DNA of 64,000 nucleotides from Aspergillus flavus. Its lineage: Eukaryota; Ascomycota; Eurotiomycetes; Eurotiales; Aspergillaceae. Made by a program: the position numbers and the translations under genes. Location: contig NC_092405.1 of assembly GCF_009017415.1 (NCBI RefSeq), forward strand, positions 3,720,001 to 3,784,000. Reading direction: 5' to 3'. Below the pieces are notes generated by a model. It saw only the letters and a list, made by a program, of their open reading frames with translations, searched no databases and had not been told where the DNA came from. Positions 1 to 64,000 of the stretch are shown here, one piece after another (the first letter of the stretch is position 1; every line of letters starts with the position of its first letter).

Positions 1-573
1 CACTCCGTGTCTCTTGCTGTGATTATCACTTTAACTGCCGGCCAGCGTCCTAGCAAGTGGAATGTCGCTGTTAATAGCATGTTCACTCTACAGTACTGTA
101 CTGACAGACAAGAGCCACTACTCAGAATCCAGGCCTACTTTCACAATAGCGATACATTTATTCCTTTAGCTATTCAGGATGCCGCCGTCCCCCATCACTC
201 TTCGAAAAATCAGCGAAAGGTAAGACGGGCTGGAATGAGACGCTTTGCTTTCAAACCAGGCACGGTAGCCCTCTAGTCTCGCTTCGAGGATCCCTTCAAA
301 CCCCTCTCTGCTACACCCAAGAAGCCTATACTGAGCACCTTGCTTTTCTGCCAGAGGAGGTTAGGACGGGCTTATGAGAGGTGCGAATTTGTAATTAGAT
401 CTAGGTGGAGGAGCGTTTCGATTCACATCAAGCAGCGCGATTACATGCCGAACCTTGTCTAGAGATACGGAAGATGCATGCATTGGTATACTTAGGTGGC
501 CGTAAACATTATAGCCAACACAGTATCGGTGCTGTTCATACGGTGGCTCGTCTCTCTGCCATACCCCCGACCC
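1..573. other. Gene-free left edge
   Basis: I see no supportable gene here. A short open frame at 7-276 lacks a recognisable domain and a clear ATG context. The stretch lies downstream of the decayed F-box gene on the opposite strand. Confidence 0.4.
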
Positions 574-1777
574 TTAGATTATAGTAACACCACGGATACC
601 GTACGGCCCATATAGGCACACAATCCCTCGAAAGTCATTAATGTCTATTGTCACTCGGATTCCGGGATACCGCCAATGGGCATACATATTCAAACATGGA
701 TGAGACATCTGCATCGTCGTTTGCTTCGCTCCGGGTGTTGAATAGCTGAGCATGGGACTTGGTTGGTCGTCGAAGATGAATTCTATACTGGTTATACACA
801 CGTTGGCCCTGTCCTGAACGGCTGATATAGCGATTTAGCTCAGAGATAATAATAATTTGACAGATTCCACGTATATATCGCGATAGATGGTATTATAGTA
901 GTGGTACAGAGCACTACCGCGAAAGTCTAGCGGACGACCCCTGCCGGAGTGAATAGCCAAGGTTGTGTCTCGAAGCCACCGTAACTCCTCCCAGACCTGG
1001 ACTTCGAGTTGAAAGCACCATCTGCAGTTCAGGTTACAGGTACAGTGGTAAAGAAGCCTCCAGTCAACCTCGCGTCTGCGCCCGGGGTTGGTGAACTCTC
1101 TGACCATAGGAAGAAGAAACCCACGATCCCCATTAATGTCGAACCTTGTCCTCCAGAAGGTAGGACTCCAAAAGAGTACCGCCATAGGACGTGATGCATG
1201 ACGAAGACTCAGAAAGTCACGAGTAAAAAGGAGCACTGCAATCGATTCAAGTACCTCCGATGGCAGTACTCGAAAACAATCTGTCAAAAGTTGAGAAGGC
1301 TACACTATCTGCTCTGATAGAGGCTTTAGAGGCTTCGGCGGGTCTCTTGCAAACCGCATAAGCTCTTCAAGACTTGACAGCCCAAAATGGCCATTAGGTG
1401 CTAAATCATTTTGATATTCGGGGCGCCTAACATCTTGACCTCCTCTCCATAGTGGCATCCAGTAATCAATAGTGTTCCCTATTCTCGGTGGTAAACGCTC
1501 CAATGCCTCGTACAGACACTCTAAAGTGGAACTCACCGGGACCAAAATGCCCCAATAGTCGTTGCCAACATAGCTCGTGGACAAGGTATAGGTCTGTTTC
1601 TCGGTGTGCGGGCCTAGTACTGGTGCCCCATTGTTCGGTCTCGTGATCGTCGGGAAGGCGATACCATGGATGTAGCCCTCTTGTCGAGAATATCCCGGTG
1701 ACCTTGACCCCAGTAGAGGGACAATATACTAAGTGCAATGAACAGGAGCTAACGATGCCAGTTGGAATATTGGACAA
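574..1777 (-). pseudogene. Decayed F-box protein gene
   Basis: Read on the minus strand, the pieces follow the usual order of a mould F-box protein. First comes an N-terminal segment containing YLVHELCWQRLL (about 1500-1640), a signature that precedes the F-box in this fungal family. Next is an F-box around FRVLPSEVLESIAVLL (about 1225-1275), then a C-terminal segment with YPGIRVTIDINDFRGI (about 610-670). The coding frame is broken by a TAG at 1300-1302, a TAA at 835-837 (both in the F-box frame, and the reading resumes cleanly after each), and a frame change near 1540. Both stops could come from Gln codons by one C-to-T change. F-box proteins recruit substrates to SCF ubiquitin ligases; this copy should be non-functional. 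The family call rests on remembered resemblance, not a search. Confidence 0.65.
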
Positions 1778-4060
1778 GAATCCAACTCACAGGCTCGGGT
1801 CTGTTTCGTCCATGGTAGGCCAGTTACCATATCGAGACTACATATCATGCAGAATGGAACGGCGCGCTGCGAGCCGCTCAATAAATTTGCGGAGAACATA
1901 ATTCGGGACTTGATCTGAGTTGTATCGCCGTGACGGCCTTTGGCAGACGGTGCTCGCAAGCCTGCAATATATGCCCCGACGCTATGATAATATATGTCCA
2001 CAATGACAGTAACCATGTTTAATAAATGATATCACATTACTTCTAGATGTGATGTAAAAGGTGGAGCAAGTATATATGTCAGTTGGGTAGTCAGTGGTTC
2101 GCATATGATGATGTTTACAGTGTATAGCACTATGAAAATATCACAACTCGTATACAGGAGGTACTGTGACCGGATAGCTTCACTTCTCACTATACTGATA
2201 TGAATTCTATGGGATTAACGGATAGAGCTTGTTGTAGTATTTAGAACCGAATAGAATGTAATAGACCATTTGGATATCATTGCCTCATTCAATCTGGTTT
2301 CGTTTCCCTCATAACAGTACTCATCTCATGATAGTCCTTGATATAATCCATAAGATTATGTAATGAGGGTACCACACAAATCAATCCAGTTGTTGGTAAT
2401 AATTGGGAATTACCTGGACAATACCTTCAGCAGCGATGACTGGTTCGTACTTCCCTCTCTATTAGGTACACGTACTTTGTGGGTAGTAAAGGCTGACTAT
2501 GACACCAGGATGTTCAGCACAGCATTGAGTGCGAAGGCGGCGCCGTAACATGTGAGGAATTTAATTATAACGAGTCCATGTGAGAATGTCCATTTATTTT
2601 ACCCCGTGCCCGTGTGAAACACTCAGTTCGTCTTGTATTTGTTGAATATGCATGGCTGATAGTGTCCTTTTCTTCACCTCGTTGCCCGTGTTATTATACA
2701 TGCAATTCGCCCAATCGTCTGAAAGACACCCTGCCAAACCCGAAGGTACCTTCCCGGTAGTCGCATATAGTATAACCAGATACTATTATATCGTCCTCTT
2801 GGTAGATTCCTTTAGTCAAGGGCTGAAGATGAGGTACGTAATTAGATATATGTTCGTTGTTATTAGGAAATATAGGTAAAACTCCAGGACAAGTAGGCAA
2901 AGCTCAAAAATAAATATGTGATTATTATCACTTCACTGATTTCCTGATTGATATCTTGGTATACTGAATTCCGTATACAAGGCTGAGCAAAAGAATGAGA
3001 TTTGCCGATTTTGAAGTTGCCAACAATGGTATGTGGGGAATCAATTCAGACACGTATTTCAATTGCTTATATTGAGTGAATACCCAAGAGTGGGGTTGCT
3101 TATATCGAGGTTTTACGCTAGGATCATGTAAGAGCGAGAATTATCAGCTTCAGCTATGTCTACGTACAGGAGAAGATCGCCAGACGAGCGGGGCCATTGT
3201 GGCGAATTCAGCTCCTCTAAGGAATATTCAAGATGACGTGGAACATTGTAAATGCTACATTGGTTAGTGTCCAATCTATCAATTTTAGATCCCCATAGTG
3301 AGGCAAAAGTGATCGACCTGTGGCCAGCCATCAAGTCCACGACCAGGCGGTCTATTCAACTAGCCATAAAGCTATTCCTATCGAGCAATATCTAGCCCCA
3401 TGATTGCCATGGTACGTATGAGTATTCTATTCTTTTCACGATTCAAGGAACCACCCCGGGGCACAATGACGTTTGAATTGACTTCCCGTCACCACGAGAG
3501 CTTAATGTCGAACGGACATCGCGCCGAGGGTAACTGAGACTTATGAACTTACCATATTAGCTAGCCTAGACTTCCCTGGTCTGATTCTTCACTTGCCACA
3601 CACGCGCGTGCGCATCCCCCACCGCCAGAAACTGGTGAGATGCAAGGTGACAGACTGGCCTTTCAGCCTGCCCCACTCTCGTGCAGCAATATCTGCGTAT
3701 GTGTTGGGATGTAAATCACGAGCCCAGGGATGGAGTGATTGGAATCGTGGATCGGGCATGTTCGGTTGGGATCATATTGCAGATATGTCTGTACTTAGCG
3801 ATCTGTATTTCTACTCACACACTAGCGGTCAGTCAGTGCTGCACAATCACTTACGTCGACTGCCTCCAGGAATTCTACTGTCAAGGTTAGCCTCTGTCCC
3901 AGCAATATTTATATTCTACCTCATCACAGTCAGATGGAGGGAGAACTAGTCCGGAAGCTCAGCTACAGTTCAGTAGTGACTGTCTCCCGTTCAACACTGC
4001 AACTACACTGTGACCATTGCGAGCTCACATCAAATACCACCGCATTGCGACTATTGAACT
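1778..4060. other. AT-rich gene-free gap
   Basis: About 2.3 kb with many short AT-rich stretches and stops in all frames. The frame at 3593-3949 opens with TTG, not ATG, and shows no domain. No repeat unit, RNA gene or mobile-element gene was recognised. The last part presumably contains the promoter of the prenyltransferase gene. Confidence 0.4.
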
Positions 4061-5401
4061 ATGTCTCTTCGGAACGACCTTGACAACGGGCGGCCAACCA
4101 AGCGGCTCGAGTCATGGGATATCGCGTCAATGTGGCTCAGCGATCGAAAAGACGAAATCCAGGACTGGTGGGACTTCAGCGGACCCCAACTAGCAACACT
4201 CGCACACGAAGCCGGCTACAGCACCATGACCCAAATTGAATTACTCTTGTTCTTTCGCTCAGTTGTGTTACCAAGGATGGGGCGGTTTCCTGATGCGTGC
4301 CGGCCACGTGCGTGCGCCCAAAGCCGAAGCATACTCACCTATGACGGCTCCCCTATTGAATATAGTTGGAAATGGAATAACTCTGCGAACGACCATCCGG
4401 AGATTCGTTTTTGCGTGGAGCCAGTGGGCGATGGTTTGTGTGCCGATGGGATCGTGGGTGGTAAGCTTCGTGCCACAGATGAAATCCTGGTGCAACTTGC
4501 AAAGCGAGTGCCAAGTACGGATCTTGAATGGTATCATCATTTTCGGGATTCATTTGGCCTTGGGCATTGGACGGATGGTCCCCTCCATGAAGACGCAGGT
4601 ACGTGGCAGATGCGAAGGCCACGAATGCCAGTTGCCTTTGAATTTACGCCAAAAGGAATAGTCACCAAGGTGTACTTTACCCCACCAGCCACTCTGGATG
4701 ATATGCCCTCTTTCAACATGTTTGCAGATGTTGTGCGGCCGATTTGTGACAAAGATACTACGGCCCTAGATGAGTCTATGGAATATCTTTCCAGGGACCC
4801 GGTTGGGGCCACTTTACGACCCGATGTTTTGGCAATTGATTGCATCTCGCCTCTAAAATCACGGATAAAGCTCTACGCAGGAACGGCAATGACAACTTTC
4901 ACGAGTGCCATCTCTGTACTGACACTGGGTGGGCGGATCCCAGTGACTCGACACTCCATCGATGAGATGTGGGCGTTGTTCCGCATGGTCCTAGGGCTCC
5001 ATGATAAATTCTTGCAGGACGAGGAACTACCCGTGCAGAATCCATTCCAACCGAGTCGCGCACATCCTGAAGACTACTACAGCGGCTTACTCTATTATTT
5101 CAACCTTGCACCGGGGGCACAGTTACCCGACGTGAAACTGTACTTACCCGTGATCCGGTACGGCCGCTCAGATGCAGACATCGCGCTCGGGTTGCAACGG
5201 TTCATGGCGTCGAGGCATCGCGGACAATATGTAGATGGATTCCAGCGGGCTATGGAGATCATCAGCCAGAGGCACAAGAGCGGAAATGGCCATCGTATCC
5301 AGACTTATATTGCATGTTCATTCGATAAGGACGGCTCTCTTTCACTGACGTCGTACCTGAATCCTGGGGTTTATTTTTCATCGGAAACAGTTGATGTTTG
5401 A
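4061..5401 (+). CDS. DMATS-type aromatic (indole) prenyltransferase
   Basis: Single-exon gene for 446 aa, the usual length (about 420-460 aa) of fungal dimethylallyl-tryptophan-synthase-type enzymes. These soluble ABBA-fold proteins move a prenyl group from DMAPP to an aromatic acceptor, usually tryptophan, an indole alkaloid or a cyclic dipeptide, without a DDxxD motif. The diagnostic segment YDGSPIEYSWKW lies at about residues 94-105. Its Glu100 matches the conserved Glu that activates the indole. Further family blocks are KVYFTPP and DCISPLKSRIKLY, whose Lys/Arg/Tyr residues bind the diphosphate and shield the cation. The start is a clear ATG and no lesion is seen. No NRPS, PKS or P450 lies in the window, so the acceptor may come from elsewhere or the gene may be an orphan. 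Substrate and position of attack cannot be read from sequence alone. Confidence 0.92.
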   Translation: MSLRNDLDNGRPTKRLESWDIASMWLSDRKDEIQDWWDFSGPQLATLAHEAGYSTMTQIELLLFFRSVVLPRMGRFPDACRPRACAQSRSILTYDGSPIEYSWKWNNSANDHPEIRFCVEPVGDGLCADGIVGGKLRATDEILVQLAKRVPSTDLEWYHHFRDSFGLGHWTDGPLHEDAGTWQMRRPRMPVAFEFTPKGIVTKVYFTPPATLDDMPSFNMFADVVRPICDKDTTALDESMEYLSRDPVGATLRPDVLAIDCISPLKSRIKLYAGTAMTTFTSAISVLTLGGRIPVTRHSIDEMWALFRMVLGLHDKFLQDEELPVQNPFQPSRAHPEDYYSGLLYYFNLAPGAQLPDVKLYLPVIRYGRSDADIALGLQRFMASRHRGQYVDGFQRAMEIISQRHKSGNGHRIQTYIACSFDKDGSLSLTSYLNPGVYFSSETVDV

Positions 5402-6331
5402 GCTTCCAGGGAGCCTGGGAAAGGACTTTTCTGTGTTGTATTATCTTTGTGGTCGGGCATCTGGTTGTTTGAATCAATTAGTTTCATTTGGTGTATTTTG
5501 TTTTCTGTGATATATATTAGCGTATTTGGAAACACCTCCTACATTTCGTGTTCGCATACGTTCTATGTCGATCCCTTAGTCCTGATGTGATCCTCAGTTA
5601 ACTAGGAGACGAGCCTCATTCGCTGTTATACCTCTAGATGACTGCAGAATGGCCCTTGTAATTCCGTACTCAATGGTCTCCCATGAGTTGATAATATCTT
5701 ACATTGCGAATATGGTCTCACTGAAAATATTTGTGGATTCGTCAGTTGTTGTTGATATGGCTTGGCCCTTTCGGGCTATTCCTTGTACCAGACTGATATT
5801 GCCATAGGCCCTACAAAATATGTTGGGGATAAATTGTAGAAGGCACAGCTTTAGTGCCGTATGGCTATTTTAGTCGAGTGGGATTGAGGAAAAGTTTTGA
5901 TCAATGGATCCTCCGTTCAGCCGATGCAGCGTCTACACCACTATAGGACACTGAGTCATAAGCACATAGCAGTGTAAGAGCTTGCTAAAAGTTTTCTAAA
6001 TATAATGAAGGCATGTTGCCTTTTTATGGCACAGTTTGGAGAGCGAAGAGTAAGGTTACCTTGCCCGGGTTGGGCATTTTTGGCTCTATGCCGAGTATGT
6101 ACAAAGGGGATACATATCCTACCGATCTTGTATACATTTGTCAGGAACTTCTCGAAAATGAAAAATGCAATGCACTACTCCGAGTAGACAATAGGATCCT
6201 GGAAGCATAGCAACAATTATTGTAGTAAGGTGTCCTCTGAGTTGATACCTATCCACTGGAGTGCTCCTTCAACTATGTCCTTCGGCAATCATACCATTGA
6301 GAGATACAATATTGCTAGCAATTTCCCTATC
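5402..6331. other. Intergenic gap between convergent genes
   Basis: About 0.9 kb between the 3' ends of the prenyltransferase and the APH-like kinase gene. Two short overlapping plus-strand frames near 6005-6210 show no domain. Nothing else was recognised. Confidence 0.4.
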
Positions 6332-7714
6332 CTACTGGGCTGATTGAAGCAATTTTTCAAAGCCGCGCCGGACCGATTCCAATTGTTCATCCTCAAGGTC
6401 ATCATCAGCTAGTCCAAAACAAACCTCCCACAGCTCAAGGTCCTCAGGAAACCCCTCTTGCTTGGACACTTCGGTGAACAGCTTTTGCACAATTTCAGGC
6501 AGGTTAATCGGCTGATCAGCAGCAATTGAAAGACTCTCCAAGACTGGTAAGTGTCGGTGTAGATTGCGCTTAGATAGAGCAATGCAATTTGCATCAGCAT
6601 CTGCTTCTGCTTCTGCAATGGCAGACTTGACCATGTCTCGATATATGTCTCGATAATGGGAAAGTTCCTCTGGCGAATTCTCCTGAACAAAGCATTCCTC
6701 CATTCCATAACCGTAGTTCATAGGATCCCAATCGCGAGTAAGCCATCCCGGGTATCTCTCGTTACCCAGGAATCTTGGCACAGTGGAGACACCTTCCCAA
6801 TCAATCAATGCACAGACCTTTCCTTCATCAGAAACTAAGATATTCTGAAAGTTAAAGTCAGGATGTGTCAAGACGAAGGGCTCTTGCGCGAGCTCGGACC
6901 ATGGTAGCCATTCTATAAAGTGCTTTAGAAGTTGATGTGCCCCTTGGCTGAACTTGTCATCAGGCGGCTCATGACGCTCGAACATGCAAAGCATCCAAGC
7001 CTTAGGGTCCGAAGCGGGCTGAATCTCCGATTGGATGACTGTGTCCCATACGTCATTCGTTCTTAATTCCTCCAGCATTGCTGGCATATCCATGACTCTC
7101 AAGGGGCCCACGCCGATGGGATTGTTGCCGTCATCGAAGATTGGCGAACCGGCCTCGGAAAAGGTAAATTTATTGAGCTGCAGCATAATCTTGGACAGGT
7201 CCTGTAGAACCTGTATCCGATGACGCTCCAGAGTGGCATCATCTAGTTCTTCGTTGAACCAAACATGGCTGGTCGATTTGCCATCGATATACTCCATCAA
7301 AATGTAGGGACAACCCAGGTCATTATCCATGGAAGCTGAGAATGAGAAGACCGTGGGGATAGGAATGGTCGTTTCTCGCCTCAAGAGCTGCATTGTCGAG
7401 GCTTCAGCGGTCAAGACGCGGGCATGCATATCGTTGAAGCGGTCCGGATATCCATTCACGGGAATTTTCAAGACCCACTTCTCACCCGTATTGAATTCTA
7501 GCGGAAAGAGGATGTTATTCGAACCGAAGAACCGCTCAGGCAAAACACTACAGCTAGGGCATGTCGGCGTTCGGCCTGCTTCTCGTTCACCCTGCTGGTA
7601 AATAGACGAGGCAAATGGTGGTATCTTGGCGAGGTCCAAATGGTCCAGAACCTGCTGAAATACCGCCATGTCATCTTCTCCGTCGCTTGGTGCGACATCG
7701 CTTGGCTGACTCAT
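6332..7714 (-). CDS. APH-family (phosphotransferase) kinase-like protein
   Basis: Single exon, 460 aa, ATG start at 7714. The fold is that of the aminoglycoside phosphotransferase/choline-kinase superfamily (PF01636). A beta-strand lysine lies in VLKIP (about residue 83). The hinge-like YILMEYIDG is at about 137-145. The catalytic-loop motif HPDFNFQN is at about 284-291, with Asp286 as catalytic base, and the metal-binding segment LIDWEGV at about 303-309. In moulds this family is large and mostly uncharacterised; members phosphorylate small molecules, and resistance to aminoglycosides should not be assumed. All key residues are present, so it is probably active. Upstream (7900-8040, plus strand) is a purine-rich tract of GAAAA-type runs in the promoter region. 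A related but more divergent gene lies at 17495-19124. Confidence 0.88.
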   Translation of the reverse strand: MSQPSDVAPSDGEDDMAVFQQVLDHLDLAKIPPFASSIYQQGEREAGRTPTCPSCSVLPERFFGSNNILFPLEFNTGEKWVLKIPVNGYPDRFNDMHARVLTAEASTMQLLRRETTIPIPTVFSFSASMDNDLGCPYILMEYIDGKSTSHVWFNEELDDATLERHRIQVLQDLSKIMLQLNKFTFSEAGSPIFDDGNNPIGVGPLRVMDMPAMLEELRTNDVWDTVIQSEIQPASDPKAWMLCMFERHEPPDDKFSQGAHQLLKHFIEWLPWSELAQEPFVLTHPDFNFQNILVSDEGKVCALIDWEGVSTVPRFLGNERYPGWLTRDWDPMNYGYGMEECFVQENSPEELSHYRDIYRDMVKSAIAEAEADADANCIALSKRNLHRHLPVLESLSIAADQPINLPEIVQKLFTEVSKQEGFPEDLELWEVCFGLADDDLEDEQLESVRRGFEKLLQSAQ

Positions 7715-9188
7715 GATGCTGGGGCTTCCTGGTCGGCAGTCCTTTTCCCAACCAGCTGGACACTATTAGCTACTGACCGAATTTAACCATCACTGCAAGG
7801 AACGACCTACATGGAACACAGAGGAGTGTAGATATTGAGGTGCAATGTTAATGTAGAAGTGGGTAAGGGAGTTTTGTTGGCTTGCGCGGAAAAACACCCC
7901 GCACGTGAGACCTTTTAACGCTCTGCAGGTCAAAACCAACTAGGTATGAAAAAACAACAAACGAAAAAAGAAAAGAAAAGAAAAGTACCAAAAAAGAGAA
8001 AGAAAATGGAAAGTGACCTTTTTGCGATGAAGGAGGAAAGAATACTAGCACGGAAATAAGTTCTTGGTGTCTATATACCCCCGCTAGGAAGTGGTGCCCT
8101 CATATATGTAAAATGGTTGGTCTGTGGTTGGAGCGGGGTCAACTTTTCTCTTTATCCCAGCCCTAAAAATTAAGGCGCGCATGCCGTTATCACACTCACC
8201 CTTAGTTGATGATGTGCCCGATTATCTGCTGCCACAGACGCTGACAATTTTGGAACATGGAGCATTCTCCATTAATAGTCGTCTTCTGACAGACTCGCCA
8301 GCATTGGACGGCCCCTAAGCGCCAACATTGAAAGTTATTAACACTGACCGAGGATAACCACCCCGGTCACATCCCACTCGCTCTGGAGCTCCAATGAAAC
8401 AAACCGACATCTTCTTTATCCTAGTCCCTTCTCTGGCGCTTAGATTCAGAACGGTCGAGAACAACAACAATCACACGATTGCCACGTCGCCCTGAGCTTT
8501 ATTGGATGGGGTGTGTTGACACTATTTCTGGTTGACTGAATGCTGATCTTCCCCCTGAACGCCGATGAAGGTGGCCCATGACTCAGGCTTTACGCTCGAC
8601 TCAGCCTCGGCGGCTCTTAAAACATTCGAGACAAATAAAACAGCATTTCAGGAGCCATGTCGGAAAAGCACAACTCCCGGACGGAAGATAAATATAGAAA
8701 CAAAGTCAACGATATCAGCCAGTGTTTCAAACTGGGGAGTCTAGGTCGATACACACCACTCGAAGGTTTCCGAGGGCGTTATCTTGGACATCAATCTGGT
8801 ATTCGTGTGGTCAACATATCCCGACATTGCGAAGAAGCTGACCACCCCTAGCCGCCGAGGCGCAATTGAAGATCCAAAACAAAGGGTTGCATCTACTTGT
8901 AATGGAGGTGATACTCTCAGCCTCGATGGCTCCCCTATCGCGTTGGCTGAGCAAGGGGAGAGTCTTGCATATAAAGCCGAATACCATCACCTCGTCGACA
9001 TTCTTCTTCAATCCGTAGTATCGACGAAAAACCATCTCTGTAATAAACTATTGACCAAAACCTCCCTGGACGTGTTTTATTTCTTTTCCCACCTTGTACT
9101 TCAGGAAGGAATCTTTGGTTTCCTTCAATTTGACTTGAAAAGATCAGCCACACTCTTTTTGTCCTTTCCTGCTTGATATTTGTCCAAC
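7715..9188. other. Divergent promoter region with purine tract and TATA-like box
   Basis: Lies between the APH-like gene (minus) and the small Cys-rich gene (plus). A purine-rich stretch with repeated GAAAA units occupies about 7950-8035. A TATA-like ATATAAAG at about 8968-8976 lies some 215 nt before the ATG of the Cys-rich gene. The overlapping frames at 8657-9176 look like chance open frames and are not called as genes. Confidence 0.4.
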
Positions 9189-9449
9189 ATGCCCCGTGGT
9201 GGCAACTATCATCACTGGTGAGATATTGCATCTTCTTTTTCTTCGAATCTCATGAATAGATTGTCTGATTATCCATGCAGCTGGAAATGCAAGAAGTCGG
9301 TGTCCACCAACTGTGTCAACAACGGCCATTATGACAAATGTTCCAGACATCCCAAAGTTTTAGTCAAGCCGGGTTCAACCTGCTTGACCTGTCAGAGCGA
9401 GGAGCTTGCCAGACAGAGAGAAGCGAAAAAGCAGAAAGGCAAGAAATAG
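9189..9449 (+). CDS. Small Cys-rich (CxxC) protein, two exons
   Basis: Exon 1 is 9189-9217 and exon 2 is 9281-9449, with a 63-nt GTGAGA...TGCAG intron. The joined product is 65 aa. It carries CWKC at about residues 10-13, further single Cys residues at TNCVNN and DKCSRH, a CLTC pair near residues 44-47, and a basic Lys-rich tail. The paired CxxC motifs suggest a zinc-binding or ribbon-like mini-protein. There is no signal peptide and no membrane segment, so a cytosolic or nuclear location is likely. The function is unknown. The splice is favoured because it joins a Met-Pro-Arg-Gly-Gly start to the Cys-rich exon in frame and has good sites. Confidence 0.6.
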
Positions 9450-9982
9450 AGTAAGCGCCATTGAGCTGATATACGTTTTGTTTTTGCCGTGCTGGGAAGT
9501 TGCGCTAAGATATCCGATTATACTAGTTGTCGAAGAATCCTTGCCCCATAGCTCCGTGTGGCACAATGAACGTATGAACGTACTCTTCCCCTGCGGTCGA
9601 GTGTCCATGCTGTGTGCAGGTTTACGTTATTCTCTGCTCATGTGGGATGGGATATATTGTCGTAACCTTTTGTATTCAGGTATAGGTTGTAGCTGATGTA
9701 CTTTGTGTGCGTTATTTGTATGTTTGTGTCATATATCATGTAACCTTTGTGGAGGGTATCGGAGTGGTGATGTTGTGATGTATCGTTGGGTTGATTATTG
9801 GCAGTAGCTTGAATGTTATCAGTTTAGGTTTTTCTTGGCTTCTCGCTGTCCTTGGAGCAGCATACATGGCCTACATATTGTCTATAGGTCAAATATTAAT
9901 GTGCGCCTAATATATGGCAGTGTCGTAACGTAGCAATAAATGTGTCATACGCTGTTTGGAACAGTGCACTAAAGGATCATCA
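9450..9982. other. Gene-free gap
   Basis: 3' flank of the Cys-rich gene, T-rich. No gene or RNA was recognised. Confidence 0.4.
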
Positions 9983-11058
9983 ATGGACTACGATGCTCGC
10001 AACCTGAGAAAGAGAGATGGGGTTGTTGTCGCGAACTTTTATCGAGAGCTAGATCACACGTTGTCTAGCCTACTAGATAGTCCAACATTCCATATCACTG
10101 ACGTTGACATGCTGTTCCTCTACAAGTATAAAGAGCTCACCTGAGGGCCGCGTCGGTATTCTTCTTTATGAACCCTTTACGGTAGTACCCTACGTACCAG
10201 CTTTGATCGCCTTGTTCCAGTTTCACCTGTCATCGGCCTATATTCTAACGATATTTCGATGCTAGTAGACCAGCTATACGACCTTGGGTCGCGCATTACG
10301 TTGAGTAGGTCATATAAAGAACAGACATTCAAGCCCCTTCAGCAAGATGACATTCATATAATGAATTCATAGAGGGGCTCACTGAATGTCTGAACCAACT
10401 TGAGGGTACTTCTAGACAGAGCAAGTCCAATAATTCTACTATCTTGGGGCCCACAAGGACTAAACGATGATATGCTTGGTCATGGCTTGGATGAAGCCTA
10501 TGAGGAACGTCTGGATAAGTTGGACACTGATCAAATGGGTGGCATACTCCAATCTATGAGAAGCCTGCAGTCACTCCTGCAGTAACTCAATAGGGAAACT
10601 AGTGAAGTGATGGAAAATGGCAAAAGCTGGAATCGAGCGCAGAAACCGTGAAATATCATCGTGATGCTATAAATGGTTCCTTGGTAGGTATACTAGGCTA
10701 TGAAGCTTGCAAGGTTGATGGGAAACCTCGGTGTGGTTGGAAGGCCTGCCCTTTGACGAAAGCCAACTCCTCTCACTACTGCCAGCCCCATTTTGAGGCG
10801 ATTATAAATCTACTCACACGAGGAGCCGGGCAAACGATCAACAGTGGCAGACCGACGTCTCTGCAGTGGAAGCTCCCGATCACGAAACGATTGCTTCTGG
10901 ACGCCCCACAGAGAAACTGGATCATCGATTTTGAGTTCCTTACACCAAAAGGGGTATCAACGATACCTACAAAGTTGTCTATTCAGGATATAAGCGGGAA
11001 GTTGCTGTTTGACACAAATGTAGATTATGGTATCTTTTTACTTGATATGGTTGAATGA
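9983..11058 (+). pseudogene. Remnant of an exonuclease-like (DEDD/RNase H-like?) fungal gene
   Basis: Three pieces in two frames look like parts of one gene. An ATG-led piece of about 53 codons lies at 9983-10144. A second, at 10400-10585, contains VLLDRASPIILLSWGP. A third, at 10648-11058, contains CGWKACPLTKANSSHYCQPH and ends in WIIDFEFLTPKG...DTNVDYG. The IDFEF start of a beta-strand followed by a KLSIQDISGKLLFD strand resembles the first acidic motif of DEDD exonuclease-like domains. There is no ATG for the last piece, the frame changes between 10585 and 10648, stops interrupt it, and the C-terminal half of such a domain is missing. It is probably a decayed gene. The family call is tentative. 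Confidence 0.35.
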
Positions 11059-11543
11059 CTCCGTTCCAATCTCCACTGTCCCATTGGTCCACACCTCGCT
11101 CGTGTGCACGGTGATATCCATACCAATGGATTGATACCGACTGCAATGCGAAACTATATCATCGAAGAATTAGGATGATTCACGCACGAAACAAGGCTAT
11201 TCAGCTGAGTCAGTATACTTGACTGGAAGTGCTTTCAGATAATTATGGAGGGTTCTGAGGGGTCTTTTCCTCGGTGTCCTTCATCTTTCTTCGGAGTTGA
11301 ACTTACTTTCAAGTAACTCACTGCCAGATAACTTAAACCTTCCCGATCCACTGAATTGCACCTTCATAGCGGGGTTTACTGTGAACTTCTTTGGGGATAG
11401 CACCTTGGCTGCCTGAGAATTTTCAAGCACGACTTCTGTGCTGCTTGTTTGACTGGCCATTCACATGATGCTCGGGGGGAATGCTAAGAAGTTTGTGTTT
11501 GATTATTGTCGTATAAAGAAATGGAGCGGTTTGACAATTTAAC

Positions 11544-11607
11544 CGCAAGATGGCCGAGTGGTTAAGGAGGTAGATTTAAGAAAATTAAATCCCTGAACGT
11601 CTTGCCA
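11544..11607 (+). tRNA. Truncated tRNA-Leu(UAA)-like remnant
   Basis: A perfect tRNA A-box/D-arm (TGGCCGAGTGGTTAAGG, from 11551) follows a 5' acceptor strand GCAAGA. An anticodon-loop-like TTTAAGA suggests Leu(UAA). GTCTTGC near 11599-11605 can pair with the 5' strand. The variable arm, T-arm and B-box are missing, so the element is about 64 nt against 82 or more for a real tRNA-Leu. It is followed by TTTCTTTC repeats and a T tract of about 30 nt. I take it as a tRNA-derived relic, not a working tRNA. Confidence 0.45.
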
Positions 11608-11628
11608 ATTGTTTCTTTCTTTCTTTCT

Positions 11629-11659
<31 letters not shown>

Positions 11660-11660
11660 C
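11608..11660 (+). repeat. CTTT repeat and long poly-T tract
   Basis: TTTC/TTTCT units pass into about 30 consecutive T residues. It would terminate RNA polymerase III, fitting the tRNA-like sequence just before it, and could equally be the reverse of a poly-A tail of a retroposed sequence. Confidence 0.6.
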
Positions 11661-12276
11661 TTCTGGACTTAGCGGTATTATCCAAAGTTCAATATGGCTC
11701 GGCGGTACGGTATCGCTAGAGCCAGAGTTGGTGTGGGCATCCCCTCACTTTCCCCATGTTGCACTACACGCTCTATAGCACTAACAGTGTAACAGTCGGT
11801 CTCGATCATTTCGTCAGTGAGATGCCGAAAGGCCGGTGTATAGCTGTGACTAGAATCATAAGCAAATTGCGAGCAATCTGTTCAATCGGAACTAAATAAT
11901 GTTCATTAAAGATCCACCTTACTATACTATATGTCCATCTCGCAGGGGATACGACCCTGCCCCTGGTTCGCAGCAATAGGTGGCTAGGGGATGAAAAATG
12001 TAGACTTTCGGATTGGTTATCGGACCGCCATGTTGATGTGCTGCACAGAATATCCTGGCAGATATGGGATAGCTTGACTTCGTGTATGTAATTAGACAGG
12101 TGGATACCCAGCACCCTCTGGTCCTTGACGCTTGGCGTACTCATTCTAGTCGCGAGGATAATGCTTCCTTTAATTGGTATTAGTTTTTCAGTTATTCATC
12201 GGAATGATTCTGATTCTGACTTGTAGAATCTCCAGTGCTCGCTCAACAAAGTTAGAATCTAAAGGACCTCTTGGGT
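11661..12276. other. Gap with one doubtful minus-strand frame
   Basis: An ATG-led minus-strand frame at 11806-12144 (112 aa) has no recognisable domain and is not supported by codon pattern or neighbours. Otherwise nothing is seen. Confidence 0.35.
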
Positions 12277-13828
12277 TCAGCTGGTTACCTTATACCCACA
12301 CGACCTTGCCGGAAAGTCAAGTAACTCAATAACGCGCCTGTCACCACATGCTTCAAGATACATACAAATCGCACGACATTCAAGCGTAACACGGGGGCCA
12401 ACCCACCATTCATCAACAGAAGTACACATTAGCGCTAACCAATATGACATGATGAGCAGAGCACGAGGCTCTTTAGCAGCGAGAAGATTCACGAAATCCG
12501 GTAGCAGCCGACCCATAAAGTTCGTTATACGAGACGCCCCGCATTTGTGTCGGGGAATGCGCAGCAAGGGGCAAAGCATACGGAGAGGCCAATGGTAGGG
12601 GTTTGTCTCTTCCGTCGTGGTGGCCGTAATATCGCATAGGTCCGCCAGTTCGGGATCGAGATCTTCCCGGCCCATGCGATGATCATCGGCATATTCGTAG
12701 TTGCTCGATTCCTGGAATGGTTCATTCCAGATGCTGTCGTCCATCCATGGTTTGGTGATCTCCAGGAGACAGCGAAGGCCACATTGAACAGAGAGCCAGT
12801 TCATGCTGATCGGGTCATCTGAGAAAACCCAGGAATCGAGCGGACTTGCCGTCTCGGCTGCGAAGGAGAACATTCCAAGCAGGATGCAGCTTGTGATGAG
12901 CATGTCCATGTTATCTCGGCCGATGGGTAGCTGAAGCTGTTGCCGGTATATCCGGGTGGCCTTGTGTCGAAAACGTGTGGCTGCTATGGTACGCGTTCGG
13001 TCCGATGGAAGGGCACAGGCCCAGTGGGTGCTCGCCACTGCCATTATAGAATACAGGAGGCACGGTTCCTTCACAACTGTAAGTCTTCGTACACTGTTTA
13101 TTGCCAAGCTTCATTTAGATATACCCCAAGCGCTAATTGGATAGTCCACTCCCTCATGACCTTCTTAATAGGAGCAAATGCAGACGAGTGCACTGATACC
13201 ATCTGAGAGAAATGTCCTAGCATAGCCAAGCCAAGCGATCCAAGAGACTGACATGGATCAGATGAGTAGAATCTCTCGTTACATGAACCAGACTGCAAGA
13301 TGTAATCGATATTAGCCGTCATTGCGCCGAACGCTAACGAGCCGTTGCATTGAAGTGAAGAACTCGAGATAGATGAATCCGTTGGGGGTCTCCTCTGCGC
13401 TACATTGCGCGGGAGTGCGAAATCACAGAGGGCACCGTGCATTCGGCAGCGCCTGCACTGTGGCTTTGCTTCATCACACTACCCAAGACATCAGCTTCAT
13501 AGGCTTTTTGCAGACGTCGACTCGTTACAGTGGGGCTTCGTACCTTAACCCTTCGACGCTTGCAATTCATACAGCCCGTCCTCGATTTTCGGTGTGTGCG
13601 TCGAGGTCTGAACATTTGCTCAGTTGAGCCAGATGCTGCCACCAGAGGCTCATTTGCCTGCTTTTCATGCAGTGAACTGCCTTTTCCTTGGAACCTGGGC
13701 CGAACTCTGAATGCCGAAAGATAGTTTCCATTACGCCAGCTATCATTAGAGCGTTTTATGGTTTCGTCCTGCCTGAGACCGATGGGTTGGGACTCCGGAG
13801 AGCACAGTGAATTTCCAGCTACCGTCAT
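12277..13828 (-). CDS. Zn2Cys6 transcription factor (sterol-uptake-control/UPC2-like)
   Basis: Model: exons 13828-13544, 13478-13125 and 13068-12277, giving 476 aa. Intron 1 (65 nt, GTACGA...GGGTAG) splits the zinc cluster. The joined sequence gives Cys86, 89, 96, 103, 106 and 113 with perfect C-x2-C-x6-C-x6-C-x2-C-x6-C spacing. Intron 2 is 56 nt, starts GTATAT and ends in AAG after a CTTAC branch site. This choice reads in frame through LALG-EPCLLYSIMAVAST, whereas the nearer TTACAG would bring a stop. The rest is the helical region typical of UPC2-like fungal regulators. A start at the internal Met at 13615, just before the zinc cluster, is also possible. The target genes are unknown. The nearest candidates are the flanking beta-lactamase-like and kinase-like genes. 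Confidence 0.85.
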
Positions 13829-14739
13829 TGCCTAACAAGAGGTGTGAAGGAGAAAAGCGGTCGTTCCAGTGAAGAATGTTAGAATACGAGGCTCATCAGT
13901 GCCTCAACGACGACTTTATAGGTTATCCTGGCTCCTAAACACGCTAATGCGTAACAGGAAATCCTGCCAAGGCTCGTATTGTTCTGGCCAATTACCATTC
14001 TTTGTTGGTTCGGGGCTATCGGGAGCTCCATCTTCTCAGGGTCCAACACGAGGTTTAGTGCAGCGTTACTTCCGTACATAAATGATCCACATTCGCTTTT
14101 TGAGTGTGAGTGGAACGCTTGGGCAATGCCTTGCGCACCCCAGGTGAGGCTAAATTACAACGGTGACTGCTAAACGCTAACACGAGCGCTGAAGTGTGAC
14201 ATTACCGACCAGAAGGATGAAGCTTTCTCAGGTAGGAGATGCTTGTCAACATCCACTCGGTTTGCAATCATGGCTATGGTTTCATTTCAGAGAATATTGA
14301 TTCCATGAATACATCAGTTGGCTCCCTGAGGCAGAAACATGACCCTGAATCAGTCCACAGGGTCCAGGGGCAGATCAGGTCCACTCTATGCTATTCAAGA
14401 GTAACGAGGATATCCGCGCACCCAAGCTCAGCAGCCCCATTATTTCCGGCTAGCAGCCATTTGGTCTGTTGACTCTGTCCAAGAGGGAATGAATCATCAA
14501 CCGCCCAAGTGTAGTCCAAAGTCCATTTACCAAGTGGTTCGACAGGACAAGCGAGACTCAACCCACAGACTAACTCATCTGCAACATGTACCCACCCCGG
14601 AAGCAATGTACCCTGAGAATAAAATGATTTGCTTTTCTACGGATTATCTACCACGGCTCCATATCTGTATGCATTCTACATGATAAAAAGCAACCATTCC
14701 CCGCCGCAAACTATTTTAACTACGGTGACGAGATCCATC
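13829..14739. other. Intergenic gap
   Basis: Upstream of the regulator and downstream of the beta-lactamase-like gene. Short open frames on both strands show no domain. Confidence 0.4.
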
Positions 14740-16424
14740 TCAGCTGCTGAGGGCCTTGGTATGTTCACTCTCCAGTTTACGGAACTTCACAGGGTCCACT
14801 CTAGCCCCCAAGTCAGGTGCAGGCACTTCACACGAATCACCCTGCAGGTCCCACTCCAGGTGCGATATCTTACCCTCGCTGTTACGAACAAAAGACAGTA
14901 ACAGTCTTGGCGGTTTCAGGAAATTCACCATCCCCTTGCTAGCCGCGTCGTTTCTCGAACTTGGCATGAAAGTCCAGGTGTATAGTGGTAATGCCGTAGC
15001 TTCACTGTTTGACCAGGAGGAGAATTGATGTTGAATGAAAGCAGCTCGGTATCGGTTCCAGTATTAGCACTTTGATCCAGTGTCTTCGCCACCCGAATAG
15101 TAATATCGAAAACCGTATAAAAATATAGCCCACTGAAGTCCTCGGGTGGTGGGCATGGGGTATTGTCTACTCGCTTTCTCACCCACTCCAGTTTAGCGTT
15201 ATGTGCCGCCTGGATTGCATACTCCTCAAAATTTACCCGAGGCCACATGCTGAATAGCTCCTGACACAAAGCCTGCGCGATAAGATCGGCCGGGTCGCCA
15301 TTGGCACCGTTGCAGTTGGACATAACTATTACTGCACTTCGTGTTTCTGGGAAGGTATAGAATGCGCTCAGGCAGGCCCCAAATTGTCTCCAATGGGCTA
15401 TTGCTAGCCGAGGTGGTCCGTCTTGGTTTATCAACGGTGGTTCCGGGAGTAAAGAAAAGTTAGGCCCTCTGCATGAAAGGTACTTCGATGGAAGCATATG
15501 TCGGAACCAGCCAAGACCGTAAGAATCCTCATATCTATTTTCCGCAAGGACGATCGGTCGATGAGCGCACCTGGTCATTTTTACCTGGCGCAAGGGGTTG
15601 GAATGCTGTGGGATGGGTGATTCCTCCTCTACTTCCATGACAGCAGTGGCCAAGACCAACATATCCTGTACTGTACTTCTCAGGTATCCAGAAGCGCCCT
15701 GAATCGATCCATCCTTCAGGCCCGGAGAGTCCATGAATAATGGCGGCGCATCATTCAATATAGAATATCCTCGCGCTTTGTTCCTATCGTCGCTGTACTC
15801 ATCATTCCGACTAAATATTCTTGTCATTCCAAGAGGTTCAAGGATTCTCTCCCGCATGACCAGACCAGATCGTTTGCCACATAGCCTTGAGATAACTGTG
15901 CCAACAACATCCAAACGGAAATTATTATACAGCCAATGAGTGCGGAAATCATACGCCGTTGGCAGGTTAGCTGCCTTCTTCACGCCACTGGACCCAGGAC
16001 CCAAGAACTCATCGAAGAATCCAACCCCGACGCAGCCCAATGGAGCAAGTCCTGTGCCATGGGAGCACAAGTCTAGCAAAGTGGTGCGTTTCCCGACCTC
16101 AGGGTCATGTACTGTTTGAAACTCCGATATATACTTGGAGACGGGGTCCTCCCATGACAAAACACCATCATCAACAAGTATCCCACGGAGGGCTGTGATA
16201 AAGGGCTTGGTATTCGATGCGATGAGGCAGATGGTACTGCCATTTGCTGTTATGCTTTCCTTTATGTTGGTGAATCCTTCTGCATAGGAGAATATGACCC
16301 CACCATGATAAAGGACTCCACACGAGACTGAAGGGGCCGCAGTTCCTTTTCGAATTATGCCAATCGTGGTACGCAGATTGTCTGAGCGAGACCGAAATCG
16401 AGCGGCAGTACCTTTCGCTGCCAT
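14740..16424 (-). pseudogene. Beta-lactamase-like serine hydrolase, one-base frameshift near the C-terminus
   Basis: Start taken at ATG 16424; an ATG at 16496 is also possible, and the longer open frame begins with a non-ATG codon. The protein belongs to the class-C beta-lactamase/transpeptidase family (PF00144). It has the nucleophile motif SNTK (SxxK) in CLIASNTKPF, the Tyr motif YNN in HWLYNNFRLD, and the usual large hydrolase domain followed by a beta-barrel-like C-terminal domain. After VKLRHYHY (about 14985) the frame runs off into an unrelated tail ending at 14925. The family-like continuation, containing RLLLSFVRNSEGKISHLEWD, lies in another frame ending at 14740. One missing base near 14975-14985 explains it, and no sensible intron repairs it. 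It is either a recent pseudogene or a sequence error. The substrate is unknown; such proteins often hydrolyse or transfer acyl groups. Confidence 0.75.
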
Positions 16425-17243
16425 TGTGCAAGATGGCTTGAGCCGCGCAGGTAAGCAATGGATAAATGTCAACCAAGTAAAGGAGTTACTGCTCATAATT
16501 CTGATGTCTGCTAAGTAGAGAATGGTTGAAAGAAATCCAATGAACGAGAATTCCTTGCGGCTGCAGGTGAACGACCTATAGGATGATGTCTCAGCCAACG
16601 TGCTGACCTTAGGGTTTCACATCAGTTAGCTGTGGTACAGTAAGGTAGGTATGTACAATGAAATCCAAACCTGCCCAACCTCCTTGCTCTCAACACCATA
16701 CTACGTATACGTCGATTGAATTATATGCAGGTGAAGCATGAGCTATTGTTAATCTGCTCTTCACGAAATCCTGAGCAGGATCGCCGAGTATCCGAATCAG
16801 CCCTGTATTTAGGACTTTCCTCATTTCGAATCCAACGAATTCTGCTACATGACCTGGGAGTCCTTACCCCGCAAGAGCCCAGGCCGAAGCAATGCTGCAA
16901 GCGCGGCCTGCTCTTTGTTGTACGCTCCTTTGCGCTTCACAACATGACTATCTCTTCCAATCCAGTGCCGAGTAGGTGGCGGCGAGTTTACTTCTGTATC
17001 ACTACAGCAAGCCAATGCGGCCAGTCTGTATTTATTCATTTTCCTATATTTTCTTAGTAAGATGCCGCTGAAGTTCTTTCACTGCTTAACTAGCCGCCTT
17101 CAATTAGTCCGTAGTAAATCTAATTCTAATTAGCTTAGTAGTTTAAAGTTATATAGCTCTATTTTTAGACCAATTATAGTAAGGAGAAAACTCTAAGTAT
17201 ACTACTACACAGGCAGCTGACTATACAGAGTCACTAGATAGAC

Positions 17244-17279
17244 TAAGTAGTTTAAGTAGTTTAAGTAGTTTAAGTAGAC
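17244..17279 (+). repeat. 9-bp tandem repeat AAGTAGTTT, about four copies
   Basis: AAGTAGTTT is repeated head to tail inside the AT-rich stretch. It is a simple minisatellite-like run with no coding capacity. Confidence 0.75.
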
Positions 17280-17303
17280 TGTAGACTTCTATATAGTAAG
17301 CTA

Positions 17304-17317
17304 TTCTGCCGGCAGAA
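17304..17317. repeat. Perfect palindrome TTCTGCCGGCAGAA
   Basis: A 14-bp perfect inverted repeat centred on GCCGGC in otherwise AT-rich DNA. It may be chance, a protein-binding site, or the relic of an element terminus. Confidence 0.5.
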
Positions 17318-17494
17318 AATGATATAAAATTAAAATAAATTAATATAGAGTGGCCGTAATGGCTTGCCGTAGTATCACGTCTCACTCGCATAGCCATCTA
17401 GGTATTTCAAAAAATCAGCAATACAGGGACCACTAGGAACTAAAACAAAGTACATGACATTGTTGACATCCGTATACTAAAATAGCAAACTAAA

Positions 17495-19124
17495 TTACAA
17501 GGCCTCATTGATCTTCCGTTTTCTTCCTCTGTTCTCATCTTCATTCGTAGGATACATATATACATCTCTCTCTTTCAGATGTTGCGCCATCCATTTCCAG
17601 AGACGCTTATCAGCAACGAAATCTCGATTGATTTCTTTCATCACTGTGAGATGTTGTGATAACGTGAATCGTTCATGACCAACACACGAGAAATAGTTCT
17701 TTTCGTCCTTACTGGGGCCTTCCCCGTCTATCTCATAAGCCAAAAGTATTCTCTCAAATTCTTTGAACTCCTCTCGATCTCTCAGTTTGCGAATATAAGG
17801 AGGGACTTCCTGGCTAATGCATGAACGCATGAATTCGGAGAAGTAAACATGATCTTGGAGCCCGTCTAAATTAACCAGACGGACGAATGTCCAGAAGATG
17901 CTACTGTCTGAGAAATGGAGATCCTTCTCGCCATCGTACCCCTTAGCAGCAATAAAGCCCTCGGCGAAATGCTTCGTAAGGCATGGCTGAATGCGATCAC
18001 GGGGATGGGGTAGGCCAGGACAGACGAGAAGCATGGATGGTGGAACAGAGGACGCAAAAGCCCAGTCGATAATGCATGTTATATTAAGTTCGTCATCGAC
18101 AAATATATTTTGGCAGCTGAGATCCGGATGGCACAACGGAAAGCCGTCACATTTGATGTCGTTGTCCTTTTCAACCAGTAAAGGCACATTGTCCTCGAGA
18201 GACATCCCTACTAGGGCATAATCAAGCCTGTTCTGTGTACTTTCGGTTTTTAATCCTATAACGACATAATCATTCCATCGATCTGTGGCGGTCCTATATT
18301 CTTGGAAGTTGTCGTACTCTTGTGGAACAGGCACTGGGCCATGGAAGAGATGATGTCCCATAGGAAGTTCTTTCGCGTGAGCGAAGAGCGCACGTATTAA
18401 GGCCACATAAAAAGACTTGGCGTCAGTGAAAGGTCCCCGCGGGATATCCTGCTCGTCAAACTCATCTCGACCCTGCCAGACTAAGGAGGGGTAAAGGCAT
18501 TTCTCTATTACGAATTCTCCATTTTTCAGAAAGAGAGAACCAACTTTATCAAAACGCACGTTGGACAAATGCGCCTGGATTTCTCCCAGTTGCTTCACAA
18601 TCTTTGCCTTTTGAGAAAAGGTTAAAACTGCTGGATCCTGTTCACAGTCCGGGCCAGTTGAGTGAATCTTATCGTCGTCCCACTTGTAGGTGCTAAGAGG
18701 CACACCTGTGGCCTTGCCCATCAAGATATACGGAATCCCAATATCATTTTTGCCGGTTGAACTGATCAAGTTAGCGAGGAAAGGAGTTTCAATGTACCAG
18801 ATAACCTCACCAGTATGAAAATACTCTTGGGATAGGTATACAACCGATCTTTGCAAGGTATTCAAGTGTTGCCACTTCACTCAAAAGTGCTTCGGTCGCA
18901 GTACGCGCTTCTAGACCGAAAGCTTTCCGCGGTGACCGGAAAACCCATTCAACCCCGTCCTCAAAGACAACGAAGATGGCCCAGTTTAAACTGCCACTCT
19001 TTGGACGTTGTGATTCGTCACAAGTACAATTCTTTTGTCGGATAGCCCTTGCGATCGACAAAAGCGCTGTAAGGTCAAAAGATGCATGAGCATATATATT
19101 CGCTTCTGGTTGCTTGTTGGTCAT
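17495..19124 (-). CDS. APH-family kinase-like protein, two exons
   Basis: Exons 19124-18811 and 18761-17495 are joined by a 49-nt intron (GTGAGG...GATCAG, branch GCTAAC) and give 526 aa. The open frame extends upstream of ATG 19124 only through a GTG codon, so this ATG is chosen. The protein belongs to the fungal APH/kinase-like phosphotransferase family. VEWVFRSPRK is the N-lobe strand. The segment IGIPYILMGKATG follows the splice. HPDLSCQNIFVDD holds the catalytic Asp. IIDWAFASSVPPS is the metal-binding region, with Ala in place of the usual Glu after IDW. It is longer than the gene at 6332-7714 and clearly divergent from it. The substrate is unknown. Convergent or diverging neighbours give no operon-like hint. 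Confidence 0.85.
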
Positions 19125-21752
19125 TGTAACATATGGCCCTCGGATCTGTACGGTCGGTTGGAACACAAACGAGAATCAGGGATGATAAAGCTTGTGCGAG
19201 TGGTCAATTTAGTATAGAAAGACCCCAAGAAAATGGATGCAAGCAATTAGTCTCTAATCATACCATTGTGGACCGAGACAAGGCATGTATCAATGAACCG
19301 CAAATAGGGCTTTCACGTCGCAGGTAGACAAATATGCCTGAAAGTGAAAAGGGACTACTGTGTAGCAAAGAACCGCTATTCATGAGGCTACTATTTCGAA
19401 AGGGAGAAAGACTGGTTGGTTACATTGTGTGGCAAAATGTAGACGACGACACGAAGAAAAGTAAGTGATCAAAGCAAGGGGGTTGTATAAGAATCACGTG
19501 GCTTGATAGGGGGGTTTTGTCATGTTTGTCCTAAATTATCAGCTACACATCACGCATACTGTAAGCGGTCTTTTCACCAAGTACTAACAAGACTTTGTCC
19601 TATACATACAACAACACTCCAGTCCCTTCATTTAAGGGATGTGTAGCTCCCAATCAAGCGAGTACATGGCTGGGAAATCAGCGTATATACTCGAAGAACT
19701 TGGTCAATTATTGATGGTCTTGAAAGGATTCGAGAAAGAGAGATTTTACGACAGCTTACATCTAACAAGGTTCTACCCGATGTGAACATGTTAAAATGTT
19801 CAAGAGTTATCTAAAATCAGCTGAATGTCACGAGACAAATGATTTTATCCCAAAGCTACACTGGGACTAGATAACTATAATAAACTGCCAAACCCGACTC
19901 CAAGCTAACAGGCCGAAACACGTAGACGTTAGGCACCTTGAGATCTCTAACGTATATCACCGGAAAATATGTTCAATATTTTATCGTACAATCTGTTACG
20001 ATAACGCAAATGGCAAGCAGTGTCAGAACTTCGAAGGAAAAAGTAGTCGTGGAGCTCTCCGCTTTCTTTCAAGAATCAACCGCGCTAAGCTACAACTTCG
20101 AATCAGTAAGAGAACCTAGATTATTTTCTTGTGGGACAGTCGCTTACCGAGAGCCCCACTGGTAAACCATTTCTCTGAGTGCACGCGAGTCAAACCATTT
20201 CCGCATAGACCAACACACAGCTGAGAAGCGTGAGATAAGCAGCTAATAGGATACTCCACTGAAGTCAATAAATCATCACTATCGTAGGACTCAAATGAGT
20301 CATATCAGCCCAATTTCAAATTACGGTCAAGAAGCTCATTTGCTTGAGCATTTCACGGCATTTGAAATAATGTTGAGTTGTGAAGCTAGAATGGTTCTAG
20401 AACGGGTTTAACATCGGGAAGCGATAAAGTTTTTCGAGTGGGCCAAGCTTAGCCGTACCGAGAGCACAGGCCACTCACGGCTTGCCGATCGTGCATGTGA
20501 GCCCTAGAAAATGCATCCATGGGCAGTCCAAATCTTCCGACTCACAGGGCACCAATCGGCATTTCGGGATATTGATCACATCAAGCGTAACGGTAAACAA
20601 GATTCTCAGTGTGTGTATCCTGTGTGAGCGACTACAATATATTCTAACAGGCGTTATATGAGCGATTTTGAACTATGTGAATTACATTATACAAAGTATA
20701 TATTTGCGTCAAGTGGTAGGCATGCTTCCGAAGAACACCCGAAAGGAAAAAAAAAAAAAAAAAAAAACCAAAACGGCGACTGCGGAGTGTTTCCGATACT
20801 TAGAAATTAGAACGCTGGTTTTTCCACCAGGGTCCGGGTGCGTTCCCCCTCCACAACCGCGATTAAAATGTGTAGAGGGTCTCTCGCTGACTTTCCCCGC
20901 AGTGGGGAGAGAAACTACTTGAATAGAAAATGTGAAATTCCCGGCTTCTTCTAGCTAGCCTCTACTTTGATACTAACTACGGGATCAATAGACCATGTTC
21001 AAAAATCCGTGCTCGAGAGCACAATGTTTTGCGGATTCAATTCTAGCAACCGAATGAAGTGATAGGGTAAGAAGACGTATATGCGGTAGTTCGTTATGGC
21101 CAAGTTCCATATAGTATTCCGTTCTATAACTGCGTAAGCTGTACAAAGGAATGTGTATCGATGACTTAATCGTGAATTGATAACGTAGTGGCCGTTGAAA
21201 GCCAATGCGATCCGAACACAAAGTGAAGGAGTCAGCTGGTCGTCAGTGTCCCCTGGTCTCGATTTCCAAAAAGACCAGGAACCAACGTCTCGGCAATAAA
21301 ATTCTGACGAAGTTGGCGCCTTCGTGGGTAACACGGGATCTTGCTTGTCCACTGAGCGTTCCAGGAACTGAGCTTTCTTGTGATCACGTACTTTTTGTAG
21401 CGAGAAGGGGTGGCAAATGAAATGTGCTGCACTAAGACAATCACACATTTCAGATTAGATAGCAATAGTCGGTGTAACAGAGATAATAGGCGATCACTGT
21501 GTTGGCCTCAAACCCACTTGACAATGATCAATAGAAACTGGCTGATCAATCGGCAGTTCTATTTCCTGGTTTCGAGAAGACCTTCCAAAGCCCGACTGAA
21601 GTCTGGGTTGCGATAAAACTTTGTATGCTCCGTCTAGTATACCCACTTTTTTATTAAGCTGCTTGAAAATTCTGAATTTTAAAAGGCCTCTCTGCTCGTC
21701 CTTTTGATTTTTGTTCAGTGAAACCAAAGATTTTTTTCTCACTAGACATATT
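19125..21752. other. Gene-free gap of about 2.6 kb
   Basis: No supportable gene. A run of about 18 A residues lies at 20749-20767. Minus-strand frames at 20985-21465 overlap each other without domains. The final part is the MFS promoter. Confidence 0.4.
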
Positions 21753-23572
21753 ATGATTAAGATTGACTTCGGCTTTCGAAGCCGTAGCCAGGATGGTGAG
21801 GGTGAGGGCTGGTTTGGCAAACTGCCGCAGTTCACTGTGATCTCCCGCCCGGGGTCGTCGTTAGGGCACAGCACCCCTTCGTCCGGACTGGCAACCCCGA
21901 CCGAAGAAAAAGGCCTCACCACGTTACAACCTTGCCCGGAAATTGGTCGACTGGCCTCCTGGAGAGGTGCTTTGATCTTGCTGGTGACTTCCGGCTCCCA
22001 ATTTCTTGATAATGTTTTCATGACCAGTTCGAACATCGCGCTATCCTCTATTCAGGAAGAATTCGGAGTTTCCAGTACCGAGTTACAATGGATGATTTCT
22101 GCATACACTTTGACATTTGGTGGGTTTCTGCTACTCGCAGGTGTGCTCTCTGATCGGTAAGCCTCGTTTATCATATTATTTGGAAGGTGGTTCTAATGCG
22201 CGACAGATATGGGAGAAAAATGATTCTGTGCCTCGGCCTCTTCTGGCTGTCCGTCTGGACACTCGCTATTGGATTTGGCCAGTCATTTATCCAGCTTGCC
22301 GTCTTCCGTGGTATCCAGGGAATCGGCGCTGCATTGACTGTTCCATCGGCGATCGGAATCATCAGTTCCTACTTCACTGGTGTTGACCGCACTCGGGGAT
22401 TGTCTATCTACGCAGCATCTGGGACACTGGGATTCTGCGTCGGCCTCATCTTCGGTGGTTTCCTCACCTCATCGCTGGGCTGGCGATATATTTTCTATTT
22501 AATTGTCACCATCACAGGCTCCATCGGGGTCCTAGGCGCCATCGTCCTCCCCAAAGACGACTTGGCTGGGAAGGAAAAGCCCAAGATGGATTACTTTGGA
22601 GCCCTGCTGTCTACAGCTGGCCTCATCCTGCTTCAATTTGTGCTTTCAAGTGGGGGTGATTACGGCTGGGGCACCCCATTCATCATCGTTCTGCTCATTC
22701 TCGCGGTCGCCCTTCTGGTCGCTTTTACCTTCCTTGAATGGTACATTTCCTATCCGATCATGCCCTTAGATCTGTGGAAAATCCCCAATTTCGCAGGTCT
22801 TTGGATTGCAGGATTTAGTAAGTTTTCCCAAAGGCCAATGACCTCGGTCACTGCTAACAATGATTAAGCCTGCTACGGCAGCTATCAAAATGTCATCTAC
22901 TACATTGTCCTGATGGCACAACAGGTGGACAATCTGTCCGCCGGCGAGACAGCCCTTCGGTTCTTGCCTATGGGCGTCATTGGATTCATTGCCTCCATGG
23001 GAACAGGAAAGGCTCTCGAATATGTGAACGGGAAATACACTCTTATTGCCGGGCTGGTCCTGACGGTGTTAGCCCCCGTTCCAAGTGCATTGACCGCGAC
23101 AGACTCAGAGCCAGACTTGTACGTACCCCAAAGACCTCCCACTACAATGAAAGCCACTAACAATGACAGCTGGGTTAATGTTCTTCCTACATCCCTTATC
23201 AGTATTACAGCCGTATCGCTCATCTTCGTGACAACGAGCACCACAATCCTGACAACAGTCCCAGTTAACGTCAAGAGTTTATGTGGTGGAATGGTAAGCC
23301 CTCTGCTTCATCTCCCTATCCAACAATAATACTAACTCACACCCCAGCTAAACACAGCCTTTCAAATCGGCTCTGGTGTCGCCCTTGCCATCTCTGCCGC
23401 AGTCACAGAAGCAGTCGATATAAAAAAAGGTCACGGCCTTGCCCAGCAGTATTCCACCGGTCTATGGTGCTCTGCCGGACTAGCAGCTCTAGGTCTCGTC
23501 ATTGCGATGATCTCCGTTCGCAGACGAGGCATCGGACCGGGCGATAGGAACGATACGCTAGTTGCGATTTAA
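21753..23572 (+). CDS. MFS transporter, DHA2-like (14-TM drug:H+ antiporter type)
   Basis: Five exons: 21753-22156, 22207-22817, 22869-23118, 23170-23293 and 23348-23572. Introns are 50, 51, 51, 51 and 54 nt long except that there are only four: 50, 51, 51 and 54. Each has a CTAAC/CTAAT-type branch site, and phases agree, giving 537 aa. A cytosolic Ser/Pro-rich N-terminus of about 65 aa is followed by the first helix (GALILLVTSGSQFLDNV). The loop signature GVLSDRYGRK spans intron 1, and RGIQGIGAALTVPSA is the motif-C-like helix region. About 14 hydrophobic helices place it with DHA2-type exporters of fungal metabolites or drugs. The ATG at 21753 is preferred because upstream extension needs a TTG. 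No metabolite gene is immediately linked; the MDR reductase downstream is convergent. Confidence 0.9.
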
Positions 23573-24940
23573 GGATATTTTCAGCGATATAGACATAGAC
23601 TATTGGTTGGATTTTGGTTTTTTACTATTTTGTTAACGACGACATTACGACGGAAAAGTTTTATATCTTCTTTGCATGGCTTGCTTCACATGGGTTTGGG
23701 TATAGACGGGCTATAGAATGGCGAAATAGACACGCATATGCTTTTTGTTAGGGTTAATTGTTCAGGAAAAATCTGTTTTGGCCCACTTCGCCCGTGCGAA
23801 AATTTATTTTACGCTGCGATGGAGGGAATCCACCTCGCGGGTTTCTTATCTCCCCAGAAAAGTGTGTTTTTCGTTCCCATTTCTGACTTCTTTTCCCTCC
23901 ATACATGTAACAGGTTAAAGGTTATGGGAAGAGTGCGATGTGGTGTGTCTGTCTATTTCCCTGTTGCTCTATGGACGTTTATGGCTTAACCCAGCTCAGG
24001 GTAGAGTGAAGAGAGCCACTCGCAGGGTTCCTTTGTACAAACAAGAGATAGTAACTAGCTGAATCCTAGCCAACATGTTTCACTCCGCATCTCCCCAAGG
24101 CCAAATATCGAGCGAATGAAAACCACAAAGCCTAGGAGAACTAGGTACGAATGCGTGATGTGAATCATGTGATAGGATCAATCCAGTGGAATAGGTTGTA
24201 TCGGCCGACAACCAAGCATCACTCCTATCATGCTTGACGCCCTCTGTGACTACCTCTCCGAAAGGCCTGGCCTATACGTCGAAGAGAATCCTATCTTCCT
24301 ATGGGACGAGTTCAACATTTTGCCACCATCATCTAACATCAAACGTGCTCTTTCGCGGGCTGACTAGACAAAAAAGAAAGCCCAACAAAAGTCCAAACAA
24401 CAGACCTCACAGCCACGAGATTTCTACCAACATAAGCTGCCTGAATTTGAGTCATATCATCTCTTGTTTGTCGGTGAGTCTAGATGTGATAAAATGAATG
24501 GATTAAGGTTAACTAGCTGGTCACCATTCGGCGTGACCACTGTCCGGGTGTCGAAATTTCATCGTTCTTAGTTGTATCGATACAAGTCTCTGGAGGCATG
24601 GTCACTTTCCTCCTCCATCCCTTACTTGCTTCACTGCAGATGGTCTCCGTTGCTCTGAGTATCCATTTACGATCAAGGTGATAGGCGAGGCTTGACATTA
24701 AGATTTTTTTCGTAATCACTATCTCTTATCGCCGTGTGGCAGCTTCGGGGCTTTATTTGGCATCAGGCATTCCTGGCTAACGCTATAGAGTTCAGGCTTG
24801 TCCAGGGATTCGATCAGTCGATATAGTATATTAAAGTGTATAACGCTTGTTTCAGTTCATCTTTCTAGAATCCAGGTGTCTGAACTCTGGGCGATCTCAG
24901 AATCTGAGTAGTCTTTCTTTCTCGCATCAAAGATCGTCAG
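23573..24940. other. Intergenic gap between convergent genes
   Basis: 3' flanks of the MFS and MDR reductase genes. No gene was recognised in about 1.4 kb; open frames there lack domains. Confidence 0.4.
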
Positions 24941-26092
24941 TCAGTCAAAGTCCACAACCACCTTACCGAAGTGGCTTCCCTGCTGGAAGTAATCATATGC
25001 CTCTTTGAGTTCATGGAACTTGAATGAAAGACCGTCAATCTGTGGCTTAAGATGGCTTACTTCGATGGCAGCATTCATATCCTCTTGAAGCTGCCTGTTG
25101 CCCACCAAAATTCTTCGAACAGTCGCTAGCACCGAGCTGTGAGAGCTGCCAGCCCCTCTTTCAGAGTCTCCTCTTCTCCCAATGGTCGCGATGCATCCAT
25201 TGTTAGCAACAGCCTGGGAAGATTGGACCATGGTATTGGCAATCTCGACCACAAAATCAGCTCCTCTCTTTCGGTGCGATTGGCTCTTGGCCGTCTGACC
25301 CCATTCACTATCCTCGGCATAATTTATGATCACATCTGCGCCTAGATCTCGCAGCTTCGCACCCTTTTCCGCATTGCTAGTTGTCGAGATGACTTGTGCG
25401 CCCCCGAGCTTCGCGAACTGGAGAGCAAATATGCTAACACCACCGCTGCCTTGCGTTAGAACCACATCACCCGGCTTCAACTTTCTAGGGCCACCATAAA
25501 GGGCATTCCAAGCTGTGAGTGCAGCACAAGGTAGAGTTGCAGCTTCACGATAAGACAAGGTTGACGGAATTTCGACGCAACCATGCTCGTTGAAGACACC
25601 GTACTCGCAAAATACCCCGTCATAAGTTCCGCCTAGCTGATGTTGAATGTCCGTATCCTTCACAGAACCATATAGGTGGGTCAAATGAAAGATCGGTGAC
25701 ACCCGCTGGCCAGTAGAAAATCTGGTCACCTTTGGGCCAACTTTGACAATTTCACCCGCAGCATCAGAGCTTTGTCACTAGTCAGTACCCCCTTTGATTA
25801 GAGACGAAATAGCTCAAAAGTCTAAGTACTCACCCTGGAATTACTCTGTCCTTAGTTTTGATATAATATTGTCCCTGTATCTCGATGTCAGTCAGGTTGC
25901 TTCAATTCTCGGTATACCCAGCGTATTGGAAGACCTATGCGATCTCACATTTGCAATCATGATGTCTCTGAAATTGAGTGAAGCTGCGTGGAACTTTACT
26001 AGAACCTCGTAGTCACCTGGGTCAGGGATCGGAACATCTTGGAGCTGTAGGGAATCAATCCCACAAGTTCCGCTGAGGACCCACTGTTTCAT
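24941..26092 (-). CDS. MDR-family NAD(P)H oxidoreductase (zinc-less quinone-oxidoreductase/enoyl-reductase type)
   Basis: Exons 26092-25949, 25874-25834 and 25769-24941 give 337 aa. Intron 1 is 74 nt (GTGAGA...ATACAG). Intron 2 is 64 nt (GTGAGT, branch CTGAC, acceptor AAG); the AAG acceptor is required for the frame and restores IPGSDAAGEIVKVG. The N-terminal GroES-like domain includes VKFHAASLNFRDIM. The Rossmann domain has LTQGSGGVSIFALQFAKLGG for NAD(P)H binding. The zinc-ligand Cys/His set of alcohol dehydrogenases is absent, so a reductase of quinones or activated double bonds is likely. It ends KVVVDFD. The substrate is unknown. Confidence 0.88.
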
Positions 26093-27206
26093 TATCGGTT
26101 TGCCGTTAGACCAATTCTTTTAAGGGAAAGCGAATGAATGAAGATTCAAGTGAAGCTTTGTTTCGTTATATTAGCTTGGAGAGCGGTGTTCCATGAAGAA
26201 TGAAGAAGCCAACACGAACTGCTTTATAGTCAACTGTCTGGGTGGGGATTTGTAATCTGGTTGCTTACCCTGATAGCGGGAAGGTTTCCCAATGCGGTAT
26301 CCCGACAGGGCGTCGTTCTGAATCGAGCAACTCCGACTAAGACTGGGGGAAATCTGGCGCTACCGGAGTAATCGCAAGTCAAATCATTGTTTACGGATTT
26401 AGCGACGATAGGTTCAGCGTATCCCGTGTCAGGGATATCTACAATTTGCGTTATTTTATTGGATCTTTAGTCGTTAGTAGTTATTCAATACTATATGACC
26501 AAGCCTCCCGGATGTTCGAGTGCTCGCCTTCAGCTCGGTCTCAGTTTATATGTCAGTGATCCTAATAGTAACACTAAAATTCGGAAATTAATATAAAAGG
26601 CCAATCAGACAGCCAATAACTGCGGGCTACATTAACTCTTGAAGTATTAACGAGATATCCAGGCCATATAAGCCGTAGATGCAGTACATCACGCGGTCAT
26701 AGGACAGTCATATATTAACGTCGCAAAAGCCGGGGCGCCCCAATTAGATAACAGGACTCGCATAACGTTTCACTTATAGCCTAGCATATCCTCCTACCTA
26801 GATCTCTTATAATTCAAGGTATGAATTTTACTGTTAAGAGTGTGTGATGAGATCTGGCAGGATCTTTTATATTGGTTATTTGTCAATTCGACAGAGATCA
26901 ATTACTACTGAGGCTGCAGATATGCGAATATCCCTTTCCTCATACGAATCTTTTAGTATGCTGGTATTTACAAGCATGAGTACAATATGCTCTATGTAGT
27001 GTGTAAAGCCATGAGCACTTAGTATTCGTCATTAACTGCGGGACGCAGCCCATCGAGAAGAAGGACACAAATAATGTCATACACAAACGAACTTCCATGA
27101 GGCCTATATGAAATATATAGTCATTCACTATTCGTAAAACACCCATACAGCCACCCCTGTCATAGAAATGAGTGGTGGGGACAAACGGCCGCTGCCTAAC
27201 TCAAGA
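26093..27206. other. AT-rich gene-free gap
   Basis: About 1.1 kb, AT-rich between 26440 and 26940, with no domain-bearing frame. It contains the promoter of the MDR gene at its left side. Confidence 0.4.
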
Positions 27207-28226
27207 TCACATTGTAAGCGTTTCATTAAACGCAGCATTCCCTGCCGAACTACCTTTTGTAGCTGACGCTTGAGAAGGATTAATCATTCCTAAGCGCACT
27301 GCCCAATCATCTCTTCCTGTCTCACAGATCAATGCCTCCACAAGATCCAGTCTTCTTCGATACTTCCTTCGTGGAATGTCAACAGTGATCAAGTTACCGT
27401 GCATTTGGAGCCCTTGCGTTAACATATTCACTAGCCCTAGCAAACCGCCCGTTCCCACAAAGAGTAACAGCAACATAACTTGCCCAGACAACTTCGCATT
27501 GCTCGCGAGAGCAACATTCAAGTAAACCAATAAAGTTGTAAAACCGGATATGGCACTTTCAACCCAAGTCATATCGTGGAGCCATTCTCCAGAAGTCACC
27601 GCTTTGAGGTCATCCACGTATCCCCGGATGCGGACCCAGCGGTCCTGGCTCAGAAGAACAAGGAGGTCTCCAACTACACCCGGTTCAGAAGCTCCACTCC
27701 AGCCGACACGACTGCGAGACCGGATCAAGAGCACATTGATGAATCGGGTAAACATTAAAACAGTGAGCACGAGGAGGCCCCACCAGTCCTCGGTAAGGAC
27801 TAGAAGGTATGAGACGGCAATTGTGCTGCTAACCGCGAGGAGGTATGCCGCGACAGCTCCGAGTGACATGGAACTGTCGATAGAGGACATGAAATGAGAA
27901 CGCCATCCTTTTCTAGTCTTGCGAGTGTTGGTAACGGAAAGTGTAGTCAGTTGGCCCGTGTGACCAACCCTCTGTAGGAAATTGACAGTTGCTGGGTTCT
28001 CAACGCGAAACACGTAGCCTGTCGTCATGGCAGCTACGGCTGGGTATTCTCCGCGATGGACATTAGCAGCATCTTGCTGGCGATGCAGTCCGGGGCAGAG
28101 GATAAATGTATCCAGGAATGTGGAGCCGCCTGTGAGGGCGGTTCGTTGCGCGATGAGCGACAGATCAGCCAGGAAAATGATGCCGACCAAGTCCAGGGAC
28201 ATGGTCGGAAATGTTGATGTAAACAT
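27207..28226 (-). CDS. Fungal multi-pass membrane protein of unknown function
   Basis: ATG 28226 is preferred, giving 339 aa; an ATG at 28403 adds 59 residues unlike the rest. The N-terminus reads LDLVGIIFLADLSLIAQRTA, followed by Arg/Asn-rich loops. At least four hydrophobic segments are seen: AAYLLAVSSTIAVSYLLVL, WWGLLVLTVLMFTRFINVL, ISGFTTLLVYLNVALAS and VMLLLLFVGTGGLLGLVNML. A soluble tail with VDIPRRKYRRRLDLVEALI follows. I recognise it as a type common in Aspergillus-like genomes, without known function. It is single-exon with no visible lesion. It probably sits in the plasma membrane or an inner membrane. Confidence 0.7.
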   Translation of the reverse strand: MFTSTFPTMSLDLVGIIFLADLSLIAQRTALTGGSTFLDTFILCPGLHRQQDAANVHRGEYPAVAAMTTGYVFRVENPATVNFLQRVGHTGQLTTLSVTNTRKTRKGWRSHFMSSIDSSMSLGAVAAYLLAVSSTIAVSYLLVLTEDWWGLLVLTVLMFTRFINVLLIRSRSRVGWSGASEPGVVGDLLVLLSQDRWVRIRGYVDDLKAVTSGEWLHDMTWVESAISGFTTLLVYLNVALASNAKLSGQVMLLLLFVGTGGLLGLVNMLTQGLQMHGNLITVDIPRRKYRRRLDLVEALICETGRDDWAVRLGMINPSQASATKGSSAGNAAFNETLTM

Positions 28227-28403
28227 TATAGGATGGAATACGGATTCAGTGATTACCAGTAAAGGTGATGAGTCCACAGGATAGTGAAGAAGAGAAGAAA
28301 TCAGCGAGAGAACTGAGGAGATTTGGTTCGTATGTCTTTGATGACAAGTCATCATGCATCTTCCCGAAGTGGCGCAGGATCTTGCGCATCGCGGCACATT
28401 CAT

Positions 28404-28937
28404 TGGCTAGGAAACCAGCCGCGGGAATTCCGATCGTTATATAAGGCTCAATTGACTTCTTGGATGCTGAAGGGTTCTATGATTTGTTGATCCTCGGGAA
28501 GCTTCATCCTATGGGAAAACGTGGGCTACTTCAATGTATGCGGGGTGCCTCCGGTCAGAACATATATCTTGGCGAAATGCCAGAGCTAAGAAGTATGATC
28601 CCATCAGATAATCTCAAATTTTCAACCCCACTTGCCTAAAACACCAATTCCCAAGTCAGGTTATATATTAACCCAAATAGTACGTTCCTTAAGAAGACAT
28701 GTAGAGAGCTTGTAACTACTCGCGTTAGATTACACTATGTATATAGCTCTAAGAATAAATGATAATCATCTGTTTACCGACTAGAATAGAGTACCATAGA
28801 GGTGGTTCTAAATGCTCGCTCCTAGTAGATCTATGTTAAAAGGTGGCTGAGTCACATATTATCAAGTTAATTACAGAATTCTATTTAAGAACGTGGTAAA
28901 AAATGCCATTCAAACTTCGAAGGCTGCCTGAACATCC
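28404..28937. other. AT-rich gap
   Basis: No gene was recognised. The stretch 28640-28900 is AT-rich with many TAG/TTA words, similar to the AT-rich stretch near 17.2 kb. Confidence 0.4.
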
Positions 28938-29285
28938 TCACCTAAGATATACCTTTCCTAAACCCATAACTTTATCAACATACTGAAGGATATCCTCCGG
29001 GAAAGCAGCAATAGTAGAGCTTCCAAGCGGACTCCGGCCCCTCCCCGACCCATAACGAGAATAATGCACAATAACCGCCTTAACACCAATAGGTTCCATC
29101 TTCATCGGCGCGCCATCAGCATGACTGACCTTGATCTGGAGCTCTTCCGCAGCCTTAAGATTCCCCACCTAGTACAGGCAGATTACCTCACGGTGCAAAG
29201 TAGGTACAATGTTGGCTAATCCAGCGATAGTGCCGTGCGATCCGGCAATCTGACCAGGCAGAAGGAGATCTACCTAACCCTAATG
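28938..29285 (-). pseudogene. C-terminal remnant of a dihydrodipicolinate-synthase-family gene
   Basis: Read on the minus strand, LLPGQIAGSHGTIAGLANIVP is followed by a TAG at 29169-29171 and then, in the same frame, by LKAAEELQIKVSHADG and a tail ending LGSSTIAAFPEDIL...KVMGLGKVYLR. This order (GxxGTIAGLANxxP, then a helix with AAxxLQ, then a short basic tail) is the C-terminal third of the DapA/aldolase family (TIM-barrel lyases acting on pyruvate and aldehydes, PF00701). The catalytic Lys and Tyr regions are absent because the gene is cut off on its 5' side near 29285. The stop and the truncation mark it as a relic. Confidence 0.65.
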
Positions 29286-29907
29286 TCTGATTGCTTAGTC
29301 CGAAGAACTATGAATAATTAAAATCGTGGTCTATTCATCAAATGAAGAGTAATACGGATAAGTAGTCTTACACATTCCTGGTTTCATGACTGTGCTTCTA
29401 TCTCCGTTTTCAAAGCTCTAAGATAGTATATATATGGCCGGATACGAGTGGGGACGGAGTTTTGCGAGCACTCCGTGAATTCCGTTGCCTCCCTTGCCTT
29501 GATCCACCCCCGCACTGTATCTATCAAAGGTAGGTGCTTGAGCTGAACACAAGGTTTGCGGAGAAACCGTCAGGGTGCGAAATAGGGGCCGTACGTCATA
29601 TTTGCCTTATTCACACCCCAGGCTCAAATAACAAAAAGGTGAAGCAAATTGCGCTTCTGGAGAGGTCACTTGGCCACCGGAGGGAGGCACTACACTGGAC
29701 GTAGCACTTACTGCTTATATCTAACAAACTATATATTGGCGACTATTCGGGCAATTTATATTTGAATGGCATGTGTATATATTGTTCTCATACTAAAAGG
29801 CTAATTAAGTCATCGAAACATCAGTATGCAAGCGGCCTAAATGATACTTGGAATGGAATCCGGCATCCATAACACACGAAAAAGCTATCTAATGTATCGC
29901 TTCAGCC
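29286..29907. other. Gap
   Basis: No gene was recognised between the DapA-like relic and the oxidase gene. Confidence 0.4.
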
Positions 29908-31311
29908 CTACAATTTAGCCCTTTCCCGAGCATGCAATTCCCGTCTGGCGGGCCCTCCGCGACTTCCGTCTCCCAAGAAAGTATCTTTATCGTCTTTGTA
30001 CTCAGTCCGGAACCGCCACTTCTTCGCCAAATGCTCTGGAAGACGCTTCGTGAACGCCAGGAATGTGTAGTCGCCTAAGACAGGGAGGAATTTAAATGCG
30101 CTGAATGAACTGTGTCAGCATATATTGTCATTAAGAGCAAGGTTGTGACTTACTGTCCACTACCCCCTCCAGCGATGAAAAGGTTCTTGTAATCGGGGTG
30201 AGAGTCCATAATGAAATCACCGGAAGGTGTGTCTGTATACCAGCAGAGCGCCACCCGCTCAAACGGGCGATCGGCTAATTCCGGAAGGATCTCACGCAGA
30301 CCAGTCCTAAGGCGGTCTTCTCCATCTGGTGGAGTAAAATTGACGCGTTGACGAGGGGGTATCAACGGAGGCGACGAGATATTAGTCTTTACGCTCTGAT
30401 GATCTTCGGCGGTAGGTGCACGTGTGTAGCCCCATCCATGCACGGCCATTTTGAGTGTTTTGGTATCGTCATGCGAAGGGAAGTTGAACCAACCCGTGTT
30501 GAAATTGGCGTAAATGGGAACATCTTTGTACTTCTTCACTTCAGCATCCGTGAGCGGCGTGTAGCCGATGACCTGGGCGGTTGCCAAAGTCGAGTTGTAC
30601 ATATCCACCAATCCCGAGGTCCAGGCACCGGAAGCAAGGATGAAGTGATCACCTTCAATCGAGGTTCCCGCAAGAGTCCGAACAGCCTTGATCTTCTTTT
30701 GCGAATCTGTGTCGAGGCTGATAACTGTGCCTGCGCGACCGCAAATAAATGACACGCCGAGTTCAAGACAATCGTCGCGAAGCTGGCTGACAGCCTTATT
30801 GGCGTCTGCCCATCCTGCCTGTTCATTATAGTAGCCGGTGAAATTAGGAGTAGCGAGAGTCCCACTTAGAATAGGGTATCTACTCTTTGCGGCCGCAGCA
30901 CTATCCAGCTTCGCCCATGGCAGCTGTTTCTTGGTTAGTGCAGCCGTCGTCTTTTCAATCCAGGCCCGACCATGTACAGTGGTGTTGCCAGTAAGAATGA
31001 AAGGTGCTTTGAAGAAGATGCCTTGATATTTCGGTAATTGAGACCATTTCTGGTATGCTTCGTATGCAATGTTGAGATAGTCTTCGTCGGCGTAATCGAA
31101 ACGGATAACACGGGAAATATCCGAGCTGGAGCCATCCGGAACCTGACCTTGTTAAACATGGGATAGTGAACAAAAGGAAAGAGAACTTTACAGGCGGCAT
31201 GTGGCGATCAACAACCGTAACATATTTGTAGCCCTCCGACGCCAGCTTGGCAGCCGTGGACAGGCCGAACACGCCTGCCCCAACAATGACGATTCTGCTG
31301 TTCTTATCCAT
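29908..31311 (-). CDS. Peroxisomal FAD-dependent amino-acid/amine oxidase (DAO family; fructosyl-amino-acid/saccharopine oxidase-like)
   Basis: Exons 31311-31192, 31142-30154 and 30109-29908 (introns 49 and 44 nt) give 436 aa, and I read exon 2 open throughout. The FAD-binding motif is VIVGAGVFGLST (GxGxxG at residues 11-16), with the ribose-binding acid in VVDRHMPP. SSSDISRVIRFDYAD and FTGYYNEQAGWADAN are typical of the sarcosine-oxidase/fructosyl-amine-oxidase branch (PF01266). The C-terminal FAD segment GGGSGHSFSAFKFLP is formed by the second splice. The protein ends in Ala-Lys-Leu, a PTS1 peroxisomal signal, as known for fungal amadoriases. It should oxidise an N-alkyl or glycated amino acid, releasing H2O2. 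The exact substrate is open. Flanking relics of a DapA-like and an aminotransferase gene hint at an old amino-acid-use locus. Confidence 0.88.
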
Positions 31312-31582
31312 CACGTCAATCGAACCCGTTGGTACTGAATTTCCCAGACAGGTATGAATGTAAATAGCGAGAAATAAGACGACGGGGGAAAGAAATTTCA
31401 AAAAATGGAGCAATCGTCATAGATGCCCCCACATGATAAGCTCCCCGGAATCTGAGGGTTTCCCGGTCACGTGTCCGGCATTTGGACGTGAGTTTCGTCA
31501 AGTGCCCGCTCAAGGATGATTACAGGTTATCTCACTTGGCTCTCATATCTGAAGTGGTCTGTTCATCGCAACAGTCAAAGCC

Positions 31583-32110
31583 CTAGCCAACGGTGGACCA
31601 GGAAATATGATCATTCTTAGCAAAGGACTGAGCGAACATTGCACCGAACCCTTGTTCAACGAACTGGCGGATTGCGAGATTATTCTCCGTGAGAGAACCA
31701 GATGCGAAGCCTTGATAGGCACAGTCAAAGTATGGGAATAGACCTCTCTCTTTCATGACATCGGCGACTTTTATCCATTGTTCTTTGGCCGAGTCGACTC
31801 CTGTCGGATTGTGTGCACAGGTGTGGAGCAGGATAATACTGCCTTTAGGGGGGCTCAATCACAGATATCAGGCCGTCAAATCAAGCATGTTGGTCTCCTT
31901 GTTGAGATATGGGTATTTGTCGATTGGTAGATCAGGATTTGTGAAGACTTGTTTGTGGATCGCCAGCTTGGGGTGCAGATATATACTGCCGGGGCAGATC
32001 GATGGAGGAACTTTGAGAACAGGGCCCTCGAGGTGCATGACCCGTGTTGTAGAGATAGCTTGAAATGAGTGTATTGGAGTGGGGTGGCCCGCATTTCTCC
32101 TCCTTCAATT
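31583..32110 (-). pseudogene. Decayed aspartate aminotransferase (class I)
   Basis: The clearest piece, 31583-31858, contains ILLHTCAHNPTGVDSAKEQW and GLFPYFDCAYQGFASGSL. This is the PLP-enzyme core with the Asp that contacts the pyridine nitrogen and the substrate-binding Asn-Pro-Thr-Gly. It stops just after AQSFAKN, where the PLP lysine region should follow. Upstream pieces in shifted frames include VYICTPSW and HKQVFTNPDLPIDKYPYLNK, matching the preceding strand and loop of the family. In the core frame stops occur near 31860-31880. The gene is fragmented, frameshifted and lacks the catalytic Lys part. Confidence 0.75.
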
Positions 32111-32416
32111 CTGTCTCTAATAGATACTGGTGGCCATGTGTGGAGCCATGCGAACGTGAACTTCCGCGATACGATAGCGGTGATGTAGGGCTTTGGTGGT
32201 GGGTTTTCGGGAAACCCGGAAGTCTTTTACAAACTCCGCTCACGTGAGCTCCATAAGCGTCGCGGCTGTTGGTCGGCATTGAAGGCTTCCCCACAGTTTT
32301 CCTATTCGGCTCTTATCTGAGCCCGGAACCTTTTTTTGGAGACCGCGGAATCTCTTCTCCCCATCTATCACGTATTAGCGCTTAACAACGTTAGAATCAT
32401 CTTTGAAGGCAAATAT

Positions 32417-34808
32417 ATGTCCGGGGAGCAGCAGCGCAGTCGGCAAGCCTGTGAGCCCTGCAGGTACGGTCTGCATTTCCTTGACAAAAGCTATGCTAAC
32501 TCTACCTAACCAGGCGTAAAAAGTCCAAATGCACGGCTGAGAGACCAGTGTGCTCATTTTGCCAACGGCTAAATCTGCAATGTGTCTATCTTCCAAGGGA
32601 ACAAGCCAGAGCGGATGGACACACAAGCAAGGTGACAAAGACGTGAGCTACTTCCGAGACTTCCAGTATTGTTAAAGACGCTGTCTCATGAAAGGAAAAT
32701 ACAGAAAGTCTTCCAAAGACCGTTTCCGAAAGCTTGAGTCACAGGTCAACGATATTTACCATATCTTGAAGTATGTTGAATGACTCTAGAGCAGTGGTTC
32801 ACTTCGTACTACTAGAAATACGCTTACATTGAAGTTCTCTCGCCAATCGCAACGATGCCGCGACACCTGAAGCTTCTATTGAAGCTTCTACAGCCCGGAG
32901 CGGAGAGTCACTGGAAGGCTATTCCACTGAGGTCCCAAACATGCTCCCACGCGTAGGAGGCTTGGGTAGAAGTCCATGTTTTGCACCATCACAGTAGGTC
33001 TCCAATGCCTATCACGAATACTTGCTGTCATACATTGTGTATGAAGCCAATTGAGCTAAGTTCCCCTAGCCTCGAACCCCCGGTGCACGTTTTGGATCAT
33101 CTCGTGGAAGTATACCGCACCAGAATACATCTCCAACCATTGCCATTATTTAACCTTGAGGGCCTACGGGATCGCTTGGCAAACTCCCCCCGATTTCTTC
33201 TTCACAGCTTCCTAGCTCTTTCCTTGAATTTTGGGAGCCATGGATTTTTTAGAGGCCGGGAACAGGAGGCTGTCCAGTTTTATACTCGATCCGCACAAGA
33301 TGGCACTATGGAATTGGCTGTGGAAGGCATCTCGAAGGTCGAGGTTATAGAGTCACTATGTCTACTAGCTGTGAAGGACTTAATTGGTAAATCATGGGTC
33401 ACTATATCATATCCAAGTTGATCAAGCTAATTTATTAACCCAGGTCAAAGGCCAGCCCGTCCTTGGATGACCATTGGAACTGCGTCTCGGCTGGATACTT
33501 TGCGCAGGTTAACAGGCCATCATACATCTGCTGCGCAGACCGAGGATAGGAGCGCTCGATGTCATTGGTCTGTGTTCATACTCGAAAAGGCCTTTTCTCC
33601 CCATGTGCTGGATCTTTCGTCATCTCAAGACACGCCTGATTATCCCCTGAGTGCTCCCTTGCCATCCACACTGCCAACCTACAGGGACGAAAACTGTCCT
33701 CCTGATTTACATGTCTCAGAAGAGGTCAACAAGGACCTTGGCATCAATGCTTATCACATAAAGATCGTCTCAGTATGGGGCGACCTTACGCGATATTTAC
33801 ATGGAATACGATCCGGTAACATTGAAACGCCTTGGTTGCCCGAGTCAACACACACAAAGCTCAGTGTAAGGTTGTACGAGTGCGATGCCGAACTGCCGCA
33901 AAGACACCTTCTTAGGAATGTTTGCTTCTACAAGCGATCGATAGCTGAGATCATGCAGGAACAGGAATACTGGAGTCCCTGGCTGGCGATGCAAATGCTC
34001 TCTCATGCATCACCAGCCATCCTAAACCATCCTTTTGTTCACTTGGTCGCTATGCGTGGTAGTAGAGGTATGCCTCAGTCACGTTTGTTTCTCCAGCAGA
34101 CCGTGGATCTAGCATTATTTCATTCTGGTTGGGTGTTTCAGTTTATACAGTTTTGCGAAAACCTTCAATATGAGATCAACGACCCATTAATCGGGCACGC
34201 AGTCGCAGCGACAGCTACTATACCATGGCTCTTTCAGTTTGCTAGAGACCCTAAAGTCTCAAAGAAAGCGCATGACGACCTTGGCAGGTGTGAAAGGTTT
34301 TTGAGCCGTATTTCGTCCACCTGGCCACATATTTCGCGAAAGGTATGTTTCAGGGCGGGCAAAACCACCCACAATCTGCTGAACGTGTTACCTCTCTCTC
34401 ATCAATTTCTTCTCAGAGCTGTAGTTAAATTTCATCGCATAGCTCGAGATCCTCCAACACCTCCAATACGTCGCGAAGGAAAAGCTCCAGGAAGTACCGC
34501 GCGGTAGTACAATGATATCCTTCCAACCTCAGATGTTTTGGGAGCTCCTCGATGCCAAGGTCTGCCAAGTGCCACAAGGCGACCCTACCTCGCAATGTGG
34601 TACTTCCCGGGTTTCGAATGTACCAGACGCCAGGATGCGGGTTACCACTCATTTCGTTCACCCGCTGTTAGATGAGCAAGTTGAACAGCCACACCCTCCC
34701 AACCCCGCGGGCAATGCTATGTACTCGTTTCCGCCAAGTTCCGATGATCTTGAACAAGTCTGCCTGGATGAGATATTCGCTCACTTCCCACGCGATGAGT
34801 TCTACTGA
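32417..34808 (+). CDS. Zn2Cys6 transcription factor with fungal-specific regulatory domain, seven exons
   Basis: Model: 32417-32463, 32514-32631, 32709-32770, 32835-32993, 33061-33386, 33444-34342 and 34443-34808, giving 658 aa with phases agreeing throughout. Intron 1 lies inside the zinc cluster. Cys12, 15, 22, 29, 32 and 39 have perfect spacing around EPCRRKKSKC and CSFCQRLNLQC. A dimerisation helix RKLESQVNDIYHIL follows, then a linker, then the regulatory (fungal_trans-like) domain with HWSVFILEKAFS. The last exon is joined at CATAG/CTCGAG to read SRKLEILQHLQYVAKEKLQ. It ends in an acidic segment DDLEQVCLDEIFAHF, a possible activation region. The acceptors of exons 3 and 4 (AAG) are the least certain. 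The regulated genes are unknown. Confidence 0.82.
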
Positions 34809-35394
34809 CTGCAGAGCTAAACTCGGAATTATGACCGCCTTCCTTTACGATTTCTTTGCTGCCATGATGACAGATACCCTACGTTGTTGTTCCTTTCTTC
34901 TTGTGTTGTAGTCAACCTTGAGCTGAACCGGTGTATGGGTTAAATTATTTTGATTTTTTTTGGACGAATATCTTACCGCGAATGCAGACCAAATGCTGGT
35001 GCCGCATTCCAGCTTCTATTATAACACAAACATTTGCCATGGACGGGAGGTCGGTTAAGAAAACAGCACATTTCCAGTACAACTGATAGCCACAAGGGAG
35101 AATACCGGGTAGGGTTCTTTTTCCTAGTTTAGTTTAAACGAAACAGGCCCAGTTACCCCTAGTCTACTCCATCTGTCACTTTTTGCCTTCCCCTCATAGT
35201 AGAGCTAAGCATATCTCTGAGGGTAGCTAACTGAGTGGTAGTGATGTTTGGTATTAGCCTTGGAATGGAGCTACTCTCAGGAACTGAGCCTTGCTATTGG
35301 CTGGACTTTACCATAAGTAGCAAACTGATAGTGCTAATCTTTCTCCATCAAGACGTACATTCGGATTGAATGGAAACTAAAGCCACTGAAGAGT
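34809..35394. other. Gap
   Basis: 3' flank of the regulator gene. No gene was recognised. Confidence 0.4.
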
Positions 35395-35715
35395 ATTTAC
35401 CGCTTCCAGGGTGCCTGAAACTGCTGTCTCGTCGCCACTATTCGGTCCAACGATATCAGCACCATAGCCTAGCATTTGAGCGACATTCAGCCGATCTGAG
35501 GGGTCCACACAACGCCCCATAGCCTTTCCCCCTAGTTAGCATTTATATTGAGTCCTCAGGCACCAAGCTACCTGTTTTGGTAGGGTATTCCACAGCTTGC
35601 TCAACAAGCGGGGCGATCAAATTGCCAAAGCGCAAGGCACGGTTGGTTCTTGGTGATGGCCGAGACGCCGGTTCTCGCCGCCAAATAATCCTCAGCAGAA
35701 GCTAAAACTCGCCAA
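35395..35715 (-). pseudogene. Possible ankyrin-repeat gene remnant
   Basis: On the minus strand two exon-like pieces, about 35715-35573 and 35527-35407, flank a GTAGCT...TAACTAG intron-like stretch. They contain AVEYPTKT and, after it, DPSDRLNVAQMLGYGADIVG followed by NSGDETAVSGTLEA. The pattern of a short helix pair ending in GYGADIV and then GDETA resembles an ankyrin repeat. A frame change is needed within the first piece and neither end of a gene is visible. Low confidence. Confidence 0.3.
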
Positions 35716-35845
35716 GGACATTTTTCTCTCCAGATGACAGTACTAGTTTACACTGCAGTTAATGAGGACGCGGGGCTGCTTAATATAGCAGTGAGGGAAG
35801 CTCCCCTCTATAGTGGAGTATCGGGTGTCCATCCGATGGTTCCCC

Positions 35846-35873
35846 ACACCCGGGGATGCACCCGGGGTTTTTT
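35846..35873 (+). promoter_or_regulatory. Repeated CACCCGGGG box upstream of cupin gene
   Basis: CACCCGGGG occurs twice within 28 bp, followed by TTTTTTCCCC, about 150 nt upstream of the first exon of the cupin gene. GC-rich direct repeats of this kind can bind zinc regulators. This is a suggestion from position only. Confidence 0.3.
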
Positions 35874-36019
35874 CCCCTCATCGGGATAAAGCACGCGGGA
35901 CCTGACACTTCTTGCACAATATCCCGGGTATGCCTCCGAGTTGTATACTATATTTAAGGTATACCTGGTTCTTGAGTATTGTTCAACATTGTCTCTGTCT
36001 ATTACGAAAATAAATCAAA

Positions 36020-36682
36020 AGTGAGTCCCTCTTTACGTCTTTAGACCAATCAATGCAGACAAACAGTCACTAATAACTGTGGTATAGTGTCTAGTGACCT
36101 CGTCCCTCTTACCGTTATCAAAGGCGCCGGCCACGAGTTCATCCCCCTTCCCAAGGGCGAAAACGCAACTACAGCCGACTTCCATTCCATCCGCACCCAG
36201 ACCGAATCCCCCGCTTACTTCACCTCCGGATTCTATAAGATTGAGGCTGGCCCTCAACGACCCGCTCACTACACCTTCGAGGAGACGAAGTATGTTCTGA
36301 GTGGTCAGATAGACGTTTTGGTAAATCCTTCTTAGCCATATCAAAAGCTGCATGTCCAATCGTGCGCTTCATACTCTCATCTTCTTGGATAATACTAACA
36401 ATAGCGCTTCCAATTCATAGGACGAGGCTACCGGCATCACCCACCACCTAGTTCCAGGCGACTTTGCTTTCTTCCACGTTGGATCCAAGGTCAAGGTTAG
36501 TTACGACTCTCTTTACCTAGATCTACGATATTTCACACGCAGCGAGTCATTGACTGACACAACCCTACTTTCTCTAGTTCTCGACCAAGTCCCAAGGCTT
36601 TGCCTTCTACGCCGTTACTCGGCCTGTTCGAGCTCCCCACCCCAACCTCCAGGGTCGCGAGGAGAGCAAGTCCAAGTTGTAA
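36020..36682 (+). CDS. EutQ-like cupin protein with PTS1 signal; start codon split by an intron
   Basis: Coding exons are 36020 (single A), 36088-36320, 36421-36495 and 36578-36682, giving 137 aa. The frame at 36088 lacks an ATG. A strong donor (AAAA/GTGAGT at 36021) and acceptor (TATAG at 36087), with a CTAATAAC branch site, join the A at 36020 to TG and create the start ATG, followed by SSDLVPLTVIKGAGHEF. Introns are 67, 100 and 82 nt. The cupin fold is seen in SGFYKIEAGPQRPAHYTFEE (metal-site region), KYVLSGQIDVL and GDFAFFHVGSKVKFSTK. The family resembles ethanolamine-utilisation EutQ-type cupins. The C-terminus Ser-Lys-Leu is a PTS1 peroxisomal signal. A TATATTTAAGG box lies near 35948. 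The reaction is unknown. Confidence 0.82.
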
Positions 36683-37579
36683 AAAGTCAAGGAGACACGA
36701 TATCCCTCCTGTCTATGTCTAGTATGAATTTATAGATGAATAGATGCTCGTAAATATGACTTCTATCGCACACCGTATAACTTGAGTAGTAGCGCCGCCT
36801 ACGAGTAGTAAAAGAGCACACGGACAAGGTAAAGTCAAATGCGCCAAGACTGACGATTGATGGGTTATGTTAGTAGCTGTTGAGTCATGGGTTTATTTTG
36901 TATGAAGTTAGAAGACAAGATGATCATATCAGATATTATTAGATCGGATTGCTTCATTTCAGCCCATGTTTTCTCTGTTTCCGCCAGTACATTCTTAAGC
37001 GTATTTCCATGGGACCTCAGCACTTTGTCCTCGATTTCTTTTTTTCTAGGCAGCGTGAAAAGGGCCTCGGTGCCTCCCGTAGGAAAGTAAGGCTTCATTT
37101 TCCATCTGATCTGACGATCCGTCAAGAAACGTGGGAATAGGGCTCCTCAATAATTGGGACATGATTAGGGCTATGACTATGTAGATCAAGAATTGAACTA
37201 CTAAATACTCAGCGGGTCTGACACCTGACCGAGATTTGCTCAAAGCGCGGCAGGTAATATAGCAACGCCCCATTGGATAAGGACAAGGATTAAAATAACG
37301 GTTCCTGGCGCTATTGATCGACTAGTTCACAAACAGTAATCATTCGGCCCCCACGTCCTCAAACAACGTGCAAGCGAGCATATCAAAAACCACGATGTAA
37401 CCATAAAGGGGACCAGGGTCTCTTCAATTAGGGTTTAACACCATGATATAAGGTGGGTAAGACCCAGTTTGTCAGAGTGAAAATCTTTCCTCTTCTCGTT
37501 CGTGTCGGTCCTTCGGAAATCCTTCAAACTTAAACTTTTCATTCATTTCTATTGATCAACGTTGAACATACATCACGCA
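36683..37579. other. Gap with promoter of the GPI-protein gene
   Basis: No gene was recognised. A TATAAGG near 37446 lies about 130 nt before the ATG at 37580, and a pyrimidine-rich stretch precedes the ATG, as usual for a highly expressed fungal gene. Confidence 0.4.
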
Positions 37580-38390
37580 ATGCGTGCTCAAGCCCTACTT
37601 TCATTTGCCATCATGGCTTCTACTGCTACGGCCATCGCCAATGAAACTGCCACCATCATATTCACCGAAATGGACAGCGTCGATCTAGTGGGAAAGGTCA
37701 TTGGCACTGTACAGGAACCCAGCCTTATCCATGCCACCAGACAAAGCTCCAACTAAAATCTACAGGACGGTCTCTTAACCACATACGTAATCAATTGCAA
37801 CCCGAAGCCCCCCAAACAAAATTTCTACCAGGTTGGAGATTGTGTCAGCTCATCACACGGCTGGACCGTCACCGCTGGTCCATCCACCATGCGTGTTGCC
37901 TTTGATGACCCGGAAGCGTGAGTTTCTATAAACTGACTCCCAGTAAAGCCCTAGTGGCAGGATGCTCAACTTGAACAGTACCATGATAGAGGCATGCACT
38001 CTCCACGACTCCACCTCCCTCAACTGCGACATAACTATGGATTATGGTTCTTCTACCGATGTAGAGTCCGATGGTGGCACCACCGCCCCAGCCAGTGACT
38101 TCTATCGGACCGTGACCATCACCGGCACTGAGATCGCTTCCGGATCCGCTTCTGCACAGACTTCTCCTACCGCCGGTCGTGCTACTGCTACGACTACTGG
38201 CACCGCGTCTGCCACTGCCGCCGCTGGGGAGTCGGGGAGTGGGGCGCAGAAAGCGGCAGCGAATACAGCATCCTCAACAGCAGGAGCTAGCCAGAGCACC
38301 AATGCGGCTATGGCGCAGGTGACAGGCAATGCTAGGTGGGCTGTTGGTGGCGCTGCAGCCATGGCAGCGATCGCTATGGTTTTAGAGTGA
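37580..38390 (+). CDS. Secreted, probably GPI-anchored cell-wall protein
   Basis: Exons 37580-37708, 37766-37917 and 37961-38390 (introns 57 and 43 nt) give 236 aa. The signal peptide is MRAQALLSFAIMASTATAIA. An ectodomain of about 120 aa follows, with TTYVINCNP, DCVSSSHGWTVTAGPST and ACTLHDSTSLNCDITMDYG. These Cys residues and the GPST block are typical of a common mould family of small GPI proteins. A long Ser/Thr/Ala linker suited to O-mannosylation comes next. The end is hydrophobic (WAVGGAAAMAAIAMVLE) as for GPI attachment, with candidate omega sites in the preceding Asn/Ala/Gly region. It is likely at the plasma membrane or cell wall. No lesion is seen. Confidence 0.85.
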
Positions 38391-40407
38391 ATCGCAATAC
38401 GACAGGTTGCGCTGTAATATTAAGTTTATACGTTCGACTTAGGTGTATATACTCCCGATGGCTTGTGCTGATTCCGTGAGCCTCCCTAGCTATGAATCTT
38501 TTGTACATGGGTCCGAAACTTACGAGCTGCATATCTACCTGTATATAATATATTCTATAACTTAGAGACAGCTGTCTTCCATATTGCATCCAGCATTAGG
38601 TCTATACATTGCCCCAGTCAGTACGTGCTTCGAACTGCTACGATCGACTTGAAAACCATGTCTGACAATTGGATATACAACAGTAGCGTATGTATTTGAA
38701 CTAATGGGATTGTGGGCTGTGTATAGCCAATTCTATTTCGTATGATGGATCCCGTTTCATCTAATCTAACTAAGGTGGATATAACTTGAAGGCTAACGAG
38801 TGCGTCTTGGGTAAGGATCACCATCACTATCCTACGTGCTTAAGGCCCAGGCTGGCCATCAAGCAGCTCATAGAGTTCTACAGAACTCTTGGTACATACT
38901 GAAAGAAATTCCTAATTGGCTTTGGCTATCCGGGGAAATTTTAGCGAGCAGAAAATATCCCTATTCTGAGGTGGACCGCTCGGTCGATCGGTATATTGGC
39001 CCTCTTTAAATCAGCCCCCAAATCTCCGACTACGTATGTCATCTCAGGACTTTCTACAATCAATCTACTTCGCATGTCAATCTACCGATTGTGAAACCAT
39101 GTCAGAGAGAAACATGGTATCAAATATTGAATTTGGTGCACTACACCTAGAGTCGGACCTCAGCAAAGCCACCATTGCATGGGATGGTCAAATCGACACG
39201 CGAAATCCAAGGAGAGAACCCGCCATGACTAGCAGAGAGCCCTGCGCTCAGATGAATCGTAAAGCCCGAGGATTGGTATCAGCGAGAGTATCATCCACAA
39301 TTTTGTCTACCGACTTGACATAGATAGTCCCTTCCTATGAATATATTCCACCTCTCCCAACCACTAAGGCTAATATGCAGTTATCAACATTCCACGCAAA
39401 CCAGCTTGCGTTAGACCCTTCTGCCTGGATAACATCCTTGTTTACCAGGATTTATCTGATAGGTTCAAAATAGATTCTAGACTTCTATAATTATTCGGAG
39501 TGATCCAAAGCTGATTTCTATCTCATCACCCATGCCGTCCAACGTATACTGCCAAGGATTATAATCAGAGATGAAATGTTGGAAAATAGAGCTGAGCATT
39601 CTGCATCTGGTCGTTGTGGTCTGTAACCCTGGTGAGGCCCCGTCTAAAGCAACGGATGCTACACAAAACTATGGTTTGTTAGCATCCAATATGTCGCATC
39701 TCTTCCCACTACTTTGATTCAAACCATGGTACTTGGCCGCATGACGTAAAATAGACCCGCTCTGGATCAAGACTAGTCTAAAGCTTGTGATAGGGGGTTA
39801 CCTTTGTAAAAGACAGGTGTCATGGTAATACTATGGGCGAATATCAGTCAAGGTATCCTGCTCAGCCTCACCCCTTGCCTTTTTGGGAAGACTTATAGCA
39901 CCCTGCAGATTATCCACTGTGTAAATCAACAAGAATTAATGACGCTTTGCATCTTACTCGTGGTTCAGTAGTGATATACGTGTCTTTCCGTTTCACTACC
40001 CTACATTGCTATGCAGGCCTAGACCCACCCCCCGGAGGACCTGCGTTATCCTCCTAGAAATTGATCTGCCTAGCATATGGACTCATAGTTATGTTAGTTC
40101 CAGAAATCGCTGCTGGAATTGAATCCCTGCTCACTAGTGCCAACAGAGAAAAACTGGAATGAACCAATGAGTAAATGCTACGTACAAAGAATGTATTTAA
40201 CACCTATGATGTATGAATCGACTGTGTCCATATCTAGGGATATTTCTGCTCAGATGCAAACCTCGTCTCACTTCTGACAACCTAATCCCTCTTTTACCGG
40301 TATTTATACATCGTATCCCAAAGTCAAGTACGTCAGGTCCGACGTCCTATCCACTCTACCTGCAAAATATTAACCTCACCTCTAATAGAGGAAGACCATA
40401 TCCCACC
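38391..40407. other. Gene-poor gap of about 2 kb
   Basis: A frame at 39036-39323 has an ATG but no domain or signal peptide and is not called. The rest shows no gene, RNA or repeat that I recognise. Confidence 0.4.
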
Positions 40408-40647
40408 ATGAGACTCTCCCTCAACCTTCTACTGATCGTCGGATCTGCCGCAGTCGCCCGGGCTGCTCTGGTCCCGGTCCCGGGGGCTAGCGAAGAACTT
40501 TGCGGACGTCTTGGAGTCATGTATTACGATCCTGATAATCTCCCCGAGGGTGTGGAGGTGCATGAGATACGGAAGTGTGCCGGACATCCCATGGGTCGCG
40601 AGAACTATTGGGGCTTGGGTGATTATCTGCCGAGGTGGTTTCCTTAG
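40408..40647 (+). CDS. Small secreted protein, 79 aa
   Basis: ATG 40408 sits in the good context CCACCATGA, and the frame continues upstream only from a non-conserved stretch. The signal peptide is MRLSLNLLLIVGSAAVARA. The mature part of about 60 aa contains LCGRLGVMYYDPDNLPEGV and IRKCAGHPMGRENYWGLGDY, with just two Cys that could form one disulfide. The CxxLGVM...LPEGV...IRKCAxHP pattern resembles small secreted proteins found repeatedly in mould genomes, of unknown function (effector-like). It is convergent with the methyltransferase gene. Confidence 0.65.
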   Translation: MRLSLNLLLIVGSAAVARAALVPVPGASEELCGRLGVMYYDPDNLPEGVEVHEIRKCAGHPMGRENYWGLGDYLPRWFP

Positions 40648-40887
40648 GTATTCTTTCAAAGATAACATGGTCCAATGAACGGTCTATGATATGGGTCTGA
40701 GACACCGGATCTCAATGGTTGCCTATAGACCGTAGGAAGGATACTTCATGTACATGTCACTGGCTACTAGTCACTCATTGCATTTCAGTAGTAACCCCCG
40801 AAATAGATAAGAAAGCATGGTCGTGCAGTATTAGTATATTTAGGAAAAGGTCATTAATCATTACCAACACACTTGCGTTGAGTCATC

Positions 40888-42092
40888 TTACTCAACCGGC
40901 CTCCTTCCCCACACAACATGAAACTTCCCATAGATATGCACCCTAGGATCTCTCAACTCATTCCGCACAGAGGCCAAGAAAACTGCTACCTCCACCGGGG
41001 ACCAGCCGAGAACCCTTGTACAAAGCGCAAGAGCATACGACTCAAGACTCATAACCATGACTTCGCGATGGAACCGACCGGCTTCTTTTAATCGCTTTTC
41101 TTTAGCCCAGGGACCCATCGGGAACTACAGAAATTAAGTTAATACCCGATAGATTAACGGAGTATTAAACCAGAGGGAGAGCGAAAGTAGAAAAAACCTA
41201 CCTTGTAGATCTTTTCCTTCACATCGGTGAACCCTGCGTCTATCATATTTCTCTGATGGTCGGCCGCCACCTTCATTGGCCGGTTAAACCTCGAGCTTGC
41301 CTCAATCAACAGTCTGAACCACTCGCCCAGTGAGGGCGCCAGATCGAGTGTGTCATCGTCAGAGAAATGTTCCATCTCAAAGTCGGATAGTTCCAACCAT
41401 CCACCTGGCTTCATGTGTGAATATGCCTGGCGCAGCAGTTTCGGCCAGTCGGCGATCGAACCGGCAAGGTCGCATGCACGGATGAAGTCGAAGTAATCTC
41501 GTTTGAAAGTCCAGTCGGCTTCGACGTCGTCGACGAAGAATTCGAGGTTTGGAGGGACCCAGGCGGGTTGGATGGGGCTGAGATCGGTGCCGATTACTCG
41601 GGCGTTGGGGTGTGTGTCTGCGAAGTCGATGGCCCAGATACCTTTATTATTATTTGGTCAGCCATGAGCGAGCGGGTTTCCTGGAATAGATACGGCATGT
41701 GCCATACCTGTTCCGGTGCCAATGTCGAAAACGTTCTCAACATCCTCTGGGATCGGGGCGTGAAAGAGATCTCCACTGAAATGCAGATTGCGAACGTGGT
41801 GTAATAGGTCCTCGCGATCTTGCTCTTGTTCGTCGTTTGGCAGCACACACTGCCCTTCGCGGTAGGAGTGGTATCGACGGCCATTCTCGTACTTGTAGTT
41901 TCTCACTTCGGAAAGCAGGGACGTGGCGTAACTTTGGGTGCCGGTGCTGCCAAGCGCGGAATCCGTCGGTGAGAAATCCTCCTCATCCTCCTCTTCCGCA
42001 ACTTCTAACAGCGGGAGATCATCCTCAGGTCGCAGAACACTGAGTTTAGGGGGTGATGAGGTTGTGTTCGCAGCGGTGGGCTGTTCGGCCAT
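40888..42092 (-). CDS. LaeA-like SAM-dependent methyltransferase
   Basis: Exons 42092-41708, 41641-41202 and 41124-40888 (introns 66 and 77 nt) give 353 aa. An acidic, Ser-rich N-terminus (LLEVAEEEDEEDFSP) precedes NYKYENGRRYHSYREGQ, typical of the LaeA-like family. SAM motif I is VFDIGTGTG, completed across intron 1 by IWAIDFADTHP. Motif II-like VIGTDLSPIQP and PNLEFFVDDVEADW follow, then HMKPGGWLELSDFE. It ends FHVVWGRRP. LaeA itself is a global regulator of secondary metabolism; most genomes have many such paralogues with unknown, often small-molecule, substrates. All SAM-binding parts are present, so it is probably active. Confidence 0.9.
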
Positions 42093-42903
42093 ATTGATGG
42101 GTGAGGTCGTTGGTTTCCGTAGACTGGGAGAAGTCGCTTGGTTATGGCCTCAGGACTACATGTTGATGTAGGCTCCTGAGGGGAAGGCAGTGTCTGTCCG
42201 CCAACTCCTGCCTTTAATCACTAGACGAGATAGGTATGGAGTGATGCTGGCGGACGAACTTGGCTAGCTGGATAACGGTGAACGTTGCCTATCTAGGTTA
42301 AGCGTAAAGGGGTGGACATAAAGCGACCACCAAATTCTATGTGCTTTTATAGGAAACCATTGTCTTGGCAACTTGCATAACACTAAATCATGTATCTGAT
42401 TTCATTAAAAGCGGGATTTCGGGATTTGTTGTCAGCCATGACCCTCCGATAAAGTTTAACAGGATTCCGCTGTCACATACTAATCGCCCGCAATTGTTTG
42501 TTATTGAACAGTATAAGCAAGGCTACCTCAAGCTGGGGGAATCCTAGCGTAGCACCGAGGATTAAGGCAACTATGCAGTAATCCAAATGTGGTCTGAAAT
42601 CGACCTTGCGTCGCGCTCGCCGTGATATAGACATGGCTGGAAAGGGGCTAGTCTACCCGCGGCCCGGGATCCCGGGCTTGGCAGTCCATGACTGGCGCCA
42701 CGTGGACAGAAGGGGAACTTGCTTATAAAGGTTTAAAACACTGACTGGCCATTCACGCCTTAGGCACCAGTAGTAGTCATGTGGCCGGCCCGTCCCATTT
42801 CCCCGCTCTGTGCGTGCGATGCCGGCAATATTAATTGCGTCGGATAACCTGATCGGTATTTTTGAGATGAGGGATCGCTCGTCGGACGAAAGACACGGCC
42901 ATC
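42093..42903. other. Divergent promoter region
   Basis: Between the methyltransferase (minus) and a Zn2Cys6 regulator (plus). A TATAAAGG lies near 42723-42731. The GC-rich palindrome listed separately is here. No gene was recognised. Confidence 0.5.
42662..42677. promoter_or_regulatory. 16-bp GC palindrome, possible Zn2Cys6 site
   Basis: GCCCGGGATCCCGGGC is a perfect inverted repeat in the shared promoter, about 227 nt before the regulator's ATG and 570 nt before the methyltransferase start. Dimeric zinc-cluster proteins bind inverted CGG/CCG half-sites, so autoregulation or control of both genes is possible. The binding is inferred. Confidence 0.4.
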
Positions 42904-44682
42904 ATGGACAACTCTTGTTACACTTGTCGCCGCAGACGCATCGAATGCGAGATGTCCGAGCCACCTTGCAAGAAATGTAAAAAGGCCGGACTGGAATGCT
43001 ATATAAAAAGGCCTCTCCGGTGGGTCGAAGGTGCAGCCTTTAGGGCTAAGAAGAAAGCTTCTTCGACAAAGGATGCATCCGTCTCTGCCACAAAGTTCGC
43101 CCTAAACGCAACCAGGAGAGATGGTTCATGCGCCAGGGATATAAATAATTGCGAGTCAATAGCCAATGGTGATGCTGTGGTGTATGGTGGGGATGTCCTT
43201 GGTGAGAATAGATCTGGAGCGATATTGGGGATCATTATCGATATATATATTCGACTAACGATGCCAATCTGATGACTCAGAGCCTCGTAATAATTTTGTC
43301 GACGATGTGCCAGTAAATCCGGATGACCCTTACGCTTCAAACTTAGACAAGGTTTCTAAATATTACATATACTATTGTGAGCATGCTGCTATTCTACCTG
43401 GTGCATCAATTTATCTTGAGTAAGCTTTAACTCAATATCCAGATAGCAAATGCGTATGCAAGCTGTTCGTCATGTATGACAGCAAGAGGAACCCTTTAAG
43501 AAATCTAATACCCGCTGCATTGAGCAACTCGGTGTTATTAACGTCTATTATTGCGCTCTCATCACGCCATATGGCTAATGGAGACCAATCGTTCTATGAA
43601 CTGGGAACATCAACCCTTCCCGCATTAACTGACGCGCACTACAATGCTCTTTGGTTCAAATATAAAGCTATACAATCGCTATCGCATGCTCTGAACGATG
43701 CAAATTCCTATAAACAGGATACACTGGTCGCGGGCGCATTTCTACTGATTTTTTTGGATCTCTTGGAGTCTGGGAGTGACAAGTGGAACATTCATCTAGA
43801 AGGCGTCAAGAAATTGATAACTCAGATTCAACCATCCATGGAATCACAAACAGGTACTGAGCAGGGTCTTGGGGATACTGTCGAAGGGATACGTAAGTTT
43901 ATCATAAGACAGATCTACTTGTACGTGCCAATGAAAAATCCCCGCTTTATATACGTTCCTTGCTAACCATCCTCATGTTCAGAATTGACACACTCGGGGC
44001 GACATATACACGTCCTCGGCTGTTATCTAACACGCCCTACCAGGGGCCGACAACACCCCTTCAGATGCGTCTTGATCAGTCCTATATAGGGTGTCCAGAG
44101 TTTCTATTAGATGCTCTGCGATCTTTCTCAATATGCAGGGACATGCTGGCAGGTTCACATCCCCTCGACAAGGGCCTGCAATTATATATTGAAAATGTCA
44201 GCACAGTACTTGACCTGACCCGAAGCTTTGACTGCCGAGCCTGGGCATCAGATATAACACAACTACATACCCATTCTACACAGGATACAACTATGCTCTC
44301 AATGATGGCAGAGTCATATAAAGCTGGTGCACTCATATACGGCAGACGCGTTTTAGATGCTCTTACTGGAAACATGACACCTCTCAGTGACTTGGTACGT
44401 GAATTGATTACTATCATCGAGGCCATGAGGTGCGACGAGGCTTTATTTAAATGTATACTCTGGCCTATGTTTGTGGCAGGCTTAGAATCGCGACAACAAG
44501 ACCAACGGGACTTTGTCATTGGTTGTCTGGAGAAATTCTGGTTCGAGACGAAATGTATCAATGTGGTTAATGCCGCGAATATTCTGAAGAGGTTCTGGAG
44601 GATGGAAGATACCCAGCAGACATTGTCTTCGCAGTGGATATTCAACATCGGGCAATTGGGACGCGACTGGCTTCTTATATAG
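42904..44682 (+). CDS. Zn2Cys6 transcription factor (fungal_trans_2-like), four exons
   Basis: Exons 42904-43201, 43281-43376, 43443-43920 and 43983-44682 (introns 79, 66 and 62 nt) give 523 aa. The zinc cluster is at the N-terminus: Cys5, 8, 15, 22, 25 and 32 in CYTCRRRRIEC and CKKCKKAGLEC, with correct spacing. It is followed by the family's PLRWVEGAAFRAKKK. The two middle splices restore KVSKYYIYYYSKCVCKLFVM, leading into a long helical domain with LLTSIIALSSRHMANG and SGSDKWNIHLEGVKKLI. It ends in FNIGQLGRDWLLI. This is the common PF11951-type regulator. It shares a promoter with the LaeA-like methyltransferase, which is its best target candidate by position. Confidence 0.87.
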
Positions 44683-45347
44683 ACTATGCGGCCACCCAAG
44701 CTATAATGAAAGGAAAATATACACACACTTGACTTGTGAGCCCAAACTATAGCATACATATCCTCTGACATTTGCTAGATTAACCTTCCAACACATGGAA
44801 GTCCCAGGCTGGAGGAGGGTACTTGCTTTACTTCAAGAAGCATGAGGTTCAATACCTGCCAACTTTTGCAGAACATCAGTCCTTTCAGGCAGATCACCTT
44901 GTCTGAGGTGTGCCATATTGCCTCGGAAAGAAGGGCACACGTGGGGTTGGGAACTTCCTAGGAAGGATATAAAATTTCGTGGGGCTGTCTCTTACGGACA
45001 TATGTCGGCGGAGCCACGGATTTGGCTTAGTAAATTAGAATGGCTGCAGACATCTAGCATCAGCGCCACATTTGTCATGGAATATGAAGGCGAGACCCGA
45101 GGAAAGCTGGTTGTGGTGATTGGTGCCCACAGCAGCCCCACACATATTTACTGCCCTTTCTGGAAAGATATGCCCCACTAGGGTTGGTGTATGTCATGCA
45201 TTTCTGACTTCATTATCCGGTTCTTCAGATCACTGTTGGCGATCATTTATTACCAGAGGTTTATAAATATCAGTCATACCCCTCTGTCTCTGTCAAATGT
45301 TCATTCAAACAAGTGTTCTACAAGATAAACTCTAAGCTCATCAATTG
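44683..45347. other. Gap
   Basis: A short frame at 44918-45181 has no recognisable domain. A TATAAATA near 45261 is a plausible TATA box for the HD-domain gene that follows. Confidence 0.4.
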
Positions 45348-46231
45348 ATGTCTAACCTCAGAAGTATATCGAAACCTCTTCTTACCATGTCACCCACCAG
45401 AGCAGCTCAAGTCGAAGAATACGGTTGGACAGCGGTGTCCTGCGACCCTCAGCAGCGAGCTGCTACTAACCCACCTACCAAGCCTTCTGTTCCCCAGTTG
45501 GTCAAAGATACAACTCTTCCCGATACTCCTCTAGTCAAAGATGCCATAGAATATGTTAAGGCAGAGCTACCCGCTCACACTTTTAACCACAGCATGCGTG
45601 TCTACTATTATGGTACGAAGGTTTCTACCTCGTCTAAAACCATACGTTACTCCCCATCTAACTGTCAGCAGGCCTTGCAATCGCCAGACAACACTTCCCA
45701 GAATGGAAGTTCAGCGATGAAACCTGGCTTCTCACCTGCCTCTTCCACGACATCGGCACTATCGACAAGTACACCCAAGACGTCTTTATGTCCTTCGACA
45801 TCTACGGTGGAATTGTCGCTCTGAACGTCCTCACGGAGAAAGGTGCCCCAGCACCCCAGGCTGAAAGTGTCGCAGAAGCCATCATCCGTCATCAGGATCC
45901 GGTGAAAGTTGGGACTATTCATTCCATCGGCTTACTTATTCAGCTTGCTACGCAGTTTGGTGAGTCCGTCAACTATAAAGTACGAGGAAGTTCATAGATT
46001 GCTAACAATCCCTTAGACAACCTTGGTGCCCACAAGGAGTATGTCCACCCTGATACTGTGGAAGATGTGAACCAGCATTATCCGCGTCGTCAGTGGTCGA
46101 AGTGCTTCTCGAGTAAGCTGAGGGAGGAAATTGGGCTCAAGCCTTGGTGCCATACTACTGCGGAGGGCGAGGGGTTCCCTATTGGGATCGAGAACAACAC
46201 TTTGATGGAGCCTTATGATGGACGCTTCTAG
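45348..46231 (+). CDS. Cyanamide-hydratase-like HD-domain protein
   Basis: Exons 45348-45612, 45672-45959 and 46017-46231 (introns 59 and 57 nt) give 255 aa from ATG 45348; the ATG at 45387 is an alternative. HD-fold metal motifs are HTFNHSMRVYYYG at the end of exon 1, CLFHDIGTIDKYT (the HD pair), and IIRHQDPVKVGTIHSIGLLI. The family (urea hydro-lyase, PF01966) converts cyanamide to urea using a metal ion. Fungal homologues are common and some act on other nitriles or are simply uncharacterised. The HD pair is intact, so activity is plausible. A cytosolic location is likely, as no signal was seen. Confidence 0.87.
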
Positions 46232-47220
46232 ATGCCCTATAATTAAACATGGCGTGGAACGTCTATACTAGTCGATGCACACGCAATACGCTGCTATGAA
46301 TTTCAATGGATTAGCATATCTCCATTATATTCATATTGTAACACTATGTAGACTCACGGTCGCACAGAGCCAAAAGCTCGAGAAGATATCATTCCGATAG
46401 GGTTGAGGCGTAGTGAGAACATTTCTATTTGCCATCTAAATTGGGCTGCGTAGTGTCAGCCTCTGTGCGGCCTACCGACGATGATTCACAGGCTGTGCTC
46501 CTGGTGTGTAGAACGTGTGATACGATTATGACAAGGCCATTGTTTGGATCCTGGAATATATTTACGACTTGTATTGCTAGGATTGCCAAGACATGCCTAA
46601 GCAACAGTAAGACTCACCTGTATTCTCTTTCATTAGCCTGGGTGGTTCCGATACCATCAGAAGCTGGCGCGTTAAGGGGCTGAGCGCTGTGCACAGTGCT
46701 CTAACTGCTGATGATAACCACTAATCATTTTAACATACAGACAAATGGAGACGGCGCAGTATCCGGGCCATACCAGGATATCTATTGGCCCACGCAAAGC
46801 TAGTGTCGTACAGGATGGTCTGGCCGTGTACAAGGGATGGTTTGCTAGAGACCCAAACCTGTCTTTGGTGGAGGTGCCCTCTTGGGCATCGTAGCCACCT
46901 CCTAATGTCGCATTACTCCTCACCAGCTGAACTGGTTGGTACTACCGCAGTCCTCCGAGCGTCTATAGAGAGCATGGGATTCGAGATGTTTGGCTCTTGT
47001 GCGACAGAGACTCACGTCAGGCTGTTAATCTGGTTGTTCCCCTCACTCCCGCCCATTCGCGTTCTCCCAGCACGAGTTTATCCCTCCTTAACTTGCTGTC
47101 CAGGTTGTTGAGGTGGTTATTCATCCTTAAATGCCCAATGTAAACCACAGATCCAAACAAAACCAGAAGACGAGCTAGTCAAACGCAATTGAGCAATCGA
47201 AAGTGACCTGCTTCACACGG
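46232..47220. other. Gap with one short unexplained open frame
   Basis: An ATG frame of 49 codons at 46745-46894 contains KASVVQDGLAVYKGWF and looks coding-like, but I recognise no family. It may be an exon of a decayed gene. Nothing else was seen. Confidence 0.35.
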
Positions 47221-50200
47221 ATGAGATCTAAAGTCCACCATATCTGCAATCGCAAGGGCAAGGAGAAGGAAAAGCAAGAATCCGAATTACCATCCTCTCT
47301 TGCGCCGGCCATCGTCGATCCCCAAGAACAGGCAGACAGCGAGCCTGCTGTGAAGCCTCCCATTATCGAGGTGCAAAGTATTGGTGAAGCTTCAGCTAGT
47401 GGAGCTATTCTGGATGAGTCAACGCTGCCCGAGCCTCTTTCTCTTCAGACATGCGGCGAAGATGATAATCGCGAACAGATCAAACCTGAGACTCCGGAAC
47501 GACCCCAAAATGCTAAACGTGACTTGTGGCACGAGGCCTATGTAAGGCTGGCTCCCGAGCTTCAAGAGAACCTGAAAAGCCTTGGCTTTGATCAGCAGAG
47601 TCCTGAACCTGTGAAGCAGCGGATAGAAGGCGTCCTAGCTGAAGCCAAAAGGCAACGGGACAAATGTGAAGAGAAAGATTGGATCATCAAGGTTGGAGAT
47701 CATGAGATCAAAGTTCGCGATACAGCGGTGCAGATAATCGGGTGGGTTACAAAGATCGGAGACCTTGCTGTTGGATTCGCTCAGCCAGCAGAAGGGCCCT
47801 GGTCCGTGATCAAGCTTCTTCTAGGTGTGAGTTCCCCACCATTGTAGCCAGTCCGACCAACACTAACTTCTGGCATTAGGGCATCGAAGTCTATGACAAA
47901 GAAAAGGGTTCCTTGCTTTCTATTGTAGAAAACGTTACCCGTGTGATATATTCCGGCCAGATTTACAAGTCTATCTACAAGTTGGATAAAGCCGGAGTGG
48001 AGCCTACTAGTCGACTCTATGATGTTCTGGTGGAGCTTTACAACTTTATATTGGAGCTGGTGATCAAGTCAACCGACGTTTCCTCTAACACGGCTGTCCA
48101 ATTTCTAAAATCTGTGTTCGATCCAAAAAAAGCATCAGATATGCTGTGTACCTTGAGAGACCACGAATCTAGGCTTGCGGATGCCGTTCGTGTATGTGAG
48201 GCTACGGCTCAGGCGAACCTGGATTCTCTCCTACGAATAAAACTTGAGGATGCTCACATGGCACTAGTCGGTGTTACTCATCGAATTGAAAACGTAGTGC
48301 AGCGAATGGACGATCAAGAGCGGGACAAGTTACTTTCCTGGATATCAGACATAAAGTACGGCAATCACCATGACCACGTAGTGGAAAGAAGAACACCCGA
48401 AACCGGAACGTGGCTGATACGACATGAAACATTCCGCGAATGGAGGGATTCGGCTTCATCTGGCATACTGTGGCTTCGAGGATATCGTGAGTCCCAAATA
48501 GCCCTTTGCCTTGCCCAGAGACTGTTCTTCTGACTAGCCTTAGCTGGCACCGGTAAAACGTTCCTTACATCTCACGTCATTGACCACACCTCTGCAAATT
48601 CTACCTGCACTCAGAACCAGGACTTTGCCTTCTTCTACTGTTACAGAGAAGAGGAATTACGGAGAAAGTCACTGCACGTGCTTCGATGCTTCGTTCGGCA
48701 GCTTGCTGGTCCCTTGAGCGACTGTCAATCGGTACGGATCAGTCTTCAAGAGGCATGGAGGGCTGCCAAGGATAGGGGATCCGACCTAAACCTTGATGCA
48801 TGTAAAGCCCAGTTACTTTCATCCTTCAACCTATACTCAAAGACTATCATTGTGCTAGATGCTTTAGATGAAGTTGCTGTCAATGAACGACGCCAATTGA
48901 TACGAGTGCTTGATGAGCTTGACTCACAGTCCACGAGCACGGTCAAAGTCTTCATTGCGAGTCGACCTGATGGAGATATTTCGTTCCAATTTGCGTCGAA
49001 GCCTAATGTGCAGATTAGGGCTGCAGACAACATGGAGGACATTGACAAATTTGTTACTAACAAGCTTGACAAAAATTACCGCTTTGGCAGACTTACCATC
49101 ATACCTGAAGATTGACATTAGGAAGGCTCTTTTAAGTGGTTGTGACAATATGTAAGGCATCAACTATTTCTAAGCAACTATGCCACTAACATGAGTGGCT
49201 AGGTTTCAGTGGGCAGCTCTTCACCTCGCCCAGATTGAGCAGCTAGCTGGCGACGAAGATTCCATTTATTATGCTCTTAACCATCTTCCACGAGGATTGG
49301 AAAAGACATATGACCAGATCTACGGCCAAATACAACAGCTGGCACCGCCAACCAGGCAAAAAGTACAGAATGCCCTCATGTGGGTGATGTTCGCTAATCG
49401 CCCACTGAGGAGTGATGAACTTCTGGCTGCTATCCGCATGAATGTCGAGACGGGCGACATAAAGTTAACCAGCCATATCACTGAGAAGCCATTGTAATCA
49501 TTCAGTCAAAGTCTCCTTGTAGTTGATTCCAAGAAGTATGTGTGGAGATTGTCCCATCTTTCTGTTGTTGAGTATTTCGAACGTCGCCAGACCTTGCTGG
49601 ACCGACCGGCTCGCTTCAATTGTGGCAGTGTTTGCTTGTCATTTCTCATCGAGGCTTATGGCAAATTGAATGACCATTCTGCTTCAGTTCATCCGAGCTC
49701 ATCAGCGGTGACGGTATTCCCTGGCGACAAGCTGGACATCAATAACCCGTTCCACCAATATGCCAAGCAACATTGGCCTGTGCATTTTCGCAACAATGTG
49801 CCAGATGATCACTCGAAGAGGATATTAAAGAGATTCCTCGGTTCACCACAGGAAAGCAGCCCATACTTTCGACATTGGATACAATATATATTTAAGCACC
49901 AAGACTCCTTCGAATTACCGTATGGTAATGGGAGAGTGTCCCAGGATGATCTAGAGCTCATTGACACACCGGTCCTTGCTATGGCATGGCTCGGACTGTA
50001 TCACCCACTTCAGGAGTGGTGGGAAGACGAGCACATTGACCTGTTGCTCGAAAACAATAGGGGAGAAACCTTGATTGCTATAGCTGTTCGCGTGCGTTGT
50101 GAACCCTTATGCAAAAAGCTTGTATCCAGATTGCCCAAAGACCAGCGTACAAGGGGCTGTGGATGTGCTCTTATTATAGCAGCCAAACAAGGGGACGAGA

Positions 50201-51207
50201 ACCTCGTAAGGTTTCTAGTCCAGGAGGGAAATGCAAATGTCAACTTAGTGGCACGCGGCTTTACAACCGCTCTTTGTGAGGCATGCGTGATAGGAGCGCT
50301 GAATATTGTCAAATATCTAGTGGAGGAAGCACAGGGCAGTGTTGATGTTCGAACAGAATGCGATAACTACATCAGTGCACTTGCTGCTGCATGCCATAGT
50401 GACTCTGCTAGCAGGCTGGAGCTTGTGAAATATCTATTGGAGGAAGCAGGTGCGGTGGTCGATCCACCGCTAGTGTCTGGCCTTGCAAACAGCGCACTTG
50501 GCATCGCGTCCAGTATAGGGCCACTAGATCTTGTCAAATATCTAGTGGAGAAGGGTAATGCTGATGTCAACTTACAATTAGAAGGCTGGCGTTGTTCACA
50601 TGGCACCGCACTAGCCGCGGTAATCAGACGGAGATTGGAGATTATCAAGTATCTAGTGACCGAGGTGCATGCTGACGTCAACCAGCAGCTCCGGTTTGGA
50701 CACACCAACACCGCACTTACCACGGCTGTTGAGACGGGGTCAAGGGATATTGTCCAGCTCCTCGTGGAAGAGGGAAATGCTAATATAAACTTGCAGTTTA
50801 CCTGCGGTGGCGATAGAAACTTCGGCAGTACCCTTGAGTATGCTATAGCATACTCCAGCTTAATCGGTACGGACATTCTAATGTATCTGGTATCACAAGG
50901 AATTGCAGATGTGAATATCAAGCCCAATCCATTAGGTCGTGCAATCTGCCTTGAAGATCAACAAAGTGTTCAGATTTTGCTCTCAGCTGGAGCATCAGTG
51001 GACTTCAGATGGAATAACGGATCACTTTTAAGGGTCCCGAATTCCAATCTAAAGCAGATCCAGTATAGCGGTGGGGGTAGAGCGGAGGTAGTTGATATGC
51101 TACGAAAAGCGGATCCTGATCAGTGGAATGATGAAGCTGTAGAGCAAATACCTTGGCCGAAGCCCATAGAGCTATCATTAAATTTCACCATGTTGATGTT
51201 TGCATAA
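47221..51207 (+). pseudogene. NACHT-ankyrin (fungal NLR/STAND) protein gene with a frameshift and a stop
   Basis: Exons 47221-47826, 47880-48486, 48544-49151 and 49203-51207. Domains in order: a charged N-terminus; a helical region of the kind found before NACHT domains in fungal STAND proteins (DLWHEAYVRLAPELQ to about 48230); the NACHT domain with Walker A GYPGTGKT formed across intron 2, Walker B IIVLDALDE and VFIASRPDGD; a winged-helix region with FQWAALHLAQIEQL and LSHLSVVEYFE; then at least seven ankyrin repeats (50160-50940) with patterns such as DLVKYLVEKGNADVN. Two lesions occur. One extra A in the run 49071-49075 shifts the frame. A TAA at 49495-49497 lies in the resumed frame, with clear family sequence on both sides. 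Fungal NLRs act in allorecognition and immunity. This allele is probably dead, or the two defects are errors. Confidence 0.8.
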
Positions 51208-52008
51208 GGCACAAGTTTATCAACAGGTATATGGATAATCACATGTATCGCTATGCGGCGTGTTGAAAGTTGAGGCTGTTATTGTTTAGCCCACTGAATG
51301 ACCTACAAGACAACATCGTATGTAGAGCTAAGTGGACCTTCTAATTCTCAGTGTGTATCTCAGGCATGCAGAGTAGCAGTCTCAGTTGTCCATATAGCAT
51401 CCCTTATCATCTAGTCAGACTTATAGCTTGTCCGGTCTATCATCCAATTATTCCTCCAGTCAGTCAGGTGTAGGCTGGACCCACTGTTTTCCCGAAACTT
51501 AGTCGAAAGTACGGCGCAGGAATCAGGCAACGTGTACCACGGTTTGAATTAGGCGTAGCTATGGTGCAGCTATTTAATTGGAGCATGGTCGGATTACCCT
51601 ATCAGCAATAAATCTTGGCTCCGCGCGTAAGTATTCTCGGGTCGGTGGGCTGACTTCGTCAAACAGAGCTCTTCTTCAAATCTGTGATGGTGAATCTCGG
51701 CCAGCGTCGACCTCGCTTCAGCTTTCCAACGTCGGCAACTCAATGCTAGCTGTTTAACCAATCAAACGAGTTGATCTGAGCCCACGATAGATAACCGCGT
51801 CATTGTATTGGCAATCTTAGAGAATTTAAAGTCTAGACTCCTCCATATGTAGTTGAACATGCTAAGTTTAACCATATACTGAAAGTTAGAACAGTCTCGC
51901 CAAAGCGACAAGTTATATATCAATCTACTCAATTCCACCCCTCTATCTCCACCGCACAAACACCTACACCCAAGTCGTCTGTTATTATACCTCTTCATAA
52001 TCGACAAA
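51208..52008. other. Gap
   Basis: No gene was recognised between the NACHT-ankyrin gene and the GFA-domain gene. Confidence 0.4.
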
Positions 52009-52504
52009 ATGCCAACCGGATCCTGCCTCTGCCAAACAGTCAAATACGAGTATGACGTGGAGCCCCTCTCAAAGGTACCTATAACCCCAATCCCCGTACC
52101 ACAGTGACCATTCCTTAGCTACACAAAAACATCCAAAGCTCACCCAATACATCCAGGCCGTCTGTCACTGCCTAACCTGCCGCAAGCTCAGCAGCGGCAG
52201 CTCAGCGAACCTCCTGATCCCTGAAAGCCATTTCCGCATCACATCTGGTTCCCCCAAAACTTACTCAATGACCCATGAGAGCGGCATGAACTTGACGACG
52301 CGTTTCTGCGAGAACTGTGGAAGCTTGTTATACAAAACCGGTGATCGCGAGGGATTTGAAGGAGCGGTCATTGTTTTAGCTGGAACGCTGGATAACACAG
52401 AGGATTTTGAGAAGGCTAAGCCTGAGGCGGAGTTCTTTGTTAAGCATCGGGTGGGATGGTGGCCTGGTTTGGGCTTTGCGACGCAGTTGAAGGAGTTTGA
52501 GTAA
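52009..52504 (+). CDS. GFA/CENP-V-fold zinc protein
   Basis: Exons 52009-52074 and 52157-52504 with an 82-nt intron give 137 aa, normal for the family (PF04828, glutathione-dependent formaldehyde-activating-like). Zinc ligands are visible: SCLCQTVKYEY at the N-terminus, VCHCLTCRKLSSGS right after the splice (CxCxxC), and TRFCENCGSLLYK (CxxC). The fold carries a structural zinc and sometimes a catalytic zinc. Known members act on S-hydroxymethyl-glutathione or are of unknown role. Fungal genomes carry many. No signal peptide is present and all ligands are intact. The exact substrate is unknown. Confidence 0.87.
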
Positions 52505-53931
52505 GGTTAGTGGTACTTTTGATATTAGGAGTTGGGATTGTCTGGTTTTGTTATTTCCTTTAGTTCAAATATGGGTCTTGCTAATGTGTGTGGAGGCGGT
52601 GTTGCTGTATTGTTGGTACTTGGTGTACGTCATGGTTTATTCGCTTTATGACTCTAGGTGATGGACAAAATGAAGTAAAACCGTATTATCACATTTTCTG
52701 AACAAATAATGGCTGGGATAACCAGATTTGAGACCGCAAAAGTGTTGATACAACTTCACGGGGTATGATAGTCATGTCTGAGCTTGACCGAAACAGCTCA
52801 TGGCCGAGGAAAGCCCACAAACCAAGCTGTAATGCCCAATCCGCCGTTAGAAGCTCCATGGGAGTGTTTCTCTACCTTCCTACCATAATACGGGTAGATC
52901 ATCTGGCTTCATGGAACATTCAGGTTCGCCGGAAATCTTAACGCAGTCAACAACAGCTAATCACCAATCCTGAAAGAACAACCCCACCGAGATTCATAAC
53001 CCATCTAAACTCTAAGCGCAATAGAGCATTGTATCAGACGCTCATCTCCGTTGCTATGTCCGAGATAAGAAGGTTTGATCACCCCACGAGACATTGATGT
53101 TCAATCATTTTGACAGTCTCATGGGAGCTGCTAGTGTCGTTTAATTGGAGAACCAATAGCCGCCCTAATTAGTGTCCCTTCTCATCAACTGAGTAGGACC
53201 GGGCCTTTGGATCCTCGCCGACATTCAGGATTAATGAGTGCTAGCAGCGTATCCAGTATGTCCTCGTCAGAAGGTGACTATTAAGCCACGTTTGAGTCTT
53301 GACGAGGCGTACTGAAGGGGGACATTTTGGGACGTGGGTACATAGCCTCCTTACAAAAGCGACTCAGTCCACCTTGCATTGTCGTGCATTATGTTGATAG
53401 GACAGAAAAGGTCACTCCCATCGAGGGGACAATCAAGGTGATGCTCCACCCTGACTGGGCACAATCCGGGCAGAAGGCACAAATTCAGACATAACGTGGC
53501 ATTGCCCTATCGCAAGTAGCGTCAGCTGTTAGCAGCTAGAGATCTCGCCCGGTCCTAAAGCGCGTTTGGTTTCCAACCACGTCATAGTAGACCTGTGGTG
53601 GCTTGTGTGGCAAAGGCTCGTATTCTGGCCAAGACGATGAACGCGAGGCTGCGGGCGTCCCGTGACGATCGACTGCCGTCCACGGATGCTCAACCGCTAG
53701 TCTGCAATAGGAAGGCTCGTATTCCTTCCGTCCAATAAGGTTCTTCCAGCGGAAGCTTAATTTAAGCGAGTACGATCAGGGCGCAGCATCGATAGCATCA
53801 TCTATATAAACCAGGTCAGAGATACAGATATTGATGAGTTACGGTATTCTCATTGACATCTACTTTCTACTTATATTCACATACAAACAAATCAGTACTC
53901 TATACCTCCTTCCAGTTCCAGAACTTCAGAT
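52505..53931. other. Gap of about 1.4 kb
   Basis: No gene was recognised. A TATATAAACC near 53801-53811 is a plausible TATA box for the gene starting at 53932. Confidence 0.45.
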
Positions 53932-54666
53932 ATGGATACCAAACACGAATCCAAAGAGTATGCAACCAGCATCCACAGCGTTGCATCCACAACAACCACA
54001 CTACTAGACACATCAAAGGGCAGCTTCCTCGAAGGCAAGCGATTTCGTGTCGAAGCAAAGGGTATCCGTGCACTCCGCCCACCCATGCCCATGAGACAGA
54101 ATGAAATCCCCATCTACACCGCCGACGGTTCCCTAGCATATACAGCTACCAAAGCAAAGGCCATGTCGAGTCACACCATCCTCGCTTCCCCCAAACACGG
54201 AGACCTCTTCTCCATTGATTTTAAACCAGGTTGCTGTCCCTGGATCCGCTTTTTGAATCCCATCGAAGGGGACGTCATCCCGGAGATTGCCTTGGAGGGG
54301 AAATTGACCACCCGGGCCATGTCATTTACACCTCCGGAGGGGGGGTGTAAATGGGAATGGAAGTACTCGATAATTGACTCTCCGAGTGGGGGTAAGCTTA
54401 AGGCTTTGTGTTTGGAGAAGATAGATGGGTCAGAATGTGGAAAAGCTACACGGATCGCCTATCTTCTCCGAAGTCCAGATACGCGTGCGACAGGTTCGTC
54501 TTGTTGTTCCGCTGGGAATGGGGGTCAACTTGTAATTAGTCCGGATGTTGACCTAAGCATGGTGGAGGAAGCTCTGGTAATTGCAACTTGTTTGGTCATG
54601 TTGCGCAGGGAAAGAGATCGTCGCAGGTTTATTCAGGCTATGGTTATTGGGGGTATGGGCAGTTGA
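53932..54666 (+). CDS. Conserved fungal protein of unknown function, 244 aa
   Basis: Single exon, good ATG. The N-terminus is Ser/Thr-rich (SIHSVASTTTTLLDTS). The core begins with GKRFRVEAKGIRALRPP, then EIPIYTADGSLAYTATKAKA and SSHTILASPKHGDLFSIDF, a beta-strand-rich pattern reminiscent of tubby/LURP-like barrels. A Trp-rich block (CKWEWKY) follows, then a Cys pair and a C-terminal helix VEEALVIATCLVMLRRERDRR. I recognise it as a family shared among moulds but know no function. There is no signal peptide. The barrel assignment is tentative. Confidence 0.65.
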   Translation: MDTKHESKEYATSIHSVASTTTTLLDTSKGSFLEGKRFRVEAKGIRALRPPMPMRQNEIPIYTADGSLAYTATKAKAMSSHTILASPKHGDLFSIDFKPGCCPWIRFLNPIEGDVIPEIALEGKLTTRAMSFTPPEGGCKWEWKYSIIDSPSGGKLKALCLEKIDGSECGKATRIAYLLRSPDTRATGSSCCSAGNGGQLVISPDVDLSMVEEALVIATCLVMLRRERDRRRFIQAMVIGGMGS

Positions 54667-55844
54667 GATGACTTTGGTTTGCTCTACCACTGGCACTTTG
54701 TTTCTTAAATAGATGTTTTATGACGTTTTTCCAACTTACCATGATTATATATGCTATTTTTTGGCGCCTGATCAAGAGAAAAAGGTGACCCTTCCATACA
54801 ACGCCGATAGGACACACTTCAGGGAAACCGATAATAAAGTCTTGCATTTCAACTCAGAAAAACCAAACTTCATCATATTCTGTCTCATTAACATGCTTCC
54901 CCATATGACCGTTTAACCCAAGACACCCAGTGTGTCTGTCGACCCATCTAGGCATCGCACCAGGTTACGTATCTCGCATACCCTTATTCAATAGCCCTCG
55001 TGAGGTTGTATAGATCTTTCGTCCTTGCATTTCTCAGACCCGCAGTGTCCATATGCGCTAGGCTATATCGAGCACAGATGTTGAATCCCCACACTTCAAG
55101 CCTTGTTTCGTATAATGCCGGATAAATATTCCGTACTGAAGCCAGATATGTATTGGTTACCCCTCATATCCACACACTGCTTCCTTGATGCCGCATGTCA
55201 ATGTTCTTCTTATGAATAGGGTGCAGTATAGATCAACCTGTAGACTAGCTAAGGTTATCGGTACGGGCAAAGTGAATAGTAGTAAAAGAGAGAAGAACAA
55301 CAATGTACAGTAGGATTGAACCACGATGAGGGGCGCATCTGGACCTTGCCTTAACCCGCGGAATTTCAAGGTTCTAGCAGCAGTTTACCGATCATGTCAA
55401 CCATTCCGACATCGTGTGAAAGATAGCTGGTCCCAGTGAATCGGTTCGCTTAAAATCGTGGTTTCAACTAGGTTCCAATAGGCCCACTCTCAGTTTTGTC
55501 CTCCCCTAAGCGAGATAGTCACATTATGTTCTAGCTTATTTAGTCCCGTCTATAATACCAACAGACCTCAAAGATCGAAGATCTTAGCCTTTTGTCCCCC
55601 TAGCGTCTCAGATCCATCCACTGACCGCAACTTATAGAGGGAATGTCGGACACAGAAGATTACAGAATACCACGAAGTATATTCATGTACCCAATCTCGT
55701 TAGATTGGTATCTTTAGACCGACATGTCCTAATCTCGGGTATTCCAACTTCAGCACCCACCACCCGACCTAGTTGAACCTTTGCTACTTCCTCCCCCACT
55801 ATCGCCTCCCTCATTCAATAACCTTAGATTATTCCTTCGTCAGT
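54667..55844. other. Gap of about 1.2 kb
   Basis: No gene, RNA or repeat was recognised. Confidence 0.4.
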
Positions 55845-56526
55845 ATGGATATGACCAAACTTGAAGGCAAGGTAAGCGCCGAAATAACGTCTAGGCCTTG
55901 GTCGAGCTGACTCTTCTGCCTGTCGGCGTCAAGCTTCCGTCAGGTTCTTTGGACTTTACCGTCTTTGAATGTATTCTCAGCTTAGACGGTTCCGATGACA
56001 ACGATTCCGGCCAGAATCTAGTCTTTGGCTTCTTGGGGAAGGCAGAGGAAACCTTCGACTCGATCGAGGAGTCCCTGTGAGTAAAATACCTACTACCTCT
56101 TATACCCCCTTTTCTCCCAGGTTTCTGAACCATCGTCATGTAGTCTGTACACTCCACGAGCCCTTTCTTCTCCCCCCCCTTTAAGACAACGTAATTCGAA
56201 GTATTATAATCTAGCTAACATGATGTTTCTCCTATCCTCTATCTCGATAGTGAGGAGGACTTTTAGACTATATCAGAATATGCTTCCTCTCTTTGACAAC
56301 CATCAAGGTACTTGGGTTGATCAAGGTCACGGATGGATTGCTCACGGTTGAGCGTTACAGCTTGGGACAAAATGAAGATCGGACTGAAGCACCGGATTCT
56401 GATGATCTTGACTTGCGTCTTGAACGCGTCACGAAAGCCTACGATATTGTTAAGAATGACTATGGGGATGTCGAAGGTCCCCTTAGAGAGTTTTACGAGG
56501 AATTGGGAGACCAGAAGGGCAATTGA
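55845..56526 (+). CDS. Small acidic protein of unknown function, structure uncertain
   Basis: Tentative model: exons 55845-55871, 55895-56076 and 56277-56526, giving 152 aa with phases that agree. The middle exon encodes VELTLLPVGVKLPSG and ECILSLDGSDDNDSG. The last encodes LRLERVTKAYDIVKNDYGDV and an acidic tail. The coding look (acidic, regular strand/helix alternation) is good, but I recognise no family. The first 'intron' (GTAAGC...TCTAG) is only 23 nt, below the usual spliceosomal minimum, so the 5' end may be wrong or the intron damaged. The second would be 200 nt. It ends about 300 nt from the convergent peptide-precursor gene. Confidence 0.4.
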
Positions 56527-56833
56527 TTCTGGTTGGATTACCACTCCATGCGCCGTTTCAACGGTAACGTAATTCGTCCCGAAAATACATATTAAATCAA
56601 GAGTATCTTAATGATATAGCTTGAATAGTCTGTTCAAAACGCTCAATATAAATTGCCAATATCCTAACTGAGGAACTCTGAGGGTTAAGCTTCTTCAGCT
56701 TTATTTCAAGTAGATACTAGAAATACCAAGGTGCTGGTTTAAACAGGCTGGCAGCGCTGGGCTAGGAACATGAACTTGCCCTTATCTGGTTCACATGGTG
56801 TAAAAGGCCATCCTCCCCAGTCGTGTGGGGTGA

Positions 56834-57818
56834 TTAATGAGGACCTGCTCCGACTACAACATCTGGGTGGATGACAGTCCCATCGCTAGGGACAAGTATA
56901 CCCTGTAATTCGAGCATTAGTCACGTCAGATATCAGACGATCTTCCAGATCTTCAACCAAGCCTTAAACCCCCATTGCCCCCTTTCCATCCCCCTGTTAA
57001 AAGTTCTTGTGGGCACATATGGGCAGACTTACACGCTCTTCAATCGGGTTCCCAAGTTCCAAACCCCCCTTATCGTTTTCCTGTTAGCAGTGGTTTCGAA
57101 TGTGTCTAGATAAGCTTACCCGTTCGGCGATCGGGCGTCCGTATCCCTTTATATTCTTTTATTAGCAGTAGTTCCACACCAGTTAAGACAGACTTACCCT
57201 CTCTTCAACCCAGCCGCCAGCGCCAGCAGCAGCCCCCTTTTCAATCTTTTATCAGTAATCTATTCAACAGCGTATGGGATCATGTATTCTCACCCGTTCA
57301 GCAATCGGCTTCTTAATCAAGGCCTCTCCCTTTTTATCTTTGTTAGGACATCTCTCAAGGGGTCCAGGCAGACTTACTCGTTTTTCGATTGGGACGCTAG
57401 GCGTCAGTCTGGCCTGCCCACTCAGCTGTTAGTACTCTATCAATGAGAGTATACAAATCACTTCTCACCCGCTCAACGACCGGCTTCTTCAACGCGAGGC
57501 CCTTTAGAATTTTAGTTAGGAATCTTCTCGGCATATTCAGGTAGGCTTACGCGTTCTTTCACCAAGCCACTAGCAATTCCCTTTTCATTCTTCTATCAGT
57601 AATCCATATGAAAACACAAGATTCTGATCCTGGCACACTTACTCGTTCCTCAATCGGGGTGCTGGGTGTTATTCTGCCCTTCAGTTCTCCTGTTAGCATC
57701 AGTCCAAAACTGCATTGTACTGTATGTGTCGTACCCGCTCATGGATCGAGTTGTCCGGGACAGGGGCGGCCATGATGGCACCGGCGAAGAATGTGAGCAA
57801 GATAGCAGAAAGCTTCAT
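56834..57818 (-). CDS. Micro-exon secreted repeat-peptide precursor (candidate RiPP precursor)
   Basis: Exon 1 (57818-57735) encodes the signal peptide MKLSAILLTFFAGAIMAAP and ends in HER. Eight micro-exons follow: 57678-57643, 57580-57551, 57501-57469, 57413-57378, 57329-57294, 57236-57198, 57146-57120 and 57068-57033. The last coding exon is 56902-56834. A further exon of 12 nt (56981-56970) is possible. All lengths are multiples of three and all introns are phase 0 (about 48-62 nt, branch CTAAC/CTGAT-like, acceptors mostly AAG). Micro-exons encode 9-13 residues, mostly starting with Gly and ending in ER or KR, usually after PI/PV-x, for example GRITPSTPIEER, GYGRPIAER and GLALKKPVVER. The total is about 141 aa. 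Signal peptide plus repeats ending in KR/ER suggests secretion and kexin-type cutting. The adjacent UstYa gene suggests a modified peptide. Cleavage at ER and the final product are inference. Confidence 0.72.
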
Positions 57819-57942
57819 TTTTTAATTCGGGTGTATTCGATAAGATAGGGAGGAGGTGTTGATAATTGCAGTGTGAGATGAGATCTGGTGTGAAATTCAG
57901 ATGAATGCAGTGTTGGCTACGAGTGCCGGTGGGATGTTGACC

Positions 57943-57949
57943 TATATAT
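57943..57949 (-). promoter_or_regulatory. TATA-like box of the peptide-precursor gene
   Basis: TATATAT lies about 125 nt upstream of the ATG at 57818 on the minus strand, a usual distance for a fungal TATA element with a short leader. Confidence 0.4.
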
Positions 57950-58972
57950 CAGTCCTGCTATATGATTGAAAAGATCGCCTCCCACCAGGTCACGCAGATT
58001 GCATTGCGTGATCGGGGATGTAAGCTGCGACAGATCATGAGCGGTGAGAAAAAGCCTGCATTTGTAAGGACTATCCAGTGCGATAAAAAAGTAGACCTAG
58101 GTGGTGATTCGACAATACTCGTTGGATTGTACTGACCTAAGAATATTATTGAATATATGAATGTTCATTGCATGAGATCCGTCATGTGAGGGATCAATAA
58201 TCATCTGACGTGGTTATGTGGATTTCTCAATGATCTTCAGTTTGGCTGGCATGATTAGACCTTCTGTCAATAATCTACACTTTCTATACTCCAATTTTCA
58301 GAAGATGACGAATCAGCGCCCTGCTCGGAGTTCCCCGTGTTCCTCTTCCAAGAGAATGCATGCATGCGAGTAGGCACTAGCAAAGTGTGCAGCTCAGCGA
58401 TCTGCCTTAGAGGGCAGGGCAATTACTGCATGGTGAAAGTTTTACTGCTAAGGAGCTACATGTACACGTTTGCTCTATATCTACTAAACTCACTCCCGTT
58501 ATGTCCACTACAGTTCATGAAATACACCACTGCTAGACATACGTGTAACCACATAGCCAATTCAATAATATAGCAAAGTAACAACCTACGGGAGAGAGTT
58601 CATAATGGCGTGTGCAGGTGACATATCATATCACGTCGAGTACACGTTACTTCACCGCTGGTTGTTCTGGCACCTATCTACATGATAACATTTATGATTG
58701 TCCTACACTGCATGATCTATGGATTCTTAATAGTCTAGCACATTCCCTGTAGCCAATGCTCATGCCACTATCGTCACAACCCTTGATACCTTGCAGATGG
58801 GACGTCACCATTAAGCTAGGGGCTAACGCACCGATCACCCCCGAAGTATGTCCAAGATCGAACGTTCCTCGGCTGAACAATAGCCTCTAGTATTCCCTAA
58901 CATAACCAAATCTGCTCAGATCCCAACATCCACCACCCACCTTCTACAAAAATCTAAGCCCAACATACCAAA
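57950..58972. other. Divergent promoter region of precursor and UstYa genes
   Basis: About 1 kb without a gene. A frame at 58337-58573 shows no domain. The two genes are transcribed away from this region, so shared regulation is possible. Confidence 0.45.
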
Positions 58973-59923
58973 ATGCCAATATTCCTCAAACGCATGAAAG
59001 AATACACATACGAAAAACTAAACAACAACGAGCCCCCAAAACCCTCAAAGACAACCTTCAACTGGCAGACCGGCATCCCGTGGATGCTCTCCGGGATTCT
59101 AGCTCTCTTATCAGGCTATCTACTATTCCGACAACCTGTGACACATGGGGCATACAAAACTGACTTTCCAGACGTGCAACCGTACGTCTCTTATGAAGAG
59201 CGCGTCTTCACAGGAAAGTTCTACTATAATGAGGAGACGCAGATGATAGAACGAGAGGTAGATTCTACAAAACCTCAATATGCGGGTCCGCCTAGTCCGG
59301 AGATAGATGCTGCTTGGGCTGAGTTGCTTCGTGGTATTTATTCCTATTTTACAATCAAATATCTAACAACCAATCCACATCCTAACGAGCTCAAAATTAA
59401 ATAGGAGAATTCCCCGCAATAACAGACCAAGAAGCAACACCCTACAAACCCTATATCCAAAAGTTCCCAGATACAGGAAACTACCACTTCGAGTACGTCT
59501 CCCATCCCATCTCAAACCCATACATACCCATACATACCCATACATACCTAACCATACCACAACACCCACTAACCATAAAAAAACAGACTCGACGTCTTCC
59601 ACTCCCTCCACTGCCTAAACTACATCCGCATGTACCTAGACAAAGACTACTACTCCGCCCACCTGGAACACCACGACAGCTTTCTGCGGAATTCATCCCA
59701 TATGCCTGATAATTGGGGCCAGGTGCATCTCCACCATTGTCTGGAGCAGGTTGTGCAGTCGGTGATTTGTCATGCGGATTTGTCCCCCGTGCCGATGTAT
59801 GGCTGGAAGGGAGTGCCGGTTTTCTTGGGCGTGGGTCAGACACATACATGTCGGAGGTGGGAGTCTATTCGGGAGTGGATGGACGTGAGGAATGAGGTTC
59901 GGAAACCGCTTGAGGAGGAATAG
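58973..59923 (+). CDS. UstYa-family (DUF3328) oxidase
   Basis: Exons 58973-59333, 59405-59492 and 59587-59923 (introns 71 and 94 nt) give 261 aa, the normal size. One transmembrane helix lies at about residues 33-52 (TGIPWMLSGILALLSGYLLF). The lumenal part carries the two family motifs: HSLHC at about 155-159, within DVFHSLHCLNYIRMYL, and HLHHC at about 197-201, within VHLHHCLEQVVQSVICHAD. The end has HTCRRWESIREW. UstYa-type proteins are copper-dependent-type oxidases that cyclise or oxidise the core residues of fungal RiPPs such as ustiloxins and asperipin, and also occur in other clusters. Both HxxHC motifs are intact. The divergent micro-exon precursor is the obvious partner by position. 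Intron 2 contains a short CATACATACC tandem repeat. Confidence 0.92.
59521..59550 (+). repeat. Short tandem repeat TACATACCCA in UstYa intron 2
   Basis: A 10-bp unit is repeated three times within the second intron of the UstYa gene. It is a microsatellite-like run without effect on the coding frame. Confidence 0.7.
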
Positions 59924-60163
59924 AGGGGTTTGTTGGGGTTTGTGTATGTATATAGTTTCAGTTGTTGTAATGAGGTATTGAATTGGTTGAGGCTGAATTG
60001 GGACATTCTTCATATTTCTTGACAAAAGTGATTGATATCAATCAAACCAGATCTGATCATATCCCACAGTCAACTCGCAATCCATACTGAAAGGCACTCA
60101 GAAGTCTTGACCATATCAATCTCAACCACACATCGAAACCCTAGACAAAAGCCATACCCACCC

Positions 60164-60805
60164 TCACTCAGGCACCGGAAAGCACTGCTTCATATCAAAC
60201 ACAACCTTATTCTCCACAATGACCAGCCCAACCAAGACAGGTTCATCCACATAAATCGCTCCCTCCTTTCCCTGTGCCTTTTCACATTTCTTCCCACAAA
60301 GTCCTGGATTCCCTCTATGCGGTCCAAGTCCCCGGGGACAAACAAACACCTCACGAGTACCTCAATGCGGGAAATATTCCAGTTCCGTATTCGCCAATCG
60401 AGTATAGCACATCAGATACTCAGGAACTTTCATCACCTTCACTGAATATTCTATCTTCACAGCTTGAAGATACTTCTCCTCCTCTAACCACTCTCGAAGA
60501 CCGTCAATGCCGAAGTACCTTGCTTCCTGGAGCAGCTGTAGATAAAGACTATAGTTATGTCCGCAAGCTCGGTCGTAGAAGAGAGGGAAGATGCCTCGAC
60601 GACAGTAGAGAAGAATATGTTCGAAGAGATTTGGGTCTGCGTCGAGGAAGTAACAGCCGTCTGGACGCTGGTTGTTCCATCGAGTGGAGAAGAGAGCTTC
60701 GAAGAATGTGCTTTTCTGGGAGAGGGTCGATTTGGAGGTTATGAACTGACGGTCGCTTATCTGCAGGAAGACCTGATCGTTGTTGGTGTCGTTGGTGGGT
60801 TCCAT
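60164..60805 (-). pseudogene. BTB/POZ (KCTD-like) protein gene with one in-frame stop
   Basis: ATG 60805. The BTB domain is clear: VFLQISDRQFITSKSTLSQ, then FFEALFSTRW, DADPNLFEHILLYCRRGIFP and LQEARYFGIDGLREWL. This T1-type BTB mediates homo-oligomerisation and often couples to cullin-3. After EYFPH the frame meets TGA at 60362-60364. It then continues in the same frame with the family's C-terminal Cys-rich block FVCPRGLGPHRGN and CGKKCEKAQG, to a normal stop at 60164. Trp (TGG) is expected at the stop position by family pattern, so a single G-to-A change explains it. The product would be cut from about 209 to 147 aa. The BTB part alone might still fold. Confidence 0.75.
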
Positions 60806-61103
60806 TTTGTTTGTGGTTTGTGGTTTGTCTTGGGATATGGTTTTGGAGGGAGTGTAGAAGGCTTAGGTGTTGTTCTGGGTAGGATGTAGGAGGTTGAAGT
60901 AATATATTGAGAACACTTGATTATGTAGGAATATGAGGCTAACACAAGGTATTGTTTATCCGGATACAACACAGAGATCGGTCAATTTGCTAGGCAGGCG
61001 TGTGTTGTTCTGCCTAGGCACTGACAGATTTTGCAGTTTGTGTTAGTATCCATACCAATTAAACAACCTAAAGAGTTAACACACACGCAAACTAGCCTAC
61101 AAT

Positions 61104-62465
61104 TCACACTTGAGTGCCAAACCCCTCCACCCTCTCATACATATCCTGGATAAACACAGTAGACCACTCAACGCTCTTCGGATCCCCAGTGGGCACCAGC
61201 TGACTCGCATAAAAACCACACAACCCAACCTTGCGATCAATCCACCAGAAGAGATTCGGCAAGCCAGCCCACCGAAGACTTCCAGCCTTCTGACCGGTTG
61301 TATGATCTTCCAAGACGAGTAAACCACCGAGCCCCCAAGTCTTCTGCAGCCCTAACGGTGTCCCACCAAGAAAATTGTTTATCTCTGGAATGGACAGTGT
61401 TGCATTCAACATCTCCTTGGAGGCGGCGGATAACTGATCCTTGAACATCTCGTCTACAGTATCAGGGCGCAGAATCTTTTCATCATTGCGCAGAATAGAG
61501 GCAAGGACTTTCAAAAATGACGGTCCGCTCGTGAACACACCCCATCCACCATACTCTTCGACAACGGGGTCCGGCCATACGCGCCCTGGTATCCAGGAGA
61601 TTGAACCATTTGGGTCTGCCGGGGTGCCGAATTGAGTTATACCGCCGGACCGGAAATTAAAGTCGGCTAGTTTGGAGCGAACCTCGTCGTTCTTCTCCAG
61701 GTGGAAAGTCAAGTCTGTGATCGCTAGTGGTTCGCAAATGTTCTTTTGGATGTAGTCCTCTAGGGAGATATTGTTGAGGCGGGCGACGAGTATCCCGGCC
61801 CAGTCGAGCGAATAGCCGTACACGAAGCCCTCGCCGGGCTCGAAAAGGAGGGGGAGATTGGTGCGCTGCAATAGTGGCGTGCTTTCACCTATGTCGGGAG
61901 TGCGACCCGTCGACATGCGCCAACGTATTATGTTAGGATCGAGGAAGTCGTACGCGATGCCGGAGGAATGTGTCAAGAGATGTCTAGGCAGCGCGTCAAT
62001 ATTCACGTCAATGCTAGTATGAGGACATGTTGGTAAAGAGGAGACGGGATATATACCGTAACGTGATCTTATTCTTCACCGGCACCAAAATCAGATTCTC
62101 GGTACCCTCTTCAAAGCCCTTGAGGATCTTGAGGTCTTGAAGCTCATCAAGGACAGTGGAGACATCATCGTCCAGACCAAACTGGCCTCGTTCGACGCAT
62201 TGCAGCACTGCGACGGTAGTAATGATCTTGGTGCACGACGCTATAGTGAGTGTCGTGTCGAGTGTCAAAGGTCGCTCAGCGCCTGGTTTCAAGGACGCAC
62301 TGCCAATAGTCCTTTCGTAGTGGAACTTGTCTGCTAAGGGATTAATATAGAATGGTAGGTCACCCTCTTTATCAGCATACCGGCTGTATCAGTAGCAAGT
62401 AGGATCAGACCGGGAATCTCGCCTGCCGCAACTGCGGCCTCGATTTGCTGTTCCTTTGCTGTCAT
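61104..62465 (-). CDS. Beta-lactamase-like serine hydrolase/acyltransferase
   Basis: Exons 62465-62381, 62333-62057 and 61983-61104 (introns 47 and 73 nt) give 413 aa. It belongs to the class-C beta-lactamase family (PF00144). The nucleophile motif SCTK is at about residues 62-65 in LTIASCTKII. HLLTHSSGIAYDF follows the second splice. The Tyr motif is YGYS in EPGEGFVYGYSLDW, and WGLGGLLVLEDHTTG is near the C-terminus. In size and motifs it resembles fungal LovD-like acyltransferases and esterases, which move acyl groups on metabolites, but the substrate cannot be told. There is no signal peptide. It is intact, unlike the distant family member at 14740-16424. It is near the UstYa locus, though any link to it is only positional. 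Confidence 0.9.
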
Positions 62466-64000
62466 TGCGTCTGCTACCCAAGAAACGCTCTTTAGTCTCT
62501 GGGCTTTGTTCCGGGGGTTTATAAGTCGCTATCTAGAGGGGAGAAACATCAATCTGCATCCACAGATGCAGGTCTCAGATCAGAAGGGAGAGGTCTTGGT
62601 TTCGTTCCTATGCGGGTAACGATAAGGGCCTACTTATATGCTTAGGAAACACAGAAATGGAGAACAAAGAGAACAGGCCTTTTGCGGCTGAAGCGGGTCT
62701 TATGTCAACATATGACATAAGGTAATGCTCTTGTTTATGAACGAAATTACCGAGGTCAGCAAAGAGCGGATACCCTAGTTAGTCGACTGCGGCAATCGAC
62801 AGGGAATGTAAGCCTCTTTCTTGTTTGCGGTGGTATCTACTGTCAGCACTAGAGCTATATCGCTTCTTCTATATTAAACAATAAAGGTAAAGGCTCCTTT
62901 GGCTTTACCTAATTGGTCTCCAAGGTTAACTAGTGCTGATCCGATGAGGGGTTGACCCGCTGAGCTGCAGGGGTAATTAGACGATGTAACCAGAAGGTGG
63001 GGATACTAAGATCTAACGGCCATTTTGGACATGTATAATTGTCCTATTCTTTGGTTCAATGTTGCAGTAGACCTTTTGCTGTGACTTGACTCATATATGC
63101 AACTTAGGGTTGGCACACTTCCACAGACTGATGTTACAAGTACCACCCCACATGAGTTGGAGAAATGCCGGCATATAAAAGAGAAACTTACTATATCAGC
63201 CCCTCAGAGTATAGCAGTAACATGAGCAATGTAATGTCTATAATGGTTGTCCATGGATTGGCCACTTACTCTGTCGATGCATCCAAAGTTGAGCATACTC
63301 CAGTCATTACTACAGTATTATTTTCCATTCAACCATTACTTCGAAGGTTATTATAGACTTTGGCTTCCTTCGTTCAAGGACTTAGCGCAATGAAATGAAA
63401 GGATATACTTTTGTGTAGCCGCGCTGTATTTGAAAATCCAAAGTCGAGTTTCGGTGCGCTCATTACATCAAAACCATAGCTAGTCTCTCGAGGTTGAGTC
63501 GAGGGAAAGCTTGGGTCATTATCGAAATCTATTCCTTGCTTTACTAACACCGTTTGATAGGTAGACTCCCCATCGCTTTGTAGCGGGCGTCATCGAATCT
63601 TTCAAGTCAACAGTCCCTTCGATACTGAAATGATCCGTTGCACAGAATGACTGGAGAACCCTGCCAATAATAGAGACAACCCAGTCGAGTTTTACTCATT
63701 ATCATGCTCTTGCGTTATGTTACCCAGTAGAGGACGTTATGGCTGAACTAAACCGCAATCATGATCCAGCTAAGCACGGATAATGAGACTTTCAAACTAA
63801 CCAACGAAGATAGCTTCACCACTTTTCCATACATTCTCTATACTCTATGTTAAGAATGTCACCGCGACCTGAGACCAAACAACTCTTTCAGTGAAGTCAG
63901 GAGGATATTTCAAGCATTGACAAGATCGGACTTTATAGTAGGTGCAATGACATGAACCTTCCATTCTAGCTCTGCAGATACCGCCACAAATCTAATATTT
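62466..64000. other. Gene-free right edge
   Basis: No supportable gene. An ATG frame of 63 aa at 63165-63356 has no domain. The stretch up to about 62700 holds the promoter of the serine hydrolase gene. Confidence 0.4.

Follow-up and report, generated by a model that had tools for sequence, protein, structure and literature searches.

The window, by which we mean the whole 64-kb stretch of Aspergillus flavus DNA that was analysed, carries on its minus strand a gene of ten exons with its ATG at 57818 and its TAA ending at 56834, which is exactly the span given by an earlier note made on this DNA. The exons are 84, 36, 30, 33, 36, 36, 39, 27, 36 and 69 nt long, each is a multiple of three and lies in phase 0, and the spliced product has 141 residues. 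Exon 1 (57735..57818; minus strand, as are all features of this gene) encodes MKLSAILLTFFAGAIMAAPVPDNSIHER, a putative signal peptide judged by eye from its charged start, hydrophobic core and A-x-A motif. It is followed by eight micro-exons: exon 2 (57643..57678, 36 nt, GRITPSTPIEER), exon 3 (57551..57580, 30 nt, GIASGLVKER), exon 4 (57469..57501, 33 nt, GLALKKPVVER), exon 5 (57378..57413, 36 nt, ARLTPSVPIEKR), exon 6 (57294..57329, 36 nt, GEALIKKPIAER), exon 7 (57198..57236, 39 nt, GAAAGAGGWVEER), exon 8 (57120..57146, 27 nt, GYGRPIAER) and exon 9 (57033..57068, 36 nt, GGLELGNPIEER). The terminal exon 10 (56834..56902, 69 nt) encodes GILVPSDGTVIHPDVVVGAGPH and the stop codon. A signal exon and, after it, eight exons of 27-39 nt, in phase 0 and divisible by three, had been proposed in the earlier note, and this layout was confirmed by the gene model, by a motif scanner (see below) and by homologous proteins. 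An alternative 3' end, with a short exon that stops in frame within the present intron 9, was given up for the 69-nt terminal exon; the homologues decided this point, and the end is identical in all three public A. flavus entries (P0001-P0003). By eye, a possible promoter element (TATATA, 57943..57948, minus strand) was seen approximately 125 nt upstream of the ATG.

The first eight introns measure 48-62 nt, in agreement with the earlier description, but intron 9 (56903..57032), with 130 nt, falls outside that range. The donors follow GTRAGN in eight introns and read GTACGA in the ninth, and in all nine a CTRAY branch-like motif starts 17-19 nt before the intron end. Seven acceptors are AAG, which is probably uncommon in Aspergillus, and two are CAG. 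Every micro-exon ends in an arginine codon, preceded by Glu in seven and by Lys in one (exon 5, the sole dibasic end); if the junctions at the ends of exons 1-9 are counted, ER occurs at eight and dibasic KR at one. The common end PI/PV-x-E-R or EKR claimed previously holds for the arginine in all eight units and for PI/PV-x in six of them, but not for exons 3 and 7, which end in LVKER and WVEER.

The spliced product is the same as the public protein of A. flavus NRRL3357 (P0002) once four extra residues of P0002 are removed, and differs from another A. flavus entry (P0001) at 2 of 141 positions. The four extra residues of P0002 lie before exon 3, at intron 2, whereas in a third A. flavus model (P0003) the 48-nt intron 5 (57330..57377) is read through. 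These differences between the models may be annotation noise. Intron 5 is open in frame and a multiple of three, and if retained it would lengthen the product by 16 residues and keep the frame. The gene is already in the annotation, as a 'hypothetical' protein. Two expectations of the earlier note were not borne out: that annotation would easily miss the gene (13 homologues are present in public databases as hypothetical proteins), and that no frame would exceed about 40 codons (minus-strand stop-to-stop frames within the locus reach 54-59 codons). According to the available text of the respective papers, the JGI pipeline supplied the annotation of the section Flavi genomes, for which transcriptomes were also sequenced (PMC7046712), the chromosome annotation of NRRL 3357 drew on RNA-seq (PMC8496237), and another NRRL3357 annotation used AspGD ORF sets as EST evidence together with trained ab initio prediction and was said to be helped by an RNA experiment (PMC7534430).

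To estimate how often such a chain of exons would arise by chance, a scanner was used that requires an AG, 15-60 nt open in phase 0, a GTRNG donor and an intron of 42-75 nt with a YTRAY motif. It found a chain of eight micro-exons at the locus, and elsewhere in the window, with the locus masked, the best chains were of two micro-exons on the plus strand and two on the minus strand. The only disagreement with the gene model concerned exon 5, for which the scanner chose an acceptor 12 nt upstream (start at 57425); the homologues agree with the gene model. Dinucleotide shuffling of the 64-kb minus strand, repeated 60 times, gave a longest chain of two (46 shuffles) or one (14 shuffles); when the locus alone was shuffled 2000 times, the longest chain was zero in 154, one in 1785, two in 60 and three in 1. 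Tandem Repeats Finder detected nothing. On the strength of the shuffle controls and of the conservation described next, we reject an origin of the exon chain by chance or artefact.

A search of approximately 5.8 billion proteins, with an earlier 124-residue model of the product as query, returned 13 homologues from 11 Aspergillus species, three of them A. flavus entries, with BLASTP identities of 38-97%. We take all 11 species to belong to section Flavi. No precomputed Pfam domain was present in any of the 13 proteins, and a profile built from them, when used to look for more distant precursors, retrieved the same 13 and no others. The whole signal exon is present in 12 of them; the model of the remaining one (P0013), which is a weak match by itself (E 6.8e-4), starts later.

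The homologues differ from each other by whole units. When the sequences were split after Arg before Gly or Ala, with EEK, AEP and ITER-P ends also taken as unit ends, each contained two to eight micro-units, mostly with E-R before G: eight in the three A. flavus entries and in A. minisclerotigenes, seven in A. arachidicola, A. sergii and A. parasiticus, six in A. pseudonomiae, A. pseudocaelatus and A. caelatus, five in A. novoparasiticus, two in A. bertholletiae, and two or three in A. pseudotamarii. The units are 9-13 residues long in the A. flavus gene and up to 16, perhaps 19, residues long in the relatives, the next residue being Gly or Ala. Altogether 90 Arg-Gly/Ala steps were counted, which are not independent as they come from related species and include three A. 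flavus entries; one of them is internal to a unit (P0005), and this number does not include ends of the types EEK, AEP and ITER-P. The residue before Arg was Glu in 76 steps, Lys in six, Gln in three, and five other residues occurred once each; Gly followed the Arg in 80. The loss of the ER/KR ends in relatives had been named in the earlier note as a result that would speak against its reading; at the protein level these ends are preserved. By eye, the A. pseudonomiae homologue contains one three-unit block that is repeated, and that of A. parasiticus a pair of TPS-type and KKP-type units twice in succession. The units of the relatives are probably also separate exons. When the last five codons of exons 1-9 were compared, third positions were the most variable (mean diversity 0.58 against 0.28; Mann-Whitney p = 0.013, 15 columns), as is expected if the amino acids are under selection.

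Similarity within the gene was assessed by comparing 28 exon pairs and 36 intron pairs with 300 shuffles; with so many pairs, a few values of one or two in 300 can be due to chance. The scores of exon pairs 4/6 and 6/8 were reached by none of the shuffles, those of 2/5 and 2/9 by one, and those of 2/6 and 6/9 by two. Exons 2 and 5 are 69% identical, and six of their 11 differences are at third codon positions. Differences at third positions were the most numerous class in five of the six whole exon pairs, the exception being 4/6 (4, 4 and 4 differences by codon position), which showed no third-position excess. For nearly whole introns the scores of pairs 2/6 and 1/8 were reached by none of the shuffles, and that of 4/5 by one. 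When the donor and the last 25 nt were removed, no intron pair had a score reached by six or fewer of the 300 shuffles, which places the likeness between introns largely in their 3' parts. Intron 9 contains, from 56981 downward, a stretch that resembles exon 7, with a score (the best of eight exon comparisons) that none of 1000 shuffles reached. The stretch has kept a branch-like motif and an AAG acceptor in front of it, it has an in-frame stop inside and no donor at the expected end, and it looks like a dead micro-exon that was absorbed into a longer intron. The likeness of exons 4/6 and 6/8 and of introns 2/6 and 1/8, the apparent dead micro-exon and the homologues with two to eight units support, at the level of sequence, a conserved gene with one repeat per micro-exon that would grow and shrink by units. 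The earlier suggestion of growth by exon-intron duplication was in this respect upheld. Since each unit forms a cassette in phase 0 and brings its own intron, unequal exchange from intron to intron would add or remove whole peptides with the frame intact, and exon skipping could change the peptide set.

No sister gene was found in the A. flavus genome: a DNA search returned the locus alone, and the five matches obtained with a protein search, among the best-scoring candidates, were all exons of the locus itself. A micro-exon scan over 51 records, the window and 50 loci with 358,174 bases in total and many overlaps (one record, L001, is the same locus), detected no second chain of at least three. 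The scanned records included nine other places with UstYa genes, with approximately 7-12 kb on each side, and five further ones with approximately 1.5 kb on each side.

Divergent from the micro-exon gene, at a distance of 1155 bp from ATG to ATG, lies a UstYa (DUF3328) gene on the plus strand. It consists of three exons (58973..59333, 59405..59492 and 59587..59923). Pieces of the window matched PF11807 with 26.2 bits (first ORF) and 85.1 bits (third-exon piece), both above the cut-off of 25. The spliced protein is identical at 251 of 261 residues to a close homologue (P0014), which itself matches the family with 135.8 bits (E 2.6e-39). The available text of PMC12048977 describes a pair of HxxHC motifs in UstYa and a part of UstY homologues in the oxidative cyclisation of precursor peptides. 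Both motifs are in exon 3 of the window gene, as HSLHC and HLHHC, and the corresponding positions (H155..H158-C159 and H197..H200-C201) were invariant in the ten aligned sequences out of 24 UstYa homologues. A PDB search with P0014 gave a single match at chance level (E 0.29).

The neighbourhood of the two genes was followed in other species by using an equal listed size of contigs as a stand-in for the same contig. By this measure the precursor-like gene and a UstYa gene are together in A. caelatus, A. parasiticus, A. arachidicola, A. bertholletiae and A. pseudocaelatus; in A. caelatus they also have consecutive locus tags. No UstYa entry with the size of the precursor's contig was listed for A. 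minisclerotigenes, A. sergii, A. novoparasiticus, A. pseudonomiae or A. pseudotamarii; as the list was clustered at 90% identity with the longest contig standing for each cluster, the two genes may or may not be linked in these five species. UstYa relatives were also seen where no precursor was detected, in A. bombycis, A. hancockii and Penicillium, and those of A. hancockii and Penicillium have 49-58% identity.

There was no tyrosinase match in the window, and the nearest one on this contig is approximately 680 kb away. In nine window ORFs at 52-62 kb no methyltransferase, transporter or peptidase was found above cut-off, a beta-lactamase-type hydrolase aside. No methyltransferase was found by Pfam among 26 window ORFs or pieces, which were searched piecewise, so that a spliced gene could escape. 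As to transporters, the nearest one seen, an MFS piece at 22 kb, is approximately 35 kb from the locus, and the only kexin-type match in the genome is on contig 1, which is not the contig of the locus. Directly downstream of the 3' end of the micro-exon gene there is a small spliced-looking gene (approximately 55845-56526, plus strand), which could belong to the cluster; a Pfam search of two of its pieces gave no match. Beyond the UstYa gene lie a BTB protein gene (60365-60862, minus strand) and a beta-lactamase/serine hydrolase (PF00144) gene (61107-62388, minus strand). Farther off are a DMATS (tryptophan dimethylallyltransferase) gene (4061-5398, plus strand), the MFS transporter piece (22187-22864, plus strand), a zinc dehydrogenase (24944-25729, minus strand) and FAD oxidoreductase pieces (30153-31413, minus strand), which perhaps make up one or more metabolite clusters. 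Pieces of an NLR-like gene were seen at 47203-51204 (plus strand), consisting of an NPHP3_N match below cut-off (47913-48530) followed by an ankyrin-repeat ORF (49540-51204). On contig 5 approximately six UstYa genes are found within 10 kb (C5:112800-122799), with a tyrosinase approximately 7 kb beyond; we presume that this group may be the ustiloxin cluster.

The UstYa neighbour strengthens the comparison with RiPPs. As in the dikaritins (ustiloxin, phomopsin and asperipin, or ust-RiPS), there is a putative signal peptide, several core repeats and a UstYa (DUF3328) gene close by, so that the layout of a secreted repeat-core precursor beside a DUF3328 gene was found, with imperfect repeats and secretion judged by eye. 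Unlike in the dikaritins, introns and ER|G sites, not dibasic ones, part the cores in A. flavus, aromatic residues are missing from most of these cores, and no tyrosinase is near. Dikaritin cross-linking usually takes place at aromatic residues, which only two of the eight micro-exon units (exons 7 and 8) contain. ER rather than KR at eight of nine sites, and aromatic residues in two of eight units, fit a standard dikaritin badly. The cluster definition of Ding et al., as cited in the accessible part of PMC12048977, includes a tyrosinase and a methyltransferase; the former had no match in the window and the latter none among the 26 ORFs or pieces searched. Clusters lacking some of these genes are known. 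Repeats of the dikaritin type are described at the protein level, and the descriptions available do not mention one intron per core.

The epichloecyclins of Epichloe (gigA cluster) resemble the present case in that a precursor with several cores and a DUF3328 gene share a small cluster, and in having cores that vary between strains (available text of PMC7317419). They differ in that the gigA repeats are 27 residues long and a kexin gene lies inside the gigA cluster; in A. flavus the kexin-type match is on another contig. No passage on exons or introns was found in the portions of the gigA paper that were accessible (PMC7317419). Kexin-processed repeat proteins (KEPs), for example the alpha-pheromone precursors, are likewise secreted precursors from which several related peptides arise at regular sites. 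In Agaricomycetes, introns are present in some KEP genes, as intron-less sequences were cloned from cDNA (PMC9769878, text in part). The KEP pipeline of PMC6339444, as far as its available text describes it, asks for a signal peptide and at least three repeats with KR, RR or KK kexin sites between them; the A. flavus gene has the repeats but only one dibasic spacer, so that this pipeline, which wants kexin sites between the repeats, would probably have missed it. The words exon, intron and splic- are absent from the main text available of two KEP surveys (PMC7329392 and PMC6339444).

With respect to exon layout the closest likeness lies outside the fungi. Schistosome micro-exon genes encode secreted proteins from many symmetric micro-exons, but to our knowledge these exons are not peptide units that are cut out. 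The eight phase-0 exons of A. flavus (27-39 nt, all but one no longer than 36 nt) have a layout of the schistosome type; this is a likeness of layout and not of kinship. There is no sign of a relationship, and the A. flavus exons are candidate cut-out peptide units. Protein variants made by alternative splicing also belong to the schistosome type; in A. flavus the counterpart would be the gene models that differ at introns 2 and 5, possibly through annotation noise. Micro-exons are usually up to 36 bp, and a fungal in-frame micro-exon is present in Xlr2 of Trichoderma virens, but there it is a single regulated micro-exon in the gene of a transcription regulator, in contrast to the array in A. 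flavus; the authors of that study considered functional microexons previously undescribed in filamentous fungi (PMC11121469, text in part). Among the best-ranked papers of the literature searched, which leaves most subscription journals outside, neither this gene nor any fungal precursor with a single core in each micro-exon had been reported, and there was no mention of its locus tags or peptide strings. As far as these searches show, a RiPP-like multi-core precursor with micro-exon architecture would be a known kind of precursor in a new architecture.

Taking these observations together, the best reading is that the gene encodes a multi-core precursor of the RiPP type, similar to those of ustiloxin and the epichloecyclins, which has grown through exon-intron duplication and is cut after arginine. 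To the claim that it is a secreted precursor with eight short peptide cores, each encoded by one micro-exon (and a ninth by the terminal exon), modified by UstYa, we assign a probability of roughly 0.6. The pre-mRNA would be spliced from ten exons as modelled, a step backed by the sequence and the annotated models, and the protein would enter the secretory pathway. Cleavage after the Arg of each unit would then fall to a protease of the kexin type or another trypsin-like one, and UstYa would oxidatively modify some or all units, either released or still linked; all steps after splicing are modelled on the ustiloxin, asperipin and epichloecyclin pathways. In evolution, the exchange between introns described above would alter the number of peptides, and exon skipping could alter their set. 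The exact sites, ER|G as against the dibasic KR, RR or KK usual for kexin, sit uneasily with the multi-peptide precursor proposed in the earlier note, which is partly supported. Also counting against the best reading are the missing tyrosinase, methyltransferase, transporter and peptidase matches near the locus, the UstYa relatives for which no precursor was detected, the five species without visible linkage, the absent third-position excess in exon pair 4/6 and the loss of intron likeness after trimming. According to the available text, the kexin site is generally KR or RR and less often KK (PMC6339444), but processing has been evidenced at sites with other residues before Arg (PMC2515848, available in part), which makes ER an unusual yet possible kexin site.

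A more far-reaching form of this idea is that the gene is a fungal peptide library operated by splicing, in which skipping and retention pick the cores, intron exchange adds and deletes cores between species, ER|G is cut by a protease other than kexin and UstYa modifies the products. We consider this form possible but tentative.

Other explanations have to be weighed against the UstYa-modified precursor. The gene could encode a KEP giving linear signal or surface peptides, with the adjacent UstYa acting on something else. A signal exon followed by near-repeats with cut-like sites between them is the layout of a KEP (PMC7329392 and PMC6339444, text in part), and most units lack an aromatic residue, but ER is not a usual kexin site, and the UstYa gene is divergent at 1155 bp, with contigs of equal listed size for both genes in five other species. 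Moreover, a UstYa gene would be one of the two neighbours by chance in approximately 0.3% of cases, if approximately 23 UstYa genes (a grouping of 34 genome matches) are assumed among 13,715 genes (PMC8496237, text in part). Taking both sides into account, we regard a KEP as unlikely. Somewhat less probable still is a secreted repeat protein of the wall or of a scaffold that is not cut at all, and in which the ER ends were kept since an exon end GARCGN helps to define the donor. The Glu-Arg codons are located exactly at the 5' splice sites, and a role of GARCGN in splicing could conserve them without a protease. However, the Arg is kept through varied codons (CGG, CGA, CGC, AGG and CGT) and third positions are the most variable, which points to selection on the amino acids, and homologues with K, Q, T or V before the Arg retain the Arg. 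That the gene is an annotation artefact or a decaying gene, with splice-like motifs arising by chance in non-coding repeats, is hardly credible, for although there is a dead exon in intron 9 and the gene models disagree between annotations, the shuffle controls, the homologous proteins with 38-97% BLASTP identity in 11 species and the third-position bias all speak against it.

If the UstYa-modified precursor is the right reading, the gene would represent a class of fungal peptide precursors that is hidden from genome mining by dibasic sites and well-annotated repeat frames. It would also offer a compact system for following how single exons, and with them single peptides, are born and die among sister species, and a test case for splicing that selects peptide products. 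Should the splicing library be real, it would constitute a new architecture of RiPP precursors and, as far as the literature searched shows, the first micro-exon gene of the array type in a fungus.
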